DNA of 64,000 nucleotides from Kitasatospora albolonga (GTDB lineage Bacteria > Actinomycetota > Actinomycetes > Streptomycetales > Streptomycetaceae): the NCBI GenBank assembly GCA_002082585.1, contig CP020563.1, positions 1,420,001-1,484,000 on the forward strand, given 5' to 3'. A model generated the notes under the pieces. The model worked only from the letters and a program-made list of their open reading frames with translations, ran no database searches and was not told where the DNA came from. This document shows positions 1 to 64,000 of the stretch, one piece after another (positions within the stretch are counted from its first letter, which is position 1; each line of letters begins with the position of its first letter). The position numbers and the translations under genes were made by a program.

Positions 1-1
1 C

Positions 2-199
2 GGGCGGGCGGCGCGGCTGCACCGCGCCGAGGGGGCGGCCTCGGTCGTCGTGGACTGCGAGTCGGGGTACGTACGCCTCGGTCTCGCCGGGGAGCTGGCC
101 CGGGAGCTGGGAGGCACCGCCGTCACGCTGGACGAGCTGCGGGCCGACTCGATCGCCGGGCTCGTCAAGGACGTCACCGCAGCCGGGAGGGCCGCTTAA
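2..199 (+). CDS. C-terminal end of a putative magnesium/cobalt chelatase subunit (partial)
   Basis: Only the last 65 codons lie in the window. They read through a segment with [16 protein letters not shown] and then TLDELRAD, as at the end of the ChlD/ChlI-like vWA chelatase that precedes cobO in actinobacterial cobalamin operons. Family knowledge suggests a role in cobalt insertion together with CobN, but neither the AAA+ nor the vWA core is visible here. The stop overlaps the next start (TAATG), which indicates translational coupling with cobO. The assignment rests on the tail and the gene order. Confidence 0.65.
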
Positions 200-798
200 T
201 GCCGCAGGGACAGCCGATATCGGTGCCGGACGACGGGCTCACCACCCGTCAGCGCCGCAACCGCCCGCTCCTGTTCGTCCACACGGGCATCGGGAAGGGC
301 AAGTCGACCGCCGCCTTCGGGCTCGCGCTGCGGGCCTGGAACCAGGGGTGGCCGATCGGGGTGTTCCAGTTCGTGAAGTCGGCGAAGTGGAAGGTCGGCG
401 AGGAGAACGCGCTGAAGGTGCTCGGCGCGAGCGGCGAGGGCGGCACGGTCGACTGGCACAAGATGGGCGAGGGCTGGTCCTGGGTCCAGCGGGACGGCCA
501 GCTCGACAACGAGGAGAAGGCCCGCGAGGGCTGGGAGCAGGTCAAGCGGGACCTGGCGGCGGAGACGTACAAGCTGTACGTGCTCGACGAGTTCGCCTAT
601 CCGCTGCACTGGGGCTGGATCGACACCGACGAGGTCGTCGAGGTGATGCGGAACCGGCCCGGCACCCAGCATGTGGTGATCACCGGCCGCAACGCGCCGG
701 ACGCGCTGATCGAGGCCGCCGACCTGGTGACCGACATGTCGAAGGTCAAGCACCCGATGGACGCGGGGCAGAAGGGCCAGAGGGGCATCGAGTGGTGA
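199..798 (+). CDS. cobO: Cob(I)yrinic acid a,c-diamide adenosyltransferase (CobO/BtuR family)
   Basis: 199 residues, the usual CobO length. A P-loop GIGKGKST lies at residues 30-37, preceded by FVHT. LDEFAYPLHWGWID fills the middle, and the C-terminal block VVITGRNAP then MSKVKHPMDAGQKGQRGIEW is diagnostic of the family. The enzyme transfers the 5'-deoxyadenosyl group of ATP to cob(I)alamin precursors in the cytoplasm. The ATG overlaps the upstream chelatase stop, and the TGA is overlapped by the GTG of cobB, so three genes are coupled. One small oddity is Ile at position 31, where Asn is commoner in the P-loop (GNGKGKST). Confidence 0.95.
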   Translation: MPQGQPISVPDDGLTTRQRRNRPLLFVHTGIGKGKSTAAFGLALRAWNQGWPIGVFQFVKSAKWKVGEENALKVLGASGEGGTVDWHKMGEGWSWVQRDGQLDNEEKAREGWEQVKRDLAAETYKLYVLDEFAYPLHWGWIDTDEVVEVMRNRPGTQHVVITGRNAPDALIEAADLVTDMSKVKHPMDAGQKGQRGIEW

Positions 799-2141
799 GT
801 GTCCCCCGTCTGGTCATCGCCGCTCCGGCCTCCAACAGCGGCAAGACCACCGTCGCCACCGGTCTGATGGCCGCCTTCGCCGCGCGCGGGCTCGCCGTCT
901 CGCCGCACAAGGTGGGCCCGGACTACATCGATCCGGGCTACCACTCCCTGGCGACGGGCCGCCCCGGCCGGAATCTCGACGCGTACATGTGCGGGCCGGA
1001 GCTGGTCGCCCCGCTCTTCGCGCACGGGTCGGCGGGGTGCGACCTCGCCGTGGTCGAGGGCGTGATGGGGCTGTACGACGGTGCCTCGGGCCAGGGGGAG
1101 CTGGCGTCGACCGCGCAGGTGGCGAAGCTGCTGAAGGCACCGGTGGTGCTGGTGGTGGACGCCTCCTCGCAGTCGCGGTCGGTGGCGGCCCTGGTGCACG
1201 GGTTCGCCTCCTGGGACCCGGAGGTGCGGATCGGCGGGGTGATCCTGAACAAGGTGGCCTCGGACCGGCACGAGGCGCTGTTGCGGGACGCGTTGGACGA
1301 GTCCGGCCTGCCGGTGCTGGGCGTGATCCGGCGGGCCCCGCAGGTCGCGACGCCCTCGCGCCATCTGGGTCTGGTCCCGGTGGCCGAGCGGCAGGGCGAT
1401 GCGGTGGACGCCGTACGGGCCATGGGTGAGCGGGTGCGCGCCGGGTGCGACCTGGACGCACTGATGGCGCTGGCGCGGACGGCGCCCGCGCTGCCGGACG
1501 AGCCGTGGACACCGGCGTACGCCCCTGCGGAAGGTCCCCGGCCCGTCGTCGCCGTGGCGGGCGGGGCCGCGTTCACCTTCGCGTACGCGGAACACGCCGA
1601 GCTGCTGACGGCGGCCGGTGCGGAGGTCGTGGTCTTCGACCCGCTGCGGGACGAGAAGCTCCCGGCGGGAACGGCGGGGCTCGTGATCGGCGGCGGGTTC
1701 CCGGAGGTGTACGCCCCCGAGCTGTCCGCCAACGAGCCGCTGCGGCGGGCGGTGACCGAGCTGGCCCTGAGCGGCGCCCCGGTGGCGGCCGAGTGCGCGG
1801 GGCTGCTGTATCTGGCGCGGGAGCTGGACGGGAAGCCGATGTGCGGGGTGCTGGACGCGGAGGCCCGGATGTCGGAGCGGCTCACGCTCGGCTACCGGCA
1901 GGCGGTGGCGGTCTCGGACAGCCCGCTGGCGGCGGCCGGGACCCGGCTGCGGGGGCACGAGTTCCACCGGACGGTGCTGGAGCCCGGGGCGGGTCCGGTG
2001 CCCGCCTGGGGGATGCACCAGCCGGAGCGGCGGGTCGAGGGGTACGTCCAGCGGGGCGTGCACGCGAGCTATCTGCACACCCACTGGGCGGCGTCGCCGG
2101 AGGTGGCCCGCCGGTTCCTGGAGCACTGCCGGGCGCGGTGA
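795..2141 (+). CDS. cobB: Cobyrinic acid a,c-diamide synthase (CobB/CbiA)
   Basis: 448 residues from the GTG that overlaps the cobO stop (GTGA); a second GTG directly before it is an alternative. The N-terminal dethiobiotin-synthetase-like domain has Walker A ASNSGKTT at about 12-19, HKVGPDYIDPGYH and VEGVMGLYDG. The C-terminal class-I glutamine amidotransferase domain carries the nucleophile Cys at about 334 (AAECAGLLYL), HEFHRT and the catalytic-type HASYLHTHW near the end. It amidates the a and c side chains of (hydrogeno)byrinic acid with glutamine and ATP. It follows cobO directly in the cobalamin operon and appears to be its last gene here, since the next gene faces the other way. Confidence 0.95.
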   Translation: MSVPRLVIAAPASNSGKTTVATGLMAAFAARGLAVSPHKVGPDYIDPGYHSLATGRPGRNLDAYMCGPELVAPLFAHGSAGCDLAVVEGVMGLYDGASGQGELASTAQVAKLLKAPVVLVVDASSQSRSVAALVHGFASWDPEVRIGGVILNKVASDRHEALLRDALDESGLPVLGVIRRAPQVATPSRHLGLVPVAERQGDAVDAVRAMGERVRAGCDLDALMALARTAPALPDEPWTPAYAPAEGPRPVVAVAGGAAFTFAYAEHAELLTAAGAEVVVFDPLRDEKLPAGTAGLVIGGGFPEVYAPELSANEPLRRAVTELALSGAPVAAECAGLLYLARELDGKPMCGVLDAEARMSERLTLGYRQAVAVSDSPLAAAGTRLRGHEFHRTVLEPGAGPVPAWGMHQPERRVEGYVQRGVHASYLHTHWAASPEVARRFLEHCRAR

Positions 2142-2175
2142 GGCGTACAAGGGCGTGCAGAGGCGCACGTGCGGC

Positions 2176-2898
2176 TCACTCCGCGATGCCGACCACCAGC
2201 CAGATGAAGCCCACGCCCCCGATGGTGCAGAGAAGGGTGGAGCGGGCGGGATGGGTGTGGTGTGCCTCGGGAAGAATCTCGGCGGCGGCCAGGTAGAGCA
2301 GCGCTCCGCCGAAGAAACCGAGATAGCCGCCGAGCAGTTCCTCCGGAAGGGTGAACAGCAGGGTGGACGCGGCGCCCACGACCGGTGCCAGGGCGGCCGC
2401 GAACAGCATCAGGAGCGCCTTGCGGCGGGCGTTCCCGTAAAGACTGGTGAGGGTGTACGTGTTGAATCCGTCGGCGAAGTCATGACTGATCACCGCCAGC
2501 GCGACGGCCACGCCCATGGAGCCGCTGATCTGGAAGGCGGCGCCGAGCGCGATGCCGTCCATCAGGCTGTGGCCGACCATCGCGGCGGCCGCCGCCAGCC
2601 CCACCTGCGGCACCCGCTGCCCGTCCGCCCCGTGTGCCACCTGGCGGGCGGCGAGCAGCCGCTCGACCAGATGGGCCACCAGGAAGCCGCCGACGAACAG
2701 CAGCAGCGCCGCGGGCACCCCGAACACCGGGGTCCCCGCCGCCTCCAGGGCCTCCGGCAGGAGGTCCAGGCCGACCACTCCGAGCATCAGCCCGCCCGCG
2801 AGGCCGAGCACCAGATGGCGGCGGTCGGTGACGCGTTGCGCGACCCAGCCGCCGGCCAGAGTCATCAGGAACGCGCCGAGCGCGACGAACACCGCCAT
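2176..2898 (-). CDS. ZIP family divalent metal transporter
   Basis: 240 residues with about eight hydrophobic segments, matching bacterial ZIP/ZupT-GufA proteins. The two paired metal-site helices are visible: GHSLMDGIALGAAF and ISHDFADGFNTYT, supplying His and Asp ligands in the H-x3-D arrangement. The position inside a cobalamin region suggests uptake of zinc or another divalent metal, possibly cobalt, but specificity cannot be read from sequence. It converges with cobB 34 bp away and starts at the ATG preceded by an A-rich stretch with no strong ribosome site. Confidence 0.85.
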   Translation of the reverse strand: MAVFVALGAFLMTLAGGWVAQRVTDRRHLVLGLAGGLMLGVVGLDLLPEALEAAGTPVFGVPAALLLFVGGFLVAHLVERLLAARQVAHGADGQRVPQVGLAAAAAMVGHSLMDGIALGAAFQISGSMGVAVALAVISHDFADGFNTYTLTSLYGNARRKALLMLFAAALAPVVGAASTLLFTLPEELLGGYLGFFGGALLYLAAAEILPEAHHTHPARSTLLCTIGGVGFIWLVVGIAE

Positions 2899-3068
2899 GG
2901 GGTCTTGCTAGTCGATCGACCCCGTCGGCCGCATCTCAGGGTGTCCTTACCGGGGTCGCCCGCACCCACCCGTACGCCCGGGTCCGTGAGCCGTACGGCC
3001 GCCGGGTCCGTGACCGTATACGGCACAGCTCCACCCCCCACCGCTTGATGTGAAAGGCAGGCTCCGCC

Positions 3069-3104
3069 ATGACGAGCACCCCGCCCCCAGGAACCCGCCC
3101 ATGA
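3069..3104 (+). other. Possible 11-codon upstream reading frame overlapping the cobC-fusion start
   Basis: An ATG at 3069 opens an 11-codon frame (MTSTPPPGTRP) whose TGA overlaps the ATG at 3101 in the ATGA arrangement typical of translational coupling. A G/A-rich stretch (GTGAAAGGCAGG) precedes it. It could be a coupling leader or the relic of a deleted coding start. Chance is a real alternative because stop codons are rare at this GC content. Confidence 0.2.
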
Positions 3105-4702
3105 CCGGAGCCGCCGACCGCCCCGCCCCGGCCGCCCCCGGGCCCGGTGCGCGGAACCTGGTCGTCGGGGTCGGCGCCCGCCGGGGCGCGCCGCCCGACG
3201 AGGTGTTCGGCCTGATCGAGGAGACCCTGCGCGGGGCGGGGCTGCGTACCGCCGATGTGGCGGAGGTGGCGACGGTCGACGCGAAGGCGGACGAGCCGGG
3301 GATCGTGGGGGCCGCCGCCCGGCTCGGGGTGCCGGTGCGGACGTATCCGGCGGCCGCGCTGGCGGAGGTGCGGGTGCCGAATCCGTCGGGTGCGCCGGGC
3401 GGGGCGGTGGGCACGCCGTCGGTGGCGGAGGCGGCGGCGCTGATCGGCGCGGACGAGCTGGTGGTGGAGAAGTCCGTCGGAGCGGGGCGCGCGACCTGCG
3501 CGGTGGCACGCCGGTTTCCGGCCGTCCTTGCGCCTTTCCCTGTTTCCGGCGAGAAAACTTCCACCCCACCCGTGACGGAAGGCCCCCGGCCGTTCACCAT
3601 GACAGCCATGAATCCCCCCACACATCCCCCCACGCGGGACATCGAGAGCGCCGGGCCCGACCTGCGCCACCACGGAGACGCGGAGGTGCGCGGCGAGAAT
3701 CTGACCGATCTCGCGGTGAACGTCCGCACCCACACACCACCGGAGTGGCTGCGCCAGCGGATAGCCGCGTCCCTGGTCTCGCTGGCCGCCTACCCCGACG
3801 GCACGGCGGCCCGGGAGGCGGTCGCCGAGCGGCACGGACTGCCGGTGGAGCGCGTTCTGCTGACGGCGGGCGCGGCCGAGGCGTTCGTCCTGATCGCCCG
3901 GGCGCTGCCGGCCCGCTGTCCGGTGGTCGTGCATCCGCAGTTCACCGAGCCGGAGGCGGCGCTGCGGGCGGCCGGGCACCGGGTGGGGCGGGTGCTGCTG
4001 CGGGCGGAGGACGGTTTCCGGCTCGATCCGGCGGCGGTGCCGGAGGAGGCGGACCTGGTGGTGGTCGGCAACCCGACCAACCCGACGTCGGTGCTGCACT
4101 CGGCGGCCCTGCTGGAGCGGCTGGCCAGACCGGGGCGGACGCTGGTGGTCGACGAGGCGTTCATGGACGTCGTGCCGGGCGAGCGTGAGGCGCTGTGCGG
4201 GCGTACGGACATCCCGGGGCTCGTGGTGCTGCGCAGCCTCACCAAGACCTGGGGGCTGGCCGGGCTGCGGATCGGTTACGTCCTGGCCGCCCCGGAGACG
4301 GTAGCGCTGCTCGCCGACGCGCAGCCGCTGTGGCCGGTGTCGTCCCCGGCGCTGGCGGCGGCCCAGGCGTGCATGGAGCCGAGGGCGCTGGTGGAGGCTG
4401 CGGAGGCGGCGGACCGGATCACGGTGGACCGGGCCCATCTGCTGGCCGGGCTCGCGGAGTTCAGCGAGGTGCGGGTGGTGGAGGCGGCCCGGGGGCCGTT
4501 CGTCCTGGTCCGGCTGGAGCGGGCGGCGGAGATCCGGGAGCGGCTGCGGCTGCTGGGCTTCGCGGCCCGGCGCGGGGACACGTTCCCGGGGCTGGGGCCG
4601 CAGTGGCTGCGGCTCGCCGTCCGTGACCGGGCGACGACGAACCGCTTCCTCCAGGCCCTGGACCAGGCGGTGCAGGCGCTGCCCGCACGGACGGGGCGCT
4701 GA
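3101..4702 (+). CDS. cobC: Fused cobalamin biosynthesis protein: CbiG/CobE-like domain plus CobC-type PLP decarboxylase
   Basis: 533 residues. Residues 1-140 look like the C-terminal CbiG/CobE domain (LVVGVGARRGAPPDEV, VATVDAKADEPGI, GTPSVAEAAAL, ELVVEKS). Residues from about 170 form a histidinol-phosphate-aminotransferase fold of the CobC (threonine-phosphate decarboxylase, Rv2231c-like) type: VVGNPTNPTSVL, VVDEAFMD and the PLP lysine in LRSLTKTWGLAGLRIGY. CobC would supply aminopropanol phosphate for the nucleotide loop. The join at about 3514-3610 has many A/T third positions (GCA TTT CTT CCT CCT GTT AAA ACT), unlike the flanks, and holds in-frame ATGs at 3599 and 3608. Translation as two proteins is therefore possible. 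ATG 3101 is chosen for the AGGAA just upstream; GTG 3050 is an alternative. Confidence 0.85.
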   Translation: MTGAADRPAPAAPGPGARNLVVGVGARRGAPPDEVFGLIEETLRGAGLRTADVAEVATVDAKADEPGIVGAAARLGVPVRTYPAAALAEVRVPNPSGAPGGAVGTPSVAEAAALIGADELVVEKSVGAGRATCAVARRFPAVLAPFPVSGEKTSTPPVTEGPRPFTMTAMNPPTHPPTRDIESAGPDLRHHGDAEVRGENLTDLAVNVRTHTPPEWLRQRIAASLVSLAAYPDGTAAREAVAERHGLPVERVLLTAGAAEAFVLIARALPARCPVVVHPQFTEPEAALRAAGHRVGRVLLRAEDGFRLDPAAVPEEADLVVVGNPTNPTSVLHSAALLERLARPGRTLVVDEAFMDVVPGEREALCGRTDIPGLVVLRSLTKTWGLAGLRIGYVLAAPETVALLADAQPLWPVSSPALAAAQACMEPRALVEAAEAADRITVDRAHLLAGLAEFSEVRVVEAARGPFVLVRLERAAEIRERLRLLGFAARRGDTFPGLGPQWLRLAVRDRATTNRFLQALDQAVQALPARTGR

Positions 4703-4750
4703 GGGAGGGACCGGAGGGGCGGCGTCCCGTCGTACGGACGCCGCTCCCGG

Positions 4751-4871
4751 TCCCGTCCGGGAGTCGGGGTCAGGCGGGCCGCCGCCCCGGTTCCGTACGG
4801 GAGTCGGGTCCAACCCGACCGCCGCCCCCGGTTCCGTACAGGATCAGGGGCGGCCGGACCGCCGCCCCCGC
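4751..4871. repeat. Three imperfect tandem copies of a 40-41 bp G/C-rich unit
   Basis: Units at 4751-4790, 4791-4831 and 4832-4871 share the pattern TNCCGTNCGGGAGTCGGG, a variable centre, then GACCGCCGCCCCCGG. They fill nearly all the space between two convergent genes. Their role is unknown; they could be a terminator-like or recombination-generated array. Confidence 0.75.
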
Positions 4872-4889
4872 CCCGTGCGAGGCTCCGGA

Positions 4890-5942
4890 TCAGCTCTGGG
4901 CGCCGCCGCTGCGCCTGCGGGCGATCACCGTGGCGCCCGCGCCGACCGCCAGCAGCAGGGCCGCGCCGCCCGCGAGGTACGGGGTGGTGGAGCTGCCGCC
5001 GGTCTCGGCGAGGTTGGCCGTGGTGGGGGCGGTGCCCGCGTCGGAGCCGGTCTGCGGCTTCACGTCGCCGCCACCGCTCTTGCCGTCGTCGCCCTTGTCG
5101 CCGGTGGCGCCACCGTCCGTGGAACCACCTGTCGTACCGCCGTCCGTGGAACCGCCCGTGTCGCCGCCCGTGGAGCCGCCGTCCGTTGCACCGCCGTCGC
5201 TCCCGCCCGGCTTCTCGGGCGTCTTGGGCTCCTTCGGCGTCTCGCAGGTCGCCCCGGCGAGGGTGACCTCTCCGTTCACCTCGGCCACGTTGAGGTTGAG
5301 CGGGTTGACCGCGACCTTGAGCTGGAGCGCCGTCGCGGCGGCCGTACGGGAGGTGGTCTCCGTCTTCGACAGGTCGAGGCTGACCTCGCCGACGCCCGGC
5401 ACCGCCACCCGGGTCGGGCCGCCCGCGCTGAGCGTCACCTTCTTGCCGAGCACCTTCACATGACCGAGCACGTTCGACTCGGCGACGGGCTCCTTGCCGA
5501 CCTCGCAGAGCGCCTTGGAGGTCACCTTCTCGACCTCGATGAGCGAGAGAGCCGGCAGACCGGGGACATGGACCCGGGCCTTCGCGAGGTTGGTGTACCC
5601 CTTGGCCCGGTGCTCGTCGGCCGTGGCCTCCGCCGTGGCCACGTCGGCGCGCAGGATGCTGACCGGCTCCCCGCCCTCCACGCCGTCCAGGTTCACGGTG
5701 AGCGCGGTCTTCTCGGCGCTGGCCGGGGCCTGCACCTCGTTGAGCGTGACCTTCAGGGGCACCTGGACGGACTTGTTGAGGAGCGAGACGTCGAGCCCGG
5801 TACGGAGCACGACCGCGCTCGCCCTGCCCTCGCCGCCGGTCGCGGGCGTCGCCGGGGCCGCCTGCGCGGGGACGGCGGCGGACAGGGCGACGGCGGCGGT
5901 GGTGACCGCCAGGGCGGCGAGACGGAAGGTGTTGCTGTTCAA
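4890..5942 (-). CDS. Secreted LAETG-anchored cell-surface protein (SCO1860-like)
   Basis: 350 residues from a TTG start preceded by a GGGGGT ribosome site. The N-terminus is a clear signal peptide (basic NTFR, hydrophobic LAALAVTTAAVALSAA, AQA cleavage). A mature beta-rich domain of about 220 residues contains two Cys (CEV and CET). A Gly/Ser/Thr/Asp-rich wall spacer of about 70 residues follows. The sortase motif LAETG lies at about 311-315, with a hydrophobic helix and the basic tail ARRR behind it. LAETG is the preferred motif of Streptomyces class E sortases, so the protein is inferred to be linked to peptidoglycan. Function is unknown. Longer starts (ATG 5999) would bury the signal peptide and are less likely. 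Confidence 0.85.
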   Translation of the reverse strand: MNSNTFRLAALAVTTAAVALSAAVPAQAAPATPATGGEGRASAVVLRTGLDVSLLNKSVQVPLKVTLNEVQAPASAEKTALTVNLDGVEGGEPVSILRADVATAEATADEHRAKGYTNLAKARVHVPGLPALSLIEVEKVTSKALCEVGKEPVAESNVLGHVKVLGKKVTLSAGGPTRVAVPGVGEVSLDLSKTETTSRTAAATALQLKVAVNPLNLNVAEVNGEVTLAGATCETPKEPKTPEKPGGSDGGATDGGSTGGDTGGSTDGGTTGGSTDGGATGDKGDDGKSGGGDVKPQTGSDAGTAPTTANLAETGGSSTTPYLAGGAALLLAVGAGATVIARRRSGGAQS

Positions 5943-5971
5943 GATGGTGGAACCCCCACAAGAGACATGGA

Positions 5972-6015
5972 GCCACCGGCACAGCCCAATGGGGGACATC
6001 GCCCGTGCCGGTGGC
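5972..6015 (-). promoter_or_regulatory. 11-bp perfect inverted repeat in the 5' leader of the LAETG gene
   Basis: GCCACCGGCAC (5972-5982) and GTGCCGGTGGC (6005-6015) are perfect complements separated by 22 nt. In RNA of the minus strand they form a stem ending about 30 nt before the TTG start. It could be a leader stem affecting translation or stability, or an operator. The rest of the 240 bp up to 6254 shows no gene. Confidence 0.6.
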
Positions 6016-6254
6016 CTCGACTCCGTGAATCTTTACGCACTGTGGGTGAACTGGCGGACACCTGGCGTGAGTTCACCCCAAAGGGGGGTTTCCGCGCGCA
6101 TATTCGAATCTTTCGGCACGTGCGTTCCCTCCCGCCCCTCCCCGTCACCCGTTTCACACCGTGTCGGCCGGGGCGCATCCGCGAGCGGAGAGAGCTCAAC
6201 GAGCCGGAGCCCGTATCCGTCACTGCCCGTCAACCCGGCGCACCATCCGGCCTG

Positions 6255-7367
6255 TCAGCCGACCACACGCCCGTTCAGCACGATGTGGCGCGGGGCGGCC
6301 AGCACCCGGACATCGGCGCGCGGGTCCTCGTCGTACACGACCAGGTCCGCCGGAGCGCCCTCCTCCAGCGCCGGCCGCCCCAGCCACCGCCTCGCCCCCC
6401 ACGCGGTGGCGGAGAGGGCCTCCAGGGGCGGGATGCCCGCCTTCACCAGCTCGGCGACCTCCCCCGCGACCAGGCCGTGCGCCAGCGAGCCGCCCGCGTC
6501 GGTGCCGACGTAGACCGGGATGCCCGCGTCGTACGCGGCCCGGACGGTGTCGTACCGCCGCTCGTACAGCTGCCGCATATGCGCCGACCAGCGCGGGAAC
6601 TTGGCCTCGCCGCCCGCCGCGAGGTCGGGGAACGTGGCGATGTTGACCAGCGTCGGGACGATCGCGACCCCGCGCTCCGCGAAGAGCGGGATGGTCTCCT
6701 CGGTGAGGCCGGTGGCGTGCTCGACGCAGTCGATGCCCGCCTCCACCAGATCGCGCAGCGCGGCCTCGGCGAAGCAGTGCGCGGTGACGCGGGCGCCCAG
6801 CCGGTGCGCCTCGGCGATGGCCGCCTCGACCTCGCCGCGCGGCCAGCAGGCGGTCAGGTCGCCCGCGTCCCGGTCGATCCAGTCCCCCACCAGCTTGACC
6901 CAGCCGTCGCCGCGCCGGGCCTCCCGGGCGACGTACGCGACGAGGTCGCCGGGCTCGATCTCATGGGCGTAGTTACGGATGTAGCGGCGGGTCCTGGCGA
7001 TATGGCGGCCCGCCCGGATGATCTTCGGCAGGTCCTCGCGGTCGTCGGTCCACCGGGTGTCGGAGGGCGATCCGGCGTCCCGGATGAGCAGGGTCCCGGC
7101 GCCCCGGTCGGTGAGCGCCTGCTTCTCCGCCGTGGCCGCGTCGACCGGGCCGTGCGCGTCCAGCCCCACATGGCAGTGCGCGTCGACGAGTCCGGGCAGC
7201 GCCCAGCCCGTCACGGTCTGCGCGTCCTCCGCGCCCGGGGGCCGCTCGTAGGTGATCCGCCCGCCGACGGCCCACAGTTCGTCGCGCACCTCGTCCGGGC
7301 CGACGAGGACCCGACCCTTCACCCGCAGCACCGGCAGCCGCTCCCGATCCCTCACCTGATCACTCAT
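6255..7367 (-). CDS. Amidohydrolase family metal-dependent hydrolase
   Basis: 370 residues, typical of imidazolonepropionase/prolidase-like amidohydrolases. The metal-binding HxH is in GLVDAHCHVGLD, later histidines are in ARVTAHCF and CVEHATG, and the catalytic-type aspartate is in YVGTDAGGS. The C-terminus (GRPALEEGAPADLVVYDEDP) is the usual beta-sandwich closure. It should hydrolyse a cyclic amide or amine substrate in the cytoplasm, but the substrate is not predictable. The ATG lies 111 bp from the divergent PLP gene, so the two share a promoter region. Confidence 0.88.
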   Translation of the reverse strand: MSDQVRDRERLPVLRVKGRVLVGPDEVRDELWAVGGRITYERPPGAEDAQTVTGWALPGLVDAHCHVGLDAHGPVDAATAEKQALTDRGAGTLLIRDAGSPSDTRWTDDREDLPKIIRAGRHIARTRRYIRNYAHEIEPGDLVAYVAREARRGDGWVKLVGDWIDRDAGDLTACWPRGEVEAAIAEAHRLGARVTAHCFAEAALRDLVEAGIDCVEHATGLTEETIPLFAERGVAIVPTLVNIATFPDLAAGGEAKFPRWSAHMRQLYERRYDTVRAAYDAGIPVYVGTDAGGSLAHGLVAGEVAELVKAGIPPLEALSATAWGARRWLGRPALEEGAPADLVVYDEDPRADVRVLAAPRHIVLNGRVVG

Positions 7368-7478
7368 AGGCGGCACTGTACGAGGCCGTCGGTAGGCTGC
7401 TGGAGCCTTTCGACCACCGAGCCGACCGCCCGACCAACGCCGCTTCGGCCGCCGAACGAATCCGGAGAGAGCCTCACC

Positions 7479-8585
7479 GTGACGCACCCCTTCCTCGACC
7501 TTCCCCCGCTGACCGCCGCGCGCTTCGCGGCCATCGAGCGCCGGGTGGCCGCCCTCCTCGCCACCGGGCAGGACGTCGTCATCACGCAAGGGGAGGCGCT
7601 GCTGCCCCTGGAGGGGTGCATCCGCAGCGGTGCCCGGCCCGGCTCGACCGCGCTGAACGTGGTCACCGGACCGTACGGGCAGACCTTCGGCAACTGGCTG
7701 CGCGACTGCGGCGCCCAGGTCGTCGACCTCACCGTGCCCTTCCACACGGCGGTCACCGCCGACCAGGTCGCCGAGGCGCTCGCCGAGCACCCGGAGATCG
7801 ACTTCGTCTCGCTGGTGCACGCGGAGGCGGCCACCGGCAACACCAACCCGGTCGCGGAGATCGGTGAGGTGGTCCGGGCGCACGGGGCGCTGTTCATGCT
7901 GGACGCGGTCGCCTCGGTGGGCGCCGAGCCGCTGCTGCCGGACGCCTGGGGCGTGGACCTGTGCGTGATCGGCGCGCAGAAGGCGATGGGCGGTCCGGCC
8001 GGGGTGTCGGCGGTCTCGGTGAGCGGGCGGGCCTGGGAGCGGTTCGCCGCCAACCCGGCCGCCCCGCGCCGCTCGTACCTCTCGTTGCTGGACTGGAAGG
8101 AGCGCTGGATCGACGCGGGCCGCACGGCGCTGCCGCACGCCCCGGCGCAGCTGGAGATGCTGGGGCTCGAAGCGTGCCTGGAGCGGATCGAGGAGGACGG
8201 CGCGGACACCGTGATGGCCCGCCACGCGGCGGCCGCCGCGGCGACCCGGGCGGGTGCGGTGGCGCTCGGCGGCGGTCTGGAGCCGTACGTCCACGAGGCC
8301 CGGGACGCCGCTCCGGTGGCCACGACGCTGCGCGCCCCGGCGGGGACCGACGCAGCCGCGCTGGTCGCGCGGGCGCTGGAGATCGAGCCCTCGCTGCCGC
8401 TCGTCGCAGGCGGCGGGGCGCTGGCCAAGGAGATGATCCGGGTCAATCACTACGGGGCGGACGCGACGCGGCACGCGGTGCTGACCTCGCTCGCGGCTGT
8501 GGGGGCGGCGCTGAACGGTGCGGGCCGACGGGTCGACTTCGATGCTGCCCGTCACGCGGTGGCGGAAACCTCGCCGGGCCTCTGA
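7479..8585 (+). CDS. Class-V PLP aminotransferase-like enzyme
   Basis: 368 residues from a GTG with GGAGAGA ten bases upstream. Features of the serine-glyoxylate/purine-catabolism aminotransferase subgroup are visible: ALNVVTGPYGQTFGNWL for phosphate binding, LVHAEAATGNTNPV, FMLDAVASVG for the pyridine aspartate, and the Schiff-base lysine in CVIGAQKAMGGPAGVS. The substrate is unknown. It is divergent from the amidohydrolase and is followed by a very strong terminator, so it is probably monocistronic. Confidence 0.85.
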   Translation: MTHPFLDLPPLTAARFAAIERRVAALLATGQDVVITQGEALLPLEGCIRSGARPGSTALNVVTGPYGQTFGNWLRDCGAQVVDLTVPFHTAVTADQVAEALAEHPEIDFVSLVHAEAATGNTNPVAEIGEVVRAHGALFMLDAVASVGAEPLLPDAWGVDLCVIGAQKAMGGPAGVSAVSVSGRAWERFAANPAAPRRSYLSLLDWKERWIDAGRTALPHAPAQLEMLGLEACLERIEEDGADTVMARHAAAAAATRAGAVALGGGLEPYVHEARDAAPVATTLRAPAGTDAAALVARALEIEPSLPLVAGGGALAKEMIRVNHYGADATRHAVLTSLAAVGAALNGAGRRVDFDAARHAVAETSPGL

Positions 8586-8592
8586 TACGCAT

Positions 8593-8638
8593 AATGCGGG
8601 GAGCTGCTTTATCGAAAGCAGCTCCCCGCATTCTTTTG
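8593..8638 (+). terminator. Intrinsic terminator after the PLP gene
   Basis: An 18-bp perfect stem (8593-8610 with 8615-8632) closes on the loop ATCG and is followed by CTTTT. It lies 7 nt after the stop codon and insulates the ectoine operon. Confidence 0.93.
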
Positions 8639-8893
8639 CCCGCTTTCCCACCGTGTAAACACAGAAGTTTTCGCGGGGCTCGAACTTCATGATTCGGACA
8701 CGTTCCACAGGAGTTACCAGCTTGTGACCGACTCCACAAGCAGGACGTTATGCCCGAAAAATTCTGGACAAAGAGCGGGAAACCACCCCTGGCTTCAGGG
8801 CGATCTCACGCACGCCTGATAACACATACCGACGCCCAGCCCAACCCTTTGCCTCGATGCAATTTAGAAATTTGCTGGGTAAATTCAATTCAC
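8639..8893 (+). promoter_or_regulatory. Upstream region of the ectoine operon
   Basis: This 255-bp stretch is unusually AT-rich for the window near its end (8860-8893), as expected of a promoter. A CTTGTG/CACAAG inverted repeat with an 8-nt spacer occurs at 8721-8740, and an AT-rich near-palindrome GCAATTT-AGA-AATTTGC at 8860-8876. I cannot place -35/-10 boxes with confidence. An in-frame ATG at 8750 exists, but the peptide it would add looks non-coding. Confidence 0.45.
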
Positions 8894-9427
8894 ATGACCG
8901 CCGCACCAGCAGATTTTGCCCGTGCCCGAAGCGAATTCCTCAGTATCGACACACCACGAGTGGAGGACGGAGCCGCGATCTGGCGCATCGCCCGCGACTC
9001 CGAGGTCCTGGACCTGAACTCCTCGTACAGCTACCTGCTGTGGTGCCGCGACTTCGCCGCGACGTCCGCCGTCGCCCGTGGCGAGGACGGCGAGCCGATC
9101 GCCTTCGTCACCGGCTACATCAGGCCCGACCGCCCCGAGACCCTCGTCGTCTGGCAGGTGGCCGTCGACCGGGCCCATCGCGGCAAGGGACTGGCCGCCA
9201 CTCTGCTGGACGCGCTGACCGCCCGGGTCGCCGCCGAGCGGGGGCTCTCCTGCGTCGAGACGACGATCACCCCGGACAACACCGCTTCCGACCGGCTGTT
9301 CACGTCCTACGCCCAGCGGCACGATGTCGCGCTGGAGCAGGAGGTGCTCTTCGACGGCGGGCTGTTCCCCGAGGGGACGACGCACCTGCCGGAGGTCCTC
9401 TACCGGATCGGCCCGTTCGCCACCTGA
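8894..9427 (+). CDS. ectA: L-2,4-diaminobutyrate N-acetyltransferase (EctA)
   Basis: 177 residues, a GNAT-fold acetyltransferase. VDTP-like [19 protein letters not shown], then [16 protein letters not shown], is the EctA signature. The acetyl-CoA loop reads [20 protein letters not shown], followed by [15 protein letters not shown]. It acetylates L-2,4-diaminobutyrate at N4, the second step of ectoine synthesis. ATG 8894 fits the family start although the ribosome site is weak (CTGGGTAAATTC). It is the first gene of ectABCD. Confidence 0.95.
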
Positions 9428-9654
9428 GCAGGACAAGCACTCCGCCCGAGCAGGACAGGGCCTCCGCCCGAGCAGTGCCGGTTCCCGTCCGCGCGGGACC
9501 GGTCCCGTTCACGGGCCGGCGTACCCGACCCGTACGCCCGGTCCCCCACGACTTTTCGCGCCGGCCGACCATCCGGCGCGGTCCCGGCCGTCCCCGTACG
9601 GCAGGGAGCACCGACCACACCGCCCGTCACACCCCCTCACGCAGGAGATCCGCT

Positions 9655-10920
9655 GTGACCATCACCCCGCCCGCACTGAGCGTCTTCGAGACCCTGGAGT
9701 CGGAGGTCCGGAGCTACTGCCGCGGCTGGCCCGCCGTGTTCGACCGCGCGCAGGGCGCCCGGCTGACCGACGAGGACGGCCACTCCTACCTGGACTTCTT
9801 CGCCGGGGCCGGCTCGCTCAACTACGGCCACAACAACCCCGTGCTGAAACGAGCGCTGATCGACTACATCGAGCGCGACGGCATCACCCACGGCCTGGAC
9901 ATGGCGACCACCGCCAAGCGCGCCTTCCTGGAGACGTTCCAGAACGTGATCCTGCGCCCGCGCGACCTTCCTTACAAGGTGATGTTCCCCGGCCCGACCG
10001 GCACCAACGCCGTCGAGTCCGCGCTGAAGCTGGCCCGCAAGGTCAAGGGCCGCGAGTCCGTCGTCTCGTTCACCAACGCCTTCCACGGCATGTCGCTGGG
10101 CTCGCTCGCCGTCACCGGCAACGCGTTCAAGCGGGCGGGCGCGGGCATCCCGCTGGTGCACGGCACCCCGATGCCGTTCGACAACTACTTCGACGGTACG
10201 GTCCCCGACTTCCTCTGGTTCGAGCGGCTGCTCGAGGACCAGGGCTCCGGGCTCAACAAGCCCGCCGCCGTGATCGTGGAGACCGTCCAGGGCGAGGGCG
10301 GCATCAACGTGGCCCGCGCCGAGTGGCTGCGCGCGCTCCAGGGGCTGTGCGAGCGCCAGGACATGCTGCTGATCGTCGACGACATCCAGATGGGCTGCGG
10401 CCGGACCGGCGGCTTCTTCTCCTTCGAGGAGGCCGGGATCGTCCCGGACATCGTCACGCTGTCGAAGTCCATCAGCGGTTACGGCCTGCCGATGTCGCTC
10501 TGCCTGTTCAAGCCGGAGCTGGACATCTGGGAGCCGGGCGAGCACAACGGCACCTTCCGCGGCAACAACCCGGCCTTCGTCACGGCCGCCGCCGCGCTGG
10601 ACGCCTACTGGGCCGACGGCCGGGTGGAACAGCAGACCAAGGAGCGCGGCCTCCAGGTCGAGCAGGCGCTGCTGGCGATCTGCGCCGAGGAGCCGACCGC
10701 GCAGTTCCGCGGCCGGGGCCTGGTCTGGGGCATGGAGTTCGAGGACCCGGCGCGCGCCTCGGCGGTCTGCGCCCGCGCCTTCGAGCTGGGGCTCCTGCTG
10801 GAGACCTCCGGCCCGCAGAGCGAGGTCGTCAAGCTGCTGCCGCCGCTGACCATCACCACCGAGGAGCTGGACGAGGGCCTGCGCACGCTGGCCCGCTGCG
10901 TCCGCGAGACGGCCGCCTGA
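9655..10920 (+). CDS. ectB: Diaminobutyrate-2-oxoglutarate transaminase (EctB)
   Basis: 421 residues, class-III aminotransferase. Seen: [18 protein letters not shown] near the N-terminus, [29 protein letters not shown] for the pyridine-binding aspartate, and the Schiff-base lysine at about 271 in [14 protein letters not shown]. It makes L-2,4-diaminobutyrate from aspartate semialdehyde and glutamate, the first step of ectoine synthesis. GTG 9655 has AGGAG at a good distance. A 227-bp gap separates it from ectA, much longer than the other spacings in the operon. Confidence 0.96.
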
Positions 10921-11008
10921 CCCGGCACGACCGGGGAAGGCGGAGAGAAGAGAAGCCCCGGGCCCCCGGCGGCCCGGGGCGGAGCACGAGAGAAAGGCAC
11001 CGCTCACC

Positions 11009-11407
11009 GTGATCGTCCGATCGTTCAAGGACATCGAGAACACCGACCGGCATGTGAAGGCCGCGTCCGGCACCTGGGAGAGCAAGCGCATCGTGCTCGC
11101 CAAGGAGAAGGTCGGCTTCTCCCTCCACGAGACCGTGCTCTACGCGGGTACGGAGACCTCCATGTGGTACGCGAACCACATCGAGGCGGTCCTGTGCACC
11201 GAGGGCGAGGCCGAGCTCACCAACGACGAGACCGGCGAGACCCACTGGATCTCCCCCGGCACGATGTACCTGCTGGACGGGCATGAGCGGCACACCCTGC
11301 GGCCCAAGACCGACTTCCGCTGCGTGTGCGTCTTCAACCCTCCCGTCACCGGACGGGAGGACCACGACGAGAACGGTGTCTACCCACTGCTGACCGAGGA
11401 GGCATGA
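11009..11407 (+). CDS. ectC: L-ectoine synthase (EctC)
   Basis: 132 residues, single cupin domain. [18 protein letters not shown] at the start, [27 protein letters not shown] and [17 protein letters not shown] are classic EctC. The glutamate and histidine metal ligands of the cupin are present. It cyclises N4-acetyl-diaminobutyrate to ectoine. Its stop overlaps the ectD start as ATGA, so the two are coupled. Confidence 0.96.
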
Positions 11408-12306
11408 ACCGTATGACCACCGAAGTACGCGCCGATCTCTACCCTTCGCGCGGCGCCGCCGAGATGACCACTCCCCGCCAGGACCCGGTCATCTGGTCCG
11501 CGCCGGGCGCACCGGGCCCGATCTCCGCCAAGGACCTCCAGGGGTACGAGCACGACGGCTTCCTCACCGTCGACCAGCTCATCACCCCGGACGAGGTCGC
11601 CGTCTACCGGGCGGAGCTGGACCGGCTGGTCGCCGACCCGCTGATCCGTGCCGACGAGCGCTCGATCGTGGAGAAGCAGTCGCAGAACGTACGGTCCGTC
11701 TTCGAGGTCCACCGGATCAGCGAGGTCTTCGCCGGGCTGGTCCGCGACGAGCGGGTGGTGGGCCGGGCCCGCCAGATCCTCGGCTCGGACGTGTACGTCC
11801 ACCAGTCCCGGATCAACGTGAAGCCGGGCTTCGGGGCCTCGGGCTTCTACTGGCACTCGGACTTCGAGACCTGGCACGCGGAGGACGGTCTGCCGAACAT
11901 GCGGACCGTGTCCGTGTCGATCGCGCTGACGGAGAACTTCGACACCAACGGCGGGCTGATGATCATGCCCGGTTCGCACAAGTCGTTCCTCGGCTGTGCG
12001 GGCGAGACGCCGAAGGACAACTACAAGAAGTCGCTCCAGATGCAGGACGCGGGCACCCCGTCCGACGAGGCGCTGACGAAGATGGCCGACCGGCACGGCA
12101 TCAGGCTCTTCACGGGCAAGGCCGGTTCGGCGACCTGGTTCGACTGCAACGCCATGCACGGCTCGGGCGACAACATCACCCCGTACGCCCGCTCCAACGT
12201 CTTCATCGTCTTCAACAGCGTGGAGAACACGGCACAGGAGCCCTTCGCGGCTCCGATCCGCCGCCCGGAGTTCATCGGGGCCCGGGACTTCACCCCGGTG
12301 AAGTAG
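11404..12306 (+). CDS. ectD: Ectoine hydroxylase (EctD)
   Basis: 300 residues, a non-heme Fe(II)/2-oxoglutarate dioxygenase of the PhyH family. The iron-site HxD is in [21 protein letters not shown], the distal His in [13 protein letters not shown], and the 2-oxoglutarate-binding Arg region in TPYARSNVF. It converts ectoine to 5-hydroxyectoine, the stress-protective form. ATG 11404 has GAGGAGG directly upstream; ATG 11413 is an alternative. The gene is followed by a strong hairpin. Confidence 0.96.
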
Positions 12307-12324
12307 CGGGAGACGCGGGCGCAC

Positions 12325-12358
12325 GGGGGCCCGGGACGGTACGCCGTCCCGGGCCCCC
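12325..12358 (+). terminator. Hairpin terminator after ectD
   Basis: A 15-bp perfect G/C stem (12325-12339 with 12344-12358) closes on the loop TACG, 18 nt after the stop. There is no T tract, as is common in Streptomyces. Confidence 0.8.
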
Positions 12359-12409
12359 GCCGCGTGAACCCGCTGGACCCGCCGCCGGTCACCGGAGAGG
12401 GTGGCGGCC

Positions 12410-13444
12410 ATGACTTCTCACGTACGGCACATCACGATCGACTGCGCCGATCCCTACGCGCTCGGCACCTTCTGGTCCCGGGTGCTCGGCGCGCCGCTCG
12501 CCGACGACGACTTCCCCGGCGATCCGGAGGCCCTGCTCGAGACCCCCGGCGCGGCAATCCTCTTCGTCCGGAACGACGACCCGAAGGCCGTCAAGAACCG
12601 CGTCCACCTGGATGTCCAGCCGCAGGACCGCAGCCGGGACGAGGAGGTCGAGCGGCTGCTCGCGCTCGGCGCCACGCTCGTGGGCGACCATCGCAGGCCG
12701 AACGGGCGGGGGTGGGCGACCCTGGCGGACCCCGAGGGCAACGAGTTCTGCGTGGAGTGCTCGGCCGCCGAGCGGGCCGCGCTGACCGGGACCCGGCTGC
12801 CGGTCACCGCCGACGATGTGACGACAGCCGTCCGGCTCGCGGTGGATGCGCTGGCCGGGGCCCCGGCGGACCGCTGGGAGGCCCCCGCCGGAGGGCTCAC
12901 GTGGACCTGCTGGGAGACGGCGGAGCACCTGAGCGACGACCTCTTCGCGTACGCCGTCCAGCTGGGCCCGCGCACGCCCCCGCTCGACGGTGAGGTGCCC
13001 TACCGGTGGGCGCCCGAGCGGCAGGGCGGGCCGTACAACGCCGTCTTCGCGGACCGGGCGGCCGGGCCCGCCGGTCTGCTGGCGACCCTGGAGGCGAGCG
13101 GGGCGCTGCTGGCCTCGATGGTGCGGACGACCCCGCCGGAGGTGCGCTCGTACCACGGGTTCGGGATCTCCGACCCGGAGGGCTTCGCCGCGATGGGGGT
13201 GGTGGAGACCCTGGTGCACACGCATGACCTGGCCGAGGGCCTCGGGCTCGCCTGGGCGCCGCCCGCCGCGCTCTGCGACCGGGTGCTGGCCCGGCTCTTC
13301 CCCGGGGCCCCGGCGGGCGGCGACCGGTGGACCGTCCTGCTGTGGGCCACCGGTCGCGCCGGACTGCCGGACCACCCGCGCCGCACCGTGTGGCGGTGGG
13401 ACGGGCGGCCCCTGGCGGATCAGACGGCGTCGAGCGCCGGGTAG
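12410..13444 (+). CDS. VOC (glyoxalase-like) domain fused to a maleylpyruvate-isomerase/DinB-like domain
   Basis: 344 residues. The first 120 form a glyoxalase/bleomycin-resistance fold (VRHITIDCADPYALGTFWSRVLG, then WATLADPEGNEFCVE). The rest resembles the mycothiol-dependent maleylpyruvate isomerase N-terminal fold, with the metal-type histidines in TCWETAEHLSDDL and VVETLVHTHDLAEGL. Such fusions are inferred to use mycothiol for detoxification, but the substrate is unknown. ATG 12410 is chosen because GGAGAGGG ends about 10 nt before it. It runs 25 bp into the convergent oxidoreductase gene. Confidence 0.8.
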   Translation: MTSHVRHITIDCADPYALGTFWSRVLGAPLADDDFPGDPEALLETPGAAILFVRNDDPKAVKNRVHLDVQPQDRSRDEEVERLLALGATLVGDHRRPNGRGWATLADPEGNEFCVECSAAERAALTGTRLPVTADDVTTAVRLAVDALAGAPADRWEAPAGGLTWTCWETAEHLSDDLFAYAVQLGPRTPPLDGEVPYRWAPERQGGPYNAVFADRAAGPAGLLATLEASGALLASMVRTTPPEVRSYHGFGISDPEGFAAMGVVETLVHTHDLAEGLGLAWAPPAALCDRVLARLFPGAPAGGDRWTVLLWATGRAGLPDHPRRTVWRWDGRPLADQTASSAG

Positions 13445-14490
13445 TCGGTGTAGCCCTTGGCGTCGCCGCCGAAGAAGGTCGACGGGTCGGGGGTGTTGAA
13501 GGGGCCACCGGCCTTGAGCCGGGCGGGCAGGTCCGGGTTGGCGAGGAAGAGCGCGCCGTACGAGATGAGGTCGGCGATCCCGTCCTCGATCACGGTGAGG
13601 TGGTCCGGCCCGGTCGGCCCGTCGGAGTGCACGTTGATCAGGACGGGGCCAGTGAACACCTTGCGCAGGGCGAGGGTCAGTTCGCGGATCGGGGCGCCTT
13701 CCAGGATGTGCAGGTAGGCGAGGCCGAGGGGTTCGATCTCCTGGGCCAGGGCGGTGTAGACGGCGTCCGGGGCGGGCTCGTCGATGTCGTTGTAGCCGTT
13801 CGAGGGCGAGATGCGCAGAGCGGTGCGGGCGGCGCCGATCTCGGCCGCGACCGCCTTGACGACCTCCACGGCGAACCGGATGCGCGCGGTCTCCGAGCCG
13901 CCCCACTCATCGGTGCGCAGGTTGGTGTTGGGCGCGAGGAACTGGTGGATGAGGTAGCCGTTGGCGCCGTGCAGCTCCACACCGTCGAACCCGGCTTCGA
14001 CGGCGTTGCGGGAGGCGGTGACGAAGTCGGCGACGGTCTGCCGGATCTCGGCGTCGGTCAGCTCGTGCGGCTCGACGAAGTCCTTGGCGCCCTCGGCGGT
14101 GTAGACCTGACCGGCGGCCTTGACCGGGGAGGGGCCGACCGGGACGAGGCCGTCGGGGAGCAGGCTGGGGTGGCCGATGCGGCCGGAGTGCATGATCTGG
14201 GCGAAGATCCGGCCGCCCTCGGCGTGCACGGCGTCGGTGACCTTGCGCCAGGAGGCGACCTGCTCGGCGCTGTGGAGCCCCGGGGTGAAGGGGTAGCCCT
14301 GGCCGACGGCGGAGGGCTGGATGCCCTCGGTGATGACGAGGCCGGCCGAGGCGCGCTGGGCGTAGTAGGCGGCGGTCAGCTCGGTGGCCGTACCGCCCTC
14401 GCCTGCCCGGCTCCGGGTCATCGGGGCCATCACGATGCGGTTGGCCAGCGGGGTGCCGGACAGGTCGATCGGGTCGAAAGCGGTGGTCAT
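13420..14490 (-). CDS. Old Yellow Enzyme family alkene reductase
   Basis: 356 residues, TIM-barrel FMN enzyme. Seen: LANRIVMAPMTRSRA at the N-terminus, QIMHSGRIGHPSLLPDG, FDGVELHGANGYLIHQFLAPNTNLRTDEWGG (the characteristic substrate/FMN region) and ADLISYGALFLANPDLPARL near the end. It reduces activated C=C bonds of electrophiles with NAD(P)H. It is divergent from a MarR regulator with matching operator-like sites between them, the arrangement of an electrophile-induced reductase. Confidence 0.93.
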   Translation of the reverse strand: MTTAFDPIDLSGTPLANRIVMAPMTRSRAGEGGTATELTAAYYAQRASAGLVITEGIQPSAVGQGYPFTPGLHSAEQVASWRKVTDAVHAEGGRIFAQIMHSGRIGHPSLLPDGLVPVGPSPVKAAGQVYTAEGAKDFVEPHELTDAEIRQTVADFVTASRNAVEAGFDGVELHGANGYLIHQFLAPNTNLRTDEWGGSETARIRFAVEVVKAVAAEIGAARTALRISPSNGYNDIDEPAPDAVYTALAQEIEPLGLAYLHILEGAPIRELTLALRKVFTGPVLINVHSDGPTGPDHLTVIEDGIADLISYGALFLANPDLPARLKAGGPFNTPDPSTFFGGDAKGYTDYPALDAV

Positions 14491-14509
14491 CAAGGCTCCC
14501 AGAAGAGTA

Positions 14510-14591
14510 TGTGGTCGGCCGGTCGATGAATTAGGTGGTCGGCCAACCATCGGCACTGGGGTCACTGTAGCTCATTAATTGGCCGACCAAG
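14510..14591. promoter_or_regulatory. Three TGGTCGGCC operator-like sites between oxidoreductase and MarR genes
   Basis: GTGGTCGGCC occurs at 14511-14520 and GTGGTCGGCCAACC at 14535-14548. The inverted copy TTGGCCGACCAA lies at 14579-14590. The last is nearly self-complementary. They cover the probable promoters of both divergent genes, so binding by the adjacent MarR protein is inferred. Confidence 0.6.
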
Positions 14592-14659
14592 GTAAAGTGT
14601 GGGGAAGAGCCGCCGGGCATCATCGAAGCCCCACCGGAGCAGCACCGAGGAGCCCCGCC

Positions 14660-15250
14660 ATGAACACCGGCCACGCCCCCGCCGAGGAAGCCGCCTGTAC
14701 CGACGCGTCACCGGAAGCGGGCTGTACCGGCGCGCCGCCGGAAACGGCCCGCGCCGATGACGCGCCGACGGAGTCCGCCTGCACCGGCACGCTGCCCGGA
14801 GCGGCGCTCGGCGGGCCCGTGAGCCACGCCGTCTCCCGGGTGGCCCGGCTGCACCGGATCGCGGCGGGGAAGCTGCTCAAGGGGCTCGGGCTCTACCCCG
14901 GGCAGGAGCTCCTGATGATGCACCTGTGGGACGCGGGCCCGGTCCGCCAGGCCGAGCTGATCAGGGCCCTGGAGCTGGACCCGTCCACGATCACCAAGAT
15001 GCTCCAGCGCCTCGAACAGACCGGGCACGTGCGCCGCCGCCCCGACCCGGACGACCGGCGGGCCGTGCTGGTGGAGGCGACGGACGAGAGCTGCGCGCTG
15101 CACGCGGCGGTGCGGGACGCCTGGGGCAGCCTGGAGGAGCACACGCTCGCGGGCCTGGAGAGCGCCGAGCGTACGGAGCTGACGCGGCTGCTGGCGAAGG
15201 TGGAGGCGAACCTCTGCCAGGAGACGGCGGGGTGCCCGGAGCGGGGCTGA
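14660..15250 (+). CDS. MarR family transcriptional regulator with an N-terminal Cys-containing repeat segment
   Basis: 196 residues. A typical MarR winged helix is present: LYPGQELLMMHLWDAGPVRQAELIRAL, LDPSTITKMLQRLEQTGHVRRRPDPDDRRAVLVEAT, then the dimerisation helix. The first 60 residues are unusual, with four loose repeats of about 10 residues (ACTDASPEAG, GCTGAPPETA and similar) containing three cysteines. ATG 14660 has GAGGAG eight bases upstream. It is likely to repress itself and the divergent Old Yellow Enzyme gene. The cysteines might sense electrophiles, which is inference only. Confidence 0.88.
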   Translation: MNTGHAPAEEAACTDASPEAGCTGAPPETARADDAPTESACTGTLPGAALGGPVSHAVSRVARLHRIAAGKLLKGLGLYPGQELLMMHLWDAGPVRQAELIRALELDPSTITKMLQRLEQTGHVRRRPDPDDRRAVLVEATDESCALHAAVRDAWGSLEEHTLAGLESAERTELTRLLAKVEANLCQETAGCPERG

Positions 15251-15258
15251 CGGCCCGG

Positions 15259-16317
15259 TCAGCCCAGCACCTCCAGCACCCGGTCCACATCGGCCTCCGT
15301 GTTGTAGAGGTGGCAGGAGATCCGCAGGTTCCCGGCGGGCGTCGAGACCGCGATCCCGGCCTTCGCGAGCTCCGGCTCGCGGTGGTCGAGCCCCGGCACG
15401 GAGACGATCGCGGACTCCCCCGGGACCACCTCGTGCCCCCGCTCCACCAGCCCCGCGCGCAGCCGGGCGGCGAGCCCGGTGGCGTGCGCGTACAGCGCCT
15501 CGGTCCCGATCTCCGCGAGCAGCGCGAGGGAGTGCTCGGCCCCGTGGTAGGAGAGGAAGGCGGGCGGCTCGTCGAACCCCCGGGCCCCGGGCGCGACCCG
15601 CTCCAGCGGACCGTAGTTGCCGGTCCAGGGCGCCCCGGCGGCGACCCAGCCCGCGAAGAGGTTCGGCAGGGTGGCCTGCGCCTCCTCGGTGACGGTGAGG
15701 AACGACGTACCGCGTGGGCAGAGCAGGTACTTGAAGCCGCCGGTGACGGTGTAGTCGTACGCCCCCGCATCCAGCGGGAACCAGCCCGCCGACTGGGTGG
15801 CGTCCAGCAGGGTTCGGGCCCCGTGGGCGGCGGCGGCAGCGCGGACGGCGGCGAGGCCGGCGACCCGGCCGTCGGCGGACTGGACCGAGGAGAAGGCGAC
15901 GAGCGCGGTGGTGGGCCGTACGGCGTCGGCGAGGTCCGCGAGGGGCACGTACCGCATCCGCAGATCGCCCCGGAGCGCGAACGGGCTGACGACGGAGGTG
16001 AACTCCCCCTCGGGCGCCAGGACTTCCGCCCCCGCCGGGAGCGAGGCGGCGATCAGCCCGACATGGACGGTGACCGAGCTGCCGGTGGCGACCCGGTCCG
16101 GGTGCACCCCGGCGAGCCGGGCGAAGCCGACGCGGGCCGCCTCCACCGCGTCGAAGCTGCCCGCGCCGGTCCGGCGGCCGACGGCGTTCTCGTCGGCGAG
16201 GGCCTTGACGGCGGCGATGGTCCGGCGGGGCAGCAGCCCCCAGCTGGAGGTGTTGAGGTACGTGACCTCGGGCGCGAACTCGGCGGCGGCCACCCGGCTG
16301 AGCGGAGAGATCGTCAT
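15259..16317 (-). CDS. Class-V PLP enzyme (cysteine-desulfurase/EgtE-like)
   Basis: 352 residues. Seen: VTYLNTSSWGLLPRRTI, SSVTVHVGLIAASLPAG, LLDATQSAGWFPLDAG for the pyridine-binding aspartate, and the PLP lysine in YTVTGGFKYLLCPRG. The C-terminal small domain ends in LRISCHLYNTEADVDRVLEVLG. Short EgtE-like class-V enzymes often act as C-S lyases, but there are no egtABCD neighbours, so the reaction is open. Its stop faces the MarR gene 9 bp away. Confidence 0.8.
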   Translation of the reverse strand: MTISPLSRVAAAEFAPEVTYLNTSSWGLLPRRTIAAVKALADENAVGRRTGAGSFDAVEAARVGFARLAGVHPDRVATGSSVTVHVGLIAASLPAGAEVLAPEGEFTSVVSPFALRGDLRMRYVPLADLADAVRPTTALVAFSSVQSADGRVAGLAAVRAAAAAHGARTLLDATQSAGWFPLDAGAYDYTVTGGFKYLLCPRGTSFLTVTEEAQATLPNLFAGWVAAGAPWTGNYGPLERVAPGARGFDEPPAFLSYHGAEHSLALLAEIGTEALYAHATGLAARLRAGLVERGHEVVPGESAIVSVPGLDHREPELAKAGIAVSTPAGNLRISCHLYNTEADVDRVLEVLG

Positions 16318-16403
16318 GGGCCCAGCCTGGAGCCCCCGCACCTCCTGGTCAATTGCCGAAATGTACGGGGCGAACCCAAGGCATCCTTATGGCCGGGCGG
16401 GTC

Positions 16404-17120
16404 TCACCCCTTCGGGACCTCACAGGCCCCGTCCGTGTCGCAGGCCGCCGCTTCGCCGCCGACGGTGGTCAGCGCGGTGGCCGGGCGGTCCTTCCACGCC
16501 TGCTCCAGCGCCTGGACGAAGACCTCCGACGGCTGGCCGCCGGAGATCCCGTACCGCCGGTCGAGCACGAAGAACGGCACCGCGTTGGCGCCCAGTTCGG
16601 ACGCCTCGCGCTCATCGGCCCGGACATCGTCCGCGTACGCCTCGGGGTCGGCGAGCACCGCCCGCGCCTCGTCGGCGTCGAGCCCGGCCTCCACGGCGAG
16701 GGCGAGCAGCACGTCGTCGTCGAAGACGGACCGCTCCTCGGCGAAGTTGGCCCGGTAGGCGAGGGTCAGCAGCTCGTCCTGGAGCCCGCGGGCCTTGGCC
16801 AGGTGCAGCAGCCGGTGGATGTCGAAGGTGGAGCCGTGGTCCCGGCCCTCGGTCCGGTAACCGAGCCCCTCGGCCCGCGCGTTGGCCGCGACGTTGGCCT
16901 CCATACCGGCGGCCTCCTCCCGGGTCCGCCCGTACTTGGCGGCCAGCATGTCGACGACCTGCTCCCGCTCGCCCCTGGCCCGGCCGGGGTCGAGCTCGAA
17001 GGAGCGGTGCACGATCTCGACCTCGTCCCGGTGGGCGAACCCGGCGAGGGCCTTCTCGAAGCGGGCCTTGCCGATGTAGCACCAGGGACAGGCGATGTCG
17101 GACCAGATCTCGACGCGCAT
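16404..17120 (-). CDS. DsbA/FrnE-family thiol oxidoreductase
   Basis: 238 residues. The thioredoxin-fold redox motif CPWC is at the very N-terminus (WSDIACPWCYIGKARFEKAL). A long helical insertion follows, and then the cis-proline region NAVPFFVLDRRYGISGGQP. This matches FrnE/2-hydroxychromene-2-carboxylate isomerase-like proteins. There is no signal peptide, so it acts in the cytoplasm. The C-terminal tail carries two further Cys (ACDTDGACE). Partner and substrate are unknown. Confidence 0.9.
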   Translation of the reverse strand: MRVEIWSDIACPWCYIGKARFEKALAGFAHRDEVEIVHRSFELDPGRARGEREQVVDMLAAKYGRTREEAAGMEANVAANARAEGLGYRTEGRDHGSTFDIHRLLHLAKARGLQDELLTLAYRANFAEERSVFDDDVLLALAVEAGLDADEARAVLADPEAYADDVRADEREASELGANAVPFFVLDRRYGISGGQPSEVFVQALEQAWKDRPATALTTVGGEAAACDTDGACEVPKG

Positions 17121-17353
17121 GACTCTTCTTCTCTCCAGGGGTCGGGGGCGGGTGCGGAGCTCTCTCCGCGGCTCGGGGCCTCCGGTGCGAACACCGCGGC
17201 GGACCAGGTCATTCCCGGGACGGCCGCCCCGGGGCGGGGCACCTCCCGGGGCCGGGCCGCCTCCGGCGCGTACCGCACGGTTGTTACCCTGTGGCCGGTC
17301 CGGCGCGGGGGCGGAGCGGCCCGGCTGCCGTGCACTGTGGAGAGGCCCCGCCC

Positions 17354-18607
17354 ATGCCCCTGGTACGTCCCGGCTTCAGCGTTCTGTCGGACGCGTTCGC
17401 CGCCGATCCCTACCGCCACTTCGCCCGGCTGCGGGAGCAGGCTCCGGTGCACTACGAGCCCGCCGTCGACAGCTACTTCCTCTCCCGCCACCAGGACGTC
17501 GGACGGGTGCTGACCGACCACCGGGCGTTCACCACCGAGACGCTGCAAGCACGCGCCGAACCGGTGATGCGCGGGCCGGTCCTCGCCCAGATGACCGGGG
17601 CGGAGCACACCGCCAAGCGCGGGATCGTCGTCCGTGGGCTGACCGGCGAGGCCCTGCGCGAGCAGACGCGGGGCGTGCGCGCCCGGGCCGCCGAGTTGCT
17701 CGCGCCCCTGCTCGCCCGGGGGCGGATGGACCTGGTCGGCGACTTCGGCAAGCCCTTCGCCGTACAGGTGACGCTGGACCTCCTCGGGCTGGACCGCGGG
17801 GACTGGCGGCGGGTGGCCGCCTGGCACAGCGGGGTCGCCGAGTTCATCACCGGCCTGACCCTCACCCCCGAGCGCCGCCGGCACTGCATGGAGTGCGCCG
17901 AGCAGCTGGAGAGCTACCTCGTCCCCGTCATCGAGCGACGCCGCCGCGAACCGGGCCCGGACCTGATATCGAAGCTGTGCGCCGCGGAGTTCGAGGGCAC
18001 CGCCCTGAGCGTCCGGGACATCACAGCGCTGATCATCAATGTGCTCGCCGCCGCCACCGAGCCCGCCGACAAGACCCTCGCCCTGCTCGTCAGGCATCTG
18101 ATCGACCGTCCCGGGCAGCTGGCGCGGGTGCGCCGGGACCCGGCCCTGCTGCCCGCCGCGATCGCCGAGACCCTGCGGTACACCCCGCCGGTCCAGCTGG
18201 TCCCCCGCCGGGCGGAGCGGGCGGCGGTGATCGCCGGGACCACCGTCCCGGCCGGTGCCACGGTGTTCTGCATGATCGGCGCGGCCAACCGCGACCCCGC
18301 CGTCTTCGCCGACCCGGACACCTTCGACATCGACCGCGCCGACCTCGGCACCGCCCGCTCCTTCACGGCGGCGGCCCAGCACCTGGCCTTCGGCACCGGG
18401 CTCCACCAGTGCGTGGGCGCGGCCTTCGCCCGGGCCGAGATCGAGACCGTCGCCGCGATGCTCCTGCCGCTGCTCGACGAGGTCCGCTACCGCCCCGGCT
18501 TCCGCTACCGGGAGACCGGCCTCTACACCCGGGGCCCCGTCTCGCTGCCGCTGGTCTTCACTCCCGTACGCACTCCGCTCCCCGAGGACGCAACCCCGGG
18601 CGGCTGA
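17354..18607 (+). CDS. Cytochrome P450
   Basis: 417 residues. The heme-thiolate motif is FGTGLHQCVG with Cys at about 353, the ExxR motif is in AETLRY, and the I-helix reads NVLAAATEPADKT in place of the common AGxDT. The I-helix variant, with Glu-Pro before the Asp, suggests atypical oxygen activation or a subfamily hallmark. ATG 17354 follows GGAGAGG. The gene begins a plus-strand run that reaches a carotenoid oxygenase. The substrate is unknown, and a redox partner gene is not adjacent. Confidence 0.93.
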   Translation: MPLVRPGFSVLSDAFAADPYRHFARLREQAPVHYEPAVDSYFLSRHQDVGRVLTDHRAFTTETLQARAEPVMRGPVLAQMTGAEHTAKRGIVVRGLTGEALREQTRGVRARAAELLAPLLARGRMDLVGDFGKPFAVQVTLDLLGLDRGDWRRVAAWHSGVAEFITGLTLTPERRRHCMECAEQLESYLVPVIERRRREPGPDLISKLCAAEFEGTALSVRDITALIINVLAAATEPADKTLALLVRHLIDRPGQLARVRRDPALLPAAIAETLRYTPPVQLVPRRAERAAVIAGTTVPAGATVFCMIGAANRDPAVFADPDTFDIDRADLGTARSFTAAAQHLAFGTGLHQCVGAAFARAEIETVAAMLLPLLDEVRYRPGFRYRETGLYTRGPVSLPLVFTPVRTPLPEDATPGG

Positions 18608-18739
18608 CCGGCGTCTTGCACGACGGCTCCGGCCGGGCGCCCCTGCCCTGCCGGAGCGAGCCGGAGCCCGTATCCGTATCCCCGTACCCACGCCCGTACC
18701 CAGCAGTTCCCCCGACTCCCCCAGGCGACCGAGACGACG

Positions 18740-19132
18740 ATGACGACGACCGACATCACCAGAGCCCTCAACGACCTGCTGTTCACGCCGGGCGGCGACC
18801 TCGCCGCAGCCGTCGAACGGCACTTCGCCCCCGACTACCGCCAGCGCACCAACGGCGTGTGGAGCGACCGGGAAGGGTTCGTCCAGCACATGACGCGTCT
18901 GCGTTCCCTGATCAGCGACGGGCGGGTGGAGGTCCACGACGAGCTCCGCGACGGGCCGCGCTACGCCGACCGGCACACCGTCACCCTCACCCACCACGAC
19001 GGCCGCGTCTCCGTCACCGAGGTCTACCTCTTCGCCGAGCTGGCCGCCGACGGGCGCTTCCTGCGGGTCGAGGAGACCACCCTGCTGGTCTCCGGCCACA
19101 CCGACCACCGCGACCTCGGAAGCGTCAAGTAG
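18740..19132 (+). CDS. NTF2-like/SnoaL-like small protein
   Basis: 130 residues with the cystatin-like alpha+beta layout of SnoaL-like proteins: ALNDLLFTPGGDLAAAVERHFAPDYRQRTNG, FVQHMTRLRSLI, and VSVTEVYLFAELAADGRFLRVEETTLLV. Members can be isomerases, cyclases or ligand binders. No catalytic residue can be assigned. It lies between the P450 and the STAND regulator, 132 bp and 37 bp away, so an operon is possible. Confidence 0.75.
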   Translation: MTTTDITRALNDLLFTPGGDLAAAVERHFAPDYRQRTNGVWSDREGFVQHMTRLRSLISDGRVEVHDELRDGPRYADRHTVTLTHHDGRVSVTEVYLFAELAADGRFLRVEETTLLVSGHTDHRDLGSVK

Positions 19133-19169
19133 AAGAGGACACAGGGTAGTTCGGGATTCGGGAGTCGGG

Positions 19170-21173
19170 ATGGCATCGGTCGGGGAGCGGCTGAGCAGAG
19201 CGCGCGTACAGGCGTTCGTCGGGCGGGGCGGGGAGCTGGAGCGCTTCGCGGAGGCTCTGGCCGGGGGGCCGCACACCCCGTTCGCGTTCTTCGTGTGCGG
19301 GCCGGGAGGCATCGGGAAGTCGACGCTGCTGCGGCGCATGGCGGACCACGCCCGTACGGCGGACCGGCACCTCGTCGAGCTCGACGGGCGGTTCGTCAGC
19401 CGGGACCCGGCCGACTTCGAGCGGGCCGCCGGAGCCTTCCTGGACGTGCCGGGGACCGTCCTGCTGGTGGACTCCTTCGAGCACTGCCAGTGGCTGGAGA
19501 GCTGGCTGCGGCACCGCTTCCTGCCCCGCGCCGCCGACGACACCCTGATCGTGCTGGCAGGCCGGCGCCCGCCGGAGCCGGAGTGGACCGCCGACCCCGC
19601 CTGGTCCCGGCTTCTGCACGTCACCGAACTGGGGCCGTTCACCGAGGAACAGGCCCGCTCCCTGCTGGCCTCGGCGCACATCCGGCCCGAACTGCGCGAC
19701 CGGGTCCTGCGGTTCGCCGGGGGCAACCCGCTGGCCCTGTCCCTCGCGGCGGCGGCGGGATCGAAGGGCTGCGGCCACGAGGAGATCTGGACCCCGTCGG
19801 CGGACGTCCTGCGCACCCTGCTGGCGGGGCTGATCGGCGAGGTGCCCACGGCCGCCCACCGCCGTGCCCTGGAAGTGGCGGCGCAGGCGCACTCGACGTC
19901 CGAGGAGCTGCTCGCCTCGGTGCTCCCCGAGGAGGACGCCCATCCGCTCTTCTCCTGGCTGCGGGACCTGCCCTTCATGGAGTCCACCCACCGGGGTCTC
20001 CACCCGCACGACGCGGCCCGCGAGACGCTCGCCGCCGATCTGCGCTGGCGGGCGCCCAACGCCTACGAGGCGATGCGCCGACGGCTGGCGGACGAGTATC
20101 TGCGTCTCCTGCGCGAGGCTCCGGAGGAACGGGTCTGGACCGTCACCGACGACCTCTTCCACCTCTTCCGGGAGAGCAGGATTCTCGCCCGGCTGCGCAC
20201 CTGGTCCCGTGAGGACGAGGTGCACGACCGCCCCCTCCACCCGGGCGACCTCGACGCGGTGCTCGCCATGGCCGAGGAGACCGAGGGCCCGGCTTCGGCG
20301 GCGCTGGTCCGCCACTGGGCCGGGCGCCAGCCGCAGGCGTTCAGCGTCTACCGGCTGGTGAGCACGGGCCGGATGGTGGCGTTCACCGCCCGCCTGGCGC
20401 TGTCCGCCCCGCCCGGTCCCGAGGACCTGGCCGCCGATCCCGTGGTCGCCGCCGCCTGGCGGTACGCGGAGGCCACCGCGCCCGTGAGCCCGGGCGAGCA
20501 CATCGGCGTCAGCCGTTTCTCGGTCTACCCCGAGCGGTACCAGGTGCCCTCGCGCGTCATCGACCTGAGCAGCTCCCGGGCCCAGGCGGAGGCCGCCCGC
20601 GCCCGGGGACGCGCCTACGGGTTCGCCGTCTACCGGGACGCCGAAGCCTGGGCCGAGCGGGTGCGGGGCACGCTCGCCGACACCGGGGAGCGCCCGCGGG
20701 TCGGTGAGCACACCTACGGGCTGTTCGCCGTCGACTGGCGCCGCACCCCGGTGGAGACCTGGCTCGGCCGCTTCATCTCCGCCACCACCGACGAGCCGCT
20801 CTCGCCGGGGCCCTCGCCCCTTCCCCGTACGGCGTTCGACCAGGCGGTACGGGAGGCGCTGACGCACTGGGGCGACGCCTCGGCCTTCGCCGCCTGCGCG
20901 CTGCTGCGCAGCCGCCTCGCGGCCGACTCCGCGGAACCCGTCCCGCACCTGCGCGAGCTGCTGCGCCGGGCCGTCGACGAGCTGGCCCGGGACCCGCGCG
21001 GGGTGCGCGCCCGGGAGGCGCTGACGGCGGGCTACTTCTCCCGCGTACCGACCCAGGAGGCCGCCGCCCGTCGGCTCGGCCTGCCGTACGGCACCTACCG
21101 GCGCCATGTGCGCCAGGGCCTCGACCTGCTCTGCGACGCCCTGTGGCAGCGGGAGTTGCACGGCGAGCGGTAG
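19170..21173 (+). CDS. STAND-type ATPase regulator with a C-terminal helix-turn-helix
   Basis: 667 residues. An N-terminal NTPase domain has Walker A CGPGGIGKST around 42-51, Walker B TVLLVDSFEHCQ, and a GNPLAL motif (RFAGGNPLALSLAAAAG) typical of STAND/NACHT-like signalling ATPases. The middle (about 250-560) is unassigned and contains a possible GNAT-like part (GRAYGFAVYRDAEAWAERVRG). The last 60 residues form a sigma-4/LuxR-like helix-turn-helix: TQEAAARRLGLPYGTYRRHV. The likely role is an ATP-gated transcription factor for the cluster. ATG 19170 has GGGAGT upstream. There are no repeat sensor domains such as TPR at the C-terminus, which is unusual for LAL regulators. Confidence 0.75.
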   Translation: MASVGERLSRARVQAFVGRGGELERFAEALAGGPHTPFAFFVCGPGGIGKSTLLRRMADHARTADRHLVELDGRFVSRDPADFERAAGAFLDVPGTVLLVDSFEHCQWLESWLRHRFLPRAADDTLIVLAGRRPPEPEWTADPAWSRLLHVTELGPFTEEQARSLLASAHIRPELRDRVLRFAGGNPLALSLAAAAGSKGCGHEEIWTPSADVLRTLLAGLIGEVPTAAHRRALEVAAQAHSTSEELLASVLPEEDAHPLFSWLRDLPFMESTHRGLHPHDAARETLAADLRWRAPNAYEAMRRRLADEYLRLLREAPEERVWTVTDDLFHLFRESRILARLRTWSREDEVHDRPLHPGDLDAVLAMAEETEGPASAALVRHWAGRQPQAFSVYRLVSTGRMVAFTARLALSAPPGPEDLAADPVVAAAWRYAEATAPVSPGEHIGVSRFSVYPERYQVPSRVIDLSSSRAQAEAARARGRAYGFAVYRDAEAWAERVRGTLADTGERPRVGEHTYGLFAVDWRRTPVETWLGRFISATTDEPLSPGPSPLPRTAFDQAVREALTHWGDASAFAACALLRSRLAADSAEPVPHLRELLRRAVDELARDPRGVRAREALTAGYFSRVPTQEAAARRLGLPYGTYRRHVRQGLDLLCDALWQRELHGER

Positions 21174-21197
21174 CCGGGCCCCACCCGGTCCCGCCGG

Positions 21198-21258
21198 GTG
21201 GACAGGCGCGGACAGCGGTGGACAGTCCCGGCCCCCGGCGGCCATGGAATGTGGACAG
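21198..21258 (+). promoter_or_regulatory. Phased GGACAG direct repeats before the exporter gene
   Basis: GTGGACAG at 21198-21205, GCGGACAG at 21208-21215 and GTGGACAG at 21218-21225 are exactly 10 bp apart. A fourth copy, GTGGACAG, lies at 21251-21258, 23 bp before the ATG. Same-face direct repeats of this kind are typical activator sites. Binding by the upstream STAND regulator is inferred. Confidence 0.5.
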
Positions 21259-21281
21259 CGGCCAGCCCGAGGCTGTGCGTC

Positions 21282-22901
21282 ATGAACCTTGGACGTACGA
21301 AGGACGGGCCGGCCGCCGCGCCCCGCCCGGGAGCCGCGCTCGCGGCGCTGGCCGCGGCGCAGTTCACCGTCATGCTCGCCACCTCGATCGTGAACGTGGC
21401 CCTCCCGCAGATCCGCCTCGGGGCGGGCCTGTCGGACGGGGGCATGACGTGGGTGGTCAACGCCTACAGCCTGGCGTTCGGGGCGCTGCTCCTGGCCGGG
21501 GGCCGGGCGGGCGACCTGCTCGGCCGCCGCCGGGTGCTGGTCGCGGGGCTCGTGCTCTTCGCGGGGGCCTCGGCGGCGGCGGGCCTGACGGCCTCGCCGG
21601 GCGTGCTGATCGCCGCCCGTACCGTGCAGGGCCTCGGCGCCGCCGCCATCGCCCCCGCCGCCCTGGCCCTGACGATCGGACTGTTCCCGCCGGGCCCCGG
21701 CCGGGCCCGGGCCCTGGGGGTGTGGGGTGCCGTCTCGGGCGCGGGAGGGGCGGCCGGGGTGCTCCTGGGCGGCATCCTCACGCAGGCGTGGGGCTGGCCG
21801 TGGATCTTCCACGCCGTCGCGATCGGAACGGTGCTGGTGCTCGTCGCCGTGGTGGCGCTGGTGCCCCGGGGCGGCGGGCGTGTGCCCGGCCGGTTCGACC
21901 TGCCGGGTACGGTCACCGTCACCCTGGCCCTGACCGGTCTGGTGTGGGCGCTGACCCGGGCGCGGGAGGCGGGCTGGACGGACCCCGGGGTGGTCGGCGG
22001 GCTGCTCGGCTCCCTGGTGCTGTTCGCGGCCTTCGCGGTCATCGAGCGGCGACGGCCGGACGCCCTGGTGCCGCCCCGGCTGTTCGCCACCGGCCGCGTC
22101 GCCCCGGGCAACCTGCTGATGGCGCTGCTGGGTTCCGTGTGGATCGCGCTGTTCTTCTTCCTGCCGCTCTCCATGCAGCAGGTGCTGGGCATGAGCGCCC
22201 TGGCCACCGGCGTGGGCCAACTCCCGCTCGCCGCCGCCAACATGCTGGGCGCACTGGCGGCACCGCGGCTGGCCCGCCGTACCGGCGCCACCGCGACACT
22301 CACCGCCGGTCTGCTCCTCGAAGGGGCGGGGCTGCTCTGGCTGTCCCGTATCGACTCCGGCGGAAGCTACGCCGCCGATGTCCTCGGCCCGACCGTCCTC
22401 ATCGGCCTGGGCCTGGGCCTCGCCTTCGTCCAGCTCACCGCGCTCGCCGTGGACGGCGTCCCGGGGCGGGACGCGGGGCTGGCCGGCGGGCTGGTGAACA
22501 CCACCCGCCAGATCGGCGGGGTGATCGGCCTGGCCTGCCTCGCCACGCTGGCCGGGTCCGTGACGGCCGGGGTCTCGGTCCACACGCCGGGCCCGGAGGC
22601 CCTGACCGCCGGGTACCGGGCCGCCTTCGCGGTCTCCGCCGGAGTCCTGGCTGCCACGGCGCTGCTCGCTCCGCTGCTGACCTGCCGGAGCCGCCGTACG
22701 GGCACGGCCGACGGGACCGCTGACACCGGAACCCCGCCTCACGCGCCGAGTGCCACGGCACCGCACCGCACCTCCCGGGACAGGAACCGCGCATCTGCCG
22801 CCCGGCCTTTCCCCTCTCCGCCCTCACCACCGACCGACAGGGACACCGCATGCACACCGTCGACTCCACCGCTCCCGTCGTCGTCAGCCTGGCCGCGCTG
22901 A
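21282..22901 (+). CDS. DHA2-type MFS multidrug exporter
   Basis: 539 residues with about 14 hydrophobic segments, as in EmrB/QacA proteins. Seen: AAQFTVMLATSIVNVALPQIRLG, the motif A-like GRAGDLLGRRRVLVAG, the motif C-like GAVSGAGGAAGVLLGGILTQ, and GGLVNTTRQIGGVIGLA. About 70 low-complexity residues after the last helix run 52 bp into the SRPBCC gene in another frame; the tail is probably dispensable. Export of the product of the surrounding cluster, or self-resistance, is inferred. Confidence 0.88.
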   Translation: MNLGRTKDGPAAAPRPGAALAALAAAQFTVMLATSIVNVALPQIRLGAGLSDGGMTWVVNAYSLAFGALLLAGGRAGDLLGRRRVLVAGLVLFAGASAAAGLTASPGVLIAARTVQGLGAAAIAPAALALTIGLFPPGPGRARALGVWGAVSGAGGAAGVLLGGILTQAWGWPWIFHAVAIGTVLVLVAVVALVPRGGGRVPGRFDLPGTVTVTLALTGLVWALTRAREAGWTDPGVVGGLLGSLVLFAAFAVIERRRPDALVPPRLFATGRVAPGNLLMALLGSVWIALFFFLPLSMQQVLGMSALATGVGQLPLAAANMLGALAAPRLARRTGATATLTAGLLLEGAGLLWLSRIDSGGSYAADVLGPTVLIGLGLGLAFVQLTALAVDGVPGRDAGLAGGLVNTTRQIGGVIGLACLATLAGSVTAGVSVHTPGPEALTAGYRAAFAVSAGVLAATALLAPLLTCRSRRTGTADGTADTGTPPHAPSATAPHRTSRDRNRASAARPFPSPPSPPTDRDTACTPSTPPLPSSSAWPR

Positions 22902-23290
22902 TCGACGCCCCCACCGCCGCCGTCTGGGCGCTGCACACCGGCATCGACAACTGGCCCGCCTGGAACACCGGGATCGACCGGGCGCGGCTCGACGGTCCGT
23001 TGAAGGCGGGCACCGGCTTCCGCTGGCTCACCCACGGGATGGACATCACCTCCACGGTCGTCGAGCTGGTCCCCGGGCGGCGGATCGTCTGGGAGGGGAC
23101 CGTCCAGGGGATCACCGGCATCCATGTGTGGACGTTCGACCAGGCCGACGCCGGGACCGTCGTCCACACCGAGGAGTCCTGGAGCGGCGAGCCCGTCGAC
23201 GCGGCCGCCGACGACCTCACGACGGCCCTCAGGACCTCCTTGCAGAGCTGGCTCGACTGCCTCAAGGCCCGCGCCGAGCGGCCCGCCTGA
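22850..23290 (+). CDS. SRPBCC (START-like) family protein
   Basis: 146 residues with the helix-grip layout of polyketide cyclase/dehydrase-like SRPBCC proteins: IDAPTAAVWALHTGIDNWPAWNTGID, TVVELVPGRRIVWEGTVQGITGIHVWTF and a final long helix. Such proteins hold hydrophobic ligands or catalyse cyclisations. ATG 22850 has AGGGA upstream and overlaps the exporter tail, and the carotenoid oxygenase starts 73 bp later. It is probably part of one transcript with both. Confidence 0.8.
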   Translation: MHTVDSTAPVVVSLAALIDAPTAAVWALHTGIDNWPAWNTGIDRARLDGPLKAGTGFRWLTHGMDITSTVVELVPGRRIVWEGTVQGITGIHVWTFDQADAGTVVHTEESWSGEPVDAAADDLTTALRTSLQSWLDCLKARAERPA

Positions 23291-23363
23291 CCTCAGGCCC
23301 CGTACCACCGCCCTCTACCACTCCCGCACGACACCACGACAGACAGGAACCGAGGAACCGACC

Positions 23364-24725
23364 ATGACGACTCCGCCCTACCTGACCGGCCACTACACCC
23401 CCGTCGCCGACGAGATCACCGCCACCGGCCTCACCGTCGAGGGCAGCCTGCCCCCCGAGCTGACCGGGCGGCTGATCCGCAACAGCCACAACCCCAAGCC
23501 CGGCGTCACCCCCGCCCACTGGTTCAAGGGCAGCGGCATGGTGCACGGCATCCGGCTGCGCGAGGGCCGCGCCGAGTGGTACCGCAACCGCTGGGTCCAC
23601 ACCCCCGCCCTGGACGGCGCCCCCTACATGACCGACCGGGGCCCCGACCTCACCGCCAGCACCGCCGGTACCCATGTCATCGAGCACGCCGGACGCCTCC
23701 TCGCCCTCTGCGAGGCCAACCTCCCCTTCGAGCTCACCCCCGACCTGGAGACCGTGGGCGCCCACGACTTCGACGGCAAGCTGCGCACCGCCATGACCGC
23801 CCACCCCAAGGAGGACCCGGTCACCGGAGAGCTCCACTTCTTCGGCTCCTCCCCGTTCCCGCCCTTCCTGACCCACCACGTCTGCGACGCCAAGGGCGAG
23901 CTGATCCACAGCGCCGAGATTCCCGGGGCGACCGCCTCCCTCAAGCACGACTTCGCCCTGACCCGCCGTCATGTCGTCTTCGTCGAGGGCAACGTCACCT
24001 TCGACCCGGCCGAGCACTCCGGCATTCCGTACGGCTGGAGCGACGCCCAGCCCTCCCGCATCGGTGTCATGCCGCGCGGGGAGGGCGGGGCCCGGCACGT
24101 CCGGTGGTTCTCCATCGAACCCGGCAACATGCTGCACGTCGGCAACGCCTACGAGGACGGCCAGGGCCGGATCGTCCTGGAGGGGCCGACCGTCGACCGC
24201 GAGGGGTTCCGGCTCTCCTGGAACTGGTGGATCGGCGCGCCGGGGCGCGGCGCCGAGCCCAACGCCCGCTCCTACACCCGCCGCTGGGTGATCGACCTGG
24301 CGGCCGGTTCGGTGGACGAGCAGATCATCGACGACCTCGCGGTGGAGTTCCCCACCCTCAACGAGGAGTACCTGGGCGCCGAGCACCGCTACCAGTACGC
24401 GGTGTCCTTCCCCGACCAGGAGGGGTTCGGCGGCTACGGCGTGGTCAAGTACGACCGTGTCACGGGCGCCCGCCGCATCCACCGGGTCGGTGACGCCCGG
24501 CTGCCCAGCGAGGCCGTCTTCGTCCCGGCGGCCGGTGCGGTGAACGAGGACGACGGCTACCTCCTGACGGTCGTCTCCGACCTCAAGCAGGACGCCTCGC
24601 AGCTCCTGGTGCTGGACGCCTCGGGGCTCGACCGGGTCGCCGCCGTCCATCTGCCCCGCCGTGTCACCGCGGGCATCCACGGCTCCTGGGTCCCCGACGA
24701 GGCCCTGGACGGTGTCCGGCCCTGA
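23364..24725 (+). CDS. Carotenoid cleavage oxygenase family protein
   Basis: 453 residues, seven-bladed propeller family. The four iron-binding histidines can be placed: H147 (TAHPKEDP), H195 (LKHDFALT), H258 (MLHVGNAYED) and H439 (GIHGSWV). The N-terminus PPELTGRLIRNSHNP and WFKGSGMVHGIRL are also typical. Enzymes of this class cleave C=C bonds of carotenoids or stilbenes (for example lignostilbene) with O2. Which class applies here cannot be told. GAGGAA precedes ATG 23364. There is no carotenoid synthesis gene in the window. Confidence 0.92.
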   Translation: MTTPPYLTGHYTPVADEITATGLTVEGSLPPELTGRLIRNSHNPKPGVTPAHWFKGSGMVHGIRLREGRAEWYRNRWVHTPALDGAPYMTDRGPDLTASTAGTHVIEHAGRLLALCEANLPFELTPDLETVGAHDFDGKLRTAMTAHPKEDPVTGELHFFGSSPFPPFLTHHVCDAKGELIHSAEIPGATASLKHDFALTRRHVVFVEGNVTFDPAEHSGIPYGWSDAQPSRIGVMPRGEGGARHVRWFSIEPGNMLHVGNAYEDGQGRIVLEGPTVDREGFRLSWNWWIGAPGRGAEPNARSYTRRWVIDLAAGSVDEQIIDDLAVEFPTLNEEYLGAEHRYQYAVSFPDQEGFGGYGVVKYDRVTGARRIHRVGDARLPSEAVFVPAAGAVNEDDGYLLTVVSDLKQDASQLLVLDASGLDRVAAVHLPRRVTAGIHGSWVPDEALDGVRP

Positions 24726-24811
24726 CGCACCCGGGTCCGGGTGGGCGGCGGGACCGGGTCCCGCCGCCCGCCCCCTCCACACCTCCAACTCCAACCCCGA
24801 AGGAACCCGCC

Positions 24812-25429
24812 ATGACCAGTACCGTCATCGCCCCGCCGCCCCTCGCCCCGGCCCTTGCGGCACCCCGGGCCCGGGCCCACGAGGTCGACAACCGCGCGGC
24901 CTACGTGAGTTTCGGGCTCGCCTACCTGCTCGGCCACGGCGCCGCCGCGGTCTCCGGGGGCGACTCCCCCTGGATCGCCCTGCCCGGCTGGCTGCCCGTG
25001 ACCCTGCTCGGTACGGGGCTGGTGACCGGCATCGTCCTGGCCACCCGCGCCGCCCTGCGGGCCCAGCGCGGGGCCGCCGCCCCGGACGTGCTGTCCGGCA
25101 AACTGCTCGGCGCCGCCTGGGTCGTCGCGTTCACGGCCCTGTTCCTCGCCATCACGGGCCTCACGTCCGTCCTCGGCGATCCAGAACTCCGGAGCGTCCT
25201 CTGGCCCGCGGGGTCCGGCCTGGTCGTCGGGCTGCTCTACCTCGCCGAGGGCTCCGTACGCCGCAATCTGCTGCACTACGGTCTCGGCGGCTGGCTCGCC
25301 CTGGTCTCCACGGCGGCGCTGCTGTTCGCGTCCCCCGGCCTCTTCTGGGTGCTCGCCGTGGCGGGCGGCGGTGCCTACGCCCTCGCCGCGCCGCTCGAAC
25401 ACCGCCGCCTCCGCGCCCTGGCGCCGTAG
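24812..25429 (+). CDS. Small multi-pass membrane protein of unknown function
   Basis: 205 residues with about five or six hydrophobic segments (YVSFGLAYLLGHGAAAVSG, LPVTLLGTGLVTGIVLAT, LLGAAWVVAFTALFLAI, VLWPAGSGLVVGLLYLA, WLALVSTAALLF, LFWVLAVAGGGAYALAA). No recognised catalytic motif. GAAGGA precedes the ATG. It closes the accessory run, 86 bp after the carotenoid oxygenase, and converges with the aldehyde dehydrogenase. Confidence 0.75.
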   Translation: MTSTVIAPPPLAPALAAPRARAHEVDNRAAYVSFGLAYLLGHGAAAVSGGDSPWIALPGWLPVTLLGTGLVTGIVLATRAALRAQRGAAAPDVLSGKLLGAAWVVAFTALFLAITGLTSVLGDPELRSVLWPAGSGLVVGLLYLAEGSVRRNLLHYGLGGWLALVSTAALLFASPGLFWVLAVAGGGAYALAAPLEHRRLRALAP

Positions 25430-25439
25430 ACGGGAACCA

Positions 25440-26948
25440 TCAGCCCACGCGGCGGGGCAGGCCCAGCGGGTTGGCCTCGCGCAGCTCCGGCGGGAGGAGC
25501 GCGTCGGGGGTGTTCTGGTACGTCACCGGGCGCAGCCAGCGCTCGATGGCCGTCGCGCCGACCGAGGTGGTGGGCGAGGTGGTGGCCGGATACGGGCCGC
25601 CGTGGTGCTGGGCGGGGGCGACGGCGACGCCGGTCGGCCAGCCGTTGACCAGGATGCGCCCGGCGAGCGGGGTGAGGGCGGCGAGGAGCCCGGCGGCCTC
25701 CGGGTCCTCGCCCTCCGTCGCGGTCTGGACGGTGGCGGTGAGGTTGCCGGGGAGCCGGGCGAGGACGGCGGCGGCCTCGTCCCCGGAGCCGTACCGGGCG
25801 ATCACGGTGACCGGGCCGAAGCACTCCTCCAGGAGCGCGTCGTGCGGGCCGTCGGCGGTCAGCCGGCTCGCCGGGACGGTCAGGAATCCGGCGGAGACGG
25901 TGTGGTCGCTGCCCGCGCCGGGAGTGACCGGGGCCTCGACGTCCGGGAGTTCGGCCCGTTCCCGTACGCCGGTGAGGAACGCGTCCCGCATCCGGTGGTC
26001 CAGCATCACGCCGGAGCCGGTGGAACTGACCGTCTCGGTGAGGGCCTTGACCAGCCGGTCGCCCGCGTCGCCGACCGGGGCGAGGACGAACCCCGGCTTC
26101 GTGCAGAACTGGCCGACGCCCAGGGTCATCGAGGCGCCGAGCCCCGCGCCGATCTCGCCCGCGCGCCCGGCCGCGGCGGCCCGGGTGACCACGACCGGGT
26201 TGAGCGAGCCGAGTTCGCCGTGGAAGGGGATGGGCACGGGGCGGGCCGCCGCCGCGTCGAACAGGGCGCGTCCGCCGCGTACCGAGCCGGTGAATCCCGC
26301 CGCGCTCACCAGCGGATGGCGGATCAGCCCGACGCCCGCGTCGAACCCGTGGACCAGGGTGACCACGTCCTCGGGCAGCCCGGTGCGGGCGGCGGCGCGG
26401 CGGAGGACCGAGGCGCAGAGTTCGGAGGTGGCGGGGTGGCCGGGGTGGGCCTTGACGACGACCGGGCAGCCCGCGGCCAGCGCGCTGGCGGTGTCGCCGC
26501 CGGGGACGGAGAAGGCGAGCGGGAAGTTGCTCGCCGCGTAGACGGCGACGGTCCCGAGCGGGATCTTCCAGCGGCGCAGATCGGGCCGGGGCGGGGTGCG
26601 GGAGCCGTCCTCGTGGTCGATGCGGATGTCGAGGTAGGCGCCCTCCTCGACGGCCTCCGCGAAGTCCCGCAACTGGGCGGCCGTGCGCGCGAGTTCCCCG
26701 GTGAGCCGGGCCGGTCCGAGGGCGGTCTCCGCGTCGGCGGCCTCGATGATGTGCGGCCCGGACTCCTCCAGCAGCTCCGCCGCCGTACGCAGGAACGCGG
26801 CGCGCGCCGTCCGGTCGGCCAGCGCCCCGCGTACGGAGTGGGCCGCCCGGACCGCCCGGTCGACCTCCTCGGCGGTGGCCTCCACCGCGACCTGCTCGCG
26901 AGGGTTCCCGCTGCGGGGGTCGACGCTCCAGACGGGTGCTGCGCTCAC
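25440..26948 (-). CDS. 2,5-dioxovalerate (alpha-ketoglutarate semialdehyde) dehydrogenase-type aldehyde dehydrogenase
   Basis: 502 residues. The aldehyde dehydrogenase fold has catalytic Cys at about 282 (GVGQFCTKPGF) and general-base Glu at about 245 (FHGELGSLNPV). VYAASNFPLAFSVPGGDTASALAAGCPVVVKAHPGHPATS is the cofactor-binding region typical of the KGSADH subgroup. Such enzymes oxidise alpha-ketoglutarate semialdehyde in sugar-acid or hydroxyproline breakdown. No pathway partners are adjacent, so the physiological substrate is open. GTG 26948 has GAGGGGA at good spacing. Confidence 0.88.
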   Translation of the reverse strand: MSAAPVWSVDPRSGNPREQVAVEATAEEVDRAVRAAHSVRGALADRTARAAFLRTAAELLEESGPHIIEAADAETALGPARLTGELARTAAQLRDFAEAVEEGAYLDIRIDHEDGSRTPPRPDLRRWKIPLGTVAVYAASNFPLAFSVPGGDTASALAAGCPVVVKAHPGHPATSELCASVLRRAAARTGLPEDVVTLVHGFDAGVGLIRHPLVSAAGFTGSVRGGRALFDAAAARPVPIPFHGELGSLNPVVVTRAAAAGRAGEIGAGLGASMTLGVGQFCTKPGFVLAPVGDAGDRLVKALTETVSSTGSGVMLDHRMRDAFLTGVRERAELPDVEAPVTPGAGSDHTVSAGFLTVPASRLTADGPHDALLEECFGPVTVIARYGSGDEAAAVLARLPGNLTATVQTATEGEDPEAAGLLAALTPLAGRILVNGWPTGVAVAPAQHHGGPYPATTSPTTSVGATAIERWLRPVTYQNTPDALLPPELREANPLGLPRRVG

Positions 26949-27379
26949 CGTGGGTTCCCCTCGGGTCCTGGAACACCGGCCAGAAACATCGTCATTCTGA
27001 ACAGAGTTCCCGATCGTGCATGTGTCCGGACTCTATTTCCGGGCCTTCCGTGTTGGCAATGGCCCCGGAGTGGGCCAGTCGCGCAGCGGTGCCCGCACGA
27101 ATCGCCTGATCAGGTCCAGTGCTCTGACCGGGAAGGTTCGCCGGGTTGCAGGCCCGGCAGACGAGACGCCTCCGTGCGAAGAGGCCCTGGCCGTGAACCC
27201 CGGACGGGTCCGGTGCCGTACCGACGTCCGGTGCCGTACCGACGTCCGGTGCCGTACCGACGTCCGGTGCCGTACCGACGTCCGGTGCCGTACCGACGTC
27301 CGGTGCCGTACCGACGTACGCGGTCCTTCCGCAGGGACCGGTATGCAAGCCACGTGCCCGAGTGGCAGGCTCGTGCGGC
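26949..27379. other. 431-bp intergenic region with a tandem repeat and no convincing gene
   Basis: The region carries the promoters of the divergent aldehyde dehydrogenase and DinB-like genes. The side near 26980-27060 is relatively AT-rich and includes GTCCGGACTC. No frame has family-like content. The 18-bp array at 27209-27316 takes up a quarter of it. Confidence 0.6.
27209..27316. repeat. Six perfect tandem copies of an 18-bp unit
   Basis: TCCGGTGCCGTACCGACG is repeated six times without a mismatch and ends 63 bp before the DinB-like gene. The unit length is a multiple of three and is read as RCRTDV-type peptides, but no gene crosses it. A minisatellite or a multi-site operator are both possible. 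Confidence 0.95.
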
Positions 27380-27985
27380 ATGATCGATGAGTTCGCGAAG
27401 GACAACCTGCACAAGAGGCTGCGGCGGGACCGTGAGGCGCTGCTCTGGAAGCTGGACGGCCTGTCCCCGTACGACGCGCGCCGGCCTCTGACGGCGACCG
27501 GGACCAACCTCCTCGGCCTGGTCAAACACGTGGCCACGGTCGAGGCCCGATACTTCGGCGAGGTCTTCGGCCGCCCTTCCCCGGAGCCGCTGTGCCGGTG
27601 GCAGGACTCCGACGGCAGCGATCACTGGGCGGCCGGGGACGAGACGCACGATCAGATCGTCGGGTTCTACCGGCGTACGTGGGAGCACGCGGACGCGACG
27701 ATCGACGAGCTTGCCCTCGATGCCCCCGGCCATGTGCCCTGGTGGCCGGAGCCTTATGCGGACACGAACCTGTTCGCCGTCCTGGTCCATGTCATCGGCG
27801 AGACCAACCGGCATGCCGGGCAGTCCGACATCCTGCGCGAGGGCGTCGACGGCCGGACCGGGATGCGCGCCGAGAACGAGCAGCCGGTGGACGAGGAAGC
27901 CCGTGCGGCCCGCTTCGCGACGATCGAGCAGGCCGCCGGGGCAGCCGCGTCGGCCGGGGCTCGAGAAGGCCGGTCCACCATGTGA
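27380..27985 (+). CDS. DinB/DUF664 family metal-dependent protein
   Basis: 201 residues. The four-helix DinB fold has its three metal-site histidines in LVKHVATVEARYFG, VLVHVIGETNRHAGQSDILRE. LRRDREALLWKLDGLSPYDARRPLTATGTNLLGL is the usual N-terminal block. Relatives are thiol-dependent (mycothiol or bacillithiol) transferases or unknown. ATG 27380 is chosen over the upstream GTG codons because the family starts near MIDEF. The ribosome site is weak. Confidence 0.85.
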   Translation: MIDEFAKDNLHKRLRRDREALLWKLDGLSPYDARRPLTATGTNLLGLVKHVATVEARYFGEVFGRPSPEPLCRWQDSDGSDHWAAGDETHDQIVGFYRRTWEHADATIDELALDAPGHVPWWPEPYADTNLFAVLVHVIGETNRHAGQSDILREGVDGRTGMRAENEQPVDEEARAARFATIEQAAGAAASAGAREGRSTM

Positions 27986-28063
27986 CATCGGGCCGGGTGA
28001 GAAATCGGTGAGAAGCGGCACAACCGGGAACGCCCCCGGCTCCCCCGCTCGTCCTCCAGCGGG

Positions 28064-29515
28064 ATGAACAAGACAATCAGGCGCGCTTCGGCCTTCTGTC
28101 TGCTCATGGTGCTCGCCCTGCTGGTGCGGGCGACCTGGGTGCAGGGCTACGAGGCCAAGGCGCTCGCGGACAACGAGCACAACCGGCGGAACACCATCGC
28201 GCAGTACGCGCATCCGCTCGGGGACATCATCGTGGCCGGTTCACCGGTCACCGGATCGAAGGGGACCAGTGGCGGCGACCTCCGGTACAAGAGGACCTAC
28301 ACACAGGGCGAGCTCTACGCGGCCGTCACGGGCTACAGCTCGCAGGCGTACGGGGCGACCCAGCTCGAAGGCATCTACAGCGGCGTCCTGGACGGCACGG
28401 ACGACCGCCTGAAGAACCCGGCCGACCTGATCACCGGCAGGCAGGCCGTCCCGGGCAACGTCCTGACCACCATCGACCCCGGCGTCCAGAAGGCGGCGTA
28501 CGAGGCGCTCGGCGGTGACAAGGGCGCGGCGGTGGCCATCGACCCGAAGACCGGCCGCATCCTCGGCATGGTCTCCACACCTTCGTACGACCCGTCGGAG
28601 ATCAGCGGTACGGGGGACGGCGACGCCTGGCGGAAGCTGCTGGACGACAAGGACAAGCCGCTGGTGAACCGGGCGCTGCGGCAGCCGCTGGCGCCGGGCT
28701 CCACGTTCAAGCTGGTGGTCGCGGCGGCGGCGCTGGAAAACGGTCTGTACGGGTCGGTCGACGAGGCCACCGACAGCCCCGACCCGTACACCCTGCCCGG
28801 CACCCGCACGATCCTCCGCAACGAGAACGCCTCCGCCCCCTGCGAGAACGCGACCCTGCGCACCGCCCTCCAGTACTCCTGCAACAACGTCTTCGCCAAG
28901 GCGGCGGCCGACCTCGGCCAGGACAAGGTGAAGGAGATGGCGGACGCGTTCGGGTTCGACACCGAGAAGCTGGACGTCCCGGTGCGGGCCTCGAAGAGCG
29001 TCTACCCGACCGGTATGGACAAGGCGCAGACGGCGCTGACGGGTATCGGCCAGTTCGAGGTCACCGCGACCCCGCTCCAGATGGCGATGGTCACCGCGGC
29101 CCTCGCCAACGGCGGTGAGCTGGCCGCGCCGCACATGGTGTCGTCGGTGACGGACGGGGACGGGTCGGCACTGGAGAAGACCGAGGACGGCGACACGAAG
29201 CGGGTGGTGGACGAGAAGACCGCCGAGCAGCTGCGGAGCGCGATGGTGACCGTGGTCGAGGAGGGCACCGGCACCAACGCGAGGATCGCCGGGGCCGAGG
29301 TCGGCGGGAAGACGGGGACCGCGCAGAACGGCGTGGACAACAGCAACACCCCGTACGCCTGGTTCACCTCGTACGCGAAGGACGACAGCAGCGGCAAGGA
29401 GGTCGCCGTCGCGGTGATCGTCGAGGACTCCGGCTCGGCCCGCTCCGAGGTCAGCGGCAACGGCCTGGCGGCGCCGATCGCGCAGAAGATGATGAAGGCG
29501 GCGCTGGAGCGGTGA
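28064..29515 (+). CDS. Class B penicillin-binding protein (PbpA/PBP2-like transpeptidase)
   Basis: 483 residues. An N-terminal membrane anchor (FCLLMVLALLVRATWV) is followed by a PBP dimer domain (NRRNTIAQYAHPLGDIIVAGSPVTGS). The transpeptidase domain has SxxK at S213-K216 (PGSTFK), SxN at S272-N274 (YSCNN) and KTG at K416-G418. It cross-links peptidoglycan outside the membrane. Unlike the canonical pbpA it has no rodA/ftsW neighbour, so it is likely a paralogue used in development or under stress. Start ATG 28064 fits the family. Confidence 0.93.
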   Translation: MNKTIRRASAFCLLMVLALLVRATWVQGYEAKALADNEHNRRNTIAQYAHPLGDIIVAGSPVTGSKGTSGGDLRYKRTYTQGELYAAVTGYSSQAYGATQLEGIYSGVLDGTDDRLKNPADLITGRQAVPGNVLTTIDPGVQKAAYEALGGDKGAAVAIDPKTGRILGMVSTPSYDPSEISGTGDGDAWRKLLDDKDKPLVNRALRQPLAPGSTFKLVVAAAALENGLYGSVDEATDSPDPYTLPGTRTILRNENASAPCENATLRTALQYSCNNVFAKAAADLGQDKVKEMADAFGFDTEKLDVPVRASKSVYPTGMDKAQTALTGIGQFEVTATPLQMAMVTAALANGGELAAPHMVSSVTDGDGSALEKTEDGDTKRVVDEKTAEQLRSAMVTVVEEGTGTNARIAGAEVGGKTGTAQNGVDNSNTPYAWFTSYAKDDSSGKEVAVAVIVEDSGSARSEVSGNGLAAPIAQKMMKAALER

Positions 29516-29539
29516 GCCGCACACCCAGGAGCCTCCGGC

Positions 29540-29558
29540 TTAGGTTACCCTTGCCTTA
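29540..29558 (+). promoter_or_regulatory. Candidate DmdR/IdeR iron box
   Basis: TTAGGTTACCCTTGCCTTA matches 14 of 19 positions of the actinobacterial iron box TTAGGTTAGGCTAACCTAA, with the left half-site perfect. It lies 59 bp before the hydrolase ATG and 25 bp after the PBP stop. Confidence 0.5.
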
Positions 29559-29559
29559 C

Positions 29560-29589
29560 TTGGCGCCCCGGACGGTCCCGGGGCGCCAA
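29560..29589 (+). terminator. 12-bp perfect hairpin after the PBP gene
   Basis: TTGGCGCCCCGG pairs exactly with CCGGGGCGCCAA around a 6-nt loop. It may terminate the PBP transcript or form a stem in the leader of the next gene; there is no T tract. Confidence 0.55.
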
Positions 29590-29616
29590 CGTGACGATGC
29601 GCGGGAGGCGTGGGGG

Positions 29617-30519
29617 ATGGGTCCGGCTGAGCACGGTACGGGTCCCGGCGCCGATGCCCCCGTACACAGCCAGGGCGAGCCGGGCCGGGCCCGCACCCGC
29701 GACGGGCGGGAGCTGTACTACCAGCGGCGGGCAGGCCCCGAGGGCCGCCCCACCGTGGTCTTCGAGGGCGGGCTCGCCGCGGGCCGCTCGTACTGGGCGG
29801 GGGTCCAGACCGCGCTGGCCGATGTCGCGCCGACCGTGGTGTACGACCGCAGCGGGCTGGGCCGCAGCCCCGCCGCCCCGCCCGGGGCCTCCCGTCGGCT
29901 CCACGCGCTCGCCGACGACCTGGGCGATCTGCTGGACCACCTGGGCCCAGGCGGCCCCTTCCTCCTGGTGGGCCACAGCTGGGGCGGGCCCCTGGTGCGG
30001 CTGGCCGCCGCAGCCCGGCCCGCGCGGGTGGCCGGGCTGGTGCTCGTCGACCCCTCCGACGAGGCGTGCGACCTGCTGTTCGAGCCCTCGATGCGGCGGG
30101 CCGAGCGGGCCGGACAGCTGGCGACGGTGTGGCTGGCCCGGCTGGGGCTCCTGGGCCGTGTCTACCGCTCGCTCACCGCCGCCCTGCCGCCCGACGCCGC
30201 CGCCGACCTGCGGGCCGAGGGGTTCACGGTCGCCATGACCCGCGCCCGGGGCCGCGAACTGGAGGACGCGGCGGGCGATCTGCGGGCCCTGCTGAAGAAC
30301 CCGCCGGGGCTCGCGGGGCTGCCGGTGACCGTGGTGTCCGCGGGGCGGACATCGGCGGGCATGCCGGAGTCCGTACGCCGACGGGCGACGGTCTCGCACG
30401 CGTACCGGGCCCGGCAGTCGCCGCACGGCCGGCACGTGGTGCTGCCGGAGGCGGACCACATGGTGGTCACCACCTCGGCGGCGGAACTGGCGGAGGAGAT
30501 ACGGCGGCTGGCGACCTGA
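29617..30519 (+). CDS. Alpha/beta hydrolase
   Basis: 300 residues. The nucleophile elbow GHSWGG has Ser at about 121, preceded by the oxyanion region VVFEGGLAAGRSYW. The C-terminal catalytic His is in LPEADHMVV. YDRSGLGRSPAAPPG is the common strand-turn before it. Esterase or lipase activity is likely; the substrate is unknown. ATG 29617 is preceded by GGGAGG. The candidate iron box upstream hints at iron control, for example siderophore ester hydrolysis, but there are no siderophore genes nearby. Confidence 0.85.
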   Translation: MGPAEHGTGPGADAPVHSQGEPGRARTRDGRELYYQRRAGPEGRPTVVFEGGLAAGRSYWAGVQTALADVAPTVVYDRSGLGRSPAAPPGASRRLHALADDLGDLLDHLGPGGPFLLVGHSWGGPLVRLAAAARPARVAGLVLVDPSDEACDLLFEPSMRRAERAGQLATVWLARLGLLGRVYRSLTAALPPDAAADLRAEGFTVAMTRARGRELEDAAGDLRALLKNPPGLAGLPVTVVSAGRTSAGMPESVRRRATVSHAYRARQSPHGRHVVLPEADHMVVTTSAAELAEEIRRLAT

Positions 30520-30543
30520 GCCGTGGGGCCGGGACGCACGGGT

Positions 30544-30707
30544 GACCGCGCGCCCCGCCCTCGTACGCCGATGGTTTCGGGGCCTGCGGCCTCGGGCGCG
30601 GGCCTGCGGCCGACCGCGCGCCCGCCCTCGTACGCCGATGGCCTCGGAGCCCGCGACCACGGGCCCGGGCCTGCGGCCGACCGCACACCCACCCCCGTAC
30701 GACCGAC
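30544..30707. repeat. Two and a half direct repeats of about 67 bp
   Basis: Units start at about 30544 and 30610, with a partial third from 30677. Each contains GCCCTCGTACGCCGATGG and ends GGGCCTGCGG. A run of CCCGC pentamers follows at about 30725-30750. The region lies between two convergent genes and shows no coding signal. Confidence 0.8.
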
Positions 30708-30748
30708 CCCGCCCCCTCCGCTCTCCGCCCCGCCCCGCCCCGCCCCGC

Positions 30749-31903
30749 CTACCGTGCCCCGCCCGCGAACGGGATCTCCGTGGCGGGTGCCGGGCGGAGC
30801 GGGCCCGCCGGGTGTGTCCAGAGGCCCGCGTCCGCCAGCCGGGGCAGGACGCCCTCGCCGAACCAGTACGCCTCCTCCAGGTGCGGGTAGCCGGAGAGCA
30901 CGAACTCGTCGATGCCCAGGGCGTGGTACTCTCTGATCCGGTCCGCGACCTCCGCGTGGCTGCCGACCAGGGCCGTACCCGCGCCGCCCCGGACCAGGCC
31001 GATGCCCGCCCACAGGTTCGGGTGGATCTCCAGACCGTCCCGGCCGCCGCCGTGCAGATCCAGCATCCGCCGCTGGCCCTCCGACTCGCTGCGCCGCAGC
31101 CCCTCCTGGACCGAGCGGACGGTCTCCGGGTCGAAGCCTGCCAGCAGCCGGTCCGCCTCGGCCCAGGCCGCCTCGGACGTGTCCCGGGTGATCACGTGCA
31201 GCCGGATGCCGAACCGTACGGTACGGCCCTGTTCGGCGGCGAGCTTCCGTATCCAGGCGATCTTCTCCGCGACCTGGGCGGGCGGTTCGCCCCAGGTGAG
31301 GTAGACGTCCGCGTGGCGGGCGGCGACGCGTCCGGCGGCCGGGGAGGAGCCGCCGAAGTAGACCTCGGGGACGGGGTCGGGGAGCTGGGTGAGCCGGGCC
31401 TGCTCGACGTGCAGGTGGTCGCCGTCCAGGTCGACGGTCTTGCCGTCCCACAACTGCCGGACGATCTCCAGGAATTCGCCGGTGCGGGCGTAGCGGGCGT
31501 CCTTGTCGAGGAAGTCCCCGTAGGCGCGCTGCTCATGGCTCTCGCCGCCCGTGACGACGTTGAGCAGCAGCCGGCCGCCGGTCTGCCGCTGGTAGGTGGA
31601 GGCCATCTGGGCGGCCAGCGTCGGTGAGACGAAGCCGGGGCGGAAGGCGACCAGGAACTTCAGCCGCTCGGTGTGCTGGCTGACCATCGCGGTGGTGAGC
31701 CAGGCGTCCTCGCACCAGGCCCCGGTGGGGGTGAGCACCCCGGTGAAGCCGACGTCCTCGGCGGCGCGGGCGATCTGGGCGAGGTAGCGGACGGTCGGCG
31801 GGCGGTCGCCGCCCGCCGCCGTGACCGGGGTTCCGTGGCCGCCGCCGACGACATGGCGGCTGTCGCCGTTGGTGGGCAGGAACCAGTGGAAGGTCAGGGA
31901 CAT
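30749..31903 (-). CDS. ssuD: FMNH2-dependent alkanesulfonate monooxygenase (SsuD)
   Basis: 384 residues, bacterial luciferase-like TIM barrel. Highly characteristic SsuD stretches are seen: FTGVLTPTGAWCEDAWL, RLKFLVAFRPGFVSPTLAA, YLTWGEPPAQVAEKI, FGIRLHVITRDTSEAAW, and PNLWAGIGLVRGGAGTALVG then FVLSGYPHLEEAY. It desulfonates C2-C10 alkanesulfonates, releasing sulfite for cysteine synthesis. It is the last gene of a five-gene minus-strand organosulfur operon that also encodes the FMN reductase it needs. Confidence 0.95.
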   Translation of the reverse strand: MSLTFHWFLPTNGDSRHVVGGGHGTPVTAAGGDRPPTVRYLAQIARAAEDVGFTGVLTPTGAWCEDAWLTTAMVSQHTERLKFLVAFRPGFVSPTLAAQMASTYQRQTGGRLLLNVVTGGESHEQRAYGDFLDKDARYARTGEFLEIVRQLWDGKTVDLDGDHLHVEQARLTQLPDPVPEVYFGGSSPAAGRVAARHADVYLTWGEPPAQVAEKIAWIRKLAAEQGRTVRFGIRLHVITRDTSEAAWAEADRLLAGFDPETVRSVQEGLRRSESEGQRRMLDLHGGGRDGLEIHPNLWAGIGLVRGGAGTALVGSHAEVADRIREYHALGIDEFVLSGYPHLEEAYWFGEGVLPRLADAGLWTHPAGPLRPAPATEIPFAGGAR

Positions 31904-31927
31904 CGTCTCTCCGAAGGGGGTGGTGAG

Positions 31928-33145
31928 TCAGAGCAGGCCGTGGCGGGGCGGGCGGGTGCCGTTGAGGACGTACCGGCCGATGTGCTGGATCTTCCAGCGC
32001 GCGGGGTCGTGCAGGGTGTGGGTGCGGGCGTCGCGCCAGTGCCGGTGCAGGTTGAGGCTGTCGAGCGCGGCCCGGGTGCCGGACACCTCGAAGAGCGCGT
32101 CCGCGATCTCCAGGGCCGCGCTCCCGGCGTACGCCTTCGCCGCCGCGACCGCGACCGACGCCTCGGCCGCGCTGTCGTCGTCCAGGTCGGCGCGGGCCGC
32201 GTCCACGGCGTGCGCGGCGGTGGCGAGCAGGGCGTCGGCGGCCCTGCGGCGGAGGTCGAGTTCACCGAAGCGCTGGATGAGGAGGGGGTCCTCGGCGGCG
32301 GTGTCGTACCCGCTCTCGAACCAGGGCCGACTCCGCGTCCGCACGAAATCCACCGCCTCGGCCAGCGCGCCCGCCGCGATCCCGGCGTCGATGGCCGTGT
32401 GCAGCAACTGGGCGATGGCGCCGTGAAGTTGGGGGCCGGTGAAGGTGAGGTGGTGGGGGACGACGTGGGCTTCCGGGACCCGGACGGACTCCAGGCGCAC
32501 CGTGCCGCTCGCCGTCGTCCGCTGGCCCATGCCGTCCCAGTCGTCGGTGACGGTGAGGCCGGGGGCATCGGCGGGGACGTACGCGACATGGAGCAGGTCG
32601 TCGTCCCCGGTGCGGGCGAGGACGGGAATCCAGTCGGCGAAGAGGGCCCCGGTGGAGTAGTTCTTCACGCCGGTCAGGAGGTACGAGCCGTCCCCGGCCG
32701 CGGTGAGCCGGGTGCGGATGTCCTGGAGGTGCCTGGTCCCGGCCTCGGACTGGGCGTTGCCGAAGCGGCGGCCGGCCAGCACCTCGCCGAAGAAGAAGGC
32801 CCGCTGCTCGTCACTGCCCTGCTGACGGAGGACGTTGACGTACGCGAAGTGGCTCTGCGGGATCTGCGCCAGGCTGGCGTCGGCGGAGGCGAGCAGCCGG
32901 AAGACCTCCGCGAGGGTGGCGGCCGGGACATCGGCCCCGCCGTACTCGGCCGGGACAGTGATGGCGAGGAGGCCGGTGGCGGTGAGCCGGTCCAGCTCGG
33001 CGCGGGGCAGCTCGCGCCGGGCGTCCCGGCCGGAGGCGCCCGGGCGGAACTCCTCGGCGAGTCCGGCGGCGGTGCGCAGCGCCTCGGCGTCGTCGCGGAT
33101 CACCCGCGCGGTGAGGGGTGGTCGTCGTCGGGTCGGCGCGGTCAC
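31928..33145 (-). CDS. SfnB-type acyl-CoA-dehydrogenase-like flavin monooxygenase
   Basis: 405 residues. The acyl-CoA dehydrogenase fold without a typical CoA catalytic base resembles SfnB/DszC sulfur-acquisition oxidoreductases: VPAEYGGADVPAATLAEVFRLLASAD, IPQSHFAYVNVLRQQG, NAQSEAG, and the C-terminal LHRHWRDARTHTLHDPARWKIQHIGRYVLNG. The enzyme is inferred to oxygenate an organosulfur compound with FMNH2. GTG 33145 has GGAGG about 8 bases upstream. It lies 24 bp upstream of ssuD. Confidence 0.85.
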   Translation of the reverse strand: MTAPTRRRPPLTARVIRDDAEALRTAAGLAEEFRPGASGRDARRELPRAELDRLTATGLLAITVPAEYGGADVPAATLAEVFRLLASADASLAQIPQSHFAYVNVLRQQGSDEQRAFFFGEVLAGRRFGNAQSEAGTRHLQDIRTRLTAAGDGSYLLTGVKNYSTGALFADWIPVLARTGDDDLLHVAYVPADAPGLTVTDDWDGMGQRTTASGTVRLESVRVPEAHVVPHHLTFTGPQLHGAIAQLLHTAIDAGIAAGALAEAVDFVRTRSRPWFESGYDTAAEDPLLIQRFGELDLRRRAADALLATAAHAVDAARADLDDDSAAEASVAVAAAKAYAGSAALEIADALFEVSGTRAALDSLNLHRHWRDARTHTLHDPARWKIQHIGRYVLNGTRPPRHGLL

Positions 33146-33188
33146 GGGCCTGCCTCCAGAAGGGGTGCGTACGGGGCGGGGGTCGGGG

Positions 33189-33794
33189 TCAACGGGTGGC
33201 GGGGACGGGCACGGTGGCGGTGGCGGTCCCCGTGCCCGTGGTGGGCGCGGTGGCGGTGGGCACGGTCCGGTCCAGGGCGGCAGCGAACTGGGCGACCACC
33301 TGGTCGAGCGGGGCGGCGGATGCGGGGTCGAGCACCACTCCCCCGTCGTCGCCCGTCGTGATGTGCCGGTCCAGGACGAACCAGCCCGGGACAATGTGCG
33401 CGGCGCCCATCGACGAGAGCACCGGTCGCAGGGCGTAGTCGAGCGCCAGGACGTGGGCGGTGGTGCCGCCGGTCGCCAGCGGGAGGACGGTCTTCCCGGT
33501 CAGGGCGTACTGGGGCAGCAGGTCCAGGAGCGTCTTGAGGAGCCCGGAGTAGGCGGCCTTGTAGACGGGGGTGCCGATGACGATGCCGTCGGCGCGGGCG
33601 AACAGCTCGGTGGCGCGGACTATCTCGGGGTGCGCGAAATCGGCGCCGAGGAGGGCCTCGGCGGGCAGCGTACGGACATCAAGGGGTATCACCTCGTGGC
33701 CCTGGGCGATCAGGTCGGCGTCGAGGTGGCGCAGCAGCCGGGCGGTGCGGGAGGTGGCGGAGGGGCTGCCGGAGACCGACAGGACGGTGGCCAT
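33189..33794 (-). CDS. NADPH-dependent FMN reductase (SsuE-like)
   Basis: 201 residues, flavodoxin-like fold. VLSVSGSPSATSRTARLLRH is the phosphate loop. Next come GIVIGTPVYKAAYSGLLKTLLDLLPQYALTGKTVLPLATGGT and HVLALDYALRPVLSSMGA, which are typical SsuE/MsuE. It supplies FMNH2 to the monooxygenases encoded around it. A 30-residue Pro/Thr/Ala tail extends beyond the normal end. Confidence 0.92.
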   Translation of the reverse strand: MATVLSVSGSPSATSRTARLLRHLDADLIAQGHEVIPLDVRTLPAEALLGADFAHPEIVRATELFARADGIVIGTPVYKAAYSGLLKTLLDLLPQYALTGKTVLPLATGGTTAHVLALDYALRPVLSSMGAAHIVPGWFVLDRHITTGDDGGVVLDPASAAPLDQVVAQFAAALDRTVPTATAPTTGTGTATATVPVPATR

Positions 33795-33854
33795 GGGATC
33801 TCGTTTCTGGGCCGGGGGCGGTGGGAGGACCGCCCCCGGCCCGGCGGGGGCGGG

Positions 33855-35072
33855 TCAGGAGTACCAGGTGGGTTCGGGGAGTTCGCCGGTCAGGACGTGG
33901 CGGCCGACCTCGCGGCGCTTGTAGGCGACCGGGTCGTGCAGGGTGTGGGTGCGGACGTTGCGCCAGAAGCGGTCGAGCCCCTCGGCGGAGGCGGTGGAGC
34001 GGGCTCCGGTCACCTCGAAGATGCGGCTGGTGACCTCCAGGGCCACCTCGGTGGCGCGGGCCTTGGCCGCGGCGACCCGGACCTCGAACGCGGCGCGGGA
34101 CTGCTCGGTCACCTCGTCGGGGGCGTCGTGCAGTTTCTGCCCCTCGGCGGCCACGGCGTCGGCCAGGGCCTCGACGGCCCAGAGCTTGGCGGTGAGATCG
34201 CCGTACGTGTCGATGACGTACGGCTCGTCGACGGCCCGGTCGTACCCGCCGTGCAGCCAGGAGCGGGTCTTGGTGCGGGTGTAGGTGGCGGCGGTCTCCA
34301 GGGCCCCGGCGGCGATGCCGAGGTAGAAGCTGATGAACACCAGCTGGATCGTGGGCACGTTGAGGGTGTTGTAGACGCGCGGCCGGAACTCCTTGTCCAC
34401 GTAACCGGCGGCCGAGGCCCACGGGGTGCGGACGCCGTCGATGGTGACGCCGCCGCTCTCGGTGAGGCGCTGGCCGATGTTGTCCCAGTCGTCGTGGAAG
34501 ACCAGCCCCTCGCTGTCGGAGGGCACGATGGCGAAGATGTGCTGGTCGGTGCCTTCCAGGACGCCTTCGAGGACGGTGACGTCGGAGACCTTGCTGCCGG
34601 TGGAGAAGGTCTTGGCCCCGGTGAAGACGAGGTCGTCGCCGTCCTCCGTGACCACCACGTCGGTGTCGCGCGGGTTGACGGCACCGCCGAAGAACCAGGT
34701 CTGCCGGACCGCCTCGGCCTCGACGTGCTCCCACTGCTCGCGGGTGCCGACGAGGCGGGCGGCCCAGTTCCAGAGGTAGTGGTAGCCGAGGAGCTGCCCG
34801 ATGGAGCCGTCGGCCTTGGCGACCTCGCGGATCACCCGGTACGCGGTCGTCCAGTCCTGGCCCCCGCCGCCGTGTTCGGCCGGGCCGAGCAGGGTGACGA
34901 GCCCGGAGTCCTTGAGCAGCTGGACCTCGGTGTACGGGGTGGCGCCCGCCTTGTCACGGGCGGCGGCGTCGGTGGCGAGGATCGCGGCGACCTCGGCCGC
35001 GCGCTCGATCCAGCTCCGGGGGCTGTCGGGGGCCGGGAGGGTCTTCCACTGGGTGGGCGCTGCGGTGCTCAT
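33855..35072 (-). CDS. DszC/SfnB-like flavin-dependent monooxygenase (second copy)
   Basis: 405 residues. It has the acyl-CoA dehydrogenase fold and is clearly paralogous to the gene at 31928-33145: LLGPAEHGGGGQDWTTAYRVIREVAKADGSIGQLLGYHYLW, TGAKTFSTGSKVSD, DDWDNIGQRLTESGG, RFWRNVRTHTLHDPVAYKRREVGRHVLTG. DszC-type enzymes oxidise sulfides or sulfones. Here it probably acts with SfnG on dimethyl sulfide derivatives (inference). Its ATG overlaps the sfnG stop by 4 bp (ATGA). Confidence 0.85.
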   Translation of the reverse strand: MSTAAPTQWKTLPAPDSPRSWIERAAEVAAILATDAAARDKAGATPYTEVQLLKDSGLVTLLGPAEHGGGGQDWTTAYRVIREVAKADGSIGQLLGYHYLWNWAARLVGTREQWEHVEAEAVRQTWFFGGAVNPRDTDVVVTEDGDDLVFTGAKTFSTGSKVSDVTVLEGVLEGTDQHIFAIVPSDSEGLVFHDDWDNIGQRLTESGGVTIDGVRTPWASAAGYVDKEFRPRVYNTLNVPTIQLVFISFYLGIAAGALETAATYTRTKTRSWLHGGYDRAVDEPYVIDTYGDLTAKLWAVEALADAVAAEGQKLHDAPDEVTEQSRAAFEVRVAAAKARATEVALEVTSRIFEVTGARSTASAEGLDRFWRNVRTHTLHDPVAYKRREVGRHVLTGELPEPTWYS

Positions 35073-36193
35073 GAGAGACCTTTCGGGGAGAGGGGGGCGG
35101 GGTGTTCTTCCAACTCCCGTACGAGGGGGAGGACGTTCTTGCCGAAGTACTCGACCTCCTCGTGGTAGTGGAGGAAGCCGAGGAGGAGCAGGTCCACGCC
35201 GAGGCGCTTGTAGGCGACGATGCGCTCCGCGATCTGTTCCGGGGTGCCGATCAGCCCCGTACGGAATCCGTCGTTGTACTGGACGAGGTCCTCGAAGGAG
35301 GAGTCCTGCCACATGCCCTTGCCGTCGGCGGTGGAGCGTCCTGCCTGCTTGACGGCCGAACCGAAGCCGTGGACGGCCTCCGTGTCGGCCTTGGCGACGA
35401 TCTCGCGGAGGGTGTCGCGGGCCTCGGCCTCGGTGTCGCGGGCGATGAGGAAGCCGTTGAGGCCGAAGCGGGGCGGGGTGCGTCCGGCGCTGTCGGCGGA
35501 GGCGCGGACGTCCCTGATCTGTTCGGTGACGCCGTCGAAGTCCTTGCCGTTGGAGAAGTACCAGTCGGAGACACGTCCGGCCATCTTCCGGGCGGCGGTG
35601 GAGTTGCCGCCCTGGAAGATCTCCGGGTGCGGGCGCTCCGGTGAGACGAGCGGCTTGGGCTTCAGGGTGAAGTCCCGGACGCGGTAGAAGTCCCCGGCGA
35701 GTTCGGCGTGGTCCTCGGTCCAGATGGCGCGCAGGGCCCGGATGAACTCCTCGGAGCGGCGGTAGCGTTCGTCGTGCTCCAGCCAGGGTTCGCCGAGCGC
35801 GGTGAACTCGTCCTTGAACCAGCCGCTGACCACGTTGACGGCGAACCGCCCGTTGCTCAGGTGGTCGGCGGTGGCGCCCAGTTTGGCGAGCACGCCGGGG
35901 TGCCAGAGGCCCGGGTGGACGGCGGCGATGACCTTCAGCCGCTGGGTGGCGAGCAGCAGGGCGAGGCTGAAGGAGGTGGACTCGTGCTGGTACTCGGCGC
36001 CGTAGCTGGCCATGTAGCGGACCTGGCTGAGCGCGTAGTCGAAGCCGTTGTTCTCGGCGAGGACGGCGAGTTCGCGGTTGTAGTCGTACCCCCAGTCGGT
36101 GCGCTGCTCGATGGTGGAGGTGACGAGACCGCCGCTGACGTTGGGCACCCAGTACGCGAAGCGGACCGGGTCGGCGGAGGGCGGAGTGGGCAT
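35069..36193 (-). CDS. sfnG: FMNH2-dependent dimethylsulfone monooxygenase (SfnG)
   Basis: 374 residues, luciferase-like barrel. RFAYWVPNVSGGLVTSTIEQRTDWGYDYNRELAVLAE at the start, VRYMASYGAEYQHESTSFSLALLLATQRL, VNVVSGWFKDEF and HPEIFQGGNSTAARKMAGRVSDWYFSNG fit SfnG closely. It converts dimethylsulfone to methanesulfinate, which feeds the sulfonate enzymes downstream. It is the first protein of the operon after the leader peptide, 269 nt downstream of the leader stop. Translational overlap couples it to the next gene. Confidence 0.92.
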   Translation of the reverse strand: MPTPPSADPVRFAYWVPNVSGGLVTSTIEQRTDWGYDYNRELAVLAENNGFDYALSQVRYMASYGAEYQHESTSFSLALLLATQRLKVIAAVHPGLWHPGVLAKLGATADHLSNGRFAVNVVSGWFKDEFTALGEPWLEHDERYRRSEEFIRALRAIWTEDHAELAGDFYRVRDFTLKPKPLVSPERPHPEIFQGGNSTAARKMAGRVSDWYFSNGKDFDGVTEQIRDVRASADSAGRTPPRFGLNGFLIARDTEAEARDTLREIVAKADTEAVHGFGSAVKQAGRSTADGKGMWQDSSFEDLVQYNDGFRTGLIGTPEQIAERIVAYKRLGVDLLLLGFLHYHEEVEYFGKNVLPLVRELEEHPAPLSPKGLS

Positions 36194-36362
36194 GCGGTTC
36201 TCCCGTGGACAGGACAGGAAGGCGGGGCGCGCGCCGGGTGACCGGGCGCGGCGGACCGGCCCCGGTGATCGAGAAACCCGATCAGGGGCGAGGGCAAGGG
36301 CGAGGGGCGCGGGAAGAGAGCGCGAGGACGTACGCGGACGTCCTGGGCAGGCGCGGACACGC

Positions 36363-36422
36363 ACAGCCGTACGCCGCCGCAGACAGCCGTACGTCGCCGC
36401 ACACAGTCGTACGCGGTCGTAC
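36363..36422. repeat. Three 20-bp imperfect repeats in the sulfur-operon leader
   Basis: Units beginning ACAGCCGTACGCCGCCGC, ACAGCCGTACGTCGCCGC and ACAGTCGTACGCGGTCGT are spaced exactly 20 bp. They sit between the leader peptide stop and sfnG, where attenuation structures would be expected. The rest of 36194-36462 shows no gene. Confidence 0.7.
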
Positions 36423-36462
36423 GCGGGAGAGCGAAGGAGGAGTCAGCCCCTCGGACTTCGCG

Positions 36463-36534
36463 TCAGCGGTGACAACAGAAGGCGCTGGAAACGCGGCCGA
36501 GGTCGATGTGGCGGCGACGGGTCAAGCGGCGCAC
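36463..36534 (-). CDS. 23-residue Cys-containing leader peptide of the organosulfur operon
   Basis: GTG 36534 is preceded by AAAGGAG with 6 nt spacing, a near-ideal ribosome site. The peptide has a basic start (MRRLTRRR), then HIDLGRV, and ends with tandem cysteine codons TGT TGT at residues 20-21, followed by His-Arg-stop. The H-x-D-L-x-R-V...C pattern matches short leader peptides known upstream of actinobacterial sulfur genes. Two adjacent Cys codons near the stop suit ribosome stalling when charged tRNA-Cys is low, so cysteine-responsive attenuation of sfnG-ssuD is inferred. A chance frame is unlikely given the ribosome site and motif. Confidence 0.8.
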   Translation of the reverse strand: MRRLTRRRHIDLGRVSSAFCCHR

Positions 36535-36691
36535 ATCCCTCTCCTTTCGCGTTCCGCGGCGGGCACCCGGGGGACCCCGGGGTGCCTTCGGGTTCCAGAG
36601 TAGGGCGCCGGAACGCTCCAGGTCGAGAAGGCATCGGCGAGGGAGCGATAGGGTTCCCCTTCCACCGCCTCCGGGTCGAGAGGGAAAGACG

Positions 36692-37603
36692 ATGCGGATC
36701 GAACAGCTGGAGTACATCGAGGCCGTCACCCGGCTCGGGTCCCTGCGCCGGGCGGCGGAGGAACTGCACCTGTCCCAGCCCGCGTTGAGCGAGACCGTAC
36801 GGAACCTGGAGCGCGAGCTCGGGGTGACCGTGCTGGACCGCAAACGGTCGGGGGCGACGATCAGCGACGCCGGGCGCGAGCTGCTGCCGCACATCATCGG
36901 GGTGCTGGACGCGGTCGACCGGCTGCGCCGGGCCGCCGACGAGCAGCACCGCACGAGCCGTACGGTCCGGCTCGGCACGGTGTTCGCGGCGACGGTCCCC
37001 CTGCTCGTACCGGCGATCCGGGAGTTCCACGCGCTGCACTCGGCCACCGAGGTGGAGGTGATCGCGGCCCAGCAGTCGGTGATCCACCGCTCGCTGCTGG
37101 AGGGCGGTGTGGACCTCGGCCTGGTCAACTACCTGGAGGGCGACGACCTGGCCCCCGACCTGCACACCACGGAGCTGCTCCGCGGCCGCCCGGTCGTCTG
37201 CCTGCGCCCCGACAGCCCGCTGGCGGCGCTGGAGTCGGTCGGGGTGGACGACCTGCTGAGCGAGCCGCTGATCGTGATGCGCTCCGGCTATCTGATGCAC
37301 CGCTTCACCCACCGGCTGCTGAAGGGCCGGGTGCCCTCGTTCTCGTACTCCGCCGACGGCGCGGAGATGGGCAAGCTGATGGTGGCGGAGGGGCTGGGGG
37401 TGACTGTGCTCCCGGACTACAGCGTCCTCGGGGACCCGCTGGAGCGCACGGGCGCGATCACCGCACGCCCGCTGCGGGACGACACGACCACGGTGCTCCT
37501 GGTGGTGCAGCGCAGCCGCTCGGGCTCGGTCACCCGGGCGGCCCGCGATCTGCACCGGATCTTCGTGGAGCGCGCGGAGGCGCACCGTACGCAGGACTCC
37601 TAG
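36692..37603 (+). CDS. LysR family regulator, probably of the organosulfur operon
   Basis: 303 residues. N-terminal winged helix: MRIEQLEYIEAVTRLGSLRRAAEELHLSQPALSETVRNLERELG. The effector-binding domain continues from VRLGTVFAATVPLLVPAIREF. CysB/Cbl-like control by sulfur status is inferred from its divergent position to the leader peptide and sfnG. ATG 36692 is preceded by GAGAGGGAAAG. The stop TAG is the last three bases of a CTAG target copy at which an IS481 element inserted, so the gene remains intact. Confidence 0.9.
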   Translation: MRIEQLEYIEAVTRLGSLRRAAEELHLSQPALSETVRNLERELGVTVLDRKRSGATISDAGRELLPHIIGVLDAVDRLRRAADEQHRTSRTVRLGTVFAATVPLLVPAIREFHALHSATEVEVIAAQQSVIHRSLLEGGVDLGLVNYLEGDDLAPDLHTTELLRGRPVVCLRPDSPLAALESVGVDDLLSEPLIVMRSGYLMHRFTHRLLKGRVPSFSYSADGAEMGKLMVAEGLGVTVLPDYSVLGDPLERTGAITARPLRDDTTTVLLVVQRSRSGSVTRAARDLHRIFVERAEAHRTQDS

Positions 37604-38673
37604 GTGTTCTGTCCCGGGAGGTTGTGGACGGTGAGGTACATCTCGGCTGAGGGATCTTGAAATGGGTGAGGGCCTGCCGGTTCGGTGTGGATTGCGACGT
37701 CTACACCTGACCGAAAGGCCCTCGTGCCCCACCGTAATGCACCTCTGACCGAGACCGGCCGCCTGCGTCTGGCCCGCTGCGTGGTCGAGGATGGCTGGCC
37801 TCTTCGACGCGCGGCAGAACGCTTCCAGGTCTCGCCCACCACGGCCCAGCGGTGGGCCACCCGCTACCGGGCCACGGGCGAGGCCGGCATGAGCGACCGC
37901 TCCTCCCGCCCGCACCACAGCCCGCGCCGGACCGCGACCCGAACCGAACGCCGGATCATCAAGGTCAGAGTCCTGCGGCGCTGGGGACCAGCCCGCATCG
38001 CGCACCTGCTGAACCTGGCCCCCTCGACCGTGCACCGGGTCCTGACCCGCTTCGGCCTGGCCCGCCTGAAGCATCTGGACCGGGCCACCGGCCGCGTCAT
38101 ACGCCGCTACGAACACGACCGCCCCGGCGAGCTGGTACACGTGGACATCAAGAAACTCGGGAACATCCCCGACGGCGGCGGCCACAAAGTCCTGGGCCGC
38201 CCGGCGGGCCGCAGGACCAGGTCCGGTGTCGGCTACCAGTACATCCACACCGCCGTCGACGACCACTCCCGCCTGGCCTACAGCGAGATACTCACCGACG
38301 AGAAGAAGGAAACCGCCACCGCCTTCTGGCAGCGGGCCCACGCCTACTTCACCGGCGTCGGAATCACCGTCGAACGCGTCCTGACCGACAACGGCGCCTG
38401 CTACAAGTCCCACACCTGGCGCGACACCCTGGCAGCAGCCGGGATCGCCCACAAGCGAACCCGGCCCTACCGGCCCCAGACCAACGGCAAGGTCGAACGC
38501 CTCAACCGCACCCTGCTGGACGAATGGGCCTACGCCCGTCCCTACCGCTCAGAACAGGAACGACGCGACGCCTTCCCCGCCTGGCTGCACACCTACAATC
38601 ACCACCGCGGACACACCGCGCTCGCAGGCAAACCACCCGCCACCCGCGTCCCCAACCTCACAGGGCAATACAC
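37604..38673 (+). mobile_element. IS481-family insertion sequence (1,070 bp) with CTAG target duplication
   Basis: Flanking CTAG tetramers lie at 37600-37603 and 38674-38677. Terminal inverted repeats begin GTGTTCTGTCCCGGGAGG (left) and, reading inward from the right end, GTGTATTGCCCTGTGAGG, with 16 of 21 identities when extended to GTTG. One complete transposase is inside. A CTAG target is characteristic of IS481 elements. The insertion is in the space just after lysR, and its left target copy supplies the lysR stop codon. Confidence 0.92.
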
Positions 38674-38677
38674 CTAG
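37724..38677 (+). CDS. IS481-family DDE transposase
   Basis: 317 residues from a GTG with GAAAGG upstream. N-terminal helix-turn-helix: RLARCVVEDGWPLRRAAERFQVSPTTAQRWATRY. The integrase-type catalytic triad is D141 (LVHVDIKKLG), D222 (VLTDNGACY) and E258 (NGKVERLNRTL). The stop TAG lies in the right CTAG target copy, so the reading frame is closed by host sequence, a known IS481 habit. No frameshift or internal stop is seen, so it may be active. Confidence 0.96.
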   Translation: MPHRNAPLTETGRLRLARCVVEDGWPLRRAAERFQVSPTTAQRWATRYRATGEAGMSDRSSRPHHSPRRTATRTERRIIKVRVLRRWGPARIAHLLNLAPSTVHRVLTRFGLARLKHLDRATGRVIRRYEHDRPGELVHVDIKKLGNIPDGGGHKVLGRPAGRRTRSGVGYQYIHTAVDDHSRLAYSEILTDEKKETATAFWQRAHAYFTGVGITVERVLTDNGACYKSHTWRDTLAAAGIAHKRTRPYRPQTNGKVERLNRTLLDEWAYARPYRSEQERRDAFPAWLHTYNHHRGHTALAGKPPATRVPNLTGQYT

Positions 38678-38773
38678 GGCATCCGCCCGATGCCGCCGGA
38701 CGGCCTTACTCCTCACCATGAACCGCACACCGCACAGGTGCGGAGCGCGAGGCGGAGGGGGGACGGCGGCGGC

Positions 38774-39988
38774 ATGAACGGGTCCGCGGTGGTACGGGTC
38801 CTGCGGGACCGGACGGCCGGGCGGTGTCTGGCGGGGGTGGTCGTCTCCGGGTTCGGTACGTCGGCGATGTGGCTGACGGCCGGGATCTGGGTCAAGTCAC
38901 TGACCGGCTCGAACAGTCTGGCGGCGCTGACCGTGTTCGCGATGTGGGCCCCGGTGCTGGCAGGCCCCGCGCTCGGCGCCCTCGCGGACCGGCTCCCCCG
39001 CAAGGCCCTGCTGGTCCGGGTCAACCTGGCGCTGGCCTGCCTGCTGGCCGCGCTGGTGCTGGTGGACTCGGAGCGCACGGTCTGGCTGCTCTTCGTGGTG
39101 CTGGTGCTCTACGGGACGGCCGGCGTCCTGCTCGACGCGGCGGAGTCGGCGCTCGTGGCGCGGGCGGTGGAGCCGCGGCTGCTGGCCGACTTCAACGGTC
39201 TGCGGATGACGGCGAACGAGGGCATGAAGCTGGTCGCCCCGCTGGCGGGCGCGGGGCTGTACGCCCGGTTCGGCGGCCCGGCGGTGGCCCTGCTGGACGC
39301 GGCGACGTGCGCGCTGGCCGCCCTGCTCTTCGCCCGGCTGCCGGTACGCGAACCTCCCCGCGCCCCGGCGGGTCCGTGGCGCGGTGAACTCGGCGCCGGG
39401 CTGCGGCGGATCGGCGGATCGGCGGTGCTGCGCCCGCTGGTGACGGCCGGTGCGGTGACGATGCTGGTGGCGGGGGTGAACGGGGCGGTGACGTACGCGT
39501 ACGTGGACGATGTGCTCGGGCGGGCGCCGGCGTACGCGGGGGTGCTGTACGCGGTGCAGGGCGCCGGTTCGGTGGCGGTGGGGCTGCTGGCGGGGCCGCT
39601 GCTGCGCCGGGTTCCGGGGCGGGTGTTCGCGGCGGGCGGGATGGCGTTGTTCGGGCTGGCGGTGGGGGCGCGCGTGGTGCCGCAGGACGCGGTGGCCCTG
39701 GCGGCGAGCGCGGCGATCGGGTTCGGGCTGCCGTGTGTGCTGGTGGCGGCGGTGACGGCGGTGCAGCGGGAGACCCCGGACGCGGTGCTGGGCCGGACGG
39801 CGGCGACGGCGGGCTCCCTGATGACGGCCCCCAACGCGGTGGCCCTGGCGCTGGGGGCGGGGCTCGTGGCGGTGGTGGACGTGCGGGTGCTGTCGGCGGT
39901 GGGCGGGGCGGTGGGGGTGGTGGCCGCGGGGGTGCTGCTGGTGGGGGCGGCGGGGTGGCGGCGCGCCGGGGGCGGCGGACGGTCGTAA
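38774..39988 (+). CDS. MFS transporter (12-helix, EntS/MefA-like)
   Basis: 404 residues with about 12 hydrophobic helices. The loop motif GPALGALADRLPRKALLVRVN is MFS motif A, and EPRLLADFNGLRMTANEGMKLVAPLAGAGLYARFGG is typical of the bacterial drug/siderophore exporter group. The substrate is unknown. GGAGGGG precedes ATG 38774. It now lies behind the IS element, which has separated it from lysR by 1.1 kb. Confidence 0.88.
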   Translation: MNGSAVVRVLRDRTAGRCLAGVVVSGFGTSAMWLTAGIWVKSLTGSNSLAALTVFAMWAPVLAGPALGALADRLPRKALLVRVNLALACLLAALVLVDSERTVWLLFVVLVLYGTAGVLLDAAESALVARAVEPRLLADFNGLRMTANEGMKLVAPLAGAGLYARFGGPAVALLDAATCALAALLFARLPVREPPRAPAGPWRGELGAGLRRIGGSAVLRPLVTAGAVTMLVAGVNGAVTYAYVDDVLGRAPAYAGVLYAVQGAGSVAVGLLAGPLLRRVPGRVFAAGGMALFGLAVGARVVPQDAVALAASAAIGFGLPCVLVAAVTAVQRETPDAVLGRTAATAGSLMTAPNAVALALGAGLVAVVDVRVLSAVGGAVGVVAAGVLLVGAAGWRRAGGGGRS

Positions 39989-40030
39989 ATCCAGGCGACA
40001 GGGGGGCGGCCGGGCAGGCAGGATGCGGGC

Positions 40031-40252
40031 ATGCCGAGACCTTCAGGATTCCAGTACGAACAGCATGGCGACCAGAGCGTCACCATCACCCACCACAACC
40101 GCCCGGCGGGCACCCTGCGCGGCGGCCGGGCGGAGAAGTTCCTGGCCGAGGTGGTGTCGGGCGATGCCCAGCTGGTGATGGCGCGCTGGACCGGCGCGTA
40201 CAAGCACGGCAACGAGCGCGCCGCCCGCAACCACCCGCGCAACCGCCGCTGA
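40031..40252 (+). CDS. Small basic hypothetical protein
   Basis: 73 residues: FQYEQHGDQSVTITHHNRPAGTLRGGRAEKFLAEV, then LVMARWTGAYKHGNERAARNHPRNRR. The basic, Arg/His-rich C-terminus suggests nucleic-acid contact. ATG 40031 has AGGATG upstream. I recognise no named family, although similar short proteins occur in other Streptomyces. Confidence 0.7.
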   Translation: MPRPSGFQYEQHGDQSVTITHHNRPAGTLRGGRAEKFLAEVVSGDAQLVMARWTGAYKHGNERAARNHPRNRR

Positions 40253-40395
40253 GAGCCGGGCCGGACGGCACGGGACGGCCCGCGGTCCGGCCGCGAGACT
40301 CCGCCGACCGGCCGCGAGGACGGCTGTGAAGGTGGCCGCGAAGGTGGCCGCGAAGGTAAGGGAACGGCAAAGCGGGGTCGTTCGTTACTCCGTGC

Positions 40396-41598
40396 ATGAC
40401 CGCAATGACCCCCGGCTCGAACATTCCTCTCTCCGCCGTCCGTGTGGCGGTGGACGTCGCCGCTCCGGTGCGGCTCGACGTCTCGGGCCTGCTGCTCACC
40501 GCCGACGGCAAGGTGCGCTCCGACGACGACTTCATCTTCTACAACCAGCCCTCGGGCCCCGGTGTGGCCTACCGCTCCGGCGGCGGCTCCGCGCCCGACG
40601 CCATCGTGGTGGACACCGGCGCGGTCCCGCCGGGCATCGAGAAGATCGTCGTCACCGCGAGCCCGGACGCGGCGGGCCAGACCTTCCAGGGCATCGAGCC
40701 CACCGCCACCGTGCGCAACGCCGACGACGGCAGCGCGCTCGCCACGTTCACCCCGCCCCGGCTGGGCGGCGAGACGGCGCTCGTGGTCATCGAGATCTAC
40801 CGGCGCAACGGCGCCTGGAAGGCCCGCGCGGTCGGCCAGGGGTATGCGAACGGGCTGGCCGGGATCGCCACGGACTTCGGTGTCTCGGTGGAGGAGCCCG
40901 CCGCCCCGCCGGTCCCGGCGGCCGCCCCCGTGGCCCCCGCAGCCCCCGTGGACCCGCGGATCGCGCCGCCGGCGCCCGCCGCGCCCCCGGCACCGCCCGC
41001 CGCCCCGCCCGCAGGCGCCGGGAAGATCAACCTCGACAAGGGCCGGGTCAGCCTCCAGAAGAACCAGACCGTGTCCCTGGTCAAGGGCGGCGCCCCGCTG
41101 CTCTCACAGGTCAAGATGGGCCTCGGCTGGGAGCCCGCGTTCCGGGGCAAGGACATCGACCTGGACGCCTCGGTCATCGCGTACGGCCCCAACCGCAACC
41201 ACCTGGACAGCTGCTACTTCGGCAAGCTCACCATCCTGAACGGGGCGATCAAGCACTCCGGCGACAACCTCACGGGGGAGGGCGCGGGGGACGACGAGGT
41301 GATCGTCGTGGACCTGGGCCGCATCCCGGCCGAGGCGACGGGCCTGGTCTTCACGGTGAACTCGTTCACCGGCCAGAAGTTCAACGAGGTCGCCAAGGCT
41401 TACTGCCGGCTGATCGACGCGCGCACCGACGAGGAGCTGGTCCGGTTCGACCTGACCGGCGCGGAGCCGCAGACCGGCGTCATCATGGCCAAGCTCATCA
41501 AGCAGTTCAGCGGTGAGTGGGAGATGACGGCCATGGGCGAGTTCGTGAAGTCACGCACCGTACGGGGCATGGTGAAGCCCGCCGCCCAGGCCCTCTGA
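40396..41598 (+). CDS. Tandem TerD-domain tellurium/stress resistance protein
   Basis: 400 residues. Two TerD domains are joined by a Pro/Ala linker at about 170-205. The first (18-160) has LDVSGLLLTADGKVRSDDDFIFYNQPSGPGVAY. The second (210-400) has the canonical calcium-binding TerD pattern VKMGLGWEPAFRGKDIDLDASVIAY, LDSCYFGKLTILNGAIKHSGDNLTGEGAGDDEVIVVDL. TerD proteins bind calcium and act in membrane-associated stress complexes. The first domain has lost part of the acidic calcium signature. A 12-bp repeat (GAAGGTGGCCGC) lies upstream at about 40327-40360. Confidence 0.9.
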   Translation: MTAMTPGSNIPLSAVRVAVDVAAPVRLDVSGLLLTADGKVRSDDDFIFYNQPSGPGVAYRSGGGSAPDAIVVDTGAVPPGIEKIVVTASPDAAGQTFQGIEPTATVRNADDGSALATFTPPRLGGETALVVIEIYRRNGAWKARAVGQGYANGLAGIATDFGVSVEEPAAPPVPAAAPVAPAAPVDPRIAPPAPAAPPAPPAAPPAGAGKINLDKGRVSLQKNQTVSLVKGGAPLLSQVKMGLGWEPAFRGKDIDLDASVIAYGPNRNHLDSCYFGKLTILNGAIKHSGDNLTGEGAGDDEVIVVDLGRIPAEATGLVFTVNSFTGQKFNEVAKAYCRLIDARTDEELVRFDLTGAEPQTGVIMAKLIKQFSGEWEMTAMGEFVKSRTVRGMVKPAAQAL

Positions 41599-41654
41599 CC
41601 CCGCTGCCCCGGTCTCCGGGCCCGGAGGCCGGGCCGCCCGTGGCCCGGAACGGC

Positions 41655-41690
41655 ATCCGGGGCACCCGAATCACTTCGGGTGCCCCGGAT
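41655..41690. terminator. Bidirectional hairpin between terD and the small minus-strand gene
   Basis: A 16-bp perfect stem (41655-41670 with 41675-41690) closes on TCAC, between convergent genes. Confidence 0.85.
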
Positions 41691-41728
41691 ACGAGAAGGC
41701 TGGTCGCCGCTCGTGCTCGTGCGGTGTC

Positions 41729-41959
41729 TCAGAGCTTGGTCAGCTTGGAGTACGGGCTCAGGATTCTCCCCTGGCGCCCCGAGAAGTCGATGAGGACCGC
41801 GTCGTTGTCGCCCTCGACAGCAAGGATTCTGCCGAGCCCGAACTGGTCGTGCGACACCCTGTCGCCCACATCGAAGCATTCGACCGGTGGGGCCTCCTGG
41901 GCCGGGCGGTTGAAGGGACTGGAAGGCAGGTGACGCCGGGAACCGGCTGACTGTTTCAT
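41729..41959 (-). CDS. Small protein with a PcrA-C-terminal/Tudor-like domain
   Basis: 76 residues. The second half, CFDVGDRVSHDQFGLGRILAVEGDNDAVLIDFSGRQGRILSPYSKLTKL, resembles the small beta-barrel at the C-terminus of PcrA/UvrD helicases, which binds RNA polymerase. A stand-alone copy might act in transcription-coupled processes (inference). It starts at ATG 41959; the ribosome site is unclear. Confidence 0.75.
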   Translation of the reverse strand: MKQSAGSRRHLPSSPFNRPAQEAPPVECFDVGDRVSHDQFGLGRILAVEGDNDAVLIDFSGRQGRILSPYSKLTKL

Positions 41960-42044
41960 TAAGTCGAGTATGCGCCCTGTGAAGGCCCGGCGCCATGCCC
42001 GTCTGCCGCCCGGGCCCCAGAAGTACCGGATTCGTGACCCGCGC

Positions 42045-43634
42045 TCACCAGGGCCAGTCAGCGCTTGCTCCCGCCTCCAGCAGCGGAATCATGCGGAACG
42101 CGGCGTCGGAAAGCCCCCCGAACGTGTGGCGGTTTCCCCGGCCGGACGGGGCGTGGCCGAGCCGGTATCCGGCCAGGTTCCAGGTGTAGACGGGCACCGT
42201 GTCCGGGACGCTCCGGGTGACATCGCCACGGTGGGTGTACGCGGCCTGCTCGTCGGTGACGACGATGACCCGGTCGTGGCCCCGGTAGTGGCGCTCCACG
42301 GCCCGCGCGGTCGCGGTGCCGCCCAGGTTGCCGAAGCGCTCCAGGACCCTGAGCACCGATTCACCCGTGCGGTACGGGACCGGCGCGCTGGTCGTGCCGA
42401 ACTCCACCAGGTCCGCGTCGGCGGCGCGCAGCGCGAGGGCGGCGCCGAAGACGGCGGCGGCGTCCGCCCGGTTCAGCTGGGAGCGTGCGGAGAGCGGCGA
42501 CCACATGGAGCCCGAGCGGTCGACCAGGACCAGGGTGCGCCCGGGCAGCGCCGGAACCTGGCGCAGCGAGTGGCCGAGCGCCCGCTCCAGCGGGTGGGCC
42601 CAGCGCAGCGAGGGCGCGTGGCGGTAGGCGGCGAGGTAGCGGAAGGGGAACTGCCGGGACGCGGCGACGGCCTCCGGGTCGCTGATGCGTGCTGCGGCCC
42701 GGGCCGCCGCCTCGTCGCTCACCCCGGCCTCGTCGAAGTTCCGGAGGTTGCGGACGAGCGCCATCGTCCCCATGGCCGGGATGACCGCCTCCCAGGCCGC
42801 CGCGTCCATCGGCCCCTGCAACCAGCCGGCCAGCGCTTCCCAGGTCATCCCGGCCTCGGCCAGCCGCTCGGCGCCGCCGTCCCCGGTGACGACCGCGCGC
42901 CGCTCGGCGACCGGCAGCTCCATGAGCGCCCGGTGAGCGGTCAGGGTGCGGTCCCCGGCGGGCGGCACGGCGCTGTCCGGCCGGTGCCTGCGGTCCAGCG
43001 CGTACCGGAACAGCTCGCCCTGCCCGGGCTTGCCCGGGTCGGGCGCGGCGTGCACCAGATTGAGGACGTCCCCGAAGCGGAAGCCCTTGGACGCGGTGTC
43101 GTACTTCAGCAATGCCCGCCCGGTGTAGAGACGCCGTACGGCATCGGCGACGCCCCGCTTGACGGGCTGGGGCAGGGCACGGCCGTACCGGGACGTCCAG
43201 TAGCCGAGCAGCTCGCCCGGCTCGTCGGCACGCAGCAGTACGGAGCCGATGACCTGCCGGTTCGCGGGCCCCTCGGCGCACCCCGCGTCCAGCCGCGCCT
43301 TCACGTACTCCGCACCGCCGACCAGCGAGGCGGTCCGTAGCTGCCCGTCCCGCCGCAGCCAGTGCAGGAGCCCCGCGGTCCAGACCGGGTCCTCGACGGC
43401 GAGGCGCCGCACGAGGGCGGCGAACCGCATGTCGCGCTCCTGGCCACCTTCGTAAAAGGTCTCCTGCGCCACGAAGTTGGCGACGGCGAGAAGAAAGAGC
43501 TCGGACCGGGCATCACGCAGATACCCGGTCCCGCCCTGGCGGTTGACCGCGAGCGCCCCGGTCGTGGCGACGGGCGAGGCGGGCAGGGAGCGGGCCGGAC
43601 GGAGCCGGATGCCGCGCCGGTTGAAGCGAGCCAT
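42045..43634 (-). CDS. rsr: Ro60/TROVE-domain RNA-binding protein (bacterial Rsr)
   Basis: 529 residues. The TROVE HEAT-repeat ring covers about 30-360 (NRQGGTGYLRDARSELFLLAVANFVAQETFYEGG, ALVRRLAVEDPVWTAGLLHWLRRDGQLR). A vWA domain follows, with the MIDAS motif DRSGS at 372-376 (LVLVDRSGSMWSPLSARSQLNRADAA). Ro proteins bind Y RNAs and misfolded RNA, and in bacteria can tether PNPase. The N-terminal RFNRRGIRLRPARSLPASPVATTG is basic and may contact RNA. A Y-RNA candidate ends about 94 nt upstream on the same strand. No pnp gene is nearby. ATG 43634 is preceded by GGGGGAA. Confidence 0.93.
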   Translation of the reverse strand: MARFNRRGIRLRPARSLPASPVATTGALAVNRQGGTGYLRDARSELFLLAVANFVAQETFYEGGQERDMRFAALVRRLAVEDPVWTAGLLHWLRRDGQLRTASLVGGAEYVKARLDAGCAEGPANRQVIGSVLLRADEPGELLGYWTSRYGRALPQPVKRGVADAVRRLYTGRALLKYDTASKGFRFGDVLNLVHAAPDPGKPGQGELFRYALDRRHRPDSAVPPAGDRTLTAHRALMELPVAERRAVVTGDGGAERLAEAGMTWEALAGWLQGPMDAAAWEAVIPAMGTMALVRNLRNFDEAGVSDEAAARAAARISDPEAVAASRQFPFRYLAAYRHAPSLRWAHPLERALGHSLRQVPALPGRTLVLVDRSGSMWSPLSARSQLNRADAAAVFGAALALRAADADLVEFGTTSAPVPYRTGESVLRVLERFGNLGGTATARAVERHYRGHDRVIVVTDEQAAYTHRGDVTRSVPDTVPVYTWNLAGYRLGHAPSGRGNRHTFGGLSDAAFRMIPLLEAGASADWPW

Positions 43635-43727
43635 GGAAATTCCCCCGAACTCCTGATTCCTGAGGGAGGCGCGCGACGGCGCAACGGGGTGCCCGAGATC
43701 CGGGCAGCGAATGCCCTGGGTCGACGA

Positions 43728-43840
43728 CGGAGGACAGTCCGATGCTCTACCCACTTGAGCTACCGGCCGAAGCCGGGCGGGACTCGAACCCGCAACCGTC
43801 AGATCCAGAAGTATCCGTCATCTGCGCACCGGACACCCCG
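43728..43840 (-). ncRNA. Y-RNA-like (YrlA) RNA with a permuted tRNA-like module
   Basis: Read on the minus strand, an outer stem GTCCGGT (43834-43828) pairs with ATCGGAC (43743-43737). It extends through a bulged helix CGGGG (43840-43836) with CC-T-CCG (43733-43728). Inside, in order: a hairpin CAGAT/ATCTG (43824-43820 with 43804-43800); a T-arm GCGGG-TTCGAGT-CCCGC (43793-43777); an acceptor-like stem CCGGC-TTCG-GCCGG (43776-43763); TA; and a D-arm GCTC-AAGTGGGTA-GAGC (43760-43744). This is the order of a circularly permuted tRNA, with the ends closed by a UUCG loop and no anticodon arm. Bacterial Y RNAs are known to mimic tRNA this way and to sit beside Ro genes. The exact ends are not known. 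Confidence 0.8.
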
Positions 43841-44120
43841 GCGCTCGCGCCTCCCGAGATCACCCGTGGCTGCGGCATATTTCAGGGAAAGAAGGAGCCG
43901 CCGCCCTCGCACCGGGAGGTGCATGTCCATGACCTTAGGGAACAACCTCCGCGAGCGCGAAGGGATTTCGGGGCACAGCCGTACGGCGGCACGCGGGGCA
44001 CCGCCCGGAGGGGCCGGGTGGAATCGCCCCCTCCGAACCGCCGACGTCTGCTTGGTAAGAGCAGCGCTCCCCTCAAGAGCTACGCTCGCCCCTCAAGAGC
44101 TACGCTCGCCCCCCCAACAG
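43841..44120. other. 280-bp region upstream of the Y-RNA candidate
   Basis: It should contain the promoter of the Y RNA. On the minus strand TTTCCCTGAAATATG (about 43891-43877) is the most AT-rich segment, but I cannot fix -35/-10 boxes. No gene is seen. The far end holds a 20-bp tandem array. Confidence 0.4.
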
Positions 44121-44129
44121 CTACGCCCG
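44069..44129. repeat. Three tandem 20-21 bp copies at the end of the acidic-protein gene
   Basis: CCCCTCAAGAGCTACGCTCG at 44069-44088 is followed by an identical copy at 44089-44108, then a diverged copy at 44109-44129. The last copy contains the stop codon of the minus-strand gene, so the array probably grew by duplicating the gene end. Confidence 0.9.
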
Positions 44130-45620
44130 CTCCTCCTCGGCCCCCGCGCGCGACCGGGCCTTGAACGCGGCCTTGCGGGCGTCCTTCGCGGCCTTCTTGT
44201 CGCTGTGCAGGCGGCCCATGGCCTCCAGGACGTCGGCGGTGGCCGGGTGGTCGACGCGCCAGACCTCATCGAAGAAGCCGCTGTGCTGGGCGGAGAGGCC
44301 CTCGATGAGGCCCTGGAGCTCGTCGAGTTCGCCGTCCGCGTCCAGTTGGGCGGCGATGGTGTCGATGGCCAGCCAGAAGATCATCGTCTCCGTCGGGGCC
44401 GGGACGTCGGACGCGCCGTGCTCCGCGAGCCAGACGCGGGCCAGGCCGCCGAGTTCCTGGTCGCCGAGGACGGCGCGTACGGCAGGTTCGGCCTCCGCAC
44501 CGGCCAGCGCGAGCGCCTGCTGGCAGTGGAGGCGGCGCAGCGGTGCGCCCTCGTCCGTGCCGCGGGCGGCGGCCAGCAGTTCGGCGGCGGCCGGGACCGT
44601 GCCTTCGGCGCCGCGCCCGGCGAGCCAGAGCTGGATCTCGGCGCGGGCGGCGGCCTCCGGGTAGTGCGCGATGCCGTCGAGGAGGGCGTCGGCGCCCTTG
44701 CCTGCCAGATCGCCGACGGCGGGAGCGTCCACCCCGGCCTCCAGCATCCGGGCCCGGACGCCGTACAGGCCGAGGGGGGTCAGCCTGACCATCCCGTAGC
44801 GGGTGACGTCCTCCTCGTCGGCCCCGGCGGAGGCGTCCGCCGTCTCGCCCTCCTCCACCATCAACGCCTCGTCCACCGGCTGGTACTCGACGATCCCGAT
44901 GGGTTCGAGGAGCCGGAACTGGTCGTCGAGGCGCATCATCGCCTCCGACACCTGCTCCAGGATGTCGTCGGTCGGCTCGCCCATGTCGTCGGGGACGATC
45001 ATCGACGCGGCGAGGGCGGGCAGCGGCACCGGGCCGTCGCCCGCGCCGTTGTCCGCGAGGGTGAGCAGGTAGAGGTTGCCGAGCACTCCGTCGAGGAACT
45101 CCGCCTCGGCCTCCGGGTCCCAGTCCAGGGCGTCGAAGTCGATGGAGCCGTCCTCACCGACGAGGTCGGCGAAGTCGTCCAGGACGGGTGCGGTGGCGTC
45201 GGCGTGCACGGCGTCCAGGCCGTCGAGCCAGATGGAGAGGACGTCCTGCGGGGAGCCGGAGGTGAGCAGCGCCAGGTTCTCGCCCGCGGTGACGGTGCCC
45301 TCGGCCTCGTCCTCCGTACCGTCCGGGTGCTCGCCGTCCTCCGGGTCGGTGACGTCGAGGAGCCCGGTGTCCACGGCGAGCCGCCATGCCTCGCTGGCGT
45401 ACGCCGCGCCGTCCTCGTCGGCGGAGAGGCCGAGGTGCTCGGCCGCTGCCGGGAGTTGCGCCTCCACCAGCTCGCCGCCGGCACCGACCCGCGCGTCGGG
45501 CCCCGCCCAGCGGGCGAGCTTCACGGCCCGCACGAACAGCGGTGCGGCGAGCGCCTCCCGCGCCAGTTCGGCCTCGGCGGGCAGCCGCACCGGCGGCAGG
45601 ATGGGGCGCTCTGCGGACAT
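44121..45620 (-). CDS. Large acidic protein of unknown function
   Basis: 499 residues, strongly acidic and rich in Ala, Leu, Asp and Glu; the last 30 residues are basic (DKKAAKDARKAAFKARSRAG). Seen: RPILPPVRLPAEAELAREALAAPLFVRAVKLARWAG at the start, an acidic linker at about 95-110, and helical repeat-like stretches from about 350 (ARAEIQLWLAGRGAEGTVPAAAELLAAARG). No catalytic motif or membrane segment is visible. It looks like a conserved Streptomyces protein, but I do not recognise a function. It is the gene beyond the Y-RNA/Ro60 pair on the same strand. Confidence 0.8.
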   Translation of the reverse strand: MSAERPILPPVRLPAEAELAREALAAPLFVRAVKLARWAGPDARVGAGGELVEAQLPAAAEHLGLSADEDGAAYASEAWRLAVDTGLLDVTDPEDGEHPDGTEDEAEGTVTAGENLALLTSGSPQDVLSIWLDGLDAVHADATAPVLDDFADLVGEDGSIDFDALDWDPEAEAEFLDGVLGNLYLLTLADNGAGDGPVPLPALAASMIVPDDMGEPTDDILEQVSEAMMRLDDQFRLLEPIGIVEYQPVDEALMVEEGETADASAGADEEDVTRYGMVRLTPLGLYGVRARMLEAGVDAPAVGDLAGKGADALLDGIAHYPEAAARAEIQLWLAGRGAEGTVPAAAELLAAARGTDEGAPLRRLHCQQALALAGAEAEPAVRAVLGDQELGGLARVWLAEHGASDVPAPTETMIFWLAIDTIAAQLDADGELDELQGLIEGLSAQHSGFFDEVWRVDHPATADVLEAMGRLHSDKKAAKDARKAAFKARSRAGAEEERA

Positions 45621-45801
45621 CGGGGGTTCTCCTCGGTGCGTGCTCGGGGGCGTACGGGGTGCGGACGCGGTTCAGCCGCCCAAGCCTAGACGCAATTCGC
45701 CGCCCGCCGTCCGGGGCGGGCAACCCACCGTCACCGTTCACCCCGGGTAGCGGGCAATCCCCCTGCGCAGGAGACGCGTTGCCGCAGACCGCCCCCTGCC
45801 G

Positions 45802-46506
45802 TCACCCCGCCCGCATGCTGAGGGCGGGCGTGTAGCGGTTCACGCCCCCGCCGGTCATCCCCGGGTACTTCTGGACGCGTTCCCACAGCGGCGACGGGGA
45901 GCCGATCCCCTCACCGGGTCCGGCGAGGGCCGCGATGTGGTGCTCGGCGCTCTCCCACTCGGCGTAGTTGAGGACCCGGGTGCCGTCGGTGCTGGTGTGG
46001 AAGTGCGCGGAGATGCCTCCCTCGGGTGTCCGGATGTCGTTGCCGAGGGCCTCGAACACGGCGTCGATCCAGTCCCGTTGCCGGGCCGGGTCGGGCCCGT
46101 CGAACTCCGCGTCGACGATCACGACGCATCCGGGCTCACGGGTGTCGCCCTCGGTCCGGAGCCCGGAGCGGTACAGCTCGTACGTGTGGAGCCCGCGGCG
46201 TTCGATACCGGGCACGGCGGCGTCGATGTCGGCGTTGCGGGCGTCCCGGCCCTCCCGGACGAAGTCCTGGTGGGCCCGCTCGCCGGACCACTGGGAGTAG
46301 TGGAGCAGGGTCGCGCCGTCCTCACCCGCGTAGACGCTGTACGAGAGGAGCCCGGGGTGCGGCCACGCCCGGCTCCCCCATGCCTTCCGGATGGCCTCGA
46401 CGGCGTCCCGCTGCCGGTCCGGCGTACCGACGTGCCAGGTACTGGCCCTGACGATCCCCGCGTCGGTACGGGCCGGGTCCGGGCGGTCGGTGAAGTGCAC
46501 GGTCAT
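45802..46506 (-). CDS. Tandem antibiotic-biosynthesis-monooxygenase (ABM) domain protein, SoxR target
   Basis: 234 residues made of two ABM ferredoxin-like halves, each with the pattern W...YS/NYAEWES: PGLLSYSVYAGEDGATLLHYSQWSGERAHQDFV and HFHTSTDGTRVLNYAEWESAEHHIAAL. Cofactor-free ABM enzymes oxidise quinones and aromatic polyketides. Directly upstream is a SoxR box overlapping a TTGACC -35, so induction by redox-active compounds is strongly suggested. The S. coelicolor SoxR regulon includes a similar monooxygenase (SCO1909, from memory). Start ATG 46506. Confidence 0.88.
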   Translation of the reverse strand: MTVHFTDRPDPARTDAGIVRASTWHVGTPDRQRDAVEAIRKAWGSRAWPHPGLLSYSVYAGEDGATLLHYSQWSGERAHQDFVREGRDARNADIDAAVPGIERRGLHTYELYRSGLRTEGDTREPGCVVIVDAEFDGPDPARQRDWIDAVFEALGNDIRTPEGGISAHFHTSTDGTRVLNYAEWESAEHHIAALAGPGEGIGSPSPLWERVQKYPGMTGGGVNRYTPALSMRAG

Positions 46507-46562
46507 GGCGGTGTCCCCTCCTCACGCGCGCCGCTCGGCGCGCCGTGACCATCACCCTCACA

Positions 46563-46580
46563 CCTCAAGTCAACTTGAGG
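46563..46580 (-). promoter_or_regulatory. SoxR box
   Basis: CCTCAAGTCAACTTGAGG has perfect 8-bp arms and differs from the E. coli soxS box (CCTCAAGTTAACTTGAGG) at one central base. On the minus strand it follows TTGACC, giving a MerR-type promoter in which the operator fills the long spacer. It lies 56 bp before the ABM start. Confidence 0.88.
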
Positions 46581-46722
46581 TCAAGCCTGATCGACGGCCT
46601 TCCCTCTCACCACTCCGGCGGGCACCCTCAGTGGCCGGGCCGCATATCGTTCAGCAGTCCTTCGCGGTCCGCGCAAGCAGATCTAAGTGGACCTTCACAG
46701 TTCCGGAGCCGAGACTGCGACC

Positions 46723-47604
46723 ATGACTCCCACCGCGCCCCGCCCTTTCGGCCGCACGCTCTGCGCCATGATCACCCCGTTCACCGCCACCGGCGCCCTG
46801 GACCTCGGCGCCGCCCGCGCCCATGCCGCACACCTGGTGGCCGAGGGCTGCGACGGGCTGGTGCTCAGCGGGACCACCGGCGAGTCGCCGACCACCTCGG
46901 ACGCGGAGAAGGCGGAGCTGCTGCGGGCCGTGCGGGCGGAGGTCGGGGACGGGGTGCCGCTGCTCTCCGGCGTCGGCAGCGCGGACACCGCACACGCGGT
47001 GCGCCTCGCGCGGGAGGCGGAGGAGGCGGGCGCGGACGGGCTGCTGGTGGTCTCCCCGTACTACAGCCGCCCGCAGCAGACCGCCGTCGAGGCGTACTTC
47101 CTGCGGATCGCGGAGGCCACCGCCATACCCCTGATGCTGTACGACATCCCCGGCCGCACCGGCACCCGTATCGAGCCGGAGACCCTGCTGCGGCTGGCGG
47201 ACCACCCGCGGATCGTGGCGGTCAAGGACTGCGCGTACGACCTGCTCGGCTCGACGAAGGTGCTGGCGCGGACCTCGCTGGCGTACTACTCGGGGTGCGA
47301 GGAGCTGAACCTCCCGCTGTACGCGGTCGGCGGCGCGGGCTATGTGAGCACCGTCGCCAACGTGACCCCGCGCCGGATGCGGGCGCCGCTGGACGCGTTC
47401 GACGCGGGGCGCACCGACGAGGCGGCCCGGCTCAACGGGCTGACCGTCCGCCTCACCGAGCTGATGATGGCGGGCGGGCTGCCCGGCGCCGTCACCGTGA
47501 AGGCCCTGCTGGACGCGGGCCCGGTCCGGGAACCGCTGCAGCCCGCCGGCCGCGAGGCGGTCGACGGGCTGCGTGCGGCGTACGAGGAGCTCCTCGCGAG
47601 CTGA
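46723..47604 (+). CDS. dapA: 4-hydroxy-tetrahydrodipicolinate synthase (DapA)
   Basis: 293 residues, TIM-barrel class-I aldolase. GLVLSGTTGESPTTSDAEK has the Thr-Thr pair, YYSRPQQTAVEAYFLRIAEAT the catalytic Tyr, YDIPGRTGTRI the binding Arg, and VAVKDCAYDL the Schiff-base Lys. It condenses pyruvate and aspartate semialdehyde in lysine and diaminopimelate synthesis. ATG 46723 is chosen over the GTG at 46687; the ribosome site is weak. It converges with dapD, with only 3 bp between stops, so both act in the same pathway. Confidence 0.93.
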   Translation: MTPTAPRPFGRTLCAMITPFTATGALDLGAARAHAAHLVAEGCDGLVLSGTTGESPTTSDAEKAELLRAVRAEVGDGVPLLSGVGSADTAHAVRLAREAEEAGADGLLVVSPYYSRPQQTAVEAYFLRIAEATAIPLMLYDIPGRTGTRIEPETLLRLADHPRIVAVKDCAYDLLGSTKVLARTSLAYYSGCEELNLPLYAVGGAGYVSTVANVTPRRMRAPLDAFDAGRTDEAARLNGLTVRLTELMMAGGLPGAVTVKALLDAGPVREPLQPAGREAVDGLRAAYEELLAS

Positions 47605-47607
47605 GGG

Positions 47608-48606
47608 TCAGTTGTGGGCGTGCAGGACCTCGTTCAGGCCGCCCCACACCGCGTTGTTCGGGCGGGCCTCGACGGTGCCGGTGACCGAGTTGCGGCGGAA
47701 GAGGATGTTGGAGGCGCCGGAGAGCTCGCGGGCCTTGACGACCTGACCGTCCGGCAGCGTGACGCGGGTGCCGGCCGTGACGTACAGCCCGGCCTCCACC
47801 ACGCACTCGTCGCCCAGGGCGATCCCGACACCGGCCTCGGCGCCGACGAGGCAGCGCTCGCCGATGACGATACGGACGTTGCCGCCGCCGGAGAGCGTGC
47901 CCATGGTGGAGGCGCCGCCGCCGATGTCGGAGCCGTCACCGACGACGACACCCGCCGAGATACGGCCCTCGACCATGGAGGTGCCGAGCGTGCCCGCGTT
48001 GAAGTTGACGAAGCCCTCGTGCATGACGGTGGTCCCGGCGGCGAGGTGCGCGCCGAGGCGGACCCGGTCGGCGTCCGCGATGCGTACGCCCTTGGGTGCC
48101 ACGTAGTCCGTCATACGCGGGAACTTGTCGACCGAGGTCACCTGGAGGTGCAGCCCCTCGGCACGGGCGTTGAGGCGGACCCGCTCCAGGTCGTCGACGG
48201 CGACCGGGCCGAGCGAGGTCCAGGCGACGTTGGCGAGGAGGCCGAAGAGACCGTCGAGGTTCTGGCCGTGCGGCTGGACGAGCCGGTGCGAGAGGAGGTG
48301 CAGGCGCAGGTACGCGTCGTGCGCGTCGAGCGGCTTGTCCTCCAGCGAGGAGATGACCGTGGAGACGGCGACGACCTCGACCCCGCGCCGGGCGTCCACG
48401 CCGATGGCCTTGGCGGCGCCCTCACCGAGGCGGTTGACGGCCTCGTCCGGGGTGAGCCGCGTCGTACCGGCCGGGCCGGGCTCGGGCGTGAGCTCGGGAG
48501 CGGGGAACCAGGTGTCGAGGACGGTGCCGTCACCGGCGACGGTGGCGAGGCCGGCGGCGACGGCGCCGGTGGTACGGGAAGGGGCCTGGGAAGTCGTGTC
48601 GGTCAT
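47608..48606 (-). CDS. dapD: Tetrahydrodipicolinate N-succinyltransferase (DapD)
   Basis: 332 residues, the actinobacterial DapD type. A left-handed beta-helix is built of hexapeptide repeats ([79 protein letters not shown]). The C-terminus ends [19 protein letters not shown]. It succinylates tetrahydrodipicolinate on the way to meso-diaminopimelate for peptidoglycan and lysine. Start ATG 48606. Confidence 0.95.
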
Positions 48607-48708
48607 GGACAGAAACCTAACCGGCCGGGGCCCGCTCGGGCGAACCGGTCTCAGCCTCCGGCCCGTTCCCCCTGGGCCGCGCCCGTCCACCCCCTCGGAC
48701 ACGCCCCC

Positions 48709-49281
48709 TCATCCCCGCCCCTCCACCACCCGCGCCAGCATCTCGCGGGTGTAGTCGGCGTCGAAGGCGGAGCCGGTCAGCAGCACCTGGAGACAGACGC
48801 CGTCCAGCAGCGCGACGAGGGCCCGCGCGGTGGCCGGATCGGTGCGGGTGGACAGCAGCTCGACCGCCGCCTCGGTCCACTCGGCGGCGACGGGGCGCAG
48901 GGCCGGGCGGCGCAGGGCCGCGAGGTAGAGCTCGTACTCCAGCTCGATCGCGCCCCGCTCGCCCGCGAACCACTCCTCCAGCACCCGGGTCAGCTCATCG
49001 GCGAGCCCGGCGCCTGAGGACGCGCCCTTGGCCTCCGGCGCGCCCCCGGCGCACACCTCACTGTCCCGCAGCGCCCGGGCGAAGTTCTCGTTGGACCGGC
49101 GCAGGGCGGCCGTCAGCAGCTCGTCCAGCGAGCCGAAGTGGTACGTGGTCGAGCCCAGCGGCACATCGGCCTCGGCGGCCACCGTGCGGTGGCTCAGCCC
49201 GGCTATCCCGTCGGCCACGATCACCCGCAGCGCCGCGTCGATGATCCGCGTACGCCGTTCGGGGTCGTACCGGCGGGCCAT
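48709..49281 (-). CDS. TetR family regulator of the adjacent SMR pump
   Basis: 190 residues. N-terminal helix-turn-helix: RRTRIIDAALRVIVADGIAGLSHRTVAAEADVPLGSTTYHFGSLDELL. The rest is an all-helical ligand domain. Its ATG overlaps the stop of the SMR gene by one base (TGATG), so the two are cotranslated. A double palindrome before the SMR gene is the probable operator, making this an autoregulated pair. Confidence 0.9.
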   Translation of the reverse strand: MARRYDPERRTRIIDAALRVIVADGIAGLSHRTVAAEADVPLGSTTYHFGSLDELLTAALRRSNENFARALRDSEVCAGGAPEAKGASSGAGLADELTRVLEEWFAGERGAIELEYELYLAALRRPALRPVAAEWTEAAVELLSTRTDPATARALVALLDGVCLQVLLTGSAFDADYTREMLARVVEGRG

Positions 49282-49607
49282 CAGTGCGCCCCTCCCAGGT
49301 TGAGCACGACGACCCCGACGACGATCAGACCGACCCCCACGATCTTGACCAGGCTGCTGGACTCCCCCATGAACAGGATGCCGATGAGGGCGACGGCCGC
49401 GGTGCCGACACCGGCCCAGATCGCGTACGCGGTGCCCACGGACAGGGTCTTGAGGGTCTGCGCGAGCAGGGTGAAGGCGATCAGGTAGCCCACCGCCGTG
49501 CCGATCGAGGGCCAGAGCCGGGTGAAGCCCTCGCTGTACTTCATGGCCGTCGTCCCGGCCACCTCCGCCGCGATCGCCGCGGCCAGCAGTCCGTATGCGT
49601 ATCCCAT
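49281..49607 (-). CDS. Small multidrug resistance (SMR, EmrE/SugE-type) exporter
   Basis: 108 residues with four transmembrane helices. The membrane-embedded Glu is in the first helix (YAYGLLAAAIAAEVAGTTAMKYSEGF). SVGTAYAIWAGVGTAAVALIGILFMGE is the SMR signature. It exports cationic drugs by proton exchange as a dimer. ATG 49607 is preferred to the upstream alternative because the family begins MGYAYG. The TetR operator touches the start region. Confidence 0.93.
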   Translation of the reverse strand: MGYAYGLLAAAIAAEVAGTTAMKYSEGFTRLWPSIGTAVGYLIAFTLLAQTLKTLSVGTAYAIWAGVGTAAVALIGILFMGESSSLVKIVGVGLIVVGVVVLNLGGAH

Positions 49608-49608
49608 G

Positions 49609-49644
49609 TGTACGAGTGTACGCATCGTTGCGTACAGCCGTACA
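49609..49644 (-). promoter_or_regulatory. Nested palindromic operator before the SMR-TetR pair
   Basis: TGTACGCA (49617-49624) and TGCGTACA (49629-49636) are perfect inverted arms around TCGT. Outer TGTAC (49609-49613) and GTACA (49640-49644) are symmetric about the same centre. It is 2 bp from the SMR start codon, so the transcript may be leaderless or the protein may block initiation. Confidence 0.7.
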
Positions 49645-49733
49645 TATCATCGGCCCACGTCAAGGGCGCTACGGTGTCCCGACCGACGACGGAACGGCCC
49701 GGCAGCACGGGCGGACGACAGACCGGAGAGACA

Positions 49734-50882
49734 GTGGCGCAGGATGCAGGGTGGGGCGGTGGCCCGCACGGAGGCGCTCCCCACGGCGGGGGGCCTTTTC
49801 CCGGGGGCGCGCAGTGGCCCGGTGGCGGCTGGCACGGCGGCTGGGCGCCGCCGAAGCCGGGGGTGATACCCCTGGCGCCGCTGGGGCTCTCGGAGATACT
49901 CGGCGGCGCCTTCTCGACGATCGGGCGCTACTGGAAACCGCTGGTCGGGCTGGCCCTGGCGCTCTTCGGCGCGGTGACGGCCCTGATGGTCGCCGGGCTG
50001 GCCGTCGTCCTCTCCGCCCTCGCGGCCGGCTGGGACGAACTGACGGCGCCCGGCACCCCGGACGCTGAGGAACTGGTGCCGCTGGCCGTCGCGTTCGGCG
50101 CCCTGGTGATCATCGGCGGCATCGCCTACCTGCTGGCCTGGGCCGTCGTCCAGGCGGCGGTCCCGGTGGTGCTCCAGGAGGCCGTCCTGGGCCGCCCGAT
50201 CCGCTTCGGCGCCCTCTGGCGCCGGGCCTGGTCACGGGTCTGGTCCATGGTCGGCACGACGATCCTGCTGGGGCTGATCTTCGCCGTCCCCTTCCTGCTC
50301 TTCATGGTCACCCTCCTCGCGACGCTGGTCACCGCCGCCCCGGGCGGCGACTCGGACGGCGTCGTACCGCTGATCTGGCTGAGCGCCCTCGGCTGGCTGG
50401 CCGCCGTCCCGGTGGCGATCTGGCTCTGGGTGAAGTTCTCCCTGGCCCCGACGGTCGTGGTCTTCGAGAAGCAGGGCCCGGTCGCGGCCCTGCGCCGCTC
50501 GGCCCAGCTGGTGCGCACCGACTGGTGGCGGGTCTTCGGCATCTCGCTGCTCGCCTATGTGATGGCGACCGTGGCGGGCTACCTCATCCAGATGCCGTTC
50601 CAGATACTCGGCCTGTTCCCGAGCATGATGAGCACCCCCAGCACGGGCTCCGAGCCCAGCGGCGCGGAGATCCTCGCCCTGGTCGGCAGCTTCATCGGCC
50701 TGTCGCTGATCAGCCAGCTGGTGGCCCAGCTGTTCTCGGCGGTCTTCCCGCCGCTGGTGGTCGGCCTGCTGTACGTGGACCGCCGGATGCGCACGGAGAA
50801 CCTGGGCCCGGTCCTGGCCGCCGCCGCGGCGGAACAGCCCCTGCCCGAGCAGTACGGGCCACCACCGGGCGCGCCCGCGTAA
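49734..50882 (+). CDS. Multi-pass membrane protein, glycerophosphodiesterase-membrane-domain-like
   Basis: 382 residues from a GTG with GGAGAG upstream. A Gly/His/Trp/Pro-rich cytoplasmic N-terminus (about 40 residues) is followed by about six hydrophobic segments: YWKPLVGLALALFGAVTALMVAGLAVVLSAL, LVPLAVAFGALVIIGGIAYLLAWAVVQA and others. VVVFEKQGPVAALRRSAQLVRTDWWRVFGISLLAYV resembles the integral membrane domain beside glycerophosphodiesterases. No catalytic motif. Function is unknown. Confidence 0.8.
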   Translation: MAQDAGWGGGPHGGAPHGGGPFPGGAQWPGGGWHGGWAPPKPGVIPLAPLGLSEILGGAFSTIGRYWKPLVGLALALFGAVTALMVAGLAVVLSALAAGWDELTAPGTPDAEELVPLAVAFGALVIIGGIAYLLAWAVVQAAVPVVLQEAVLGRPIRFGALWRRAWSRVWSMVGTTILLGLIFAVPFLLFMVTLLATLVTAAPGGDSDGVVPLIWLSALGWLAAVPVAIWLWVKFSLAPTVVVFEKQGPVAALRRSAQLVRTDWWRVFGISLLAYVMATVAGYLIQMPFQILGLFPSMMSTPSTGSEPSGAEILALVGSFIGLSLISQLVAQLFSAVFPPLVVGLLYVDRRMRTENLGPVLAAAAAEQPLPEQYGPPPGAPA

Positions 50883-50901
50883 GGCGTACGGAAACGCAAA
50901 T

Positions 50902-50944
50902 GGGCTGTGCCCGCCACCGGTCGGACCGGTGGCGGGCACAGCCC
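50902..50944. terminator. Strong bidirectional terminator
   Basis: A 20-bp perfect stem (50902-50921 with 50925-50944) and loop CGG lie between the convergent membrane-protein gene and the suf operon. Confidence 0.93.
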
Positions 50945-50971
50945 GTTCGGCACACTGCTCGGGGCAGCGGA

Positions 50972-51310
50972 TCAGACGTTGAACCCCAGCGCGCGCAGCT
51001 GCTCGCGGCCGTCGTCCGTGATCTTGTCCGGGCCCCACGGCGGCATCCAGACCCAGTTGATCCGGAGCTCGTTGACGATGCCGTCCGTGGCGGACTTCGC
51101 CTGGTCCTCGATCACGTCGGTCAGCGGGCAGGCCGCGGACGTGAGGGTCATGTCGAGGGTGGCGATGTTGGCGTCGTCGACGTGGATGCCGTAGATCAGG
51201 CCCAGGTTGACGACGTCGATGCCCAGCTCGGGGTCGACGACGTCGTACAGCGCCTCGCGGACCTCCTCCTCGGAGGCCGGCTTCATGGTCGCGGTCTCGT
51301 TCTCGCTCAT
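50972..51310 (-). CDS. MIP18/DUF59 family Fe-S assembly protein (SufT-like)
   Basis: 112 residues. VREALYDVVDPELGIDVVNLGLIYGIHVDD, then LTSAACPLTDVIEDQ with the conserved Cys, and NWVWMPPWGPDKITDDGREQLRALGF are typical of the metal-sulfur cluster biosynthetic DUF59 proteins at the end of suf operons. It probably helps deliver clusters to targets. Its ATG overlaps the sufU stop by four bases. Confidence 0.92.
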   Translation of the reverse strand: MSENETATMKPASEEEVREALYDVVDPELGIDVVNLGLIYGIHVDDANIATLDMTLTSAACPLTDVIEDQAKSATDGIVNELRINWVWMPPWGPDKITDDGREQLRALGFNV

Positions 51311-51762
51311 GCGGTCTTCCCTTCGGACAGCGCCTTGGCCGTCGCGTCCTTCCACGCCATCCAGCTCAGCAGCGCGCACTTGACCCGGGCGGGGTACTTG
51401 GAGACCCCGGCGAACGCGACCGCGTCCTCCAGGATCTCCTCCATCGCGTCGTCCGGCTCCAGCTGGCCCTTGGACTGCATCAGCTCCAGGAAGGCGTCCT
51501 GGATCTTCTGCGCCTGGGACAGCTCCTTGCCGACGAGCAGCTCGTTCAGCACGGAGGCGCTGGCCTGGCTGATGGAGCAGCCCTGGCCCTCGTAGCTGAC
51601 GTCGGCAACGGTCTGGCCGTCGTACTTCACCCGGAGGGTGATCTCGTCGCCGCACGTCGGGTTGACGTGGTGCACCTCGGCGTCGCCGTCCCGCAGGCCG
51701 CGCCCGTGGGGGTGCTTGTAGTGGTCCAGGATCACTTCCTGGTACATGGAATCAAGCTTCAC
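51307..51762 (-). CDS. sufU: SufU sulfur-transfer/scaffold protein
   Basis: 151 residues. The three zinc-binding cysteines are in NPTCGDEI, EGQGCSISQAS and ARVKCALLSW. YQEVILDHYKHPHGRG opens the domain. The insertion between the second and third Cys identifies SufU rather than IscU. It accepts sulfur from SufS in cluster assembly. It is separated from sufS by 10 bp. Confidence 0.95.
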   Translation of the reverse strand: MKLDSMYQEVILDHYKHPHGRGLRDGDAEVHHVNPTCGDEITLRVKYDGQTVADVSYEGQGCSISQASASVLNELLVGKELSQAQKIQDAFLELMQSKGQLEPDDAMEEILEDAVAFAGVSKYPARVKCALLSWMAWKDATAKALSEGKTA

Positions 51763-51772
51763 CAGTCAGCCC

Positions 51773-53041
51773 TCAGCCGAAGAAGTTCCGGACGTGCTCC
51801 AGCCCGTCCACCAGGGCGTCGACCTCGGAGGGCGTGGAGTACAGATAGAACGACGCTCGCGTCGTCGCGGGAATTCCGTACCGCAGGCAGACCGGGCGCG
51901 CGCAGTGGTGGCCGACCCGGACGCAGATGCCCATCTCGTCGAGGACCTGGCCCACGTCGTGCGGGTGGATGTCCCCGAGCGTGAAGGAGATCGTGGCGCC
52001 CCGGTCCTCGGCCGTCGCCGGGCCGATGATCCGCAGGTCCGGGACCTCCAGGAGGCGCTTCACCGCGTACTCGGTGATCGCCTTCTCGTGCTGGTGGATC
52101 TTCTCCATGCCGATCGAGGAGAGGTAGTCCACGGCCGCGCCGAGGCCGACGGCCTGGGCGATCGGGGGCGTACCGGCCTCGAACTTGTGCGGCGCCGGGG
52201 CGTAGGTGGAGGAGTGCATCGAGACGGTCTCGATCATCTCGCCGCCGCCGAGGAACGGCGGCAGGTCCTCCAGGAGCTCCTGCCGTCCCCAGAGCACGCC
52301 GATGCCGGTCGGGCCGACCATCTTGTGGCCGGTGAAGGCCACGAAGTCGGCCTGGAGCGCCTGCACGTCCAGCACCATGTGCGGGGCCGCCTGCGAGGCG
52401 TCGATGCAGACCAGGGCGCCGACCTGCTGGGCGCGGCGGATGATCTGCTCGACCGGGTTGACGGTGCCCAGGATGTTGGAGACCAGCGTGAAGGAGACGA
52501 TCTTCGTCTTCTCGGTGATGATCTCGTCGATGTTCGACAGGTCGAGCCGGCCGTCGTCGGTGATGCCGAACCACTTCAGCTTCGCGCCCGTGCGCTGCGA
52601 GAGCAGCTGCCACGGCACGATGTTGGAGTGGTGCTCCATCTCCGTGGTGACGATCTCGGTGTCGCGGTCCACCCGGTAGGGCTCGTCCGCCCAGCCGAGC
52701 ATGTTGGCCACGAGGTTGAGCGACTCCGAGGCGTTCTTGGTGAAGATCACCTCGTCGCGGCTGGGTGCGTTGATGAAGGCCGCGACCTTGTCACGGGCGC
52801 CCTCGTACAGCGCGGTGGCCTCCTCGGCGATCGTGTAGACGCCTCGGTGCACGTTCGCGTTGTGGCGCTCGTAGTACGTGTTGAGCGCGTCGAGGACCTG
52901 GCGCGGCTTCTGCGAGGTCGCCGCGGAGTCCAGGTAAAGGATCTTCTTGCCGTCGTGGACCGTGCGGTCCAGGATCGGGAAGTCCTTGCGGATCGCCTCG
53001 GTGTCGAGGAGGCCGGTGAGCCCCTGTCGGGCGTCAGTCAC
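51773..53041 (-). CDS. sufS: Cysteine desulfurase SufS
   Basis: 422 residues, class-V PLP enzyme. LYLDSAATSQKPRQVLDAL opens it. The Schiff-base Lys is in FVAFTGHKMVGPTGIGVLWG, and the catalytic Cys loop is in ICVRVGHHCARPVCLRYGI, with the short loop of group II desulfurases. It takes sulfur from cysteine to form a persulfide passed to SufU. The GTG start overlaps the sufC stop (GTGA). Confidence 0.97.
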   Translation of the reverse strand: MTDARQGLTGLLDTEAIRKDFPILDRTVHDGKKILYLDSAATSQKPRQVLDALNTYYERHNANVHRGVYTIAEEATALYEGARDKVAAFINAPSRDEVIFTKNASESLNLVANMLGWADEPYRVDRDTEIVTTEMEHHSNIVPWQLLSQRTGAKLKWFGITDDGRLDLSNIDEIITEKTKIVSFTLVSNILGTVNPVEQIIRRAQQVGALVCIDASQAAPHMVLDVQALQADFVAFTGHKMVGPTGIGVLWGRQELLEDLPPFLGGGEMIETVSMHSSTYAPAPHKFEAGTPPIAQAVGLGAAVDYLSSIGMEKIHQHEKAITEYAVKRLLEVPDLRIIGPATAEDRGATISFTLGDIHPHDVGQVLDEMGICVRVGHHCARPVCLRYGIPATTRASFYLYSTPSEVDALVDGLEHVRNFFG

Positions 53042-53802
53042 GCGGAAGCGCCACCCTTCGTGTATGCCTCGTAGCCCTCGTTCTCCAGCTGGTCGGCCAG
53101 CTCGGCACCGCCGGAGGCGGCGATCCGGCCGTTGGCGAACACGTGCACGAAGTCGGGCTGGATGTACTTCAGGATGCGGGTGTAGTGCGTGATCAGCAGG
53201 GTGCCGACCTCGCCGGTCGCCCGGACCCGGTTGACGCCCTCGGAGACGGTCTTGAGCGCGTCGACGTCCAGGCCGGAGTCGGTCTCGTCCAGGACGGCGA
53301 TCTTCGGCTTGAGCAGCTCCAGCTGGAGGATCTCGTGGCGCTTCTTCTCACCGCCGGAGAAGCCCTCGTTGACGTTGCGCTCGGCGAAGGACGGGTCCAT
53401 CTGGAGCCCGGCCATCGTCTCCTTGACCTCCTTGACCCATGTACGCAGCTTGGGGGCCTCGCCGCGGACGGCGGTGGCGGAAGTGCGCAGGAAGTTGGAG
53501 ACGGAGACACCGGGGATCTCGACCGGGTACTGCATGGCCAGGAAGAGACCGGCGCGGGCGCGCTCGTCGACGGACATCTCCAGGACGTCCTCGCCGTCCA
53601 GGGTGACCGTACCGCCGGTGATCGTGTACTTGGGGTGGCCCGCGAGCGAGTACGCGAGGGTGGACTTGCCGGACCCGTTGGGGCCCATGATGGCGTGGGT
53701 CTCGCCCTGCTTCACGGTCAGGTCGACGCCCTTGAGGATCGCCTTCGTGGCGTTGTCGGCCTCGACGGAGACGTGCAGGTCGCGGATTTCAAGCGTTGCC
53801 AT
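53038..53802 (-). CDS. sufC: Fe-S assembly ATPase SufC
   Basis: 254 residues, ABC ATPase. Walker A is GPNGSGKST in THAIMGPNGSGKSTLAYSL, the signature is EGFSGGEKKRHEILQL, and Walker B is KIAVLDETDSGLDVDAL. It pairs with SufB and SufD to drive scaffold remodelling. ATG 53802 has GGAG upstream, within the end of the preceding Rieske gene region. It is overlapped by sufS. Confidence 0.97.
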   Translation of the reverse strand: MATLEIRDLHVSVEADNATKAILKGVDLTVKQGETHAIMGPNGSGKSTLAYSLAGHPKYTITGGTVTLDGEDVLEMSVDERARAGLFLAMQYPVEIPGVSVSNFLRTSATAVRGEAPKLRTWVKEVKETMAGLQMDPSFAERNVNEGFSGGEKKRHEILQLELLKPKIAVLDETDSGLDVDALKTVSEGVNRVRATGEVGTLLITHYTRILKYIQPDFVHVFANGRIAASGGAELADQLENEGYEAYTKGGASA

Positions 53803-53809
53803 GGGTGAC

Positions 53810-54127
53810 TCAGGACTCCTGGGTGACGGAGACGAGCACATCGTCCCCTTCGATCTTGACGGGGTATACGGGGACGGGGCGCGTCGCGGGAAGACCGGAC
53901 GGCTTTCCGGTGCGGAGGTCGAACGCCGATCCGTGCAGCCAGCACTCGATCGCGCAGTCCTCCACCTCGCCCTCCGAGAGGGACACGTTCGCGTGCGAGC
54001 AGATGTCGTTGATCGCGAACACCTCGCCCTCGGTGCGGACGACGGAGACCGGTGTGCCGTCGAGCTCGACCCGTTTCGGGGTGTCGTCCTCCAGCTCACT
54101 CAGCGCACACGCCTTGACGAAGGACAT
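53810..54127 (-). CDS. Rieske [2Fe-2S] ferredoxin of the suf operon
   Basis: 105 residues. Rieske ligands CSH (NDICSHANVSL) and CWLHG (AIECWLHGSAFDL) give the C-x-H...C-x2-H pattern. It resembles the small ferredoxin subunit of aromatic dioxygenases and is regularly placed between sufD and sufC in actinobacteria. It is thought to supply electrons or act as a client. Its ATG shares one base with the sufD stop. Confidence 0.92.
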   Translation of the reverse strand: MSFVKACALSELEDDTPKRVELDGTPVSVVRTEGEVFAINDICSHANVSLSEGEVEDCAIECWLHGSAFDLRTGKPSGLPATRPVPVYPVKIEGDDVLVSVTQES

Positions 54128-55308
54128 CAGACGGACGCCTTCAGCTCGGCCTCGATCTTGTCGATGAGCCGCTCCTCGACGTCCGGCAGGCCGATCTGCT
54201 GGACCAGCTCGGCGAAGAAGCCGCGCACGACCAGGCGGCGGGCCTCCTCGGCCGGGATACCGCGGGACTGGAGGTAGAAGAGCTGCTCGTCGTCGAAGCG
54301 GCCGGTCGCCGAGGCGTGGCCGGCGCCGACGATCTCGCCGGTCTCGATCTCCAGGTTGGGTACGGAGTCGACCCGGGCGCCGTCGGTGAGGACGAGGTTC
54401 CGGTTCATCTCGTAGGTGTCGGTGCCCTCGGCCGCGGCCTGGATGAGGACGTCCCCGATCCAGACGGCGTGGGCGCCGTCGCCCTGGAGCGCGCCCTTGT
54501 ACACCGCGTTGGACTTGCAGTGCGGGGTGTTGTGGTCGACCAGGAGGCGGTGCTCCTGGTGCTGGCCCTGGTCGGTGAAGTACAGGCCGAACAGCTCGGC
54601 CTCGCCGCCGGGCGCCGCGTAGGCGACCCGCGGGTGGAGGCGGACCAGGTCGCCGCCGAAGGTGACGACGATCGACTTGAAGGAGGCGTCCCGGCCGACC
54701 AGCGCGTTGTGCTGGCCGACGTGGACGGCGGTGTCGTCCCAGTCCTGGACGGAGACGACGGTCAGCTTGGCGCCGTCGCCCAGTACGTAGTCGACGTTGG
54801 CGGCGAGCACCGCGTCACCGGTGTGGTCGATGACGACGACGGCCTCGGCGAAGGCGCCCAGCTCGATGAGCTGGTGGCCGAAGGCGACCCCGCCCTCGCC
54901 GTGCACGGCGATCCGGATCGGCTCGGAGAGCACGGCCTCCTTGGCGACGGTGACGACCGATGCCTGCTCGAAGGAGCTGTACGCCTGGGCGGCGACCCGG
55001 TCCACCGGCGTACCGGCCCTGCCGAGCCGGGCGTCGTCACGGCCGACGGTCTCGACGGTGACGCCCTCGGGCGCCTCGATCGCGACCTTCACACCGCTGC
55101 CCGTGGCGACGGCGGTGCCGTCGTGCAGCCCGCGCAGCCGCTCCAGCGGGGTGAAGCGCCACTCCTCCTCGCGACCGTGCGGGACGGGGAAGTCCGCGAC
55201 GTCGAAGGACGGGGGTGCGCTCATGCGCGTGGCGACGGTCGACTCGGCGGCCACCGCGATGGAGCCGGCGGTGGTGGAGCCCACCGGAGTGTTCTGAGCC
55301 TCAGCCAT
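54127..55308 (-). CDS. sufD: Fe-S assembly protein SufD
   Basis: 393 residues from ATG 55308; a TTG at 55338 would add ten residues, and neither has a strong ribosome site. SufBD beta-helix: FPVPHGREEEWRFTPLERLRGLHDG, GQHQEHRLLVDHNTPHCKSNAVYKGALQGDGAHAVWIGDVLI, NLEIETGEIVGAGHASATGRFDDEQLFYLQSRGI. It partners SufB in the SufBC2D scaffold. Confidence 0.94.
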   Translation of the reverse strand: MAEAQNTPVGSTTAGSIAVAAESTVATRMSAPPSFDVADFPVPHGREEEWRFTPLERLRGLHDGTAVATGSGVKVAIEAPEGVTVETVGRDDARLGRAGTPVDRVAAQAYSSFEQASVVTVAKEAVLSEPIRIAVHGEGGVAFGHQLIELGAFAEAVVVIDHTGDAVLAANVDYVLGDGAKLTVVSVQDWDDTAVHVGQHNALVGRDASFKSIVVTFGGDLVRLHPRVAYAAPGGEAELFGLYFTDQGQHQEHRLLVDHNTPHCKSNAVYKGALQGDGAHAVWIGDVLIQAAAEGTDTYEMNRNLVLTDGARVDSVPNLEIETGEIVGAGHASATGRFDDEQLFYLQSRGIPAEEARRLVVRGFFAELVQQIGLPDVEERLIDKIEAELKASV

Positions 55309-55410
55309 GGCTGTCGTAGTGCTCGCTTTCTCAGTCAAGAAGGGGGGTGGTTCGGTGGGGGCGGGGGACGGCCGGGGAGCGGCCGTCCCACAGGGTCCTC
55401 GGGTGAGGAC

Positions 55411-56832
55411 CTAGCCGACCGAACCCTCCATCTGCAGCTCGATCAGCCGGTTGAGCTCCAGGGCGTACTCCATGGGCAGCTCCTTCGCGATCGGCTCGAC
55501 GAAGCCGCGCACGATCATCGCCATGGCCTCGAACTCGGTGAGTCCGCGGCTCATCAGGTAGAAGAGCTGGTCCTCGGAGACCTTGGAGACGGTCGCCTCG
55601 TGGCCCATCGACACGTCGTCCTCGCGGACGTCCACGTACGGGTAGGTGTCGGAGCGCGAGATCGTGTCGACGAGCAGAGCGTCGCAGAGGACGTTGGACT
55701 TCGCGCCCGGCGCGCCCTCGCCGATCTCGATCAGACCGCGGTAGGAGGTACGGCCGCCGCCTCGCGCCACCGACTTGGAGACGATGTTCGAGGAGGTGTT
55801 CGGCGCCATGTGGACCATCTTGGCGCCGGCGTCCTGGTGCTGGCCCTCGCCCGCGAAGGCAATGGAGAGGGTCTCGCCCTTGGCGTGCTCGCCCATCAGG
55901 TAGATGGCCGGGTACTTCATGGTCACCTTGGAGCCGATGTTGCCGTCGACCCACTCCATGGTCGCGCCCTCGTAGGCCACGGCCCGCTTGGTGACCAGGT
56001 TGTAGACGTTGTTCGACCAGTTCTGGATGGTCGTGTAGCGGCAGCGGCCGCCCTTCTTCACGATGATCTCGACCACGGCGCTGTGCAGCGAGTCCGAGGA
56101 GTAGATCGGGGCGGTGCAGCCCTCGACGTAGTGGACGTAGGCGTCCTCGTCGACGATGATCAGCGTCCGCTCGAACTGGCCCATGTTCTCCGTGTTGATA
56201 CGGAAGTACGCCTGGAGCGGGATGTCCACGTGGACGCCCTTGGGCACGTAGATGAACGAGCCGCCGGACCACACGGCCGTGTTCAGCGAGGCGAACTTGT
56301 TGTCACCGACGGGGATGACGGTGCCGAAGTACTCCTTGAAGAGCTCCGGGTGCTCCTTCAGCGCGGTGTCGGTGTCCAGGAAGATGACGCCCTGCTCCTC
56401 CAGGTCCTCGCGGATCTGGTGGTAGACGACCTCGGACTCGTACTGCGCGGCGACACCGGCGACCAGGCGCTGCTTCTCCGCCTCCGGGATGCCCAGCTTG
56501 TCGTACGTGTTCTTGATGTCCTCGGGCAGCTCCTCCCAGGAGGCCGCCTGCTTCTCCGTGGAGCGCACGAAGTACTTGATGTTGTCGAAGTCGATGCCCG
56601 ACAGGTCCGAGCCCCAGCTGGGCATGGGCTTCTTGTCGAAGAGCCTGAGGCCCTTGAGCCGCAGCTTCAGCATCCACTCGGGCTCGTTCTTCTTCTCCGA
56701 GATGTCGCGGACGACAGCCTCGGAGAGGCCGCGCTTCGCCGCCGCGCCTGCCGCGTCGGAGTCGGCCCAGCCGAATTCGTACGTACCCAGACCCTCGAGC
56801 TCAGGGTGGGCAGTCTCCGTGGGGAGCGTCAT
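55411..56832 (-). CDS. sufB: Fe-S scaffold protein SufB
   Basis: 473 residues, the expected SufB length. [62 protein letters not shown], and [24 protein letters not shown] (conserved Cys) are invariant. [29 protein letters not shown] closes the helix. No intein is present. Its ATG overlaps the sufR stop (ATGA). Confidence 0.97.
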
Positions 56833-57572
56833 GCGGGGTTCCTCCCGGCCGTGCTTGCAGATGCTGATGGGGTGGTCTGTGGGGGTGCTGCGTGGCCGCT
56901 GCGCGGCACGTATGTCGTGCACACGCCGTCGCCGTGGGCGAGGGTGGCCAGACGCTGCACATGGGTCCCGAGGAGGCTGGAGAAGAATTCCGTCTCCGCC
57001 TCGCACAGCTGTGGGAACTGCTCGGCGACATGCGCCACCGGGCAGTGGTGCTGGCACAGCTGCTCTCCCTGCTGCGGGCCCGGCGCGCTTCGCGCCGTAG
57101 CAGCGTACCCGTCGGCGCTCAGGGCCCTGGCGAGGGCCTCCGTGCGCCGCTCGGGCTCCGCGGCCTCGACCGCCGCGCGGTACGCCTCGCCCATCGCGGC
57201 CATCCGGGCGCGGGCGAAGGCGGTGACCGCCTCGTCCCCGCCGGATGCGGCGATGAAGCGCAGGGCGTCGGCGGCCAGCTTGTCGTAGGACTGGTCGAAG
57301 GCGTCCCGGCCGCAGTCCGTCAGGGCGAACACCTTGGCGGGCCTGCCCCGGGTCCGCGCCCCGTAGACCCGCTGTTCACGGGCTTCGACCACATCGTCGG
57401 AGACGAGGGCGTCCAGGTGGCGGCGGACGGCGGCCTGAGTGAGGCCGAGGCGCCCCGCGAGGTCTGCGACGGTGGAGGGCCCGTGGTCCAGGATGGAGCG
57501 CGCGACCCGGTTGCGCGTCGAGCGCTCACCGGTCGCGAGTTCCTCCTGAGGAGCCCCTCCGTCGTATTTCAC
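56829..57572 (-). CDS. sufR: Fe-S-sensing repressor SufR of the suf operon
   Basis: 247 residues from GTG 57572. An N-terminal winged helix ([45 protein letters not shown]) is followed by a DeoR/ArsR-like helical part. A C-terminal cysteine cluster ([23 protein letters not shown] then DGVCTTYV) can hold a [4Fe-4S] cluster. As first gene of the operon, with its operator at its own start, it is inferred to repress suf when clusters are plentiful. An upstream ATG at 57644 is possible but would place coding sequence over the operator. Confidence 0.92.
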
Positions 57573-57585
57573 AACACCATTGTTG
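57572..57585 (-). promoter_or_regulatory. SufR operator CAAC-N6-GTTG
   Basis: CAACACCATTGTTG exactly fits the 14-bp SufR consensus known from cyanobacteria and reported for Streptomyces. It overlaps the proposed GTG start, which suggests a leaderless or very short-leader transcript. The AT-rich ATGAATTA about 15 nt upstream could be the -10. Confidence 0.85.
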
Positions 57586-57708
57586 CGTAATTCATTCGGC
57601 CCTGACAACCACGGTCCGGAACGATCTACGGTGTGGTTCGTCACTTAGGGTTACCTAATCTGGCCCCGGGACGGGGCCTCCGGAAGCCCCTGCCTAGACT
57701 TCCCTGCC

Positions 57709-58635
57709 ATGGAGAACGAGCCCGTCGTACAGGTCACCGGCCTGGTGAAGCGGTACGGCACGAAGACCGCGGTGGACGGCCTCGATCTGGCGGTCCCGGC
57801 GGGCGCGGTGACGGCCGTCCTCGGCCCGAACGGCGCCGGGAAGACCACCACCGTCGAGACCTGCGAGGGCTACCGCCGCCCCGACGCCGGAACCGTACGT
57901 GTCCTCGGACTCGACCCGGTCGCCGACGCGGAGCGGCTGCGCCCCCGGATCGGGGTCATGCTCCAGTCCGGCGGTGTCTACTCCGGCGCCCGCGCCGAGG
58001 AGATGCTCCGCCACATGGCGAAGCTCCACGCCCACCCGCTGGACGTGGACGCCCTGATCGAGCGCCTCGGCCTCGGCTCCTGCGGGCGCACCACCTACCG
58101 GCGGCTCTCCGGCGGCCAGCAGCAGCGGCTCGCCCTGGCCCTCGCGGTCGTGGGGCGGCCCGAGCTGGTCTTCCTGGACGAGCCGACCGCCGGGCTCGAC
58201 CCGCAGGCCCGCCGCTCCACCTGGGACCTGGTCCGCGAGCTCCGCGCCGACGGGGTCTCCGTGGTGCTGACCACCCACTTCATGGACGAGGCCGAGGCGC
58301 TCGCCGACCACGTGGCGATCATCGACGCGGGCCGGGTCATCGCCCAGGGCTCCCCCGAGCAGCTCTGCCGGGGCGGCGCCGAGAACACCCTGCGCTTCAC
58401 CGGACGGCCCGGGCTCGACCTCGGCTCCCTGGTCAAGGCGCTGCCCGACGGCTCCGGGGCCGCCGAGCCGCTCCCGGGCACGTACCGCATCACCGGGAGC
58501 GTCGGCCCGCAGCTGCTCGCCACCGTCACCTCCTGGTGCGCCCAGCACGGTGTGATGCCCGAGGGCATCTCCGTGGAGCGGCACACCCTGGAGGACGTCT
58601 TCCTCGAACTGACCGGCAAGGAGCTGCGCGCATGA
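57709..58635 (+). CDS. ABC transporter ATP-binding protein (DrrA-like)
   Basis: 308 residues. Walker A is GPNGAGKTT in TAVLGPNGAGKTTTVET, the signature is YRRLSGGQQQRLALALAV, Walker B is LVFLDEPTAGLDPQARR, and the H-loop is LTTHFMDEAEALADHV. The C-terminal 80 residues are the DrrA-like extension. It energises the adjacent permease. A TTAGG-GTTA-CCTAA dyad lies at 57645-57658 in the promoter region shared with sufR. Confidence 0.95.
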   Translation: MENEPVVQVTGLVKRYGTKTAVDGLDLAVPAGAVTAVLGPNGAGKTTTVETCEGYRRPDAGTVRVLGLDPVADAERLRPRIGVMLQSGGVYSGARAEEMLRHMAKLHAHPLDVDALIERLGLGSCGRTTYRRLSGGQQQRLALALAVVGRPELVFLDEPTAGLDPQARRSTWDLVRELRADGVSVVLTTHFMDEAEALADHVAIIDAGRVIAQGSPEQLCRGGAENTLRFTGRPGLDLGSLVKALPDGSGAAEPLPGTYRITGSVGPQLLATVTSWCAQHGVMPEGISVERHTLEDVFLELTGKELRA

Positions 58636-59399
58636 GCGCCGGTACGTACACCCCGCGCCCCGGCGCCGCCCCGCTCCCCCGGATGATCGCCGCGCAGACC
58701 GCGCTGGAGACCCGGATGCTGCTGCGCAACGGCGAGCAGCTGCTGCTGACGGTGATCATCCCGACGCTGCTGCTGGTGCTGTTCAGCGCGGTCGACATCG
58801 TGGACACCGGCCCGGGCGCGTCGGTCGACTTCCTGGCGCCGGGCGTCCTCGCGCTCGCCGTGATGTCCACCGCGTTCACCGGCCAGGCCATCGCCACCGG
58901 CTTCGAACGGCGTTACGGAGTCCTCAAGCGGCTCGGGGCCTCCCCGCTGCCGCGCTGGGCGCTGATGACGGCGAAGACCCTGTCGGTGCTGGTCACCGAG
59001 GTGCTCCAGATCCTCCTGCTGACGGCGATCGCCCTCGGGCTCGGCTGGTCGCCGCAGGGCAGCCCGCTCTCCGTGCTGCTGCTCCTGGTGCTGGGTACCG
59101 CCGCGTTCTCCGGGCTCGGGCTGCTGATGGCCGGGACGCTGAAGGCCGAGGCGACGCTCGCCGCCGCCAACCTGGTCTTCCTGCTGCTGCTGGTCGGCGG
59201 CGGGGTCATCGTGCCGCTGGACAAGTTCCCGGACGCGGTGCAGTCGGTGCTGGGGCTGCTGCCCGTCTCGGCGCTCTCGGAGGGGCTGCGGGACGTCCTC
59301 CAGCACGGCGCGTCGATGCCGTGGGCCCAGGCCGGAATCCTGGCCGTCTGGGCGGTGCTGGGGCTGGGCGCGGCGGCGAAGTTCTTCCGCTGGGAGTAG
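58632..59399 (+). CDS. ABC-2 type permease (DrrB-like)
   Basis: 255 residues with about six transmembrane helices. LETRMLLRNGEQLLLTVIIPTLLLVLFSAVDIVDTG opens it, [38 protein letters not shown] is the ABC-2 motif, and VGGGVIVPLDKFPDAVQSVLGLLPVSALSEGLRDVLQHG follows. It pairs with the upstream ATPase (ATGA overlap). The substrate is unknown; drug or lipid export is likely. Confidence 0.93.
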   Translation: MSAGTYTPRPGAAPLPRMIAAQTALETRMLLRNGEQLLLTVIIPTLLLVLFSAVDIVDTGPGASVDFLAPGVLALAVMSTAFTGQAIATGFERRYGVLKRLGASPLPRWALMTAKTLSVLVTEVLQILLLTAIALGLGWSPQGSPLSVLLLLVLGTAAFSGLGLLMAGTLKAEATLAAANLVFLLLLVGGGVIVPLDKFPDAVQSVLGLLPVSALSEGLRDVLQHGASMPWAQAGILAVWAVLGLGAAAKFFRWE

Positions 59400-59486
59400 C
59401 GGGGGGGTAGCGGGGAGCAGCGGACCACTCGGGGCGATCCCGTACGAACACCCCCTCGTGAAAACGTGCACAAGCCACCTCCTACG

Positions 59487-60473
59487 ATGGTCCGCGTGGA
59501 AACCCCCATCTCTGCCATCGCCAAGCGCTGGACGCCGTCCACCAAGGTGGTGAAGCGTGCCGCGCTCTCCGCCGTCATGATGAGCGTCTTCATCATCGTG
59601 ACCGGCGGTGCCGTCCGGCTGACCGGTTCGGGCCTCGGCTGCGACACCTGGCCCAAGTGCACCGACGACAGCCTCTTCGCGACGCCCGCGCAGGGCATGC
59701 ACGGTGCGATCGAGTTCGGCAACCGGCTGCTGACGTACGTCCTGTCGGCCGCCGTGGGCTGGGCGATCATCGCGACCCGCTCGATGAAGCCGCGCCGCCG
59801 CAAGGTGACCCGGCTGGCCTGGTCGCAGTTCTGGATCGTGCTGGGCAACGCCGTCCTCGGCGGCATCACCGTCTGGGCCGGGCTCAACCCGTGGACGGTG
59901 GCCGGGCATTTCCTGCTCGCCAACGCGCTGCTCGCGGTCACCGTGATCACCTGGGTCCGGATCGGCGAGGGCGACGGCCCCGCGCGCCCCCGCGCGCCCC
60001 TTCCGGTGCGCCGACTCGCCTGGGCGATCCTGGCGACCACCGTGGTCCTCATCGTGCTCGGCACCTCGGTGACCGGTTCCGGCAAGCACGCGGGCGACAG
60101 CAGCGACGTACCGCGCATGCCGTGGGACTGGGCCGCCGCCGCCCATGTGCACGCCATCTCGGCCTGGGTGGTCTGCGCGCTGGCCATCGCGATGTGGCTG
60201 GCCCTGCGGGTGGTCGACGCCCCCGCCGACACCCGGGCCCGCGCCCGTGACCTGCTGGTCGTGCTGCTGGCCCAGGGCGCCATCGGGTACGTGCAGTACT
60301 TCACCGGCGTCCCGGAGATCCTCGTCGGCGTCCACATGTTCGGCTCGGCCATCATGTGGATCGCCGTGATCCGCCTCGTGATGAGCATGCGCGAGCGCGG
60401 CGACGCCGAGCCGGCGCCGCTGCCGGGCCCGTCCGCCTCGGCCGACCGGCGGGAGTCGGCGCAGGCCGTCTGA
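59487..60473 (+). CDS. ctaA: Heme A synthase (CtaA/COX15)
   Basis: 328 residues with eight helices. The four heme-binding histidines are in GMHGAIEFGNRLLTY, VAGHFLLANALLAV, AAHVHAISAWVVC and GVHMFGSAIMWI. The extracellular Cys pair is in GSGLGCDTWPKC. It oxidises the C8 methyl of heme O to make heme A for aa3 oxidase. ATG 59487 is chosen, but GTG 59466 and GTG 59496 are possible. ctaB lies 0.5 kb away on the other strand. Confidence 0.95.
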   Translation: MVRVETPISAIAKRWTPSTKVVKRAALSAVMMSVFIIVTGGAVRLTGSGLGCDTWPKCTDDSLFATPAQGMHGAIEFGNRLLTYVLSAAVGWAIIATRSMKPRRRKVTRLAWSQFWIVLGNAVLGGITVWAGLNPWTVAGHFLLANALLAVTVITWVRIGEGDGPARPRAPLPVRRLAWAILATTVVLIVLGTSVTGSGKHAGDSSDVPRMPWDWAAAAHVHAISAWVVCALAIAMWLALRVVDAPADTRARARDLLVVLLAQGAIGYVQYFTGVPEILVGVHMFGSAIMWIAVIRLVMSMRERGDAEPAPLPGPSASADRRESAQAV

Positions 60474-60480
60474 GCACACG

Positions 60481-60528
60481 TACGGCGAAGGGGGCGGCGG
60501 GCAGATGCCCGCCGCCCCCTTCGCCGTA
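60481..60528. terminator. 23-bp perfect inverted repeat terminator
   Basis: 60481-60503 pairs fully with 60506-60528 around two bases, so the true loop must open a few pairs. It lies between ctaA and the convergent small gene and should stop both. Confidence 0.9.
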
Positions 60529-60533
60529 GGCGC

Positions 60534-60914
60534 TCAGCTGTCGTTGGAGGGGCCGCCGACCTGGATGCCCGCCATCCGCGACCACTCGTACGGGCCCGTA
60601 CGGACCTTGAGGGCGAAGTCGCCGTCGAACTCCTCGTGCACCGTGATCCCGGCCTTCTCCACCGCGTTCTCGGCCACGGCGTACGTCGGGGCCACCAGGT
60701 CGCCCCAGGCGCCGTCCTGGCCGACCAGGACGATGCGGGCGCCCGCCTCACCGATGTAGGCGAGCTGCCCCTCGGCGCCGCCGTGCTCCTTGGCGAAGGC
60801 CCCGATCTCGCGGGCCAGCTTCGCCGCCCTGCGCTCCGCGCGGGCCGCCTTCCTGGCGTCCGTCCGCGAGGTCTGCGCGGTGTCTGCTGCGTCTGCTGCT
60901 GCCGTCTCTCCCAT
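60534..60914 (-). CDS. Small hypothetical protein conserved beside heme synthases
   Basis: 126 residues. A basic, Ala/Arg-rich helical N-terminus (TDARKAARAERRAAKLAREIGAFAKEHGG) is followed by a compact alpha/beta part: QLAYIGEAGARIVLVGQDGAWGDLVAPTYAVAENAVEKAGITVHEEFDGDFALKVRTGPYEW. I do not recognise a function. ATG 60914 is chosen; other starts further upstream would run into the ctaB terminator. Confidence 0.75.
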   Translation of the reverse strand: MGETAAADAADTAQTSRTDARKAARAERRAAKLAREIGAFAKEHGGAEGQLAYIGEAGARIVLVGQDGAWGDLVAPTYAVAENAVEKAGITVHEEFDGDFALKVRTGPYEWSRMAGIQVGGPSNDS

Positions 60915-60949
60915 GAACAGGATGCTACCGACGAGTAGTTCGAACGGCG

Positions 60950-60989
60950 ACGGGCGGGTCACGTGGCTTGTGCCACGTGACCCGCCCGT
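60950..60989 (-). terminator. Terminator of ctaB
   Basis: An 18-bp perfect stem (60950-60967 with 60972-60989) and loop TTGT lie 21 bp beyond the ctaB stop. Confidence 0.88.
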
Positions 60990-61009
60990 GAAGAGCCGAA
61001 CGAGAGGCC

Positions 61010-61957
61010 CTAGCGGAGGAAGGGGTCCACCGCGACGGCCAGGAAAAGCAGGGAGACGTAGGTGATGGACCAGTGGAAGAGCCGCATCTCCTTGAGCTTG
61101 GCGCCGCTCACCCCGGCCCTGGCCCGGTTCTGGAGCCCGTGGGCCTCCCAGAGCCAGAAGCCGCCCGCGAGCAGCGCCACCGCCGTGTAGAACCAGCCGG
61201 TGTAGCCCAGCGGAGTGAGGAGGAGCGAGACGCCGACCATCACCCAGCTGTAGATGACGATCTGCCGGGCGACCACCCGGTTGGAGGCGATGACCGGGAG
61301 CATCGGGACGCCGACCCGGGCGTAGTCGTCCTTCACCTTCATGGAGAGCGGCCAGTAGTGCGGCGGCGTCCAGAAGAAGATGACGGCGAAGAGGATGACG
61401 GCGGCCCAGGAGAGGGAGTTCGTCACGGAGGACCAGCCGATGAGCACCGGCAGGCAGCCGGCGATGCCGCCCCAGATGATGTTCTGCGAGGTGCGGCGCT
61501 TCAGCAGCATCGTGTAGACGACGACGTAGAAGAGGAGCGCGCCGAGCGCGAGGGCGGCGGACAGCCAGTTGACGAGCAGTCCGAACCAGAGGGTGGACAC
61601 CACCCCGAGGGAGATGCCGAAGACCAGGCACTCGCGGGGGCTGACCATGCCGGTGACCAGCGGGCGCTGCGACGTGCGGTCCATCAGCGCGTCGATGTCC
61701 CGGTCGATGTACATGTTCAGCGCGTTGGCACCACCGGCCGAGAGGTATCCCCCGAAGGTGGTGGCGAACACGAGCCACAGGTCGGGTACGCCCTGGGCCG
61801 CGAGGAACATCACCGGAATCGTGGTGATGAGCAACAGCTCGATGATCCGTGGCTTGGTAAGCGCCACGAATGCCTTGACACGGGCCCCGTACGGGCGATG
61901 GCCCCCTGGGCTGGGAGTCAAGGCGACCCCGGCGGGTCGGGACTCGACGGCCGTCAC
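61010..61957 (-). CDS. ctaB: Protoheme IX farnesyltransferase (heme O synthase, CtaB)
   Basis: 315 residues, UbiA-type membrane prenyltransferase. The first aspartate motif is in [29 protein letters not shown] and the second in [44 protein letters not shown] opens the domain. It farnesylates protoheme to heme O, the substrate of CtaA. GTG 61957 has AGGGG upstream; another GTG two codons before is possible. It is divergent from transketolase. Confidence 0.95.
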
Positions 61958-62252
61958 GCACACCCCTGACAGAGAAATCCCAGCAAGCTCCGGGCCGAAG
62001 GGCCCTTGTGAAGACTTGCGCGAACCCGACCACTGTAGACGTTGGGCACACACCGTCCTTCGCGGGGGTGGGGTCGTGTTGGGGGTGACTGTGGGACGGA
62101 CGGGGGCGGTCCGCCGGGAGGCGAAGCGCGCGGGTCGCCCGCACCCTGGAAAGTGGCCGGGAAGTGTGCCCCGCGGCGGGGGTAGGCTCGGCAGCGCCCG
62201 GTGCGGCAACAGTCACCGGTTTACGAACAGTGGAGAGGAGCCCTGACTCAGG
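61958..62252. promoter_or_regulatory. Divergent promoter region of ctaB and tkt
   Basis: 295 bp without a gene. It must carry both promoters. I see no clear operator or riboswitch and cannot place -35/-10 boxes. Confidence 0.5.
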
Positions 62253-64000
62253 GTGAGCAACAAGCCGACCACCACAGACCTCCAGTGGACCGATGTGGAC
62301 CAGCGGGCCGTGGACACCGCCCGCGTCCTCGCCGCGGACGCCGTACAGAAAGTCGGAAACGGCCACCCGGGTACGGCCATGAGCCTGGCTCCCGCCGCGT
62401 ACACCCTGTTCCAGAAAGTCATGCGGCACGACCCGGCCGACGCGGAGTGGACCGGCCGTGACCGGTTCGTCCTCTCGGCGGGCCACTCCAGCCTGACCCT
62501 GTACATCCAGCTCTACCTGGCCGGTTACGGACTGGAGCTGGACGACCTGAAGGCGTTCCGGACCTGGGGCTCCAAGACGCCGGGCCACCCGGAGTACGGG
62601 CACACCACGGGTGTCGAGACGACGACGGGCCCGCTGGGCCAGGGTGTCGCCAACGCGGTGGGCATGGCGATGGCCGCCCGCTACGAGCGCGGCCTCTTCG
62701 ACCCCGAGGCGGCCCCCGGCACCTCCCCGTTCGACCACACGGTCTGGGTCATCGCCGGTGACGGCTGCCTCCAGGAGGGCATCGCGGCCGAGGCGTCCTC
62801 GCTGGCCGGGCACCAGAAGCTGGGCAACCTGGTCCTGCTCTGGGACGACAACCACATCTCCATCGAGGGCGACACGGAGACCGCGGTCTCCGAGGACACC
62901 CTCAAGCGGTACGAGGCGTACGGCTGGCACGTCCAGCGCGTCGAGCAGCTCCCGAACGGCGACCTGGACCCGGCGGGTCTGTACGCGGCGCTCCAGGCGG
63001 CCAAGGCCGAGACCGGGCGCCCCTCGTTCATCGCGGCCCGCTCGATCATCGCCTGGCCCGCCCCGAACGCCCAGAACACCGAGGCCGCGCACGGCTCGGC
63101 GCTCGGCGACGAGGAGATCGCGGCCACCAAGCGGGTCCTCGGCTTCGACCCGGAGCAGACCTTCGAGGTCTCCGACGAGGTCATCGGCCACACCCGCCAG
63201 GCCCTGGACCGCGGCCGTGAGGCCCGTGCCGAGTGGGACAAGGCGTTCGCCGCGTGGCGCACCGCCAACCCGGAGCGCGCCGCCGACTTCGACCGGATCG
63301 CGGCGGGCGAGCTGCCCGCGGGCTGGGAGGAGAAGCTCCCGGTCTTCGAGCCCGGCACGTCCCTGGCCACCCGGGCCGCCTCCGGCAAGGTGCTCCAGGC
63401 GCTGGGCGAGATCGTGCCCGAGCTGTGGGGCGGCTCCGCCGACCTCGCGGGCTCGAACAACACCACGATCGACAAGACGTCGTCGTTCCTCCCGGTGGGC
63501 AACCCGCTGCCGGAGGCCGACCCGTACGGCCGCACGATCCACTTCGGCATCCGCGAGCACGCGATGGCCGCCGCGATGAACGGCATCGCGCTGCACGGCA
63601 ACACCCGCATCTACGGCGGCACCTTCCTGGTGTTCTCCGACTACATGCGCAACGCGGTGCGGCTCTCGGCGCTGATGCACCTGCCGGTGACGTACGTGTG
63701 GACGCACGACTCGATCGGTCTCGGCGAGGACGGCCCGACCCACCAGCCGGTGGAGCACCTGGCCTCGCTGCGCGCCATCCCGGGCCTGAACATCGTCCGT
63801 CCGGCCGACGCCAACGAGACCGCCATCGCCTGGCGCGAGATCCTGCGCCGCTACACCAAGGTGTTCGGCGAGGGCACCCCGCACGGCCTGGCGCTGACCC
63901 GCCAGGGCGTGCCGACGTACGAGCCCAACGAGGACGCGGCCAAGGGCGGTTACGTCCTGTTCGAGGCCGAAGGTGGCAAGCCGCAGGTGCTGCTCATCGC
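62253..64000 (+). CDS. tkt: Transketolase (3' end outside the window)
   Basis: 582 complete codons are present, starting at GTG 62253 with GAGAGGAG upstream. The thiamine-diphosphate motif reads VIAGDGCLQEGIAAEASSLAGHQKLGNLVLLWDDNHISIEG. NGHPGTAMSLAPAAYTLF and GHPEYGHTTGVETTTGPLGQG supply substrate-site histidines, and the pyrimidine-domain region is GIREHAMAAAMNGIALHG. It moves C2 units in the pentose phosphate pathway. The C-terminal domain begins before the window ends. Confidence 0.97.
   Translation, partial: MSNKPTTTDLQWTDVDQRAVDTARVLAADAVQKVGNGHPGTAMSLAPAAYTLFQKVMRHDPADAEWTGRDRFVLSAGHSSLTLYIQLYLAGYGLELDDLKAFRTWGSKTPGHPEYGHTTGVETTTGPLGQGVANAVGMAMAARYERGLFDPEAAPGTSPFDHTVWVIAGDGCLQEGIAAEASSLAGHQKLGNLVLLWDDNHISIEGDTETAVSEDTLKRYEAYGWHVQRVEQLPNGDLDPAGLYAALQAAKAETGRPSFIAARSIIAWPAPNAQNTEAAHGSALGDEEIAATKRVLGFDPEQTFEVSDEVIGHTRQALDRGREARAEWDKAFAAWRTANPERAADFDRIAAGELPAGWEEKLPVFEPGTSLATRAASGKVLQALGEIVPELWGGSADLAGSNNTTIDKTSSFLPVGNPLPEADPYGRTIHFGIREHAMAAAMNGIALHGNTRIYGGTFLVFSDYMRNAVRLSALMHLPVTYVWTHDSIGLGEDGPTHQPVEHLASLRAIPGLNIVRPADANETAIAWREILRRYTKVFGEGTPHGLALTRQGVPTYEPNEDAAKGGYVLFEAEGGKPQVLLI

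Follow-up and report, generated by a model that had tools for sequence, protein, structure and literature searches.

The window, by which we mean the whole stretch of 64,000 nucleotides analysed here, carries on its minus strand a Y RNA with a circularly permuted tRNA-like module beside a Ro60 gene. Our preferred reading, to which we give a probability of about 0.88, is that this tRNA-mimicking RNA belongs to the Y RNAs of the YrlA kind and follows a minimal Y RNA in an array of two genes upstream of Ro60/Rsr; its handle would be bound by Ro60, and a tRNA core lies at its other end. Judged by its sequence, the RNA is a previously unlisted Streptomyces representative of this known kind of bacterial Y RNA. 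It spans about 154 nt (43686..43839, minus strand, with ends that we infer) and was recognised through the Rfam family RF02553, through covariation and through a covariance model of our own, R1. What places it with the YrlA kind is an adjoining TROVE/Ro60 gene, a basal stem made of the paired 5' and 3' ends, and a module of T-arm, acceptor-like stem and D-arm that can be followed in the sequence and in the RF02553 alignment. The RNA is conserved and co-occurs with TROVE genes, and covariation is seen in its handle, in the closing stem and at pair 15-48. The initial annotation had proposed a Y RNA with such a permuted module beside Ro60, and this central claim is borne out by the RF02553 match, by compensatory changes and by the TROVE co-occurrence; its reading of a T-arm, a UUCG-capped acceptor-like stem and a D-arm in permuted order on the minus strand, with no anticodon arm, can likewise be taken directly from the sequence.

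The Ro60/Rsr gene (42045..43634, minus strand) encodes a TROVE protein of 529 aa, identified from Pfam and solved-structure matches. PF05731 matches a short segment, residues 277-337, at E 2.3e-12; the solved structures 9l5y and 9kop of TROVE proteins match at E 8e-28 with the best stretch at residues 247-523, and an NCBIfam search of the protein gave no match. It is the one TROVE match in the window's whole genome. The Y RNA lies in the noncoding stretch that separates this gene from a gene at 44121-45620, for which a Pfam search returned no match. A tandem repeat at 44069-44135 (period 20, 3.3 copies) overlaps the end of that upstream gene and the space preceding the Y RNA array, and a TerD-domain gene (40396-41598, plus strand) is convergent to the Ro60 gene. 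A plasmid search with the Y RNA/Ro60 region found no match.

In a sensitive Rfam scan RF02553 (YrlA) scored 63.5 bits (E 4e-14) over 43821-43718, and the family consensus aligned to the window RNA over its entire length. The covariance-model search that the initial annotation had called for did recover the family, at a score under the gathering score of 69; no Rfam family reached its gathering score over the Y RNA locus, and RF02553 did not reach 69 bits at any of 18 related Streptomyces Ro60 loci. Because 63.5 bits falls below the score for database inclusion, we call the window RNA YrlA-like and not a member of RF02553. With it, the known Y RNAs gain a Streptomyces example that the Rfam threshold misses and whose structure has been tested by covariation. 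Genome-wide the window RNA is the top match of the YrlA model, and the next, at 38.4 bits, falls on adjacent tRNA-Asn genes. Weak sub-cut-off matches of the model also turned up in 13 of 14 control genomes. Adjacent tRNA genes trigger the Y-RNA model where the T-arm of one tRNA is followed by the D-arm of the next, as at L003, where ARAGORN calls tRNA-Asn, and at L192, which resembles tRNA-Leu by sequence. A sequence pattern written for the Y RNA was found in 76 of 150 Streptomyces genomes, and the reversed pattern had no matches.

That tandem tRNA genes give weak YrlA-model matches (L003, in the window's genome) is what would favour explaining the locus as a tRNA gene that has decayed, or as tandem tRNA genes joined by chance. 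We consider this highly improbable: ARAGORN calls no tRNA anywhere in the 64 kb, covariation is seen in the stems of the handle and in the closing stem, and the RNA is conserved beside Ro60. A decayed ordinary tRNA gene, named at the outset as a possible refutation, is rejected because of the covarying handle and closing stems together with the absence of any ARAGORN tRNA from the window. An artefact of tandem tRNAs is rejected for the window on the same ARAGORN result and on covariation, and the weak model match at L003 falls on real tandem tRNA genes. Nor do we find a permuted or decayed gene able to give a tRNA with an anticodon arm, given that the RNA has no such arm and ARAGORN calls none.

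The structure of the Y RNA was worked out by comparing 105 Ro60 upstream regions from Streptomyces, the window included; exact duplicates were removed by hand, and some of the 105 loci are probably from the same species, with Ro60 proteins that differ in 103 of 105. The main alignment, A1, holds 29 of the 69 proximal modules, the omitted ones being loci below L035, those with 3' boundaries that a script left unplaced, poor pairers and L068. The 33 pairs of the revised structure belong to an outer stem of 10 bp, an inner stem of 8 positions, a closing stem of 5 bp, the two arms (T and D) and pair 15-48. In A1, 96.4% of its 957 cells are paired and 11 of the 33 pairs are double-changed, which was reached by 0 of 500 shuffles; when the partners are slid, pairing drops to 35-50%.

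The outer stem, which would be the Ro handle, is formed by GGGGUGUCCG (43830..43839) and CGGGCACCCC (43686..43695), both on the minus strand like all the features that follow; across the 29 sequences 95.9% of its cells are paired and 4 of its 10 pairs show double changes. A conserved GGUGCG (43825..43830) is common to the minimal, proximal and distal Y RNAs of alignments A1-A4 and likely forms part of the Ro60-binding element. The inner stem pairs GAUGACGG (43815..43822) with CCGUCGUC (43723..43730), with double changes in 2 of 8 pairs, 93.5% pairing and one pair that is open in 14 of the 29 sequences, and its 5' strand is followed by a conserved UACUUC (43808..43813). The closing stem of the tRNA-like module, UCUGA (43799..43803, tRNA positions 39-43) with UCGGA (43738..43742, tRNA positions 27-31), sits at the position of the anticodon stem and has double changes in 4 of its 5 pairs. 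A hairpin insertion in the 3' strand (43700..43720) is present in the window, L035 and L036 of A1.

This arrangement replaces the outer part of the structure in the initial annotation, which had drawn a 7-bp plus bulged outer stem (CCGGUGC/GCAUCGG) and a CAGAU/AUCUG hairpin. In A1 these elements are paired in 78.2% of cells against 78.1% in shuffles, and they contain a single double-changed pair, a level that 487 of 500 shuffles also attain. Of the 29 sequences, 5 retain outer pair 11-102, and of the hairpin's five pairs one is disrupted in 17 and another in 22. The two elements do occur in the minimum-energy fold of the interval 43728..43840, whose energy is modest evidence (9 of 200 shuffles were at least as stable). 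That interval, first given as the extent of the RNA, ends too early: the outer stem loses its 3' strand (43695-43686) entirely and the inner stem most of its own (43730-43723). With the revised extent of about 43839-43686 the distance to the Ro60 gene changes from about 94 nt to about 51 nt. The compensatory changes that the initial annotation had proposed to look for are divided among the stems: the outer stem as first drawn shows none of note, the other handle stems and the closing stem do, and in the acceptor-like stem the short form hardly varies and a 7-bp form covaries.

Within the module, the T-arm GCGGGUUCGAGUCCCGC (43777..43793, tRNA positions 49-65), identified from sequence and RF02553, is nearly invariant in A1 and so draws no covariation evidence from that alignment. 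An acceptor-like hairpin, CCGGC-UUCG-GCCGG (43763..43776), links it to U8, A9 and the D-arm GCUCAAGUGGGUAGAGC (43744..43762); both rest on sequence, RF02553 and A1. The D- and T-stem pairs of A1 are nearly invariant, those of the D-stem never varying, so their support is conservation and likeness to tRNA; G18 is missing, as aligned, in 8 of the 29 rows. We omitted the acceptor-like stem from the pair count because the alignment misplaced its 7-bp forms. The inner pairs of the short form are identical in 18 of 29 A1 rows, and the 7-bp form has double changes in 3 of 7 pairs in distal RNAs and in 3 of 7 in class-II RNAs. The window's own acceptor-like stem is a short one of 5 bp and many relatives have 7 bp, and the earlier description of its tRNA mimicry as especially complete has to be withdrawn.

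The Levitt pair of tRNAs joins a purine at position 15 to a pyrimidine at position 48. In the window these are A (43755) and U (43794). We scored the pair in 212 distinct bacterial modules, left from 230 after setting aside 17 in which no D-arm was recognised and one with a poor T-stem, and it is matched in 211 of them: 136 are G15-C48, 75 are A15-U48, and one is G-G. On the best tree of 63 Ro60 proteins, every row of which has A-U or G-C, the pair switches 7 times, 5 of them forced by well-supported branches; the sign test gives p 0.0625, the lowest value possible with 5 independent pairs. Among viral modules with a recognised D-arm the pair is matched in 135 of 145, and 55 more are without one. 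When the modules were rearranged to normal tRNA order with an artificial linker, ARAGORN called 171 of 173 as tRNA, compared with 20 in native order and 0 when shuffled, the whole-letter shuffle being a weak control. The matching at 15-48 suggests selection for a folded tRNA core, beyond hairpins that look alike. In such a fold the T-arm would adjoin the capped acceptor-like stem, the D-arm would dock on the T-loop and be held by the 15-48 pair, and the stem leading into the handle would take the place of the anticodon stem.

The tRNA-mimicking RNA does not stand alone. A second, minimal Y RNA of about 70 nt (43850..43919, minus strand), which has no tRNA-like module, was recognised by a sequence pattern, by alignment A4 and by pair counts. 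The pattern is present in 95 of the 105 upstream regions, and in A4 (41 of 69 sequences) covariation is modest, with 4 double-changed pairs, a number that 5 of 500 shuffles attain, and a count of further pair types lower than any shuffle gave. Many Streptomyces have in addition a third, distal Y RNA, whose T-loop usually lies 350-450 nt upstream of the Ro60 gene and in which 8 pairs are double-changed in A3 (34 of 57 sequences; 0 of 500 shuffles); none was found in the window or in its nearest relatives L006, L007 and L035-L038. A possible promoter of the array consists of GAAATCCCTTCGCG (43969-43956) and CTAAGGT (43938-43932), a region of 43932..43969 on the minus strand picked out by alignment, and similar elements precede the array in all 13 upstream regions aligned; consensus scans for sigma-70 promoters and terminators found none at the locus.

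A single promoter-like region ahead of the array, and a Y RNA that ends about 51 nt before the Ro60 start codon on the same strand, are also what one might expect if the Y RNAs were mainly a structured 5' leader of the Ro60 mRNA, bound by Ro60 for autoregulation. We think such a cis-acting role unlikely. Unlinked Y RNA copies exist in other Streptomyces genomes, as at L190, where one lies between metK and priA, and at L186 and L188, where they lie beside priA, and in Deinococcus, according to PMC7790460 and PMC8058203, the Y RNA tethers Rsr to PNPase.

Our preferred reading, a YrlA-kind RNA that works with Ro60, also draws on how the two are distributed. R1 was built from A1 and applied to 150 genomes of Streptomyces. 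A TROVE match was taken as strong at E < 1e-40, and an R1 match of full length was counted at 49 bits or more; R1's full-length match in the window coincides with the Y RNA by construction. Among the matches listed, 77 of the 150 genomes have a full-length match. These include 76 of 82 genomes with strong TROVE and 1 of 68 others, a co-occurrence that at the level of the genus is partly built in since R1 was made from Streptomyces RNAs beside Ro60. The strong-TROVE genomes with no counted match are G038, G041, G066, G081, G143 and G147; in G066 and G081 the TROVE matches are no more than partial. The exception on the other side is G125 (locus L196), where a strong Y RNA match stands beside TROVE fragments only, which suggests that the Ro60 gene there has decayed. 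Some R1 match at E <= 0.001 occurs in 134 of the 150 genomes; among the matches listed many are partial (positions 23-117, up to 47 bits), and these were excluded from the counts. In a class-wide sample of 296 genomes, 42 have an R1 match at E <= 1e-5 and 38 a full-length one. There the full-length match is found in all 37 TROVE genomes, 15 within Streptomyces and 22 outside the genus, and in 1 of 259 others (G284, 45 bits). The genome lists behind both counts were compiled by hand.

Likely Y RNAs in more than 250 bacterial and phage species were reportedly described in 2014. Our literature search of titles and abstracts found no paper on Streptomyces Y RNAs, and none in which 'Y RNA', 'Streptomyces' and 'Ro60' occur together. 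Permuted tRNA genes of red algae place the T-half ahead of the D-half, with a loop linking the acceptor stem, and are processed to working tRNAs; the window RNA has the same T-before-D order but is without an anticodon arm. The window RNA shares with YrlA of Salmonella Typhimurium (RF02553; PDB 6CU1) a basal stem of paired ends and D-, T- and acceptor-like arms, and differs from it in its GGUGCG/GAUCU handle, the hairpin insertion in the 3' strand, the 5-bp UUCG-capped acceptor-like stem and the sub-gathering score. The Salmonella operon rsr-yrlBA-rtcBA also has two Y RNAs (yrlB-yrlA) beside one rsr gene, whereas in the window both Y RNAs lie ahead of Ro60 and RtcB is encoded elsewhere in the genome, away from the Ro60/Y RNA locus. 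The Deinococcus radiodurans machine of Y RNA, Rsr and PNPase (RYPER) likewise combines a TROVE protein with an adjacent Y RNA.

By analogy with these relatives, we propose that the paired 5' and 3' ends and the GGUGCG/GAUCU internal loop would form a handle gripped by Ro60, and that the tRNA-like end may dock on a partner that recognises tRNA or degrades RNA, as PNPase would be in Deinococcus. PMC8394870 describes the YrlA module as D-, T- and acceptor-like arms, has its basal stem bind Rsr, and reports that DusA and TruB modify the tRNA-like domain; from that work, modification of the window RNA by tRNA enzymes is plausible.

It is also possible that the module chiefly competes for enzymes that act on tRNA, such as anticodon nucleases or elbow-binding proteins, with Ro60 storing or presenting it as a decoy or sentinel. 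We hold this only tentatively. YrlA has been suggested, in PMC7790460, as a competitive inhibitor of an anticodon nuclease; Y arrays occur on viral contigs; and in relatives the same handle bears imitations of different tRNA families, with Leu-type and Glu-type D-halves matching Leu and Glu best in every case. The window's own module, on the other hand, fits no single isotype and lacks an anticodon arm, so that an anticodon nuclease would need to bind the core. The variety of disguises would seem to speak more for a decoy or sensor than for a simple tether.

In the proximal slot, 19 (by a first pattern) or 20 (by a second) of the 105 regions hold a module of class II, in which a D-arm like that of tRNA-Leu is combined with a long variable arm (L103, L060 and L065, for example). 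In alignment A2, of 16 class-II RNAs with ends set by hand in three, double changes affect 4 of the 5 pairs in the variable-arm stem and 12 pairs in the structure as a whole, the latter against 0 of 500 shuffles. The best Ro60 tree has 8 exchanges between class I and class II, with 3 changes of the class-II label forced by well-supported branches. The D-arm types are patterns written after viewing the sequences, and a comparison with the tRNAs of the window's own genome (52 distinct sequences, called in 63 of 66 tRNA places) is less circular. In this comparison Leu is best for 22 of 22 Leu-type D-halves (median 19, second isotype 9) and Glu for 14 of 14 Glu-type ones (15 vs 11), with shuffles averaging about 8. 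The isotype of the Ser/Tyr-type (5) and Gln-type (3) D-halves is ambiguous, and several isotypes fit the 168 modules of the AGCTC type (median best 18, second 16), the form found in the window. A single isotype for the window module is rejected, its D side tying at 17 for own-genome Arg, Met and Lys, and its T side having Arg (18), Trp (17) and Lys (17) in the lead. T-halves do not repeat the isotype of the D-half, and the T side of the Leu-like L103 module scores highest with tRNA-Asp.

Similar diversity is seen beyond Streptomyces. Four genomes of three other actinomycete genera (L271, L273, L276, L279) carry Y heads in tandem, four or five to an array and with modules that differ, and an IMG/VR scan gave at least 120 stretches that match the Y RNA (L290-L409), on viral contigs with one or several matches; of these, 16 contigs chosen mostly for several matches were tested, and all 16 encode TROVE. 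A protein related to Ro60 is also encoded by a jumbo phage (PMC7765460). Rfam, run on 13 loci of variant modules, gave 4 YrlA matches at E <= 1e-4, none above the gathering score. From sequence comparison, then, one handle in the relatives appears to bear modules resembling different tRNAs, most clearly Leu and Glu. We speculate, at a little under even odds, that actinomycete Y RNAs form a repertoire of tRNA disguises, in which permuted modules are exchanged on a single Ro60 handle, each under selection to resemble a particular family (AGCTC class-I, Glu, possibly Gln and Ser/Tyr, and class-II Leu), with repeated switching in the slot, several modules per array and viral arrays with their own Ro60. 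If so, Ro60 would serve to hold tRNA decoys or sensors that are tuned to isotypes, and if the disguises are functional, the binding partner of the tRNA-like end becomes directly testable through module swaps. The isotype-diverse and class-II modules would be new, if not already in print. Among the unlinked Y RNAs, those of L186 and L188-L191 have a Ser/Tyr-like D-arm, and L190 additionally carries the Streptomyces-metK RNA (RF03063). A Glu-like unlinked Y RNA lies beside bacA in two Streptomyces genomes (L181, L197).
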